Virus record (IMG/VR): IMGVR_UViG_3300048033_000284
Span: 1-31,715 of that record
Length of the DNA stretch: 31,715 nt
Source of the DNA: a virus
Strand: one strand, 5' to 3'
Both the position numbers and the translations under genes were made by a program. Below are positions 1 to 31,715 of the stretch, piece after piece (positions within the stretch are counted from its first letter, which is position 1; every line of letters starts with the position of its first letter). The notes beneath the pieces were generated by a model, which searched no databases, was not told the DNA's origin, and saw only the letters and a list, made by a program, of their open reading frames with translations.

Positions 1-561
1 ATTGGCACAGGTTTAAACACACAGGTTAAATTAATTATATCAAAAGTTACAAACACAATTGCTGATTGGCCTGTATTTGCTGATGGTTTTGATACAACTG
101 ATTATATATTAGTTAATAGTAGTGCAGCTAAAGTAGACCATAGTAGTGATTTATGGAATCTATCAAATTGGAGTGATACTACTTTTGGATGCCATAGAGA
201 TATGTATGGTACTTCTAATAATGTTATAGCATATTGTTTTCACGATGTTGCAGGTTATCAGAAGATAGGAACTTATACAGGTAATGGAAGTACAACAGGC
301 CCAACTATTACTACAGGATTTTCACCTAGATTTTTAATGATTAAAAAAATTAATGGCACAGGGTCTTGGTATATGTATGACAATTTAAGAAGCACAAGTA
401 ATCCAAGAAACTCTGTATTACAAGCAAATGAAACAGCAATTGAATCAACAAATGCTTATGCAAATTTAGATTTTCTTCCTACAGGTTTCCAATTAAAAAC
501 TACTAATTCAGAATTTAATGGTAGTAGCAGTGATACTTATTTATATTTAGCAATAGCATAA
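1..561 (+). CDS. Partial tail fibre/adhesin protein, C-terminal part
   Basis: Open reading frame entering from the left edge with no stop from base 1, so the gene starts outside the window; 186 residues are visible. The C-terminal ~105 residues (from VAGYQKIGTYTGNG to YLYLAIA) match the C-terminus of the next gene in order and motif: YQKIG-YTG, ITTGF-PRFLMIK, a W-x-x-(Y/F)D segment, SNPRN, and a final YLYLAI. I know this module from marine phage fibres (probably the domain called DUF7483; name from memory). The role is inferred to be host binding or a fibre tip. It is probably the tail end of a LamG protein like the one starting at 31420, if the genome is circular. Confidence 0.75.
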   Translation: MGTGLNTQVKLIISKVTNTIADWPVFADGFDTTDYILVNSSAAKVDHSSDLWNLSNWSDTTFGCHRDMYGTSNNVIAYCFHDVAGYQKIGTYTGNGSTTGPTITTGFSPRFLMIKKINGTGSWYMYDNLRSTSNPRNSVLQANETAIESTNAYANLDFLPTGFQLKTTNSEFNGSSSDTYLYLAIA

Positions 562-571
562 AATTTAATAA

Positions 572-2434
572 ATGGCAATAACAAAAATAAATACACCGGA
601 ACTATTTGACTTAGGGTCAACTAATACATCATTGCGATTGCCTAGTGGTAATACGGCATCACGACCTGCTAGTCCTAGTGCAGGAGAGTGGAGATACAAC
701 ACCGATGACAACAAGGTAGAATATTACGATGGCAGCAATTGGTTTCAAATAGATGATGAGGCATCATTTGTCACTCCTTCGAAAAATTTTAATGTAAACA
801 CTTACAATGGGACTAGACCAAGTACTCAAACCATAGACGCTAAGTTTAATGAGGCCGCTGCTTTTAATGGGAGTAGTAGTGGAATTACAAGTTCATCTTT
901 AGGTACTGCCTTAAATGTTTCAAGTTTAAGTTTTTCACTTTGGTTTAAAACTAATTTAAATGATTCAACTGACCGAATATTAATAAGCTCGTATGATGGT
1001 ACTGGAAATGCAAGATTCTATGTTTCACTATTAAATAGTGGTTTAAGCGTTGTTATTTATGGTTCATCTTCTACATATATACAAAATTTTATAAATACAG
1101 TAACTATTGGAACTTGGTATCATTTATCAGTAACTCACACAGGAACAACAACAACTGTATATTTAAATGGTACAGCAATAACACCAAGTAGTACATCTGG
1201 TTCAGCAGTTGCTATAAAAATAGCAGGTTCTCCACAACCCTTAACGATGGGTCAATTACAAGGCAATATTGGAACTTATAGCTTAAACGGCTCAATAGAC
1301 CAAGTAAGATTTTTTAACACAGCACTAACACAGCAAAATGTAAATGATTTATATAATAATGAAACTACAGATACAGCAGGTGTTTTAAACTTTCCAGCGG
1401 GAGCAGGATGTATAGCTGCTTATCAGCTAGACGGTGACGCTTCAGATGTAGGTGGTACATACGGAGGAGTTCCTACTGATATTGGATATACAGGATTACA
1501 ATTCCAACCTGATTTTATTTGGATAAAGAATAGGGACAGTTCAAGTTATCCGCATGTTTTAACAGATTCTGTTAGAGGAAATACAAAGTATTTGGAATCT
1601 AATTCATCATCTGAAGAACTAACTTCTTCAAACGGAATAATATCTTTTGATAGTAATGGTTTTTCTTTAGGAAATGATGGATATTTTAATGGAGGCGCAA
1701 GTGGTGCTAATAACGAAATGGTTGCTTGGTGTTTCAATGCAGGAGAAGGTTCATCAGCACTAAACGAACAAGGCAGTATAGATAGTACTGTAAAGGCTAA
1801 TCAGGATGCAGGGTTTAGTATAGTGAAGTGGACAGGAAACAGTACAGCAGGAGCTACTATAGGAACAGGATTAAGTTTACCATCCCAACTAATAATTATT
1901 AAAAATTTAAATGTTGTAGGCGGTTCATCAAAAAACTGGACAGTATATGCAGAACCATTAGGAAACACTGATTATTTATATTTAAATTCAACTGGGCAAG
2001 CACAAACTTATAATTTTTGGAATAATACTTCGCCAGTAAGCGATAAATTTACTGTTTCTTCAGATACAAATGTAAACAGTTCTTCAGGCAACTACATCGC
2101 ATATTGCTTCACATCTGTAGCAGGTTATCAGAAGATAGGGAGTTATACAGGGACAGGAACAACTTCTAATTCAATAACAACGGGATTTGAACCAAGATTT
2201 TTAATGATAAAAATTACAAGTCAAGCAGATAATTGGGTGATTTTTGATAACGCAAGGGATACAAGCAACCCAAGAAATACTAACCTTAAACCCAATTCAA
2301 GTGCTGCTGAAACGGATGAAGCAGGTTCACAAGTTAATTTTACCTCAACGGGATTTACTTGTATTGGTAGTGGTGCGGGATTAGGCCAAGTAAATTCAAG
2401 TGGTGCAACATACATCTATTTAGCAATAAAATAA
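572..2434 (+). CDS. LamG-domain tail fibre/adhesin
   Basis: A 620-residue virion-surface protein, probably for receptor binding. Residues 1-65 are a typical phage-fibre N-terminus (RPASPSAGEWRYNTDDN, then VEYYDGSNWFQID). Residues ~70-265 form a LamG/concanavalin-like fold (AAFNGSSSGITSS, SFSLWFKTN, GTWYHLSVTH, YLNG, GSIDQVRFFNTALT). Residues ~275-400 hold a module with FQPDFIWIKNRD, DSVRGNTKYLESN and FDSNGFSLG. Residues ~515-620 repeat the C-terminal module seen in the preceding partial gene. The start is the ATG 10 bp after the previous stop. It is paralogous to the gene at the right edge and lies directly upstream of small membrane protein genes. The family role is established only in general terms; receptor binding is inference. 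Confidence 0.8.
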   Translation: MAITKINTPELFDLGSTNTSLRLPSGNTASRPASPSAGEWRYNTDDNKVEYYDGSNWFQIDDEASFVTPSKNFNVNTYNGTRPSTQTIDAKFNEAAAFNGSSSGITSSSLGTALNVSSLSFSLWFKTNLNDSTDRILISSYDGTGNARFYVSLLNSGLSVVIYGSSSTYIQNFINTVTIGTWYHLSVTHTGTTTTVYLNGTAITPSSTSGSAVAIKIAGSPQPLTMGQLQGNIGTYSLNGSIDQVRFFNTALTQQNVNDLYNNETTDTAGVLNFPAGAGCIAAYQLDGDASDVGGTYGGVPTDIGYTGLQFQPDFIWIKNRDSSSYPHVLTDSVRGNTKYLESNSSSEELTSSNGIISFDSNGFSLGNDGYFNGGASGANNEMVAWCFNAGEGSSALNEQGSIDSTVKANQDAGFSIVKWTGNSTAGATIGTGLSLPSQLIIIKNLNVVGGSSKNWTVYAEPLGNTDYLYLNSTGQAQTYNFWNNTSPVSDKFTVSSDTNVNSSSGNYIAYCFTSVAGYQKIGSYTGTGTTSNSITTGFEPRFLMIKITSQADNWVIFDNARDTSNPRNTNLKPNSSAAETDEAGSQVNFTSTGFTCIGSGAGLGQVNSSGATYIYLAIK

Positions 2435-2574
2435 TGGAGCAATTGAAGATATACGGATTCAACGCAATAGCATTAGCTATATCAATAACAGAGATTAATC
2501 CTTATCTTCAGACAATATCGCTTGTATTGGCAATAGGGTACACAGTAATATCAATTAGTAAAAAGTTAAAATGA
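2434..2574 (+). CDS. Small membrane protein (46 aa)
   Basis: A 46-residue ORF whose ATG overlaps the stop of the fibre gene by one base (TAATG) and whose TGA overlaps the next ATG (ATGA). This tight coupling is the main support for a real gene. The protein is mostly hydrophobic (residues ~9-20 and ~27-43: AIALAISI, ISLVLAIGYTVISI) with a basic C-terminus KKLK, so one or two membrane segments are likely. With the next two small membrane proteins it could belong to a holin/spanin-like set, but no family is recognised. Confidence 0.6.
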   Translation: MEQLKIYGFNAIALAISITEINPYLQTISLVLAIGYTVISISKKLK

Positions 2575-2960
2575 AGTTACCTAAAAACGGAGTAGCGAGA
2601 GAGATTAGAAGTTACGTAGGAAGTTTATTTATATTCCTATTTGTAATTGGTCTTATAGTTACTTTAATTCAATTTCCAGTATTAGACACTAACAAAGAGG
2701 TTGTGATGATGTTAATAGGAACGATTTCCGCAAGTATCGGCATCACAGTCGCTACTATAACAGGTAGTAAGCCTGATGATATAAACGCTCTTAAACAGAG
2801 TTTAGAGAAGAAAGAACATCAAATAGAGATGTTAGTAGCAGCTAAAGATAATTTAGAGGGTATGGTAATAGATTTGCAAAAGCAGATGCTAGAGAACCAA
2901 GACAATATGATGGATAAGATTATTTTAAAGGCAGCAATGGATTTTGACGATAAAAAATAA
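2571..2960 (+). CDS. Two-TM membrane protein with coiled-coil tail
   Basis: A 129-residue protein. Two hydrophobic segments (~residues 15-36 and ~44-64) precede a charged heptad-rich helix (~72-115: LKQSLEKKEHQIEMLV and DNLEGMVIDLQKQML). This layout is seen in many phage holin-like or lysis-accessory proteins, but no diagnostic motif identifies it. It overlaps the previous gene by 4 bp. The clear holin candidate is elsewhere (28103), so this one may be a second holin or antiholin, a spanin-like component, or a virion membrane factor. Confidence 0.65.
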   Translation: MKLPKNGVAREIRSYVGSLFIFLFVIGLIVTLIQFPVLDTNKEVVMMLIGTISASIGITVATITGSKPDDINALKQSLEKKEHQIEMLVAAKDNLEGMVIDLQKQMLENQDNMMDKIILKAAMDFDDKK

Positions 2961-2980
2961 CCCCCCAAAAAAATAAATAA

Positions 2981-3142
2981 ATGGATAAAATAAAACTTTA
3001 CTTAAATAAGGGTTTAACTTGGATAAAAAAATGGTATACCACTAACTGGAATGGAGGCATTTTTGATAAAGGTAAAACTATCTTTATTAGCTTTGCTGTA
3101 TTGATGTTTCTAATTAAAATAGTGTACGATTTATTTAACTAG
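2981..3142 (+). CDS. Small single-TM protein (53 aa)
   Basis: Starts at an ATG after an A-rich leader, 20 bp behind the previous gene. The 53-residue product has a basic, Trp-rich amphipathic N-terminal half (KGLTWIKKWYTTNWNGG) and one membrane segment at ~34-51 (TIFISFAVLMFLIKIVYDLF). No family recognised. Position and size suggest it belongs with the two preceding membrane proteins. Confidence 0.55.
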   Translation: MDKIKLYLNKGLTWIKKWYTTNWNGGIFDKGKTIFISFAVLMFLIKIVYDLFN

Positions 3143-3161
3143 GCACAAAAATAATAATTAG

Positions 3162-3169
3162 TATATTTG
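3162..3169 (+). promoter_or_regulatory. Bacteroidetes-type -7 box (TATATTTG)
   Basis: TATATTTG matches TAnnTTTG and lies 22 bp upstream of the tail tube ATG, in the only sizeable gap of this block. A good -33 TTG is not visible. The 16 bases ATTTGTATAAAATTTA are shared exactly with the site at 29001, which strengthens the call as one of a set of late promoters. Confidence 0.55.
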
Positions 3170-3191
3170 TATAAAATTTAATATATAAAAA

Positions 3192-3623
3192 ATGGCTTCA
3201 AGCGTATTTAACGGAACTAACTTAGTTTTAAAATTTGTAGCAGACGGTGGGACTCTAGAGGCTCTAGGACACTCTACTAGCTGCTCTATGACAATTTCTC
3301 AAGACTTACCAGAGGCGACTACAAAAGACAGCGCTGGATTTCAAGAAGTAATAAGCGGCTTAAGAAGTGCTGAGCTTTCTTTTGACGGTCTTATTGATTA
3401 TACTGATACTTCAGATAGTCTAAAAAATGTTGACGGTATCGCATCTTTAATTACTGGTCGTAATAAAATTGACTGGAGCTTTGGAACTGCGGCTACTGGT
3501 GACACTATTTTTACTGGTGAAGGCTTTATAGCATCTTTAGAGCAATCAGCTGAGATGGAAAGCCCAGCTACTTACTCTGGTACTATAACTGTTACTGGTG
3601 CAATTAGTCAAAGCACAAACTAA
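3192..3623 (+). CDS. Major tail tube protein
   Basis: A 143-residue protein with the features of the TP901-1-type major tail protein: short N-terminal MASSVFNGTNLVLKF, a beta-rich body with SCSMTISQDLPEATTKDSAGF, SGLRSAELSFDGLIDY, and a C-terminal YSGTITVTGAIS strand. It would polymerise into the tail tube. It is followed by the G/GT chaperone genes and the tape measure, the conserved order in long-tailed phages. Length is usual for the family. Confidence 0.85.
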   Translation: MASSVFNGTNLVLKFVADGGTLEALGHSTSCSMTISQDLPEATTKDSAGFQEVISGLRSAELSFDGLIDYTDTSDSLKNVDGIASLITGRNKIDWSFGTAATGDTIFTGEGFIASLEQSAEMESPATYSGTITVTGAISQSTN

Positions 3624-3640
3624 GAGTTTAAATTAAAATT

Positions 3641-4024
3641 ATGGCAAACAAAAAAAGAGGGTATTATACCCTACAACTCGGTGGGCAAAAGAGAAACCTA
3701 CATTTCTCTATGAACTTCTGGGCTAACTTTACAGATATATTAAAAACGCCTCTGGATAAAATAGGTAATATTTTTGAAGGGGGTTTATCTATTACTGGTA
3801 TTAGAGCGCTTGTTTACTCTGGTCTTTTAGCATACGACCAAGAGGAAGGTAACGAAATAGACTATAACGAGTTTAAGGTAGGTAGCTGGCTAGAAGATTT
3901 AAAACCAGAAGAGCTTGAAGAAATGGTAAACGCTATGCTTGAATCTAGGATATTAGGTAATGACCTCAACCTAGGCATAGAGCGCAAACCTAAAAGCGAG
4001 GGAAAGACTCAGCCGACTCCTTAA
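3641..4024 (+). CDS. Tail assembly chaperone, G-like short product
   Basis: A 127-residue unshifted product of the tail chaperone pair, between tail tube and tape measure genes. The N-terminus reads YYTLQLGGQKRNLHFSMNFW, then helices (LDKIGNIFEGGLSITGIRALVYSGLLAY, split here by description only: residues ~38-65) and an acidic C-terminal part (LEDLKPEELEEMVNAMLESR). This resembles gpG/gp14-like chaperones of siphophages. The last five codons after the slippery heptamer at 4000 belong only to this short form. The role is coating the tape measure protein during tail assembly; it is absent from the finished virion in studied phages. Confidence 0.82.
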   Translation: MANKKRGYYTLQLGGQKRNLHFSMNFWANFTDILKTPLDKIGNIFEGGLSITGIRALVYSGLLAYDQEEGNEIDYNEFKVGSWLEDLKPEELEEMVNAMLESRILGNDLNLGIERKPKSEGKTQPTP

Positions 4025-4359
4025 CTTGGAATGACTTACTCGACTATTTTATAGGACAAGTCGGCATAAATCCAAATGAGTTTTGGACTAATACTTGGGT
4101 CGAAAATCAACTTCTAGGCGAGTCTTATAATATAAAGCAGAATTTAGAATGGGAGCGCCTTAGATATTTGGCGACTCTTATACATAATGTAAACTGCTCT
4201 AAAAAAAGCCAGACTATAAAACCTACCGACCTCTTTACTTTACCTCAAGATAAACTAGTAGAAAAAAGAAAGTTTGAGCCTAAATCTACTCCAGAAGAGC
4301 TTAGTAAATTCCTAGAACAAGTAGAAAACGTTAAGGAGACAACTGAGTTTAAAATTTAG
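3641..4359 (+). CDS. Tail assembly chaperone GT fusion by -1 frameshift
   Basis: Reading the G frame to 4006, slipping back one base and continuing from 4006 to the stop at 4357-4359 gives a 239-residue fusion (122 + 117). The -1 frame is open from 3994 and has no credible start of its own. It encodes a typical T domain: LTWNDLLDYFIGQVGINPNE, then FW, VENQLLGE and LEWERLRYLATLIHN. The geometry is the same as lambda G-GT. The T part is expected to bind the tail tube subunit. An independent gene beginning at an internal TTG (4168) is a poorer explanation, because the conserved T domain starts upstream of it. Confidence 0.85.
4000..4065 (+). promoter_or_regulatory. Programmed -1 ribosomal frameshift site with downstream stem
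   Basis: The heptamer GGGAAAG (4000-4006) is in the correct phase, G GGA AAG, and is the same heptamer as in lambda. After a 5-base spacer, GCCGACT (4012-4018) is perfectly complementary to AGTCGGC (4059-4065), a 7-bp stem with a 40-base loop that could act as the stimulatory structure. CC/GG just inside could extend it across a bulge. Confidence 0.85.
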
Positions 4360-4367
4360 TAAATTTG
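4360..4367 (+). promoter_or_regulatory. -7 box TAAATTTG directly before tape measure start
   Basis: TAAATTTG begins right after the GT stop codon and ends 4 bases before the tape measure ATG. If used, transcription would begin at or next to the ATG, giving a leaderless mRNA. The 12 bases TTTGCATTATGG are identical to those before the prohead protease gene (22116-22127). No clear -33 TTG was found. Confidence 0.5.
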
Positions 4368-4371
4368 CATT

Positions 4372-6747
4372 ATGGCAAATATATTAGAAGTAATTTTAAA
4401 AGGGGACGCTAAACACTTAAATAGCTCCCTAGGTAAAGCAAGTAGAAATCTAAAGAGTTTTGGTAAAAGAGTTAGTTCTCTAGGGTCTTCACTACAAACT
4501 AGATTAGCGCTGCCTTTAGTCGCAGCTGGTGGAGCGTCCATAAAAATGGCTGCGGACTTTGACAAGTCAATGACGCAAATTAAGACGCTTGTAGGCGTTG
4601 CTGGCACCACAGTTGACCAAATGAGCGTTAGCGTAAAAAGACTAGCTACTGAGGCTGGTATAAGCTCTGGAGAAGCGGCAGACGCGCTCTTTTTTATTAC
4701 TTCAGCTGGTCTAAGAGGTGCTGAGGCTATGGCTGTATTAGAACAGTCAACAAAAGCAGCCGCGGTCGGATTAGGAGAAACTAAAGTTATTGCTGATTTA
4801 GCGACCTCAGCTCTTAACGCTTATGGCGTAGAAAACCTATCAGCTAGTCAAGCGACTGACGTACTTACTGGCGCTGTAAGAGAAGGTAAACTATCAGCCG
4901 ACACCTTAGCCCAGTCAATGGGTACAGTTTTACCAGTAGCCTCTCAGTTAGGCGTAGAGTTTAGCGAGGTGGGTGCTACATTTGCTGCAATGAGTAGGAC
5001 TGGTACAGACGCCGCAATGGCAGCTACTCAGATTAGAGGTATATTATTTTCTTTATTAAAACCGTCAAAACAAGCTAGCGACACTTTAGCAGAGTTTGGG
5101 TTAAGCGCTGAAGGACTTAGAAGGCAAATAAAAGAAGAGGGCTTACTATCAACTCTTAAAACATTAACTACAACCTTTGGAGATAATGAAGAGGCTCAAG
5201 GTAGAGTATTTGCAAATACTAGAGCTTTGTCTGGAGTCTTAGACTTAATGGGTAAAAACCTAGGCTCTACTGAGCAAATATTTAAGTCTATGAACAATAC
5301 AGCTGGCATAACCCAAAAAGCATTTGACCAGTTGGGAGACTCAGCCGAGTTTAAACTTAGAAAAGGTTTAATAGAATTAAAAAACCAATTTACTGATTTA
5401 GGCGGTATTTTAATGGAAAGCCTTTTACCAGTTCTAACAGATGCCATAGGATTTGCCTCTAAATTATTTAAAGCCTTTGGTAAATTAGACCCAGTAGTAC
5501 AGCAATTAACAATAGGCTTCGCTGCTTTTGCAGCGGTATTGCCTACCATTCTAACAGTTGGAGGCGCTTTGCTTACTTTATTAGGCTCTTTGAGTCTTCC
5601 AATAGTAGCTGTAGGCGCAGCTATAGCTGGATTAATTATTTACTTTGATGAAATAGCTAACGCCTTTGTATTATTTAAAAACGCTGTAAAGTTTAACGTA
5701 TTAGCTGTTTTAATTAAAATAGATGAATACATACAAAAATACTTAATAAGACCTTTAAAGGCGGCTGGTAGGTTTCTAAATGAGTTTATTGAAGAAGGTT
5801 TTAGCGGAGACTTTGGCGGCATAATGGATGATTTTTTTGCTGAAGGTGAAGAAATATCTAAAAAAGCTGGTAAACAAATAGCTGAAAATTTTGTAGACCA
5901 ATGGAAACAAAATAGCGAAGAAAGGTTTGAAGGTACTATTGATAAATTAATTAGTAAAGTTCAGAACAAATTTTCTGGCATTTTATCTGGCGTAGGTATA
6001 AAAACGCCTAAAGTATCAGCTCCAGAAATAGAAACACCTAAAGGCGAACAAGACCTAGGTAGTATTTTTGCAATACAAGGCAATCCTTTTGACGAGGCTG
6101 GTAAAGGTGTAGAAGACTTTGCAAAAAAATCTACTACAAGTTTTGCAGCTATCAGTTCATCTATTAAAGAAAATACAGCTCGTTTTTATGAAATGAACGA
6201 GGCGAGAGAGCAAACGCAACAAAGACTTAGCGACCTAGCACAAGTTGTAGGGGGTCAATTAATGGGCGCTTTTAGTTCTTTAGGAGACACTATAGTTACG
6301 TCTATGGGCTTAGGAGAAGGTGCGCTAGGAAGTTTTGCTGGAGCTTTTATAACCGCTGCAATGGATGCTATAGCCGCATCATTAGCCGTTGCTACAGCCG
6401 CTGCAATTAAAGGAGCTGCGGAGGGTTCTTTTTTAGCAGGACCTTTAGCGCCTATTGTATTACCAGCATTGATAGCTGGAGGCGTAGCAATTGTAAAATC
6501 AGCTTTTTCCTCTAACGTACCTAAATTTGCAAACGGTGGTATTGTATCAGCGCCAACTTTAGGATTAATGGGAGAATATGCTGGAGCTAGAAGTAATCCA
6601 GAAGTAATAGCGCCATTAGATAAATTAAAAGGTATGATAGGACAAAGAGAAACCGCTGTAAATGTAACTGGAGGGTTTAGGCTAGAGGGTCAAGATTTAG
6701 TTATGGCTTTACAAAGAGCTGACAGAAACCGTTCAAGACTATTATAA
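4372..6747 (+). CDS. Tail tape measure protein
   Basis: A 791-residue protein that sets tail length and is expelled on infection. The N-terminus has the TP901 tape-measure signature: LNSSLGKASRNLKSFGKRV, AADFDKSMTQIKTLVGV, EAGISSGEAADALFFITSAG, AASQLG-like PVASQLGVEFSEVGATFAAM, and TDAAMAATQIRGIL. Hydrophobic segments lie at ~380-425 and ~640-705. The C-terminus carries FANGGIVSAPTLGLMGEYAG followed by PEVIAPLDKL, typical of tape measure C-termini. It is the longest gene in the window, directly behind the G/GT pair. By the usual ~1.5 angstrom per residue rule the tail would be on the order of 120 nm (inference). Confidence 0.92.
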   Translation: MANILEVILKGDAKHLNSSLGKASRNLKSFGKRVSSLGSSLQTRLALPLVAAGGASIKMAADFDKSMTQIKTLVGVAGTTVDQMSVSVKRLATEAGISSGEAADALFFITSAGLRGAEAMAVLEQSTKAAAVGLGETKVIADLATSALNAYGVENLSASQATDVLTGAVREGKLSADTLAQSMGTVLPVASQLGVEFSEVGATFAAMSRTGTDAAMAATQIRGILFSLLKPSKQASDTLAEFGLSAEGLRRQIKEEGLLSTLKTLTTTFGDNEEAQGRVFANTRALSGVLDLMGKNLGSTEQIFKSMNNTAGITQKAFDQLGDSAEFKLRKGLIELKNQFTDLGGILMESLLPVLTDAIGFASKLFKAFGKLDPVVQQLTIGFAAFAAVLPTILTVGGALLTLLGSLSLPIVAVGAAIAGLIIYFDEIANAFVLFKNAVKFNVLAVLIKIDEYIQKYLIRPLKAAGRFLNEFIEEGFSGDFGGIMDDFFAEGEEISKKAGKQIAENFVDQWKQNSEERFEGTIDKLISKVQNKFSGILSGVGIKTPKVSAPEIETPKGEQDLGSIFAIQGNPFDEAGKGVEDFAKKSTTSFAAISSSIKENTARFYEMNEAREQTQQRLSDLAQVVGGQLMGAFSSLGDTIVTSMGLGEGALGSFAGAFITAAMDAIAASLAVATAAAIKGAAEGSFLAGPLAPIVLPALIAGGVAIVKSAFSSNVPKFANGGIVSAPTLGLMGEYAGARSNPEVIAPLDKLKGMIGQRETAVNVTGGFRLEGQDLVMALQRADRNRSRLL

Positions 6748-6750
6748 AAA

Positions 6751-8262
6751 ATGAGCTACGGAGAAAAATTTAGTCTGTCTTTTGCTGATGTTAGAGGCAA
6801 TGCCAGAAAAGTATCAATTCTACAAAAAGACTACTCTGGTAGCGTTTATCCATTAGTCGGAACTAGCAGCCCAGTTGTAATTAAATGGGACTCAGACGAC
6901 GACTTTTATACTCCAATTATTGGCTCAACTTGCGAGCTAAATTTATATGTTACTGATGATACTCAATACGATAACTGGTACGAGGCTGACGAAAGAGAGT
7001 ATAAAGTACAAATATCAACTGGCTCTAGTATTGGGGGTAAGGAATGGGACTTACAAGAAGACCCTTGGCAAGATGCTAATTTTTTATGGGATGAAGGAAA
7101 CGAAGGTTTTGAGTTTTACTGGGAGGGTTTTTTAATTGTAGACAGATACAGCGAAGCTGTACAAGGCAAGCCATTTCCTATTAAATTAGTAGCCTCAGAC
7201 GGCTTAGGAACTTTAGACGGTTTTGATGCACCTTTTTCTAAAGTTTTATTAGACTCAAACGACGACCCAGACCCTACAGCTGCGCAGTCAAACTTTGACA
7301 ACCTATTTTACTATTTAAGAAAAATATTAGAAAATACTGGGCTAGATTTTGATATAAGAATAGCTAATAACATAAGGTTACTAAATGGCGCTGAAAACGA
7401 AACAATATTCCACGATATAGATGTTTATGAGTTTGGTTTGCTAAAAGACAACTTCCAAAGATATACAGCTAAAGAGTTATTAGCTCATATATTAAAAGTT
7501 ACAAACTCTAGAGTATTCCAGTCTAATGGTAGCTGGTATGTTATAAGTAATTCTAATATAGTAGACAAAAGGTTATTAAATATAGGCATACCATCTGTAG
7601 AAGATATTTCAATAGCAACGCTAGCTAATACAGCTGTAGATGCTGAGTTTATAGGTAATGACCCATCTAACCTAGCGCTAACTTTCTCAACTGTAACTAG
7701 CCCAACTAATGGAGCTGTCTCTGGTATTTCTGGAGCTGACTTTACATATACACCCTCTACCGATTATGAGGGTACTGATTCGTTTACCTATAAAACTAAT
7801 AATGGTTCTAATGATTCAGAAACAGACGCTACAGTTTCAATAACAATAGCGCCAGCTGCTGGAACTTTGACTAATGGCACTTTGGTAGGTAGATTTTATA
7901 CTGGTGATACATTAATAGAGGCTATGGCTAACGCTATAGCTAGTAATTCTAACGCTGTCTCTGAGAGGACTAGATACGTCAATAGATTAGACAATAATAG
8001 AACAACTTTAGCAGATACTCGCTGGTTTGAAATTAATCATTTCTTTGTAGAGCCTAATCAATCAATGACAGTACCGCATTCTAGTTTATACAGCGGCTAT
8101 TTAGCAACAAAAAGCCAAACAGATTTACAGTATATAGTAAGAGATGTTACTGGCTTAGATGTACCATTGATAAATAACGCATATATTTTAAGGGTTGCAA
8201 ATGGTATAATTTTAGAGCGCTATGTATTTCCGCAGAATTTTGACCTATCACAAATGACATAA
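6751..8262 (+). CDS. Tail hub/baseplate-like protein with Ig-like domain
   Basis: A 503-residue protein directly after the tape measure, the position of distal tail or hub proteins. Residues 1-280 look like a structural tail protein (WDSDDDFYTPIIGSTCELNL, EREYKVQI, YWEGFLIVDRYSE, LVASDGLGTLDG, TAKELLAHILKVTNSRVFQS). Residues ~280-367 form a bacterial Ig/cadherin-like module (AVDAEFIGNDPSNLALTFST, FTYTPSTDYEGTDSFTYKTN, ATVSITI) of the type found in tandem in adhesins. Residues 370-503 resume structural sequence. It ends 2 bp before the next gene, with which it may form one functional unit. Exact family not recognised. Confidence 0.65.
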   Translation: MSYGEKFSLSFADVRGNARKVSILQKDYSGSVYPLVGTSSPVVIKWDSDDDFYTPIIGSTCELNLYVTDDTQYDNWYEADEREYKVQISTGSSIGGKEWDLQEDPWQDANFLWDEGNEGFEFYWEGFLIVDRYSEAVQGKPFPIKLVASDGLGTLDGFDAPFSKVLLDSNDDPDPTAAQSNFDNLFYYLRKILENTGLDFDIRIANNIRLLNGAENETIFHDIDVYEFGLLKDNFQRYTAKELLAHILKVTNSRVFQSNGSWYVISNSNIVDKRLLNIGIPSVEDISIATLANTAVDAEFIGNDPSNLALTFSTVTSPTNGAVSGISGADFTYTPSTDYEGTDSFTYKTNNGSNDSETDATVSITIAPAAGTLTNGTLVGRFYTGDTLIEAMANAIASNSNAVSERTRYVNRLDNNRTTLADTRWFEINHFFVEPNQSMTVPHSSLYSGYLATKSQTDLQYIVRDVTGLDVPLINNAYILRVANGIILERYVFPQNFDLSQMT

Positions 8263-8264
8263 TT

Positions 8265-9551
8265 ATGGGTACTAGAACAACAGCACAAAAAGCACTTTTA
8301 ACCTCTACTGGTACAGAACTAGTAGACTTTAAATTTTATGATAAAGACGGAAACTATATAGACACCTACGAACAAGACGTACTACTAAAAGCGCCAGTTA
8401 TTTTAAGACCAATAAACAAATCTTTAAACGTAGAGTATTTAAGACCAGTTAAAAAAGTTGTTAGGGAAACCAAACTTAAAAAACTAAACATAGTCAACCA
8501 AGACCCTATTAGTAACTACGGTGGTTTTAGAATGGATTTTACTCATAACTCGCAAACTAAAGCCGAGGTTGAGGTAAACTCAAAAGCGCTATCTGGTGAT
8601 AATTTAATTAAAACTCTAACCAAAGGAGTTAATACTGGTGATACTGATATAAATAATTACTATCCAGACGTTATAATACAAAACAGTTTAACTTTCAGCT
8701 CGGTAAGAGTAGGCAATAAATACCAAGTAGGCTTTAGTTATTATATAGAAAACAGCGTAACTAATTTAGTGGATTTAGACTATTATTTTATTGTTTTAGT
8801 TTCCTTATATGATAGTGCCAATAACGATTCTTGGTATTACGACCATGACGAAAATAAGTTCAATAATTTTCAACAAACCGCTTTAACCAATACCGGTGCA
8901 AATCAAAAATATTTTAAATACGTTAAAAACACTAATAGAAACGTTTGGAATAATTTTAAAATGGAATTAGAGAGCGTTGAAAATATTACGTCTGAAAAAG
9001 TTAAAATAAATTTTTCAATAAGAGAATTAACTTATACGACTACAAACGGTAATACTGGGCATACAAACTGCTTTATAGATAACTATTTTATTGACCAAAT
9101 CTGGGACGAGTCTAATTTATTCATAGCTGAAAGGGTTTCAAATTCTACAGATACACTAACTGGTGTGCATAAGACAGAAGACTTGTTACTATCTAATGAT
9201 TTAGGAGACAGTCTTTTTGATGGCGGTTTTGATGGCACTTTTGAGCGCCTTATAGATACTGGTACTGAAGGCAGGCTAGACGAATTTATAACTCAAGAAA
9301 TACTAAACGATTACAGAGCTTTTGTAAAGCGATATGAAGGCGAATTTTACAATAACAACACTGACCCTATACCAGTAGCGCTCCATAATAAAATATGGCT
9401 TAATTTTGCCAATAATACCCTTACAGAAGATGTTAGCGCCTATATAGATGCAATGACCTACGATTTAAAAGCTAACACTTATAATATTACAATGCACCTA
9501 CCAAACCAAGACGACGACCTAGCTAGCACTTATAGCATAAAATACGAGTAG
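8265..9551 (+). CDS. Tail/baseplate protein
   Basis: A 428-residue protein, last of the tail block. It starts within a strongly coupled context (TAATTATG). Landmarks are LVDFKFYDKDGNYID near the N-terminus, a beta-rich middle with carbohydrate-binding-like character (residues ~90-275: SYYIENSVTN, YFKYVKNTNRNVWNNFKMEL, INFSIRELTY), and a C-terminus with HKTEDLLLSNDLGDSLFDGG, RLDEFITQEILNDYRAFVKR and DAMTYDLKANTYNITMHLPN. The last part looks like the end of a hub protein, so this gene and the preceding one may be two halves of what is a single gene elsewhere. Function is inferred from position only. Confidence 0.6.
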   Translation: MGTRTTAQKALLTSTGTELVDFKFYDKDGNYIDTYEQDVLLKAPVILRPINKSLNVEYLRPVKKVVRETKLKKLNIVNQDPISNYGGFRMDFTHNSQTKAEVEVNSKALSGDNLIKTLTKGVNTGDTDINNYYPDVIIQNSLTFSSVRVGNKYQVGFSYYIENSVTNLVDLDYYFIVLVSLYDSANNDSWYYDHDENKFNNFQQTALTNTGANQKYFKYVKNTNRNVWNNFKMELESVENITSEKVKINFSIRELTYTTTNGNTGHTNCFIDNYFIDQIWDESNLFIAERVSNSTDTLTGVHKTEDLLLSNDLGDSLFDGGFDGTFERLIDTGTEGRLDEFITQEILNDYRAFVKRYEGEFYNNNTDPIPVALHNKIWLNFANNTLTEDVSAYIDAMTYDLKANTYNITMHLPNQDDDLASTYSIKYE

Positions 9552-9574
9552 AACAGAGGCTTTTTGTTTGCTTT

Positions 9575-9610
9575 TCCCCAAAGGTTTTTTAACTGGAGGG
9601 GATTTTTTTT
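9575..9610 (+). terminator. Rho-independent terminator after the tail genes
   Basis: The outer stem TCCCC/GGGGA (9575-9579 / 9598-9602) encloses a smaller GTT-TTTT-AAC hairpin and is followed by eight T (9603-9610). The stem is imperfect in the middle. It separates late tail genes from the early region. Confidence 0.65.
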
Positions 9611-9629
9611 AAAATTTTCTTTAAATTAT

Positions 9630-9660
9630 TTTGTAGAATTAAAAGTATTTTTTAAATTAG
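9630..9660 (+). promoter_or_regulatory. Early-type promoter TTTG-N19-TAAATTAG
   Basis: TTTG (9630-9633) lies 19 bases before TAAATTAG (9653-9660), a one-mismatch version of the Bacteroidetes TAnnTTTG box with the expected spacing. The same spacing, box and following bases (GCA..ATAATTAACAA) occur at 24141-24171. It would drive the early gene block starting at 9687. Confidence 0.7.
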
Positions 9661-9667
9661 CACTATA

Positions 9668-9885
9668 ATTAACAACAAAAACTATCATGAAAGCAATGCA
9701 AAGAGATTTAGATACATTCGTAAGATTACTATCACAAGGTAAATATACTAACAAAGAAGCTAGATTAAGATTTAGAAGTCTATGTGACTTTTACCCTTTA
9801 GATTTCGATACTAGATTTAGAGTAGAAAATCTAATAAAAGACTTTACAGTAAAGTTTTAATCTAATAATCATTAACAACAAAAAC
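9668..9885 (+). repeat. Repeated leader element ATTAACAACAAAAAC
   Basis: The 15-mer occurs exactly at 9668-9682 and 9871-9885, each shortly before an ATG (9687 and 9893). A two-mismatch relative, ATTAACAATCAAAAC, lies at 24179-24193 before the gene at 24207. It is probably a translation-enhancing A-rich leader in a host that does not use Shine-Dalgarno pairing, or a regulator site. The coordinates span both copies. Confidence 0.5.
9687..9860 (+). CDS. Small early protein (57 aa), unknown
   Basis: First gene after the early promoter, 57 residues. It is charged and helical, with MKAMQRDLDTFVRLLSQGKY, TNKEARLRFRSLCDFYPLDF and DTRFRVENLIKDF. No family recognised. A dedicated promoter and a conserved A-rich leader make it a real gene; first-expressed small phage proteins are often host-takeover factors (inference). 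Confidence 0.65.
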   Translation: MKAMQRDLDTFVRLLSQGKYTNKEARLRFRSLCDFYPLDFDTRFRVENLIKDFTVKF

Positions 9886-9892
9886 CAAAAAA

Positions 9893-10168
9893 ATGGAAAA
9901 TTTATTTATTCAATCAACAATTAACGACCAAGGTCAAACCTCATTAGAGGTTGGCTTTGAAGACGGCTTTAGTACTTTGATACCCTCAGAGTTTAATGCC
10001 AATGCGCATAATCACATAACTATAGCAGTTACTAGGAAAGACTTCTGGGGTTTACAAGCTGACTTTGGAATATCGGAAACAGACGCACTAGGTAGCTTAA
10101 TAAAGCAGTTTCCTAATGACAATGTTAATCTTATTATAGGCAGTAAAACAGTTAGAAAATTTAGATAA
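9893..10168 (+). CDS. Hypothetical early protein (91 aa)
   Basis: A 91-residue protein behind a second copy of the ATTAACAACAAAAAC leader. It is soluble and mixed alpha/beta: SLEVGFEDGFSTLIPSEFN, ITIAVTRKDFWGLQADFGIS, NLIIGSKTVRKF. No recognised family or motif. It is followed 1 bp later by a 25-residue membrane peptide. Confidence 0.65.
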   Translation: MENLFIQSTINDQGQTSLEVGFEDGFSTLIPSEFNANAHNHITIAVTRKDFWGLQADFGISETDALGSLIKQFPNDNVNLIIGSKTVRKFR

Positions 10169-10169
10169 C

Positions 10170-10247
10170 ATGAAAGCATTAACCACAGTATTTCAAATCA
10201 CCTTTTTAGTAGTAATCATACTACAATTTATAAGAGCAATTATTTAA
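10170..10247 (+). CDS. Micropeptide, single TM (25 aa)
   Basis: ATG one base after the previous stop; 25 residues. Apart from a short polar start (MKALTTVFQ), the chain is one hydrophobic segment (ITFLVVIILQFI) ending RAII. It fills the 88-bp gap exactly between two genes. Coding status is supported only by placement and composition. It could be a membrane micropeptide acting on host or superinfecting phage. Confidence 0.4.
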   Translation: MKALTTVFQITFLVVIILQFIRAII

Positions 10248-10256
10248 AATAAATAT

Positions 10257-10481
10257 ATGACAGAAAACGTAAAAGAAATATTTAACCAAGAACTCAAGCG
10301 CTTAAATCTAAAGCGTTATGAGGTAGCAAAAGAGCTAGGTATTAGTTACCCATCTTTAAAGTCTAAAATAGACAATCCAGATAGGTTTACCTATAGAGAA
10401 ATAAAAAAGCTAGCAGAGCTAGAAATTAATTTACAACTAGAACTATATTATGACACCAGATTTATCGAAAAAGATGTTTAA
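10257..10481 (+). CDS. HTH DNA-binding protein
   Basis: A 74-residue protein with a helix-turn-helix at residues ~15-45 (RYEVAKELGISYPSLKSKID, then RFTYREIKKLAELEI). This is Cro/XRE-like or a plasmid-type small HTH fold. It sits immediately upstream of, and overlaps by 32 bp, the ERF-like gene. It is probably a regulator of early genes. It lacks the dimerisation domain of a CI-type repressor, so it is not evidence for lysogeny. Confidence 0.7.
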   Translation: MTENVKEIFNQELKRLNLKRYEVAKELGISYPSLKSKIDNPDRFTYREIKKLAELEINLQLELYYDTRFIEKDV

Positions 10482-10878
10482 CGTCTTTTGTAAAGTAGAC
10501 GCTTATAGAAAGGATAAGAAAAACCCTTTTTTTAATAGCAGCTATGCAGACATTAACGTAATCATTAAAGTATTAAAACCAATCTTAATAGCTGAGAAAT
10601 TATACTTTACTCAACCAATTATTAAGAATAAAGTTTATACTATTATTCACGACGCTGAGAGCGAGGCTGAATATCCAGCAAAAGATGAAAGGGAAGGCAT
10701 AGAAATACAATCTATAAAACCTCAAGAGCGAGGCTCAGAGATTACCTTTTACAGACGTTACGGCTTAGTTTCATTATTTGGACTTGAGGCTGAAGACGAC
10801 GACGCTAACCAAACAGTTAGCCGCAAACCTAATAACACAATCAAACCAATTAATAACCCTAATAATTTTGAATTATGA
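10450..10878 (+). CDS. ERF-family single-strand annealing protein
   Basis: A 142-residue protein. The ERF signature is visible: NPFFNSSYADINVIIKVLKP (residues 25-44), IAEKLYFTQPI, and GSEITFYRRYGLVSLFGLEA followed by EDDDAN (95-120). ERF proteins bind ssDNA and anneal complementary strands in phage recombination and genome circularisation. It is shorter than many ERF proteins (often ~200 residues). The Asn/Pro-rich C-terminus (~123-142) looks disordered. The ATG at 10450 overlaps the HTH gene; an alternative ATG at 10474 would shorten the protein by 8 residues. It pairs with the RecE-like nuclease at 11394. Confidence 0.85.
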   Translation: MTPDLSKKMFNVFCKVDAYRKDKKNPFFNSSYADINVIIKVLKPILIAEKLYFTQPIIKNKVYTIIHDAESEAEYPAKDEREGIEIQSIKPQERGSEITFYRRYGLVSLFGLEAEDDDANQTVSRKPNNTIKPINNPNNFEL

Positions 10879-11123
10879 GTACATACGAACAAAAACCAAA
10901 CTCCTTTAGTCTATTTAAAAACGAGCAAAAGACTGAAGACAAACAGCCAGACTATTCTGGTACAATGACAGACGCTAGCGGCAAGCAGTTTAGAGTATCC
11001 GCTTGGGTTAATACAGCTAAATCAACTGGTAAAAATTATCTAGGCGGTCTTATTTCTGAGATGCAACCAGCCCAAACTAAACCAGTACAAGCTCCAGAAG
11101 AGTCTAATGATTTACCTTTTTAA
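10875..11123 (+). CDS. SSB-like small protein with acidic LPF tip
   Basis: An 82-residue protein overlapping the annealing protein by 4 bp. The core has short strands (YSGTMTDASGKQFRVSAWVN, KNYLGGLISEM), then a Pro/Gln-rich linker and the terminus EESNDLPF. This resembles the C-terminal tip of bacterial SSB (DDDIPF), which recruits replication and repair partners. The core is too short for a full canonical SSB OB fold, so it may be a minimal OB protein or an ssDNA accessory factor. Its position inside the recombination block supports the role. Confidence 0.6.
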   Translation: MSTYEQKPNSFSLFKNEQKTEDKQPDYSGTMTDASGKQFRVSAWVNTAKSTGKNYLGGLISEMQPAQTKPVQAPEESNDLPF

Positions 11124-11135
11124 TTGATGTTTAAC

Positions 11136-11167
11136 TGGCGGCTCTTAGGGGTCGCCATAATTTTTTT
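11136..11167 (+). terminator. Intergenic terminator/attenuator hairpin
   Basis: A 9-pair stem (11136-11144 / 11149-11157, two of them G.T) with loop TTAG is followed by seven T (11161-11167). The next ATG is at 11171, only 3 bases later. It probably attenuates transcription between the SSB-like gene and the following genes. Confidence 0.7.
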
Positions 11168-11170
11168 AAT

Positions 11171-11410
11171 ATGGCAAACGAAAATATTATAATTGACGAA
11201 ACAAAAGAAAACAGTCTAGAGTTTTTAGAGGCGTCTACTATGTTTTTAAAAGGCAAAGTTTACGACTTACAAAAACAATTAAAAAAAGCTGAAGAAAGTT
11301 TAACTATAGCTGAGGCTACTGCAAACTATAACAAGAAAAAGCTAGACAGCTGGAAAAATAAATATTACAATCTAATCAACCAAAATAAAAGAAATGAAAA
11401 AAGTATTTGA
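11171..11410 (+). CDS. Coiled-coil protein (79 aa), unknown
   Basis: A 79-residue, highly charged and mostly helical protein: EFLEASTMFLKGKVYDLQKQ, LKKAEESLTIAEATANYNKK, KLDSWKNKYYNLINQNKRNE. It overlaps the nuclease gene by 17 bp, which suggests translational coupling and perhaps a partnership. No family recognised. Confidence 0.6.
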   Translation: MANENIIIDETKENSLEFLEASTMFLKGKVYDLQKQLKKAEESLTIAEATANYNKKKLDSWKNKYYNLINQNKRNEKSI

Positions 11411-12152
11411 CACCAACGCTAAGTATCATTCAAGTAGTGATATATCCGCCTCTGGTTTAAAAACTATATATAGCCAGTCTGTATATTATTTTTTAAATCA
11501 AAAGCCTTTTGAAAGCGACGCAATGAAATTTGGCACAGCGGTACATACGCTACTTTATGAAGGTCGTGAAGAGTTTAAAAGGCAGTATTATGTTATGCCT
11601 AAGTTAGATTTAAGGCTCAAGAAAAATAAAGAAGCTAAAAAAGTGTATTTAAAGCATGCTGGGGATAAAATACTTATAGACTCAGAACAAAGAGACAATC
11701 TATTTACAATCCTATCGCATTTTGAAGATAATAAAATAGCTATGCACTACGGTAAAGGATTTGTAGAACAGTCTCACTATTTAGATTTTGAAGGAATTCC
11801 AGTTAGAGTTCGCCCAGATTGCCATAGTGATAGTTGGATTTCAGACATTAAAACTTCAAAAGATATAAGTATAAGGGCGTTTAGAAGTGAAATAAACTTT
11901 AGAAATTACGACTTACAAGCTGCTTTTTATTGCGACTGTTTAGGTTATGACCCTTTTAGTTTTAGATTTATAGCTATTAGAAACGTTCACCCTTTTGACG
12001 TTGCTGTTTATGCTTTAAATGAAGACCAAATAGAGAGAGGTCGTTTTAAATATAAGCACGCTCTCAGACAATGGAAACATTACCTCGACGGTGAAGGTGT
12101 TCTAGGAATATACAGCGACAATACTAATAAAGACGGTTCTATAATATTATGA
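11394..12152 (+). CDS. RecE/exonuclease VIII-like PD-(D/E)XK nuclease
   Basis: A 252-residue protein. Motifs of the RecE-like/DUF3799 exonuclease family are in order: SDISASGLKTIYSQSVYYFL (residues 15-34), MKFGTAVHTLLYEG with H51, RVRPDCHSDSWISDIKTSKD with the catalytic D142, D151 and K153, and YDLQAAFY (Q175, Y179). It would resect dsDNA ends 5' to 3' to give substrate for the ERF-like annealing protein, a two-component recombination system. It starts inside the preceding coiled-coil gene. Confidence 0.85.
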   Translation: MKKVFDTNAKYHSSSDISASGLKTIYSQSVYYFLNQKPFESDAMKFGTAVHTLLYEGREEFKRQYYVMPKLDLRLKKNKEAKKVYLKHAGDKILIDSEQRDNLFTILSHFEDNKIAMHYGKGFVEQSHYLDFEGIPVRVRPDCHSDSWISDIKTSKDISIRAFRSEINFRNYDLQAAFYCDCLGYDPFSFRFIAIRNVHPFDVAVYALNEDQIERGRFKYKHALRQWKHYLDGEGVLGIYSDNTNKDGSIIL

Positions 12153-12814
12153 TAACACTAAAGCCAATACATATAAGAAAATTAGTTGAGTCTGAAACAG
12201 GAGCTAAAATTAACGTAAGGTCAAGGCGTAGGGAATTAGTAGAGGCTCGCCATATTTACTGCTTAATTTTAAAAAAACATTCTCGATATACTTTAGACGC
12301 AATAGGCAAAGAAATAGACAGAGACCATACTAGCGTTTTACATTCTCTAAGACGAGCTAAAGAATTTTTGCAATATGACCAAGATTTTAAAGACAAATTT
12401 TATAACTTAGAAAATAAATTTTTTCACTTGAGCGCAAATAACTTTGAGAGGTATTTAGGAAAAGAAGATAAACTTCAAAATGCTGTAATGACTTACTTAG
12501 AAATGCAGCACCCTAACAACCTTGTTATCCACGTTCCTAATGAGGGTCGTAGAACACCTTTTGAGCGTTATAAGTTTAAATATTTAGGCGGTAAGGCTGG
12601 AGTCCCAGACATTCTCTGCTTTACGCCTAGAGGTGGTTATTGTGGTTTAGCGATAGAATTAAAAGTAGGTTATAACAAACCAACGGAAAGCCAGACAGAG
12701 TGCCTAGAAAAATTAGAAGATTCTAACTGGAGCGTCCACTGGTGCAATTCTTTTGATAAAGCCAAAGCAATTATCGATAACTATTTTGATAAAAGAATAG
12801 ATTTGAATGTATAG
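12149..12814 (+). CDS. DnaA domain IV-like / VRR-NUC fusion nuclease
   Basis: A 221-residue two-domain protein. Residues ~22-75 match the DnaA duplex-DNA-binding domain: RSRRRELVEARHIYCLILKK, LDAIGKEI, then the DnaA signature-like RDHTSVLHSLRRA (58-70). Residues ~104-212 match VRR-NUC: E106/Q110 helix, PNEGRRTPFERYKFKYLGGK, GVPDILCF (D154), LAIELKVG (E170, K172) and ESQTECLEKLE (Q182). There is no AAA+ ATPase domain. It could be an origin- or structure-directed endonuclease starting or resolving replication, or a nuclease attacking host origins. Both domains are known; I do not know this combination as a described protein. It overlaps the RecE-like gene by 4 bp. Confidence 0.82.
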   Translation: MITLKPIHIRKLVESETGAKINVRSRRRELVEARHIYCLILKKHSRYTLDAIGKEIDRDHTSVLHSLRRAKEFLQYDQDFKDKFYNLENKFFHLSANNFERYLGKEDKLQNAVMTYLEMQHPNNLVIHVPNEGRRTPFERYKFKYLGGKAGVPDILCFTPRGGYCGLAIELKVGYNKPTESQTECLEKLEDSNWSVHWCNSFDKAKAIIDNYFDKRIDLNV

Positions 12815-13061
12815 CAACTATAAGAAAGTTTTTTATAATGAGACTAGCCAAAAGGTCTGGCGCACTAATACAACTGCTTTAGAGCAAGACGTTAATTATG
12901 AGTATATAGGTACTATGACTTTAGCAGAATATGACTTACTAATAGAAACGCTGTTCGAGCTTTATGAAAATAATGAAATTTCACTAGAGGCATTTTCTAG
13001 AATATTTGGCGACATTCGTACCTTTTGCGACCATATAAAAAACTTAGTAGACAACTCTTAA
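12807..13061 (+). CDS. Hypothetical protein (84 aa)
   Basis: An 84-residue acidic protein overlapping the fusion nuclease gene by 8 bp and ending 3 bp before the HTH replication gene. The N-terminus is beta-like (YKKVFYNETSQKVWRTNTTA), followed by helices (LAEYDLLIETLFELYENNEI, SRIFGDIRTFCDHIKNLVDN). No family recognised. The location inside the replication operon suggests a small replication accessory protein. Confidence 0.6.
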   Translation: MYSNYKKVFYNETSQKVWRTNTTALEQDVNYEYIGTMTLAEYDLLIETLFELYENNEISLEAFSRIFGDIRTFCDHIKNLVDNS

Positions 13062-13064
13062 AAA

Positions 13065-13733
13065 ATGAAACCAAACTATTACGCTATCTTACCAGCTGAG
13101 GTAAGGTACTCAGAAGACCTAGCTCCAAACTCAAAGCTCCTTTACGCAGAAATAAGCGCTCTAACAAATAAGAGCGGTAAATGTTTTGCTCAAAACTCAT
13201 ATTTTGCTGAGTTATATAATGTAGAAAAAGAGACTGTAAGTAGATGGATTTCACAGCTTGAAAAATTTGGATTTATAAAAACCAAAGTTATTAGAAATAA
13301 AAATAAGCAAGTTGAAAAGCGCTACATTTTTGTCAATACCTCCCTTATAAAAAATCAATACCCTATTGATAAAAAAGTCAAGGATAATATATATACTAAT
13401 AATAATAATATAAATAATAATAGTACCTACGCTTTTAGCGAACAAGTTTTAAAGTCTTATAATTATATAGTGCCATTATTTCCAGAGCGCAATAGACCAA
13501 AAAACGAACAACAAAAAAAGCAATGGCTAGACGTTATAAGATTATGCAATAGTGAAGACAAAGTAAATCCTAGACAGTTATATTATTTACTAGAAAAGGT
13601 TAGAAAGGATGAATTTTGGGCTGACAACTTTTTATCTTTAATTAGTTTAAGAAAATCTAAAAACGGCGTTAGAAAGCTAGATAGGTTTTTACAAAAGTTT
13701 GCCGATAAAGATTTTAATGATATTACAAAATGA
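13065..13733 (+). CDS. HTH replication initiator/replisome organiser-like protein
   Basis: A 222-residue protein. Residues ~1-92 are a winged-helix domain of the HTH_36 type used by phage replication initiators (YYAILPAEVRYSEDLAPNSK, LLYAEISALTNKSGKCFAQN, VEKETVSRWISQLEKFGFIK). An Asn-rich linker (~111-121) comes from an AAT/ATA simple repeat at about 13387-13425. The C-terminal part (residues ~130-222: PRQLYYLLEKVRKDEFWADN, LDRFLQKFADKDF) resembles the helical end of DnaD-like or phage O-type proteins. It probably binds the phage origin and loads the helicase encoded at 14119. Confidence 0.7.
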   Translation: MKPNYYAILPAEVRYSEDLAPNSKLLYAEISALTNKSGKCFAQNSYFAELYNVEKETVSRWISQLEKFGFIKTKVIRNKNKQVEKRYIFVNTSLIKNQYPIDKKVKDNIYTNNNNINNNSTYAFSEQVLKSYNYIVPLFPERNRPKNEQQKKQWLDVIRLCNSEDKVNPRQLYYLLEKVRKDEFWADNFLSLISLRKSKNGVRKLDRFLQKFADKDFNDITK

Positions 13734-14122
13734 TAAAGCACGAAAAAAGAATAAAGCAAGTTTTAGATTTTAGAGGCGTGGGTAATTCTAAAATTCACCC
13801 TACAGATATAGACGCTGTTTTAGAGTTTGATAACAAGTACTTAATTCTATTTGAAATAAAACTAAAAGGCGTGCCTAATTCTATAGGTCAAGAGTTAGTA
13901 CTAAAAAGAATTGTAGACTGTTGGGAAAAAACCAACGGCAATGCTTTTGTAATATATTGCGAGCATAATACAGACCCTAATGATGTAGTTACAATGCAAA
14001 ACACAACAGTTAATAGAATATATTCTGGAGGCGTTAATTATAAAAGAAACGAAAATCTAAAAGAATGTTTAACTAAATTAGCCGACCACTATAAAATAAC
14101 CAAACTAAAAAACTCCTTATGA
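13730..14122 (+). CDS. Resolvase-like PD-(D/E)XK nuclease
   Basis: A 130-residue protein with a compact nuclease core. HPTDIDAVLEFDNKYLILFE followed by IK matches the pattern PTDID-x(n)-(F)E-x-K (residues ~23-44); K44 is the presumed catalytic lysine. The rest (VLKRIVDCWEKTNGNAFVIY) is compatible with the same fold. Holliday-junction or recombination nucleases of this size are common next to helicase-primase genes in phages. It overlaps both neighbours by 4 bp (ATGA-type junctions). Substrate is inferred. Confidence 0.65.
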   Translation: MIKHEKRIKQVLDFRGVGNSKIHPTDIDAVLEFDNKYLILFEIKLKGVPNSIGQELVLKRIVDCWEKTNGNAFVIYCEHNTDPNDVVTMQNTTVNRIYSGGVNYKRNENLKECLTKLADHYKITKLKNSL

Positions 14123-15792
14123 TACAAGACTTCTTAGCATTAGGAATAGAAGTAAAATCCAATGCGAACAACCAAAAACTAAAATGCCCAAAATGCTCTC
14201 ACCAGAGAAAAAACAAACAAGACCGCTGTCTTAGTGTAAACTTACAAGAGGGCTTATATAATTGTCACCATTGCGGCTGGGGAGGTAATGTAAAATTCAA
14301 ACCAAAAAAAGAATATGTAAAGCCAGTTGTAATTAAATCTGAATTAGGAGACAGAACCCTAGGCTGGTTTAATAAAAGAGGTATATCTGAGGCTACCGTA
14401 GTAAATTGGAAAATTACAGAAAGCCAAGAGTTTTTTCCTCAGATTTCTAAAAACCGTAAAGCTATAAACTTTAACTACTATAGAAATGGCGAACTAATAA
14501 ACGTAAAATACAGAGATGCTGAAAAGAATTTTAAGTTAGTCTCTGGTGCTGAACTTATTTTTTACGGACTCGACAATATAAAAGATAGCAGTAGAGCTTA
14601 TATAGTTGAGGGCGAAATGGATGCCTTAAGTTTATTTGAGGCTGGCATTTATTCAGTAGTATCAGTTCCTAATGGAGCGTCTAAAGGCAATCAGCGCCTT
14701 GACTATTTAGACAACTGCTATAGTTACTTTGAAGACAAAAAAGAAATAATACTATGTACTGATAATGACGATGCTGGACTTAATTTAAGAAATGAATTAG
14801 CTAGACGTCTTGGAAAGTATCGCTGTAAGTATGTTGAATTTAGCGAATATAAGGACGCTAACGAGGTTTTAATTAAAAAAGGTGCAGAGACACTACGAAC
14901 AATTTTAAAAGGCTCTAAGACGTTCCCTTTGGATGGAGTAATAAATATTAATGATATTTGGGAAAATGTTTTACTATATAATGAAAAAGGAATTAAAAAT
15001 TTCTCAATCGGTCTTAGCGACTCTGATAATTATTTTAATGTTTCTTTTGGTGAGTGGTCTGTTGTTACTGGCATACCCAATGCTGGTAAGTCTGATGTCT
15101 TTGACCAAATTGCTGTCAATCTAGCTCTTACTAAAGGCTTTAGAACTGCTTTCTTTGCTCCAGAGTCGTTTCCTTATGAAGGTCATATTAAACGTATAGC
15201 TAACAAATTAAATAAAAAAAACTGCTCTAATGAAGACCTCAACAATACAAAGGACTTTATAGAAGACCATTTTTATTTTATAAAGATTGACCTAGAAAAC
15301 TTAACTCTTAAGTCTATACTAGATAAATTTAAAGAGCTTGTATTTCAAAAAGGCGTTAATATATTAGTTATCGACCCTTGGAATATGTTAGACCATTCAG
15401 CACAAAAAGACCATAGTTATATAGGCGCTATGCTTTCTCAAATAACTCAGTTTGTACAGCAAACCAATACGCATTTATTTCTTATAGCACACCCTAGAAA
15501 AATGGAAGTAAACGGTGAGGCTTATAAAGTGCCAACGCCATACGATATATCTGGCTCTAGTGATTTCTTTAATAAAGCCTACAACTGCCTAACCATATAT
15601 AGAAAGTTAGGCGAAATAACAAAGTTTGGGACTGACGCTGTTGAGGTTCACGTACAAAAAGTTAAGCGCAAAGAGAATGGACAGCAAGGCTCTTTTATGA
15701 TAGCTCCAGACTTTAATAATGGCGGATACTATTGTTCTGTAAATAAAGAAAAACAAAGACTAACTAGTATTAACGATAAACTACCTTTTTAA
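14119..15792 (+). CDS. Primase-helicase (T7 gp4/Twinkle-like)
   Basis: A 557-residue protein with three modules. A zinc ribbon has C23-C26 and C49-C52 (LKCPKCSHQR, YNCHHCGWGG). The TOPRIM fold (~158-255) has YIVEGEMDAL with E164 and LCTDNDDAG with D215/D217. A RecA-like hexameric helicase has Walker A GIPNAGKSD (318-326), Walker B ILVIDPW (415-421) and LFLIAHPRKM. It would unwind the replication fork and make primers. The protein ends INDKLPF, like the LPF tip of the SSB-like protein at 10875. No polymerase is visible in the window, so host polymerase III is presumably recruited. Confidence 0.92.
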   Translation: MIQDFLALGIEVKSNANNQKLKCPKCSHQRKNKQDRCLSVNLQEGLYNCHHCGWGGNVKFKPKKEYVKPVVIKSELGDRTLGWFNKRGISEATVVNWKITESQEFFPQISKNRKAINFNYYRNGELINVKYRDAEKNFKLVSGAELIFYGLDNIKDSSRAYIVEGEMDALSLFEAGIYSVVSVPNGASKGNQRLDYLDNCYSYFEDKKEIILCTDNDDAGLNLRNELARRLGKYRCKYVEFSEYKDANEVLIKKGAETLRTILKGSKTFPLDGVININDIWENVLLYNEKGIKNFSIGLSDSDNYFNVSFGEWSVVTGIPNAGKSDVFDQIAVNLALTKGFRTAFFAPESFPYEGHIKRIANKLNKKNCSNEDLNNTKDFIEDHFYFIKIDLENLTLKSILDKFKELVFQKGVNILVIDPWNMLDHSAQKDHSYIGAMLSQITQFVQQTNTHLFLIAHPRKMEVNGEAYKVPTPYDISGSSDFFNKAYNCLTIYRKLGEITKFGTDAVEVHVQKVKRKENGQQGSFMIAPDFNNGGYYCSVNKEKQRLTSINDKLPF

Positions 15793-15794
15793 TT

Positions 15795-16079
15795 ATGAAG
15801 AATAAACTTTTAAATATTAGAGTTTCTGAAGAATTTGAAACACTTTTAAACATTTTAATAAAGACAGATAAATTTCTTGAGTTAGGAATTTCTAGTAAAT
15901 CAGAGTTAATAAGATACTCTTTACTGGTTACAATTTCAAAATCTATAGGTTTTGATAATTTAAAAAAATTAAAAAACATTAAAGAAGTTGAATCTTATTT
16001 TGAAGATAAAGAAAAAACAACTGTTTACGATTTAAAGCAATTTATAAAAAAGATAAACAAAGAAAATATAAATGACTGA
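15795..16079 (+). CDS. Ribbon-helix-helix-like DNA-binding protein
   Basis: A 94-residue protein two bases behind the primase-helicase gene. The N-terminus KLLNIRVSEEFETLLNILIK followed by SSKSELIRYSLLVTI fits a ribbon-helix-helix fold (strand at ~5-10, helices ~11-24 and ~33-46). The rest is a charged helical tail. It may regulate the switch from early to late genes, since the packaging genes follow shortly after. No closer family assignment. Confidence 0.6.
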   Translation: MKNKLLNIRVSEEFETLLNILIKTDKFLELGISSKSELIRYSLLVTISKSIGFDNLKKLKNIKEVESYFEDKEKTTVYDLKQFIKKINKENIND

Positions 16080-16278
16080 CCAACACTACAACGCCTTTAA
16101 ATGGGCTACTGAAAATAATATAAGGATATACCCAAAAATTAGTGGTAACAAATTTATATTAATACTAGAGCGCAATGGTAAAACAGAAACCTCTGGCAAA
16201 GAATATCCCAAAAAAGATTACCAAGACGTTATCTGGGAATTTTACCTAACTTTGTACAATAAATTAAGAGATGACTGA
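16072..16278 (+). CDS. Hypothetical protein (68 aa)
   Basis: A 68-residue protein overlapping the RHH gene by 8 bp. It is small and alpha/beta: HYNAFKWATENNIRIYPKIS, KFILILERNGKTETSGKEYP, DVIWEFYLTLYNKLRDD. The strand-strand-helix order resembles small phage DNA- or RNA-binding proteins, but no family is identified. Confidence 0.55.
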   Translation: MTDQHYNAFKWATENNIRIYPKISGNKFILILERNGKTETSGKEYPKKDYQDVIWEFYLTLYNKLRDD

Positions 16279-16405
16279 AATACAAATTTATCCGCTTATG
16301 GGTTTCTGTATTGGAGTTGAATACCTAAACTCTTTTGAAGATGATACAATGAAATCAGTAGACTTCTATATTGGTATTTTAGGCATTTCTTTTAGATGGC
16401 AATAA
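16271..16405 (+). CDS. Small hypothetical protein (44 aa)
   Basis: ATG overlaps the end of the previous gene by 8 bp (same ATGACTGA arrangement as the previous junction), and its stop abuts the terminase small subunit ATG. The 44-residue product (IQIYPLMGFCIGVEYLNSFE, MKSVDFYIGILGISFRWQ) looks like a small beta-rich protein. Support is only the perfect gene packing on both sides. Confidence 0.5.
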   Translation: MTEIQIYPLMGFCIGVEYLNSFEDDTMKSVDFYIGILGISFRWQ

Positions 16406-16765
16406 ATGGCATACGACCCAAAAGAATTAGAAAAAAAAGCATTAGCCGCAATAGATAAGCATAAACTTATGTTTATAGAACATATTGTAGCGTTTTTGCC
16501 TTGTTCTAAAACTACCTTTTATGATTTAAAACTGCACGAATCGAACACTATAAAAAAGGCAGTTGAGGAAATGCGAGTTTCTAAAAAAACAAAGATGTTA
16601 TCCAACTGGATAAATTCAGAAACTCCTAGCTTGCAGATTGCAGCTATGAAAATGATTAGCGAAGAACACGAGGCTCATAGGCTTAATGGCACTAGACAAG
16701 AAATTAAACACGAGGGCGGTATAAAGTCTACTCTAATTAAATGGAAACCAGCCAAACGAGAATAG
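16406..16765 (+). CDS. Terminase small subunit
   Basis: A 119-residue protein directly upstream of, and overlapping by 25 bp, the terminase large subunit gene. The HTH-like part is IEHIVAFLPCSKTTFYDLKL (residues ~25-44), followed by a helical oligomerisation part (SLQIAAMKMISEEHEAHRLN). The C-terminal tail is basic (IKWKPAKRE). It would recognise the phage packaging site and deliver DNA to the motor. Confidence 0.8.
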   Translation: MAYDPKELEKKALAAIDKHKLMFIEHIVAFLPCSKTTFYDLKLHESNTIKKAVEEMRVSKKTKMLSNWINSETPSLQIAAMKMISEEHEAHRLNGTRQEIKHEGGIKSTLIKWKPAKRE

Positions 16766-17931
16766 TCGACCAAGACTGTAATAGACAATTCTACGACCTT
16801 ATAAATTCAAATGCTAGGTATTTTGTAAGCCAAGGCGGAACTCGCTCTGGTAAAACCTATGCTATTTGTCAATATATAGTCTATTTGCTCACAACTAGAG
16901 AAGACCCTATAGTTGTAGATGTTATTAGGAAAACGCTACCAGCCTTAAAAGCCTCTATAATGCGTGACTTTTTTAGCATTGCTGAAATAACTGGAGTCTA
17001 TTTTGACGGCGTACACAACAAAGCAGAAAACACTTTTCAGTATGGTAAGCATTTAGTTCGTTTTTTATCTATTGACCAGCCGCAGAAAATAAGAGGGTCT
17101 AAGCGCGATATTGCAATATTGAATGAGGGTAATGAGCTGGATAAAGAAGACCTAGTACAAGTAGCTTTTAGGTGTAGCGAAAAGATTATAATAGACTTTA
17201 ATCCATCTGACCCTATACATTGGATTTATGAAGATATAATACCTAGAGAAGATTGCGAAACTATTATAACAACCTATAAGGATAATGCTTTTTTAGCTCC
17301 AGAGATAGTAAAAGAAATAGAGCGAATGAGGGAAAAAGACCCAGACTATTGGCGAGTCTATGGTGAGGGTCAAAGAGCGGTCTATTCAGCTAGGCAAATA
17401 TTTAGTAACTGGCAGTTTATTCCTTATGAAGATTTCCCAGACTTTGATTTAGAAAGCGAGGCGGTAATAGGCTTAGACTTTGGCTTTAGCTCAGACCCAG
17501 CGGCAGCTTGTTTAGTTTTTAAAAAACAAAATATTTTATACGTTCACGAAATACTGTATAAAACTGGAATGACTAACCAAGACTTAGCTACATTCTTTAA
17601 GGATAAAGGCTATGATAGGACGCTAACCTTTTACGATAGTGCCGAGCCTAAGAGTGGAGAGGAGTTGCGCAGAATGGGTATCTTTGCAAAGGCGGCTATA
17701 AAGGGTCAAGGCTCTATTAATGCTGGCATTAGTTTATTAAAAGAGTTTGACGTTTATGTTTCTAAAGAATCTAAGAACTTTGCTAAAGAGTACTCTGGTT
17801 ATTATTGGGAGCAATTAAAAGACGGCACTATAATAAACAAGCCAAAAGACCGCTTAAATCATTTAATGGATAGCCTTAGATATTGTACTTATTCGCAGTA
17901 TTCTAAGCGCTCTGAATTTTTTGTAATTTAA
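16741..17931 (+). CDS. Terminase large subunit
   Basis: A 396-residue DNA-packaging motor. Walker A is GGTRSGKTY (residues 32-40), Walker B is IAILNEGNEL with catalytic E129, and the coupling segment is DFNPSDP. The RNase H-like nuclease has VIGLDFGFSSDPAA (D246), LTFYDSAEPK (D299) and NHLMDSLRY (D377). Layout and length fit the PBSX/Terminase_3-type group. The start ATG lies inside the small-subunit gene. Confidence 0.93.
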   Translation: METSQTRIVDQDCNRQFYDLINSNARYFVSQGGTRSGKTYAICQYIVYLLTTREDPIVVDVIRKTLPALKASIMRDFFSIAEITGVYFDGVHNKAENTFQYGKHLVRFLSIDQPQKIRGSKRDIAILNEGNELDKEDLVQVAFRCSEKIIIDFNPSDPIHWIYEDIIPREDCETIITTYKDNAFLAPEIVKEIERMREKDPDYWRVYGEGQRAVYSARQIFSNWQFIPYEDFPDFDLESEAVIGLDFGFSSDPAAACLVFKKQNILYVHEILYKTGMTNQDLATFFKDKGYDRTLTFYDSAEPKSGEELRRMGIFAKAAIKGQGSINAGISLLKEFDVYVSKESKNFAKEYSGYYWEQLKDGTIINKPKDRLNHLMDSLRYCTYSQYSKRSEFFVI

Positions 17932-17935
17932 TTAG

Positions 17936-17943
17936 TATTTTTG
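17936..17943 (+). promoter_or_regulatory. -7 box TATTTTTG before portal gene
   Basis: TATTTTTG lies 15 bp before the portal ATG in the 27-bp gap after the terminase gene. TCTG at 17911-17914 is 21 bases upstream and could be a weak -33 element. The trailing GTAAAAATAAA leader is A-rich like the other sites of this set. Confidence 0.5.
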
Positions 17944-17958
17944 TAAAAATAAATTTTA

Positions 17959-20271
17959 ATGGCGTCGATATTAGATAGGTTCAAGAATTTAGTAACCAAA
18001 AACAGTCAGCAAACAAACTTAGCTTTTAACAGAGCTATATATAACTTTTTAGGGGAAACCCTTATAACTTCAGAGGATAACGACGACAGCTATATTAATA
18101 AGGGCTATAGGTTTAACTCTACTGTATATGCAATAGTTAATCTTATAACTAAAGCAGCGTCTACCGTTCCTTTTCAAGTATATGAGGTACAAAATGCAAA
18201 CGAGCTTAAAAGATATAAGGCACTTACTTCTGGAGACTTTGCAAATCTTACAAACCCAAGGGCGCAAATATCATTAAAAAATGCGTTAGTTGAGTTACAA
18301 GACACCGAGTTACACGAATTACTAGAGCGCCCTAATCCAGCTCAATCTTATTCTAGCTTTATGCAAGAGATAATAGCTTTTGGAAAGCTAACTGGAAACC
18401 GTTATATATATGGCATAGCTCCAGAGAATGGAGTTAACGCTGGTAAGTTTGGTGAACTGTATGTATTACCCAGCCAAACTGTGGAAATACACTCTGGTGG
18501 TTTAATGAAACCAGTAGACTATTATACAATGGAGTATAACGGTACTTATAGAATGACCGCAGAAGATGTTTGTCATATAAAAGACTACAATCCTTTAGCA
18601 GACGGAACTGGTGCTAATATGTATGGTATGAGTCCGCTAAAAGCTGGGCTGAGGTCAATGGATGCTAATAACGAGGCGCTTACTACTGGAGTTAAATACT
18701 TACAAAATCAAACAGCTAGAGGGGTGCTAATGAGTGAAGAGGGCGACCTTAACGAAATGCAAGCCAGACAGCTTAAAGAGAAGTTTAGAAAACAATACCA
18801 AGGCTCTAATAATGCTGGGGACGTTATTATAACTCCTAAAAAATTAAGCTGGGTTAACTTTGGACTTAACGCTGCCGACCTTTCTCTTATAGAACAGTAC
18901 AATACAACTATAAAAGACCTTTGTAACGTTTACAATATACCAGCGGTACTATTGAACAATGTAGAGTCAGCAACTTACAACAACGTAAAAGAGGCTCGTA
19001 AAATGCTTTATACTAATGCTGTAATACCAGAGCTTTATAAAATTAGAGACGAGCTAAACAGATGGTTAGCTCCTAAATTTGGCGATAATCTATTTATAGA
19101 CTTTGATACCTCAGTAATTCCAGAACTCCAAGAGGAGACTGAAAAGATAGTAGAGCAAATGTCTAAGAGCTGGTGGCTTACTCCTAACGAGAAACGTATG
19201 GCTATGAGCTACGGTAAGGATGAAGAAAATACAGAGATGGATGACTATTACGTTCCAGCGAACTTACTGCCTATAGGTAATTCAGATATGCCAGATATGA
19301 CTCCAGACCCAGTAAAAGAAGATACTACTGAAAAAAGACTGGTAGCTGGTATGAATGACGTTTTTACTACTATAGCAGAGGCTAGGGCTAGAGCTAACGA
19401 AATGGGTGGCGAAGGTTACCACGAGCATATCTTTGACGGCTTTACTGTATATATGCCTTTTGAAACCCACGAAGAATATGAGGCGGCTAAAGATAATAAG
19501 CTAGATGAATACTATGGCGAAATGGATGCCGACGCTTTTAACTATGATTTTGAGTTAGACTCTCAGTATTATGAAACAGATGCAGAATATGATGACGACG
19601 AAAATACAGACTCTGAAGATTTAGAAGTAATCACTAAAGCGCCACAAATTTCAGCTACTATGGAGCGCGCTCTTAAAAACAAGGTAGAAGACCATAATGA
19701 GAAATATGGAGACGACCCAGCTAAACGAGCTACTTATTCAATGCTAGCTAGGTCATTCGTTAGAGGTGTAGGTGCTTATAGAACTAATCCTAGCTCTGTT
19801 AGACCTAACGTTAGTAACGAGCAACAATGGGCTTTAGGTAGGGTTAATGGTTTGTTATATGCGCTAAGAACTGGTAAATTTAGACGTAAGCCTTACGATA
19901 CAGACCTACTACCAGAGGCGCATAACCTCAGCTCTAAAAAGACTAAAGCAGAAACTTATAGCGACTATCCTCAAGGCGCAACTAATAACGCTAAAAGAAT
20001 GTTAGAATGGCGTGAGAAATATGGGCGTAGCGTAGTGCAAGGGGGTACTAGTGTAGGTTGGCAAAGAGCTAACCAATTAGCTAAGAGAGAGGCGCTTAGT
20101 TTGTCAACCGTAAAGAGGGTTAATAGTTTTTTAGCACGCCATAAAGAAAACGCTAAAATAGACCCTCAGTATAAAGATGAGCCTTGGAGAGATAAAGGCT
20201 ATGTAGCTTACAACCTCTGGGGTGGTGCTGCTATGGTATCTTGGGCTAAACGCATTTCAGAAAATGCTTAA
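17959..20271 (+). CDS. Portal protein with three extra C-terminal modules
   Basis: A 770-residue protein. Residues 1-~430 are an HK97-type portal (FNSTVYAIVNLITKAASTVP, HELLERPNPAQSYSSFM, ITPKKLSWVNFGLNAADLSL, NIPAVLLNNVESATYNNVKE). The family is usually about 400-500 residues, so ~300 residues are added: ~463-510 (ARARANEMGGEGYHEHIFDG, FTVYMPFETHEEY), an acidic linker (~515-555), ~566-660 (KRATYSMLARSFVRGVGAYR, WALGRVNGLLYALRTGKFRR, TDLLPEAH) and ~675-770 (AKRMLEWREKYGRSV, GWQRANQLA, VNSFLARHK, AYNLWGGAAMVSWAKR). I recall similar modules appended to head proteins of other environmental phages, with no known function. The portal is the dodecameric DNA entry ring. Confidence 0.88.
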   Translation: MASILDRFKNLVTKNSQQTNLAFNRAIYNFLGETLITSEDNDDSYINKGYRFNSTVYAIVNLITKAASTVPFQVYEVQNANELKRYKALTSGDFANLTNPRAQISLKNALVELQDTELHELLERPNPAQSYSSFMQEIIAFGKLTGNRYIYGIAPENGVNAGKFGELYVLPSQTVEIHSGGLMKPVDYYTMEYNGTYRMTAEDVCHIKDYNPLADGTGANMYGMSPLKAGLRSMDANNEALTTGVKYLQNQTARGVLMSEEGDLNEMQARQLKEKFRKQYQGSNNAGDVIITPKKLSWVNFGLNAADLSLIEQYNTTIKDLCNVYNIPAVLLNNVESATYNNVKEARKMLYTNAVIPELYKIRDELNRWLAPKFGDNLFIDFDTSVIPELQEETEKIVEQMSKSWWLTPNEKRMAMSYGKDEENTEMDDYYVPANLLPIGNSDMPDMTPDPVKEDTTEKRLVAGMNDVFTTIAEARARANEMGGEGYHEHIFDGFTVYMPFETHEEYEAAKDNKLDEYYGEMDADAFNYDFELDSQYYETDAEYDDDENTDSEDLEVITKAPQISATMERALKNKVEDHNEKYGDDPAKRATYSMLARSFVRGVGAYRTNPSSVRPNVSNEQQWALGRVNGLLYALRTGKFRRKPYDTDLLPEAHNLSSKKTKAETYSDYPQGATNNAKRMLEWREKYGRSVVQGGTSVGWQRANQLAKREALSLSTVKRVNSFLARHKENAKIDPQYKDEPWRDKGYVAYNLWGGAAMVSWAKRISENA

Positions 20272-20274
20272 ATT

Positions 20275-21972
20275 ATGGCTGATGTCAAAGACGACAAGTA
20301 TATAAGAGCCTACGACAAACAACTTAGGATAGGCGAAAAAAAACAGATAGGCGCTGTAAGGTCTTATTATAAAAAAGAATATGATAAAGGTTTAGACCAG
20401 TTTCTTAAAACTGGAAAGACCTCTAATTTTAACGATTTATTTTTAAAGGCTCAATACGATGAAATTTACGAGTCTATTTACGTCGATATTGCTGTTAGGT
20501 TTGCTGGTTGGTATGCTAATAGCATTGACAAGTACATAATAAAACAATTAGATACAAATAAATATAAGGACACTTGGGAAACAATATTTGCAAAAGAGGG
20601 AAAAAGGGTTGCAGCGGCGAGAGTTGTAACTGTACAAGGAACTGCGAAAAAGGAGCTGGAGAAAACATTAAAGAAATTAATGACGGATGCGGACTTCCAG
20701 AGTCGAGGTGCTGCCGAAAAAGGGCGCATTCTGAGGCAGCGGTTTAATAAGCTAGGACGTTATCAAGCTGAAAGGATAGTAAGAACTGAGGCTACTAATG
20801 CCGCTAACTTAGGCGTTATGCAGTCGGCTACTGACGTCTATGGTAAAAACAGCTTGCAAAAGAAATGGATAACCTCAATGGATGGTAGAGAACGCTCAGC
20901 TCACGCTTTCGCTAATGGTCAAATAGTAGACTTTAACGATAAATTTAAAGTAGGCGGAGAGATGCTAGACCGAGCTGGAGACCCAGCTGGCTCAGCTGCA
21001 AACGTTGTAAACTGTCGCTGTGCTATTGCGCCATTTCCTAAAGCAGAGGCTCAGACTATAACGCCTTTGACTGGCTTTGATTATGGATTAAGTGCTGGTA
21101 GAGCTATAGGTTTAGACTCAGCTAATGCAGTTGACGATATACTTAAACCTAAACCTCAGCAAGTAAGCGAGGCGGCTGAAGAAGCAGCTAAATACGAGTT
21201 TAGACCTAGTAACTGGGATGACTTTAAAGGCTTAGAAGACTTTGACGACTCGTATTTACAATATCTGAAAAAGCCAATAAAACTACAAAAGGCTAAAATT
21301 AAATATTCAAGAAGACTAGGTAAAAATGTTGAAGACGGCTCTTGGTTTAATAATAGAAATAGAACAATACAGATATCTTCAGAGCGCTATAAGGGTTTTG
21401 AAAAACAAATATTAGCTCACGAATTCGGACACGCTATTAATGCTGATTTAAATTTAATTAGTATATATAAAACAGATTCTAGAATAGAGGCTTTATATAA
21501 AAAACATAGTAGTATCTTTATGGATAGAGCTACAGCAAAATTAACTAACAAAGGAAAGGCTTTAACTAAAAACTGGGGGGGTGGCAAAACCTCAGCTACT
21601 TCTAATAAAAACTACTGGAAAAACTATAGACCTTATTTGGATAATAAGATTAGAAAAGATTTTCCAAACCTTACGGATACAGAAATTAAAGAATACTCTG
21701 GAGCGGTTGCGGACTACCTATGTAGTTTGTCTAACAATCAAATTGGATGGGGTCACGGCTGGAGAGATTATTTTAGATATAAAAGTATGCAATATGAAGA
21801 GTTTATGGCACACGCTTACGAAAATAGGTTTGTAGGCAATCCAGTGTTTAAAAAATATTTCCCAGAGCTTTACGATGACTTAATAAAATTAGTTGATGAA
21901 TTATTAATAAATACTAAATATGATGCTACAGCAATTAATGCTTACATACTCAGAAAACTATCCAGAGGCTGA
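20275..21972 (+). CDS. MuF-like head protein fused to HEXXH zincin
   Basis: A 565-residue protein. Residues ~150-255 carry the Mu gpF-like minor head domain: RYQAERIVRTEATNAANLGV, WITSMDGRERSAHAFANGQI, GDPAGSAANVVNCRCAIAPF. Residues ~340-545 hold a zinc-metallopeptidase-like domain: ILAHEFGHAINADL (H382, E383, H386), the third metal ligand perhaps E508 or E509 in YEEFMAHAYENRF, and GWGHGWRDYF between them. MuF proteins enter the capsid and are sometimes fused to toxin or enzyme domains (established for MuF polymorphic toxins). The zincin could act during head maturation or be delivered with the DNA into the host. It sits in the usual place between portal and protease. Confidence 0.85.
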   Translation: MADVKDDKYIRAYDKQLRIGEKKQIGAVRSYYKKEYDKGLDQFLKTGKTSNFNDLFLKAQYDEIYESIYVDIAVRFAGWYANSIDKYIIKQLDTNKYKDTWETIFAKEGKRVAAARVVTVQGTAKKELEKTLKKLMTDADFQSRGAAEKGRILRQRFNKLGRYQAERIVRTEATNAANLGVMQSATDVYGKNSLQKKWITSMDGRERSAHAFANGQIVDFNDKFKVGGEMLDRAGDPAGSAANVVNCRCAIAPFPKAEAQTITPLTGFDYGLSAGRAIGLDSANAVDDILKPKPQQVSEAAEEAAKYEFRPSNWDDFKGLEDFDDSYLQYLKKPIKLQKAKIKYSRRLGKNVEDGSWFNNRNRTIQISSERYKGFEKQILAHEFGHAINADLNLISIYKTDSRIEALYKKHSSIFMDRATAKLTNKGKALTKNWGGGKTSATSNKNYWKNYRPYLDNKIRKDFPNLTDTEIKEYSGAVADYLCSLSNNQIGWGHGWRDYFRYKSMQYEEFMAHAYENRFVGNPVFKKYFPELYDDLIKLVDELLINTKYDATAINAYILRKLSRG

Positions 21973-22111
21973 ACCATTAACTTCTTTAATTTTTTTCTAT
22001 GGAGAAGAAACTACATTAGAAATATTAAAGCAAAGTAGAGGGCGAGAAATAAAAATACTAATGGACAGAAACCGACCAGACTGGTTAGATTTTGATTACA
22101 TTGAAAATTAA
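21938..22111 (+). CDS. Small protein (57 aa) overlapping the MuF gene
   Basis: An ORF in another frame overlapping the last 35 bp of the MuF gene and filling the gap up to the prohead protease. The product is LTYSENYPEAEPLTSLIFFY, GEETTLEILKQSRGREIKIL, DRNRPDWLDFDYIEN. The ATG at 21938 is preferred; an earlier ATG at 21920 would add six residues and more overlap. It is acidic, with no family recognised. Filling of an otherwise empty 150 bp supports coding. Confidence 0.5.
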   Translation: MLTYSENYPEAEPLTSLIFFYGEETTLEILKQSRGREIKILMDRNRPDWLDFDYIEN

Positions 22112-22119
22112 TATCTTTG
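22091..22119 (+). promoter_or_regulatory. Promoter TTTG-N17-TATCTTTG before prohead protease
   Basis: TTTG (22091-22094) and TATCTTTG (22112-22119) are 17 bases apart, within the range for Bacteroidetes promoters. The box ends 4 bases before the ATG at 22124, so the transcript would be leaderless. TTTGCATTATGG is shared with the tape measure start region (4364-4375). Confidence 0.6.
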
Positions 22120-22123
22120 CATT

Positions 22124-22813
22124 ATGGAAACAATTTTATATAAACAAGCGCCTATAGGCGAACTCCTAGACGCTGATGAAAAAGCTGGAGTAGTCAAGGG
22201 CTATGCTAGTGTATTTGATAATAAAGACTCAGATAATGATATTATAAGAAAAGGCTCTTATAGAAAAACCATTACAGAAAATGGTCAAAGAGTAAAATAC
22301 TTATACCAGCACGATATGGACAAACCTCTAGGCAAAATGACAATGCTAGAGGAAGACGACAAAGGTTTAGTATTCGAGGCTAAAATAGCTAAGACTACTT
22401 TAGGTAACGACGTTATCGAACTAATTAAAGCTGGAGTTATTACAGAAAACTCAGTAGGTATTTTACCTATTCAAAAAGATATGGTCGACGGTGTTAGAAA
22501 TATTACAGAGGTTAAACTTTATGAAGTTTCAGCTGTAACTCTAGCCGCAAACGACCAAGCGCTTATTATGGACGTAAAAGGGAACTATGACCCTAACAAA
22601 GTACTTAAGCGCTACGATAATATGGCAAAACTTATTCGTAAGGGGAATATCTCAGACGACTTAGGTTATGCCCTAGAAGCTGAAATACTTAAACTAAAAT
22701 CACTATTTGCTAAATTATCTACTCAGCCAACCGATATAGAGGTTACTGAGCCAGTTGAGGTAAAGAATGAGGTTAGTGAGATGTATCAATATTTGTTTAA
22801 TAAATTAAAATAA
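22124..22813 (+). CDS. Prohead protease, HK97 family (U35)
   Basis: A 229-residue serine protease that cleaves scaffold and capsid N-termini. Motifs: VVKGYASVFDNKDSDNDII (residues ~23-41), VKYLYQHDMDKPLGKM with catalytic H63, AGVITENSVGILP with S110, and VKLYEVSAVTLAANDQALI (~130-148). The C-terminal ~70 residues are charged and probably a scaffold-like extension. Position between MuF and major capsid genes is the standard order. Confidence 0.92.
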   Translation: METILYKQAPIGELLDADEKAGVVKGYASVFDNKDSDNDIIRKGSYRKTITENGQRVKYLYQHDMDKPLGKMTMLEEDDKGLVFEAKIAKTTLGNDVIELIKAGVITENSVGILPIQKDMVDGVRNITEVKLYEVSAVTLAANDQALIMDVKGNYDPNKVLKRYDNMAKLIRKGNISDDLGYALEAEILKLKSLFAKLSTQPTDIEVTEPVEVKNEVSEMYQYLFNKLK

Positions 22814-22819
22814 TTTGAA

Positions 22820-24037
22820 ATGACTGAAGAAGTTAAAAACCAGTTAGACCAAATTGGAAACATTGTAGACGAAAAAATAGAGAAAGCGTTTAACGCTGCT
22901 CAAGACAACGCTAAAGGCGAAGTTGAGGCATCTCTAAAGTCTGAGATTTCCAATCTAACTAATAAGTATAATGAAGAGTTCGAGGCGGCTACTAAAAGAA
23001 TGGACGCTATCGAGATGGAGTCAAAAAAGACTCTAAGCGGTGCAACTGCTAAAACTTTTAAAGGGTCTTTAGAGGCTGCTTTAAAAGATGGCGCAATTGA
23101 TGCTATGATTAAAGGAAATACAAATGCTGCTCGCTTTGAAGTAAAAGCTGCGGATATGACAATGGCTAATGCCTTTACTGGTGTTGTAGCTGGCGAAACT
23201 GTAATTCCAGACGTTAAATTTGACCCTAGTAGAGCGGTACATATTCGCTCATTGATTCCTAACGGTTCTACAGATGCTCAAACTATTCGTTTTCCAAAAG
23301 AAAGCGCATACGACGACGGAGCAGCTGCTACAGCTCAAGGTTCTACTCTAGGACAGTCTGACTTTGATATTACAGCTACGTCTGTAAACGTTGAAAAGAT
23401 TGGCACTTTTATGAGAATTACTGAAGAGATGCTAGCAGATACTCCACAGCTTACAAGCTATTTATCAGCTAGAGTACCTAATAAAGTACTTTCTATTGAA
23501 GATACTGAGATTCTTAACGGTGACGGTTCAAGCCCTAACTTAGATGGTTTATTTACTGATGGAGCTGCTTTTGTAACTACTAGCTCAGCTAATTTTTACC
23601 AGTCTATTGAGTCAGCAAATGAGTACGACGTACTTATTGCAGCTCTAGACCAGTTAGCAGCTAGTAACTACCAAGCTGATTCTATTATATTAAACCCAGT
23701 TGACTTTCATAAAATAGTTTTATTGAAATCTACTGCTAATGAGTATTTGAAAAACCAAGTAATCCAAGGCGTACAGCCAGCGATTATGGGAGTGCCAATT
23801 ACTTTGAATACGGCTGTAACTGCTGGTAAATTCTTAGTAGGTAACTTAAGTGTTGCTACTCAATTATGGATTAGAGACGGTTTAGGAGTCGAATTTTCAA
23901 GAGAAGATTCCACTAATTTCCGTGATGGTTTTGTTACAGTCCGCGCTCAAGAGCGTTGTGCTTTGACAAATTATCAGCCTAACGCGATTGTACAAGGAAC
24001 GTTTAGCACAGCTAAAACTGCACTTGAGACTTCTTAA
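22820..24037 (+). CDS. Major capsid protein, HK97 fold
   Basis: A 405-residue protein. Residues 1-~70 form a charged coiled-coil delta/scaffold domain (EEVKNQLDQIGNIVDEKIEK) expected to be removed by the upstream protease. The body shows HK97 features: AVHIRSLIPNGSTDAQTIRF, VEKIGTFMRITEEMLADTPQ, RVPNKVLSIEDTEILNGDGS, a SIILNPVDFHKI segment and FSREDSTNFRDGFVTVRAQE near the C-terminus. Followed by a strong terminator, as expected for the most abundant virion protein. Confidence 0.94.
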   Translation: MTEEVKNQLDQIGNIVDEKIEKAFNAAQDNAKGEVEASLKSEISNLTNKYNEEFEAATKRMDAIEMESKKTLSGATAKTFKGSLEAALKDGAIDAMIKGNTNAARFEVKAADMTMANAFTGVVAGETVIPDVKFDPSRAVHIRSLIPNGSTDAQTIRFPKESAYDDGAAATAQGSTLGQSDFDITATSVNVEKIGTFMRITEEMLADTPQLTSYLSARVPNKVLSIEDTEILNGDGSSPNLDGLFTDGAAFVTTSSANFYQSIESANEYDVLIAALDQLAASNYQADSIILNPVDFHKIVLLKSTANEYLKNQVIQGVQPAIMGVPITLNTAVTAGKFLVGNLSVATQLWIRDGLGVEFSREDSTNFRDGFVTVRAQERCALTNYQPNAIVQGTFSTAKTALETS

Positions 24038-24068
24038 TACTTAGGTATAAACGAAGTGATTTTAAAGA

Positions 24069-24097
24069 GGGTAACTTTTATAGGTTACCCTTTTTTT
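24069..24097 (+). terminator. Rho-independent terminator after capsid gene
   Basis: The perfect 7-bp stem GGGTAAC (24069-24075) / GTTACCC (24084-24090), with an 8-base loop, is followed by seven T. Flanking A and T extend the stem. This is the strongest terminator in the window. Confidence 0.88.
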
Positions 24098-24140
24098 ATG
24101 CTCTATAAATAAGAAAATTTAAAAAAAACTTTTAAAAAGG

Positions 24141-24171
24141 TTTGGTAATTAAAAAAATACTTTTAAATTAG
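24141..24171 (+). promoter_or_regulatory. Early-type promoter TTTG-N19-TAAATTAG
   Basis: TTTG (24141-24144), 19 bases, then TAAATTAG (24164-24171). This is the same box, spacing and downstream GCA..ATAATTAACAA as the early promoter at 9630-9660. It gives the gene at 24207 its own transcription unit inside the late region. Confidence 0.7.
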
Positions 24172-24206
24172 CATCATAATTAACAATCAAAACTAAAACT
24201 AAAATT

Positions 24207-24740
24207 ATGAAACAATCAAGAAAAGTAGGAGTAGCTGGAGGGTTTATTAATCAAATGATGGGTAATAACTCAACAGTCCCAGTAGTAGGGGAAGGTGCTA
24301 CTATATTACATTATTCAGACCGTTCAGCATACGAGGTAATCTCTGTATCTAACGACTCTAGAAAATGCACTATAAGAAAAATGGCTACTAAATTTATAGG
24401 AGAGGGTTATGGAGATGAGCGTTATGAATACTCAAGCGACTTAGAGGGTTCAACCGTAGATTTAGAATGGAATGAGAAAAAAGGTAGCTGGGGTAAAGTT
24501 TACTTCACTACAGAAATCATTAAATCCTTATTTAAGAAGTTAGATGCTGAGTATGGATATAAACTTTGGGATAACTTACCTAATGGATTGTCTAGCGATG
24601 ACTTATACGAAAAGAGGTATGATGATGACTACTACAATAAAATGAAGTTAATACCTAATGTAACTAAAGAATATAAGAACTTTGAAAAGGTATCTGTTAT
24701 CTTTGGGGTTTGTGAAGAATACTGCGACCCATCATTTTAA
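24207..24740 (+). CDS. Hypothetical protein (177 aa) with own promoter and terminator
   Basis: A 177-residue acidic soluble protein. Landmarks are VVGEGATILHYSDRSAYEVI, NDSRKCTIRKMATKF, WGKVYFTTEIIKSLFKKLDA and a Tyr/Asp-rich stretch DDDYYNKMKL. I recall the pattern G-GAT..-(Y/W)SDR-x-A-x-x-V(I) from small phage proteins of unknown function, but no named domain. It is flanked by the capsid terminator and early-type promoter upstream and a GCAA-loop hairpin downstream, as an independent cassette. Not a core virion gene by position; an early host-interaction role is inference. Confidence 0.7.
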   Translation: MKQSRKVGVAGGFINQMMGNNSTVPVVGEGATILHYSDRSAYEVISVSNDSRKCTIRKMATKFIGEGYGDERYEYSSDLEGSTVDLEWNEKKGSWGKVYFTTEIIKSLFKKLDAEYGYKLWDNLPNGLSSDDLYEKRYDDDYYNKMKLIPNVTKEYKNFEKVSVIFGVCEEYCDPSF

Positions 24741-24761
24741 GAAATAAAAACAACCAAAACG

Positions 24762-24779
24762 GAGGGCGGCAACGCCCTC
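24762..24779 (+). terminator. Hairpin terminator with GCAA tetraloop
   Basis: The perfect 7-bp stem GAGGGCG (24762-24768) / CGCCCTC (24773-24779) is closed by a GCAA (GNRA) tetraloop. The following TTATTGTCT is only weakly T-rich, so it may act as a terminator or as a 3'-end stabilising hairpin. Confidence 0.65.
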
Positions 24780-24803
24780 TTATTGTCTAACTAAATTTTA
24801 TAT

Positions 24804-24944
24804 ATGAGAAAGTATGTTATTATTGAAATCAAATCAAAAAATAAAAACGTTAGAAACCTATTCCATTTTATATGGTGGTTTACTAAAGACACCTTAATAT
24901 TTTTAAGCTGTTTAGCTTTGGCTATTTTAATGTTTACTAGCTAA
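24804..24944 (+). CDS. Small single-TM protein (46 aa)
   Basis: A 46-residue ORF following an A/T-rich leader. The N-terminus is basic and cytosolic in character (MRKYVIIEIKSKNKNVRNLF), then WW and one membrane segment (~30-45: TLIFLSCLALAILMFTS). It is the first of three short ORFs arranged back to back. No family recognised; small membrane proteins in such islands are sometimes superinfection-exclusion factors (inference). Confidence 0.5.
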   Translation: MRKYVIIEIKSKNKNVRNLFHFIWWFTKDTLIFLSCLALAILMFTS

Positions 24945-24946
24945 TT

Positions 24947-25099
24947 ATGGAAAGGTGGGTAAATATAACGCTGATTCTGTTTTTTATGGCTTGGTCTTTT
25001 AGAATGACCTATAGATTTAATGCGCAATATGACGCTATTTTTATGTTATTAATCTCTTTAGCAATATATCAATATGGAAGAAAACAAGGACACTTTTAA
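24947..25099 (+). CDS. Small two-TM protein (50 aa)
   Basis: ATG 2 bp after the previous stop. The 50-residue product has hydrophobic segments at ~5-20 (VNITLILFFMAWSFRM) and ~28-43 (YDAIFMLLISLAIYQY), with a basic tail GRKQGHF. It overlaps the next small ORF by 26 bp in another frame. No family recognised. Confidence 0.5.
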   Translation: MERWVNITLILFFMAWSFRMTYRFNAQYDAIFMLLISLAIYQYGRKQGHF

Positions 25100-25187
25100 A
25101 AAAAGTATGAATAAAATAGACAAAAGCATAGAAAAAATCGTAGCTTTAAATAAATATCTCTTGGGCTTAGAGAAAAAAAAGCCTTAG
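25074..25187 (+). CDS. Small charged helical protein (37 aa)
   Basis: A 37-residue Lys/Glu-rich helix (MEENKDTFKKSMNKIDKSIE, KIVALNKYLLGLEKKKP) starting inside the previous gene. It is followed by a terminator at 25221. Coding is supported only by the packing and by a leader that fits its neighbours. Confidence 0.4.
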   Translation: MEENKDTFKKSMNKIDKSIEKIVALNKYLLGLEKKKP

Positions 25188-25220
25188 TTTCATTTGTTGA
25201 TTTTTGTTTAGTTAATGCAA

Positions 25221-25247
25221 CCCTCAGATAGCTCTGGGGGTTTTTTT
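25221..25247 (+). terminator. Rho-independent terminator
   Basis: The stem CCCTCAG (25221-25227) / CTGGGGG (25234-25240) has one G.T pair and a 6-base loop, followed by seven T. It ends the small-ORF unit; TACCTTAG at 25249-25256 right behind it may be the box for the next gene. Confidence 0.85.
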
Positions 25248-25273
25248 GTACCTTAGTTTAAACCTAATGGATT

Positions 25274-25645
25274 TTGGATAACAACCAACGAGGCTGCTTA
25301 GCCGAGTACACTTTTGCGACTGAGTGCCTTAAAAGAGGTTACAGCGTGAGCTTTCCATTAATTGACTCTAGCGTTTATGACTGTATTGTAGATACTGGAG
25401 AGCGCCTTATAAAAGTACAAGTTAAATCAACAAATAGAGATACAGACGGCTATCATAATTCTATCCATACTAGAATAGCAAATGCTAAATCTGACTATAC
25501 TTTAGATAAGGTTGATTATTTTGCAGTTTGGGTTGAATACTTTTCTGGTTTTTTTATTTTTAAAAATAAAGGTGGTATGAAAGCAATAAGATTGTCAAAG
25601 ACTGGTAAGTATAAAGATTATTTTAATAACTTTGCATTTGAATAA
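25274..25645 (+). CDS. PD-(D/E)XK endonuclease-like protein
   Basis: A 123-residue protein starting with TTG; the ATG at 25267 is out of frame and soon stops, and an in-frame stop precedes at 25265. The nuclease core is GCLAEYTFATECLKRGYSVS (residues ~7-26, E11 in the first helix), SSVYDCIVDTGERLIKVQVK with D36 and Q48-V-K50, and YFAVWVEYFSGFFIF. This fits small PD-(D/E)XK proteins of the group I intron endonuclease/resolvase-like type; a Gln replaces the usual acidic residue in (D/E)xK, as in some families of this fold. It is a stand-alone unit between two terminators. Possibilities are a homing-type, anti-host or recombination nuclease. Confidence 0.68.
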   Translation: MDNNQRGCLAEYTFATECLKRGYSVSFPLIDSSVYDCIVDTGERLIKVQVKSTNRDTDGYHNSIHTRIANAKSDYTLDKVDYFAVWVEYFSGFFIFKNKGGMKAIRLSKTGKYKDYFNNFAFE

Positions 25646-25674
25646 AAGATTTATTCGCATTTAGTTTTGGTTGT

Positions 25675-25707
25675 AAGCGCTGTAATTTTATTATGGCGCT
25701 TTTTTTT
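25675..25707 (+). terminator. Rho-independent terminator overlapping next promoter
   Basis: The stem AAGCGC (25675-25680) / GCGCTT (25696-25701), with a 15-base loop, runs into eight T (25700-25707). The last T is also the first base of the TATCTTTG box of the connector operon. Confidence 0.8.
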
Positions 25708-25714
25708 ATCTTTG
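25707..25714 (+). promoter_or_regulatory. -7 box TATCTTTG of the neck/connector operon
   Basis: TATCTTTG is followed by GTATAAA and lies 16 bp before the ATG at 25731. No convincing -33 TTG at the usual distance. A complete reset (terminator, then promoter) marks the start of the neck gene block. Confidence 0.55.
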
Positions 25715-25730
25715 TATAAATATAAATCTT

Positions 25731-25949
25731 ATGAAAATTTTAATTAAAAAAGACGTAATCTCTGGACAAGACGGCTGGAGACGCGAAGGCGAAATTCACG
25801 ACCTAGAGCCAAAGTTAGCAAATCACTATATAAAAAGAGGCATAGGCGTAATAGCTGAAGAAGTTAAAGAGGTCAAAGAAGAAAAAGTTAAGGTCGAAAC
25901 TAAAGAGGCTAAAGCTCCAAAAAAGAGAGCTACTAAAAAAGCTAAATAA
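25731..25949 (+). CDS. Small protein before connector genes (72 aa)
   Basis: A 72-residue protein. The N-terminal ~42 residues form a compact domain (MKILIKKDVISGQDGWRREG, ANHYIKRGIGV) like small phage proteins found between capsid and adaptor genes. The C-terminal 30 residues are a Lys/Glu-rich tail (VKEVKEEKVKVETKEAKAPK) ending in KKRATKKAK, probably disordered and nucleic-acid- or capsid-binding. The stop overlaps the next ATG (TAATG). It may be a minor head or head-completion protein. Confidence 0.65.
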   Translation: MKILIKKDVISGQDGWRREGEIHDLEPKLANHYIKRGIGVIAEEVKEVKEEKVKVETKEAKAPKKRATKKAK

Positions 25950-26506
25950 TGGCATATTATAGAAATCTTTATTTTAGTGAAACTCCAAACGACTTTCATA
26001 GCCAAGTTAAGATTAACTCTACAACTGGCAGCGAGATAGTTACAGCTGCAAATGCTAAAGACTTTATTAGAGTCGATACAAGCGCTGATGACACTATTAT
26101 AGGCGAAATGATTACAGAGGCTAGAATTTGGATTGAAAATTATATAGGAAAAGATATAGTCGCTAAAACTAGAACTTATTATACTCCATTTCAAAAAGAG
26201 CGCTTTGTTTTACCATTTGCGCCAGTTGCCTCTATTACTTCTGTAACTGTTGACGGTACAGCGGCTACCTATGAGGTTAAAGGTCTAGATAATGAGATTG
26301 TAGAGCTAAACGAGCTACCAGCTAAAGAAGTGCAAGTAGCTTATACTACAGCTGGGCTAGATGACAGTTTATTAAAGCAAGCTGTACTAAGACTAGTATC
26401 TACATTCTACGACAATAGAGCTGAGTTTGTAGTAGGTCAACAAGTAAATGAGATTCCTATGGGAGTTAAAAATATTTTGTCTGGCTATAAAACTATGTTT
26501 ATTTAA
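25949..26506 (+). CDS. Head-tail connector (gp6-like adaptor)
   Basis: A 185-residue protein. The region TAANAKDFIRVDTSADDTII followed by GEMITEARIWIENYIGKDI (residues ~30-70) is the helical signature of gp6/gp15-like adaptors that dock beneath the portal. A beta insertion follows (FAPVASITSVTVDGTAATYE), then a C-terminal helix (LLKQAVLRLVSTFYDNRAEF). TAATG-type junctions with both neighbours indicate an operon. Confidence 0.82.
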   Translation: MAYYRNLYFSETPNDFHSQVKINSTTGSEIVTAANAKDFIRVDTSADDTIIGEMITEARIWIENYIGKDIVAKTRTYYTPFQKERFVLPFAPVASITSVTVDGTAATYEVKGLDNEIVELNELPAKEVQVAYTTAGLDDSLLKQAVLRLVSTFYDNRAEFVVGQQVNEIPMGVKNILSGYKTMFI

Positions 26507-26832
26507 TGGATGCTGGTAAACTAGATACTAGAGTAGAGGTTAAGCGCCTCACTAAGACCTCTGACGGTTTTGGGGGTACTACTTCTACTAGTGCTGTTAA
26601 TTCAACTATTTGGGCTTATAAAGAGGAAACCAAAGGCGAAATAGTACAAGAGAATGGTAAGCGACAACAGTATTTAGAAATAGAGCTGACTGTTAGAAAA
26701 AAAACAGCGGACACTATTTTAAAAACTGATTTATTGGCGATTTCTGGAGCGAGTGGCGACTATAGAATTACTGGAGTATTTGACTCAGTGCATAAATATT
26801 TTACAACTATAAAAGCTACTAAAATTGGTTGA
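26506..26832 (+). CDS. Head closure/head-tail joining protein
   Basis: A 108-residue small beta-barrel protein of the SPP1 gp16-like head-tail adaptor family. The start MDAGKLDTRVEVKRLTKTSD and GFGGT, then IWAYKEETKGEIVQENGKRQ and DYRITGVFDSVHKYFTTIKA, are characteristic. It closes the connector after packaging. It overlaps the upstream gene by 1 bp and the downstream gene by 8 bp. Confidence 0.82.
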   Translation: MDAGKLDTRVEVKRLTKTSDGFGGTTSTSAVNSTIWAYKEETKGEIVQENGKRQQYLEIELTVRKKTADTILKTDLLAISGASGDYRITGVFDSVHKYFTTIKATKIG

Positions 26833-27274
26833 TGTTAAGCTAAATAAGAGCGACCTTAATAGGTTAACTAGAAAATTAAATAAGCTTAAAAAATTATCTA
26901 GTCAAGAGCTATCTAATGAAATAGGTAAAACTATTTTTAAAGGCGCTGAGAGAATGAAGTCAAGCGTCGTGGTTGGTCAAAAGTTTGGAGGTACGCTGAA
27001 GCAGAGTATAGTAGCTGGAGCGTCAAATAATAAAGGGTTTGTAAAAGCAAAAGCAAACTACGCTCCTTATGTAGAATTTGGAACTGGTCGGCTCGTAGAT
27101 TTAGAGGACTTAACGGACTTAGGTCTACCAGCCTCTTATGCGATGCAGTTTAAAGGTAAGGGCATAAAAGAAGTCAATCTACCAGCTAGACCTTTCTTTT
27201 TTAACTCTATGAGGATTGAGTTAAAGAAATTACTAGACCGACTAGATAACACAATTAAAAAAGCTACCAAATGA
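26825..27274 (+). CDS. HK97 gp10-like neck/tail protein
   Basis: A 149-residue protein with the gp10 family landmarks: an N-terminal helical part (LNRLTRKLNKLKKLSSQELS), YAPYVEFGTGR (residues ~78-88) and LPARPFFFNSMRIELKKLLD near the C-terminus. A TTG start is chosen because no in-frame ATG lies upstream of the conserved part and the nearby ATG is out of frame. It bridges head closure and tail terminator proteins. Confidence 0.82.
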   Translation: MVDVKLNKSDLNRLTRKLNKLKKLSSQELSNEIGKTIFKGAERMKSSVVVGQKFGGTLKQSIVAGASNNKGFVKAKANYAPYVEFGTGRLVDLEDLTDLGLPASYAMQFKGKGIKEVNLPARPFFFNSMRIELKKLLDRLDNTIKKATK

Positions 27275-27708
27275 ATGAGGCTTTACACTATATTAGAAAG
27301 GCAATTATAGACCGTTTAACGGATGCAATAACTATAAATGGTAGTTATGTACCAGTTTATAACAGAGTGCCGTCTAGCGTCTCTGAGCCATATATAAAAG
27401 TTAGTTCTATTAGCAATAACGAAATAGACAATAATACAACTAGCTTTAATACAGAATGTATAACTAAAATAGAGGTAGTAACGGCTTTTACTTCAGACGA
27501 CGGCGGAGAGTTGCAGAGTAATCAAATAGTTTCAGAAGTGCTTAATCTTATTAGAACTCGTAGCTCTGGTTATTACGACCTAAGCAGCGACGGTTTCAAA
27601 GTTTACACTTGCACAAATGAGAATACTACATATTTTGAAGATGACCTACAAGACAAGACCTATTTTAGGGCTATAATCGAAATATCTAACAGAATAGAGA
27701 AAATATAA
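27271..27708 (+). CDS. Tail terminator/completion protein
   Basis: A 145-residue protein directly after the gp10-like gene (4-bp overlap), the standard place for the tail terminator. Features of the DUF3168/gp17-like group: ALHYIRKAIIDRLTDAITIN at the start, VPVYNRVPSSVSEPYIKVSS, KIEVVTAFTSDDGG, VSEVLNLIRTR and a final TYFRAIIEISNRIE strand. It caps the tail tube and joins it to the head. Confidence 0.78.
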   Translation: MNEALHYIRKAIIDRLTDAITINGSYVPVYNRVPSSVSEPYIKVSSISNNEIDNNTTSFNTECITKIEVVTAFTSDDGGELQSNQIVSEVLNLIRTRSSGYYDLSSDGFKVYTCTNENTTYFEDDLQDKTYFRAIIEISNRIEKI

Positions 27709-27710
27709 AA

Positions 27711-28076
27711 ATGGCATTAAAATATTTTACCCTTAATGAATTTGACTGTCCCTCTGAAAAAGGCTCTGGGTCTAAAATGGATTCAGACTTTCTTAGTAAA
27801 CTTGACTTGGCTCGTGATTTGGCTGGGATTAGCTTTAAAATTAATTCTGGATTCAGAACTAAAGCCCATAATGACTCGTTACCAAACTCAAAACCAAACT
27901 CAGCCCATATTGAGGGTAAAGCCGCAGATATACATTGCACAAACTCAAGAGAGCGCTTTATTATTACAAAGGCACTCCTTGACGCTGGGATACATAGGCT
28001 TGGAATTGGACGTACGTTCATACATTGCGACACCTCAGAAACTAAAGACCCAGACGTTGTTTGGCTCTATAGTTAG
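27711..28076 (+). CDS. Peptidase M15 endolysin
   Basis: A 121-residue zinc D,D- or L,D-type peptidase. Motifs of the M15_3 group: YFTLNEFDCPSEKGSG near the start, INSGFRTKAHND (residues ~44-54), SAHIEGKAADIH with metal ligands H66 and D73, and FIHCDTS with H105 and D107. It would cut the peptide part of host peptidoglycan at lysis. No signal peptide, so export would depend on the holin 26 bp downstream. It is directly behind the tail terminator gene instead of at the end of the late region. Confidence 0.87.
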   Translation: MALKYFTLNEFDCPSEKGSGSKMDSDFLSKLDLARDLAGISFKINSGFRTKAHNDSLPNSKPNSAHIEGKAADIHCTNSRERFIITKALLDAGIHRLGIGRTFIHCDTSETKDPDVVWLYS

Positions 28077-28102
28077 CGGTACAGTTGGAAATACTTTAAA
28101 AT

Positions 28103-28477
28103 ATGATTAATTTTTTACTAGGTTTATTAGGCAAGGGTAAAAACGGTAACTCTAATTTAGGTGGTTTAGCGCTAGATATTAGAGAGGCTATTAAAGGCAA
28201 AGAGTTAGACCCTCAGCGCCTAATAGAACTCCAAGCAGAGATTAATAAGGTAGAGGCTCAGCATAGGAGTATGTTTGTCGCTGGATGGCGTCCTTTTATA
28301 GGTTGGGTTTGTGGTATTGCTTTTGCTTTTCATTATATTGTAATGCCTTTGCTGTTAGCTTATACTGATATAAAAGTTATTGAGTTTGACACTAACAGCC
28401 TTTTTACTGTCCTAATGGGTATGCTAGGGCTAGGTGGTTTAAGGACTTTTGAAAAACTAAAAGATAAAACAAAGTAA
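28103..28477 (+). CDS. Holin (3-TM phage holin family-like)
   Basis: A 124-residue protein with KVEAQHRSMFVAGWRPFIGW, the typical start of this holin family, then membrane segments at ~62-87 (GWVCGIAFAFHYIVMPLLLA) and ~99-113 (SLFTVLMGMLGLGGL). The N-terminal ~50 residues are a polar, partly helical domain. Paired with the endolysin immediately upstream, it forms a lysis cassette. Confidence 0.83.
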   Translation: MINFLLGLLGKGKNGNSNLGGLALDIREAIKGKELDPQRLIELQAEINKVEAQHRSMFVAGWRPFIGWVCGIAFAFHYIVMPLLLAYTDIKVIEFDTNSLFTVLMGMLGLGGLRTFEKLKDKTK

Positions 28478-28566
28478 TGGGCAAAGCGTTAAACCGTAGA
28501 GGTAAATATAGCCATTGCACTAGAGCGCAAAAACAAGGGAAAAATAAACCAGCTAAAAAGAAATAG
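28477..28566 (+). CDS. Basic micropeptide (29 aa)
   Basis: ATG overlaps the holin stop by one base (TAATG). The 29-residue product is strongly basic (MGKALNRRGKYSHCTRAQKQ, then GKNKPAKKK), and its stop lies 2 bp before the next ATG. Could bind nucleic acid or capsid/DNA. Support is gene packing and composition. Confidence 0.5.
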   Translation: MGKALNRRGKYSHCTRAQKQGKNKPAKKK

Positions 28567-28568
28567 TT

Positions 28569-28865
28569 ATGGCTACTAAAGATTTATATTCAACTAACAA
28601 CTTTCAAAGAATGTCATTTGGCGACTTTGGAATGCGTACGCTTATTAAAGGAACTGATAACCTTACTACGGTTAGCGGTGAATATTTCTGTATGATTGAG
28701 TGCATAACCTCAGCAACTTTTAGCGGTACTAATGATACTCCAGCTGGAGACACTACGCTAACTGATTACGACCTACTAGATGGGCAAATTATATACGGCA
28801 ACTTTACCGATATTACGTTAACTAAAGGGCATATTATTTGCTATTTGCGCCACGTTCCACAATGA
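28569..28865 (+). CDS. Small structural-like protein (98 aa)
   Basis: A 98-residue beta-rich protein (NFQRMSFGDFGMRTLIKGTD, SGEYFCMIECITSATFSGTN, DYDLLDGQIIYGNFTDITLT). I recall similar short proteins near fibre genes of marine phages, with no known role. The middle reads like a fibre-head or virion decoration protein. It overlaps the next small gene by 4 bp. Confidence 0.6.
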   Translation: MATKDLYSTNNFQRMSFGDFGMRTLIKGTDNLTTVSGEYFCMIECITSATFSGTNDTPAGDTTLTDYDLLDGQIIYGNFTDITLTKGHIICYLRHVPQ

Positions 28866-28996
28866 TAGGCGCTGGAGGCACATTAAGACCAAAAGCTGGT
28901 CGCTATAGAAAAAAAGTCTTAAAGAAAAATAAAAATTTCTGGCAAACCAGAGACAAAAACTGGAACGCTGAAGACAAGAATTGGAACGAAATTTAA
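28862..28996 (+). CDS. Small basic protein (44 aa)
   Basis: A 44-residue ORF linked to the previous gene by an ATGA junction. MIGAGGTLRPKAGRYRKKVL is followed by a short Trp repeat: FWQTRDKNW, NAEDKNWNEI. Lys-rich, no family recognised. It is followed at once by the promoter-like site at 29001. Confidence 0.5.
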   Translation: MIGAGGTLRPKAGRYRKKVLKKNKNFWQTRDKNWNAEDKNWNEI

Positions 28997-29000
28997 TTTG

Positions 29001-29008
29001 TAAATTTG
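29001..29008 (+). promoter_or_regulatory. -7 box TAAATTTG before fibre gene
   Basis: TAAATTTG lies 14 bp before the fibre ATG. TTG at 28981-28983 is 17 bases upstream and may be the -33 element. Shares ATTTGTATAAAATTTA with the tail tube promoter at 3162. Confidence 0.6.
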
Positions 29009-29022
29009 TATAAAATTTAGGT

Positions 29023-30525
29023 ATGGGTACTAGCTTAAGCGGAACTAAAATAAAAGATACTTATGATGGCTTAATAAAAACATCAGATAATTCATCTGTT
29101 GGGTCATCTAACATAGAACTTACAGACGGTTTAGGTAATGATATTAATATTTCTATAAATAATACTGGAGACTTAACAGCCGACGGTGATATTACTGGAG
29201 CTAGTATTATAAAAACTGGAGGAACCTCAACACAACTACTTTTAGCTAATGGTGCTATTGTAACTTTAACTCCAGAGTCTTCTGGTATAAGTTCTAATGA
29301 CTCAGACTCTAACGTGCCTACAAATGCAGCGGTTAAAGACTATGTAGACGACGAAATAGCAGACCTTATAGATAATTCTCCAACTGCTTTAAACACCCTT
29401 AACGAATTGGCAGCGGCTTTAGGAGACGACGCTAACTTTAGCACAACCGTTACAACTGCTTTAGGTAATAGGCTTAGAATTGACGTAAACAACCAAAATC
29501 TAACTACAACTCAAAAAGCTAACGCTTTTGCTAATCTAGCAATAACAGCTGGAACTGGTATTGATATTACTGGCACTACTTTTAGTGCTGATATTGATAC
29601 AAGCGCAATTCAAGCTAATGCAGTAACTCCTCCAAAACTTGACCAGTTTGATGACAATTTAAGCGCCGCAACTAGTGGCGATATTTTAGTTTCTAATGGT
29701 ACTGATTTTAATAATGTTAGTGTAACTGGAGACGTTACTATTAGTAGTGCTGGTGTTACTACCATTGGAGCAAGTGCTGTAGAAACTTCAATGATAAACG
29801 ACGACGCGGTTACTACAGATAAATTAGCAAATTCAATAAATACGGCGATTGCAGCAAATACAGCTAAAGTAACTAACGCAACTCATACAGGTGATGTAAC
29901 AGGTTCAACGGCTTTAACTATTGCTAATAATGCGGTAACTACTGATAAAGTAATAGATGACGCTATAACCGCAGACAAACTAGCTAATACAGCAGTTACT
30001 GCTGGCAGTTATACAACTGCTGACATAACTGTTGATGCTCAAGGCAGGATTACATCAGCGTCTAATGGTACAGCTGTTGGAGGTTCTACTACAATAAACG
30101 TAGAGAGTTTTGATGGAGACGGTTCTACAGTAGCTTTTAATTTAAGCAATACTATAGCAAACGAAAATAATCTTCAAATCTATATAGATGGAGTCTACCA
30201 GTCTAAAAGTAATTATTCTACAAGTGGGACGACATTAACATTTTCAACAGCACCAGCTACAGGTACAGATAATATTGAGGTTACGCACGCTGTGGCTATA
30301 GGCGGAACTCCTAGTATAGAAATAGATACTTTTAATGGGGATGGTTCGGATACTACATTTACATTAACAACTGAGCCAGCCAATAAAAATAATCTTCAAA
30401 TTTATATAGACGGAGTTTATCAGTCAAAATCAAATTACTCAACAAGCGGCACTACTTTGACCTTTACAACCGCACCACAAACAGGCACTAATAATATAGA
30501 AGTAACTCATATAAAACTTTCGTAA
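29023..30525 (+). CDS. Tail fibre protein with tandem C-terminal repeats
   Basis: A 500-residue Thr/Ser/Asn/Asp-rich low-complexity beta-structural protein, typical of phage fibres. N-terminal anchor ~1-110 (SGTKIKDTYDGLIKTSDNSS). Central segments resemble trimeric fibre shafts (VPTNAAVKDYVDDEIADLID, ALNTLNELAAALGDDANF, SINTAIAANTAKVTNATHTG, AVTTDKLA/VTTDKVIDDAI repeats). The C-terminus has two copies of a ~68-residue module (residues ~360-427 and ~432-500). It probably takes part in host attachment or links to the following fibre genes. Confidence 0.78.
   Translation: MGTSLSGTKIKDTYDGLIKTSDNSSVGSSNIELTDGLGNDINISINNTGDLTADGDITGASIIKTGGTSTQLLLANGAIVTLTPESSGISSNDSDSNVPTNAAVKDYVDDEIADLIDNSPTALNTLNELAAALGDDANFSTTVTTALGNRLRIDVNNQNLTTTQKANAFANLAITAGTGIDITGTTFSADIDTSAIQANAVTPPKLDQFDDNLSAATSGDILVSNGTDFNNVSVTGDVTISSAGVTTIGASAVETSMINDDAVTTDKLANSINTAIAANTAKVTNATHTGDVTGSTALTIANNAVTTDKVIDDAITADKLANTAVTAGSYTTADITVDAQGRITSASNGTAVGGSTTINVESFDGDGSTVAFNLSNTIANENNLQIYIDGVYQSKSNYSTSGTTLTFSTAPATGTDNIEVTHAVAIGGTPSIEIDTFNGDGSDTTFTLTTEPANKNNLQIYIDGVYQSKSNYSTSGTTLTFTTAPQTGTNNIEVTHIKLS
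30100..30522 (+). repeat. Two tandem ~68-residue coding repeats in fibre gene
   Basis: Module 1 (about 30100-30303) and module 2 (about 30316-30522) share FDGDGS/FNGDGS starts, the identical 20 residues NNLQIYIDGVYQSKSNYSTS continuing through SGTTLTF, and (D/N)NIEVTH ends. The DNA of the identical protein segment has diverged mainly at third codon positions, so the duplication is old and the protein sequence is under selection. Confidence 0.85.
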
Positions 30526-30530
30526 ATTTG
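30523..30530 (+). promoter_or_regulatory. -7 box TAAATTTG overlapping fibre stop codon
   Basis: TAAATTTG, followed by GTAAAAAATAA, overlaps the TAA stop of the fibre gene and lies 13 bp before the next ATG. It matches the other boxes of this late-promoter set. No clear -33 element. Confidence 0.45.
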
Positions 30531-30543
30531 TAAAAAATAAGAT

Positions 30544-30933
30544 ATGGCGATAACAAAAGTAACAGGAGACGTAATAGCAAACGATGCTATTGGACACGAC
30601 CAATTAGCAAATAGATATACTGCTAGTAGTGCTGTAACTTCAGCAACTGCAATTACTATAGACACTTCTGCTGCTGATGTATTTACTTGGACAGCAGGAC
30701 ATTCTACCACAATAGCATTTACAAATGTTAAAATCGGTTCAACTTGTACTATAATAGTTACTGGTGGCGGTTCTTCATATACGCTAGCGCTTGGGAATAT
30801 TAATGGCTCATCAGGTACTTTCAATAAATTAGCAGGCACTTATGATGATACGAGTTCAACTAAAAATCTAATTGAGTTTAAATTTATATCTACGTCAGAA
30901 GCGTGGTATCAAATCTCACAAATAGCATCTTAA
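30544..30933 (+). CDS. Tail fibre-associated protein (129 aa)
   Basis: A 129-residue Thr/Ser/Ala-rich protein. The N-terminus (MAITKVTGDVIANDAIGHDQ) resembles a short fibre-binding start like that of the LamG gene at 572 (MAITKI). The rest is beta-like (SATAITIDTSAADVFTWTAG, IAFTNVKIGSTCTIIVTGGG, WYQISQI). It is probably a small fibre or tip component; similar modules end many marine phage fibres. Confidence 0.6.
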   Translation: MAITKVTGDVIANDAIGHDQLANRYTASSAVTSATAITIDTSAADVFTWTAGHSTTIAFTNVKIGSTCTIIVTGGGSSYTLALGNINGSSGTFNKLAGTYDDTSSTKNLIEFKFISTSEAWYQISQIAS

Positions 30934-30935
30934 TT

Positions 30936-31418
30936 ATGGCATACGCAATAAATAGAAACGGAACGATACAAGTATATCAATCAGTACCTAAAGCATTTAA
31001 AGGCTCACAGAAAGAGTATTTAGGTGGCTTTGACCAACTAACTAGAGGCGAGCAAAAGGCAGAAGGTTTGTTTGATGTAGTATTACCAGATGGTTATAAC
31101 TCACAAATCCACGATTTAGGAGAAATATTTTGGGATAGTGCTAACACACAGTTTACTTACCCAAAGACTAATAAGACTTGGTCGCAAACAGTAGCCGAAC
31201 TAAAAGAACAAAAGATTGCAAACTTAAAATCATCTGCTAATTCTGAACTATCAAAAACAGATTGGGTCATTATAAGAGATACTGAATTAGGAAATACTAC
31301 TGATTCAGCTATAACAGATGCTAGAGCGGCAATAAGGACAACCGTAGAAACTAAAGAAGGTGAGATAAACGCAAAGACCACAAAGGCACAAGTAATAGAG
31401 TATGATATAAGTTTATAA
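30936..31418 (+). CDS. Fibre-region protein, possible tail fibre assembly factor
   Basis: 160 residues when started at the ATG at 30936 (2 bp after the previous stop, with an ATT-ATG context like its neighbours); an upstream GTG at 30903 would add 11 residues but overlaps the previous gene. The N-terminal part is YLGGFDQLTRGEQKAEGLFD; the C-terminal ~60 residues are helical (WSQTVAELKEQKIANLKSSA, ITDARAAIRTTVETKEGEIN). The pattern (a short domain, then a helix containing W-(V/I)xxRDTE) is common in phage fibre-assembly chaperones (DUF4376-like), which is my best guess. Confidence 0.6.
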   Translation: MAYAINRNGTIQVYQSVPKAFKGSQKEYLGGFDQLTRGEQKAEGLFDVVLPDGYNSQIHDLGEIFWDSANTQFTYPKTNKTWSQTVAELKEQKIANLKSSANSELSKTDWVIIRDTELGNTTDSAITDARAAIRTTVETKEGEINAKTTKAQVIEYDISL

Positions 31419-31419
31419 T

Positions 31420-31715
31420 ATGGCTTTAAATAAGAAGTTTTTTCCTAAAGTTGCAGATGCAGCAGAAGTATTCACTCCATCAGAACACTTTAACACTGTA
31501 CTCTATACAGGTAACAGACCAAGTACTCAACGTATAGGAGGGTATATAAATAGAGGTGGGATATTTAATGGGAGCAGTAGTAATATAGATTTGCCAAATT
31601 TAGGCATTAGCGGTGCTAATACAAGAACTATATCCGCTTGGGTTAATGTAAATAGTTTGAGTAGTAATCAGACTATTTTTCAATTTGGTTCTTCTGCTGC
31701 TGTACAAAGATTTGG
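31420..31715 (+). CDS. Partial LamG tail fibre, N-terminal part
   Basis: Starts 1 bp after the previous stop and runs off the right edge; 98 residues are visible. FTPSEHFNTVLYTGNRPSTQ, GGIFNGSSSNIDLP and TRTISAWVNVNSL match the LamG entry of the gene at 572 (TPSKNFNVNTYNGTRPSTQ, AAFNGSSSGI, SFSLWFKTN), including 15 identical bases AGACCAAGTACTCAA at 31516-31530 and 815-829. It would supply the missing start of a gene like the one cut at base 1. Confidence 0.75.
   Translation, partial: MALNKKFFPKVADAAEVFTPSEHFNTVLYTGNRPSTQRIGGYINRGGIFNGSSSNIDLPNLGISGANTRTISAWVNVNSLSSNQTIFQFGSSAAVQRF

Follow-up and report, generated by a model that had tools for sequence, protein, structure and literature searches.

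A DnaA domain IV-like domain and a VRR-NUC nuclease paired as one protein or two neighbouring genes in a group of phages

Architecture of the fused protein

Why would a phage join the DNA-binding domain of DnaA to a nuclease, and is the resulting protein genuine? The DNA analysed here (the window) is one strand of 31,715 nucleotides, positions 1–31,715 of the IMG/VR record IMGVR_UViG_3300048033_000284. A preliminary description of it had proposed that a single 221-residue protein combines a DnaA domain IV-like domain with a complete VRR-NUC core, has no AAA+ domain, and is guided to replication origins. The gene and its parts are as follows.

12149–12814, + strand: fused DnaA_C–VRR-NUC protein, 221 aa (open reading frame and translation with an ATG start; two Pfam domains above the cut-off; 30 fused homologues in viral contigs)
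12203–12355, + strand: DnaA domain IV-like (Bac_DnaA_C) domain, residues 19–69 (Pfam E 3.7e-11; sequence and fold matches to 1J1V and 3PVP)
12320–12358, + strand: DnaA signature helix RDHTSVLHSLRRA, residues 58–70, starting at the equivalent of E. coli position 432 (alignment to E. coli domain IV)
12380–12457, + strand: helical linker and start of the nuclease region, residues 78–103 (AlphaFold2 secondary structure; junctions of the split genes)
12458–12790, + strand: VRR-NUC nuclease domain, residues 104–214, with active-site residues E106, D154, E170, K172 and Q182 (Pfam; invariant columns; fold match to 4QBL)

The Pfam search located Bac_DnaA_C (PF08299) at residues 19–69 (43.3 bits, E 3.7e-11; curated cut-off 31.5) and VRR_NUC (PF08774) at residues 109–202 (32.3 bits, E 1.1e-7; curated cut-off 23.8). 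When the PDB was searched by sequence, the N-terminal half matched domain IV of E. coli DnaA (1J1V, E 6.1e-5) and the C-terminal half a solved VRR-Nuc enzyme (4QBL, E 2.5e-8). AlphaFold2 was run with an alignment of 24 homologues as input, giving five models. The mean pLDDT was 88 and the pTM 0.56, the latter value indicating that the placement of the two halves relative to each other is uncertain. Foldseek searches with the predicted model retrieved two structures of the DNA-binding domain of DnaA (3PVP and 1J1V, TM 0.90 and 0.86 by target) as well as 4QBL (TM 0.76 by target). Thus, Pfam, the PDB sequence matches and the predicted folds agree on the proposed fusion. The absence of an AAA+ domain was likewise borne out: the DnaA model TIGR00362 was matched at positions 365–436 of 437 only, and since this is the C-terminal end of the model, the fused protein is not a DnaA initiator.

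The catalytic core named in the preliminary description (D154, E170, K172 and Q182) was found to be invariant across 24 distinct fused homologues, as was E106, and the PD-(D/E)XK active site is therefore intact in the window's protein.

Fused, split and nuclease-only forms

We scanned viral contigs for relatives and found 348 stretches encoding them, 80 of which were kept for analysis and assigned a form by profile searches over all open reading frames. The same fusion was present in 30 of the 80 loci (31 when the window is counted). In 47 others the same two domains were encoded by adjacent genes on one strand, mostly overlapping, and the remaining three had the nuclease without DnaA_C. Both Pfam families were matched by all 24 distinct fused proteins (E 0.01), and the split proteins tested matched their respective families.

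In most split loci, the DnaA_C reading frame ends only after the nuclease gene has begun in a different frame, the overlap often being 44–116 nt; in one group the two genes instead lie 27–30 nt apart in the same frame. The gene boundary of the split relatives corresponds to residues 78–103 of the fused protein, where an NPFxKYL motif is conserved. An apparent docking motif in the C-terminal tail of the split DnaA_C proteins (KSIRKxFNKRR) was rejected, as it arises where the overlapping nuclease gene's conserved start, NPFEKYLTKED, is read in a shifted frame. Programmed frameshifting that would yield a fusion from split loci was not supported either, because the nuclease reading frame has its own well-placed start codon; judging from the two peptides it encodes, the A run in the overlap is apparently not conserved.

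A maximum likelihood tree of the nuclease domain showed that fused and split forms interleave, which implies that fusion or splitting has taken place more than once. Well-supported branches force at least two changes between the forms, and parsimony gives about six, on a short alignment with unresolved deep forks. Two of the nuclease-only relatives (L076 and L079) group with fused proteins in one clade and have retained an N-terminus resembling the linker, which suggests that they have lost the DnaA part. The conservation of both forms, together with the interleaved tree, excludes a chance fusion or one made by assembly. The pairing is thus real and is held across many related viruses, as one protein or as two neighbouring genes.

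Outside this phage group the pairing was scarce. None of 75 VRR-NUC loci from GTDB genomes encoded the fusion, and only one (L087) had a DnaA_C reading frame near the nuclease, another locus (L088) being cut at a contig edge. L087 is a contig binned with a Candidatus Woesearchaeota MAG; it looks like the split form of the same phage group and is probably a mis-binned phage. No fusion was found in 58 genomes from the family to which a Flavobacteriaceae MAG belongs; searches with the N-terminal half there matched mainly chromosomal DnaA. Thus, among the cellular VRR-NUC genes covered, the pairing is all but absent. The best fold match to the predicted model was the viral UniProt entry A0A516L0Z0 (218 aa; 41% identity over 215 columns), so the fused architecture is probably already present in public data. 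We found no publication describing it in the open-access literature, in keeping with the statement of the preliminary description that such an architecture was not known.

Other phages encode a DnaA domain IV-like protein that, like the present one, is too short for an AAA+ domain. The examples found (pelagiphages Skadi-4 and HTVC034P, Flavobacterium phage mumin, Olleya phage Harreka_1 and Cellulophaga phage phi19:3) differ from it in that the stretches examined contained no VRR-NUC gene. Such stand-alone proteins would be expected if the DnaA_C part acted mainly as a regulator, binding DNA to repress or activate the early operon or competing with host DnaA, and were carried along with the nuclease. 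We regard this as very unlikely, as a regulator would have no need of repeated fusion to, or overlap with, a nuclease gene, and the window has a separate small repressor-like gene at 10257–10481. In Skadi-4 and HTVC034P, the DnaA_C gene lies downstream of nuclease and single-strand annealing genes. Its product is annotated as a replication initiation protein and may also be a recombination partner.

Gene neighbourhood and a proposed role in branch cutting

The preliminary description placed the fused gene between a RecE-like exonuclease and an HTH replication protein. The replication and recombination setting was upheld, but a small reading frame intervenes before the HTH gene, as the following list shows.

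10450–10878, + strand: ERF-type single-strand annealing protein (PF04404, E 5.6e-19)
10875–11123, + strand: small single-strand DNA-binding protein (phrog_18154, E 3e-9)
11394–12152, + strand: RecE/exonuclease VIII-like PD-(D/E)XK exonuclease (DUF3799, E 4.8e-21; phrog_412, E 9e-52)
12807–13061, + strand: 84-aa protein, directly downstream of the nuclease in 81/81 loci
13065–13733, + strand: HTH_36 replication initiator or DnaD-like helicase loader (family matches; present in 80/81 loci)
14119–15792, + strand: Toprim-DnaB-like primase/helicase (family matches; locus comparison)

The RecE-like exonuclease gene lies directly upstream of the fused gene with a 4-nt overlap, and this neighbour is kept in 80 of 81 loci. 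The order RecE-like exonuclease, DnaA_C:VRR-NUC, small reading frame, initiator and primase-helicase was found in essentially every locus of sufficient length among the 81, fused and split loci being equivalent in this respect; an upstream ERF protein was detected in some of the loci. The remaining proteins of the window, scanned against PHROG, gave structural, packaging, regulatory and lysis matches together with unknowns, and none of the window's proteins was recognised in these scans as another Holliday junction resolvase. The 84-aa protein gave no convincing match in Pfam, PHROG or NCBIfam; it is a candidate third component.

Among characterised nucleases, psNUC (4QBL) is the nearest. Like two phage VRR-Nuc proteins, it forms a dimer and cuts four-way junctions symmetrically, an activity that in FAN1 is blocked by a helical insertion between beta1 and beta2 (PMC4103454). 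The alignment of the window's protein to psNUC was gapless over residues 126–172, and no segment extra to psNUC was seen between beta1 and beta2; from this alignment and the fold match to 4QBL, we infer that the FAN1-type insertion is absent. The stand-alone enzymes psNUC, stNUC and saNUC resemble the window's protein in fold and sequence, in their intact active site and in their bacterial or phage origin, and differ from it in having no DnaA-like domain. FAN1, which carries other domains (SAP and TPR), shares the nuclease superfamily domain. It is a monomeric 5'-flap enzyme with a helical insertion (PMC4103454).

As psNUC is a dimeric Holliday-junction cutter, the relationship points to structure-specific rather than sequence-specific cutting, and given the RecE-like and ERF recombination genes close by, resolving recombination and replication branches would be its simplest role. 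We therefore favour, with a probability of roughly 0.55, that the fused protein is a branch-cutting (Holliday-junction-resolving) nuclease of the phage's recombination/replication module, in which the DnaA-type domain serves as a duplex-binding tether. The VRR-NUC half, probably as a dimer, would cut the Holliday junctions and similar branches that arise through replication or through the neighbouring exonuclease and annealing protein, allowing separation and packaging of the DNA. As an added duplex-binding module, either non-specific or tuned to lineage-specific sites, the DnaA domain IV-like half would hold the nuclease on the branch arms or at preferred phage sites. In split loci, the DnaA_C and VRR-NUC proteins would probably act in the same complex, since occurrence as fused or adjacent same-strand genes with several switches on the tree is a classical sign of functional partnership. 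The apparent loss of the DnaA part in two nuclease-only relatives fits an accessory role for it. Counting against a branch nuclease, the in vitro activity of stNUC and saNUC was far below that of psNUC (PMC4103454).

If correct, this would mean that a widespread and largely uncultured phage group couples DnaA-type DNA binding to branch cutting, possibly in the form of a site-preferring junction nuclease. The repeated fusion and splitting indicate that the 'DnaA-like' proteins of the group belong with the VRR-NUC nuclease and are not themselves initiators, which offers a testable role for phage DnaA_C proteins, including those annotated as initiation proteins.

Base-reading residues, DnaA boxes and the host

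The possibility was also considered that the DnaA-type domain directs the PD-(D/E)XK nuclease, in one protein or two, to specific sites, which may be the phage origin or host DnaA boxes. The base contacts of DnaA domain IV are made by E. coli residues 399, 423, 432–435 and 438–439 (PMC5043019). The window's protein is identical to E. coli DnaA at seven of these eight positions (the exception, 423, is D), and R399, R432, D433, H434, T435, L438 and H439 are kept in its clade. In the close relative L003, the contact signature is that of L173, a flavobacterial chromosomal DnaA. Across the family, only positions 399 and 434 (R26 and H60, invariant in the 24 distinct fused homologues) do not vary, and most of the others drift. 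Conservation is also lower in the DnaA part than in the nuclease (roughly 30–45% versus 60–68% identity to the window in split loci). Thus, the domain resembles DnaA domain IV (1J1V, 3PVP; TM 0.86–0.90 by target) in its fold and, in the window's clade, in most base-reading residues, and differs by its fusion to a nuclease, the absence of AAA+ and domains I–III, the change at 423 and the drift of contacts in the family. The conservation of R26 and H60 and the near-DnaA contacts of the window's clade suggest sequence reading over mere tethering and count against the tether.

No exact TTATCCACA (DnaA box) was present in the window, and boxes were not enriched or clustered beyond chance there or in four near-complete relatives. 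Over 32 dereplicated loci, TTATNCACA was observed 12 times, compared with 13.9 expected from synonymous-codon shuffles. A trinucleotide-based null had suggested depletion in split loci, but for the whole set the effect was gone after dereplication and codon shuffling; in split loci alone, 3 boxes against 9.2 expected is a weak deficit, as 4.7% of control motifs were as low. The phage genomes therefore show neither an origin of canonical boxes nor convincing box avoidance. Repeated 11- or 12-mers shared as iteron candidates were absent from the five genomes.

These results bear on the suggestion that the domain recognises sites resembling DnaA boxes in the phage origin, where the nuclease nicks or opens the DNA to start or switch replication. 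The gene does adjoin initiator and primase-helicase genes, and seven base-contact residues are kept in its clade, but the lack of exact or clustered boxes and of iterons, the drift of the contacts, the absence of the DnaA part from some relatives and the phage's own HTH initiator make this unlikely. It is still less probable that the protein is a weapon brought by its DnaA domain to host DnaA boxes, in oriC or elsewhere, to cut or block host replication. The L003 signature and a phage genome devoid of exact boxes would agree with such a function; however, box scarcity equals the codon-shuffled expectation and so does not indicate avoidance, the characterised VRR-Nuc-type nucleases are structure-specific, and the gene's place throughout the family is within the replication operon and not with accessory genes. 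Guidance to origins, as put forward in the preliminary description, was thus not supported by the box counts or by the family-wide contacts. Cutting directed to a phage or host origin is possible, its positive evidence being the conserved contact residues, and site direction in general appears rather doubtful; if true, it would give a sequence-and-structure-guided nuclease coupling recombination to replication start or host shut-off.

A DNA-cutting enzyme joined to Bac_DnaA_C has been described before in the TnpA-REP/TIRYT HUH endonucleases (subclass 2.1.2), whose flanking repeats are unlike DnaA boxes (PMC6006769). They are a precedent for a Bac_DnaA_C nuclease with associated repeats other than DnaA boxes. 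They differ from the branch-cutting nuclease favoured here in being transposon-like, in having an HUH Y1 nuclease rather than PD-(D/E)XK, and in carrying Bac_DnaA_C at the other, C-terminal end.

Within the initiator gene, an AT-rich tract (13388–13423) encodes an Asn-rich linker of a kind that recurs in the initiators of relatives; the gene may, like lambda O, harbour an origin with this tract as its unwinding element.

The Bacteroidota-type promoter element TANNTTTG was found very close to an ATG at 4360–4374, 10863–10877 and 22112–22126, and the genes concerned are possibly leaderless or short-leader. The element followed closely by ATR, TANNTTTGNANNATR, is over-represented in the window (4 versus 0.57 expected), suggesting that a Bacteroidota host is likely; the hosts are probably marine bacteria. 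A repeated segment, ATAATTAACAACAAAAAC, and its variants occur just upstream of gene starts at 9665–9682, 9868–9885 and 24176–24193, probably as a shared leader or ribosome-binding region. Two adjacent tail-fibre-like reading frames (202–561 and 572–2434) have diverged repeated segments in common (about 75–83% identity), suggesting a duplication or a cassette for receptor-binding exchange.
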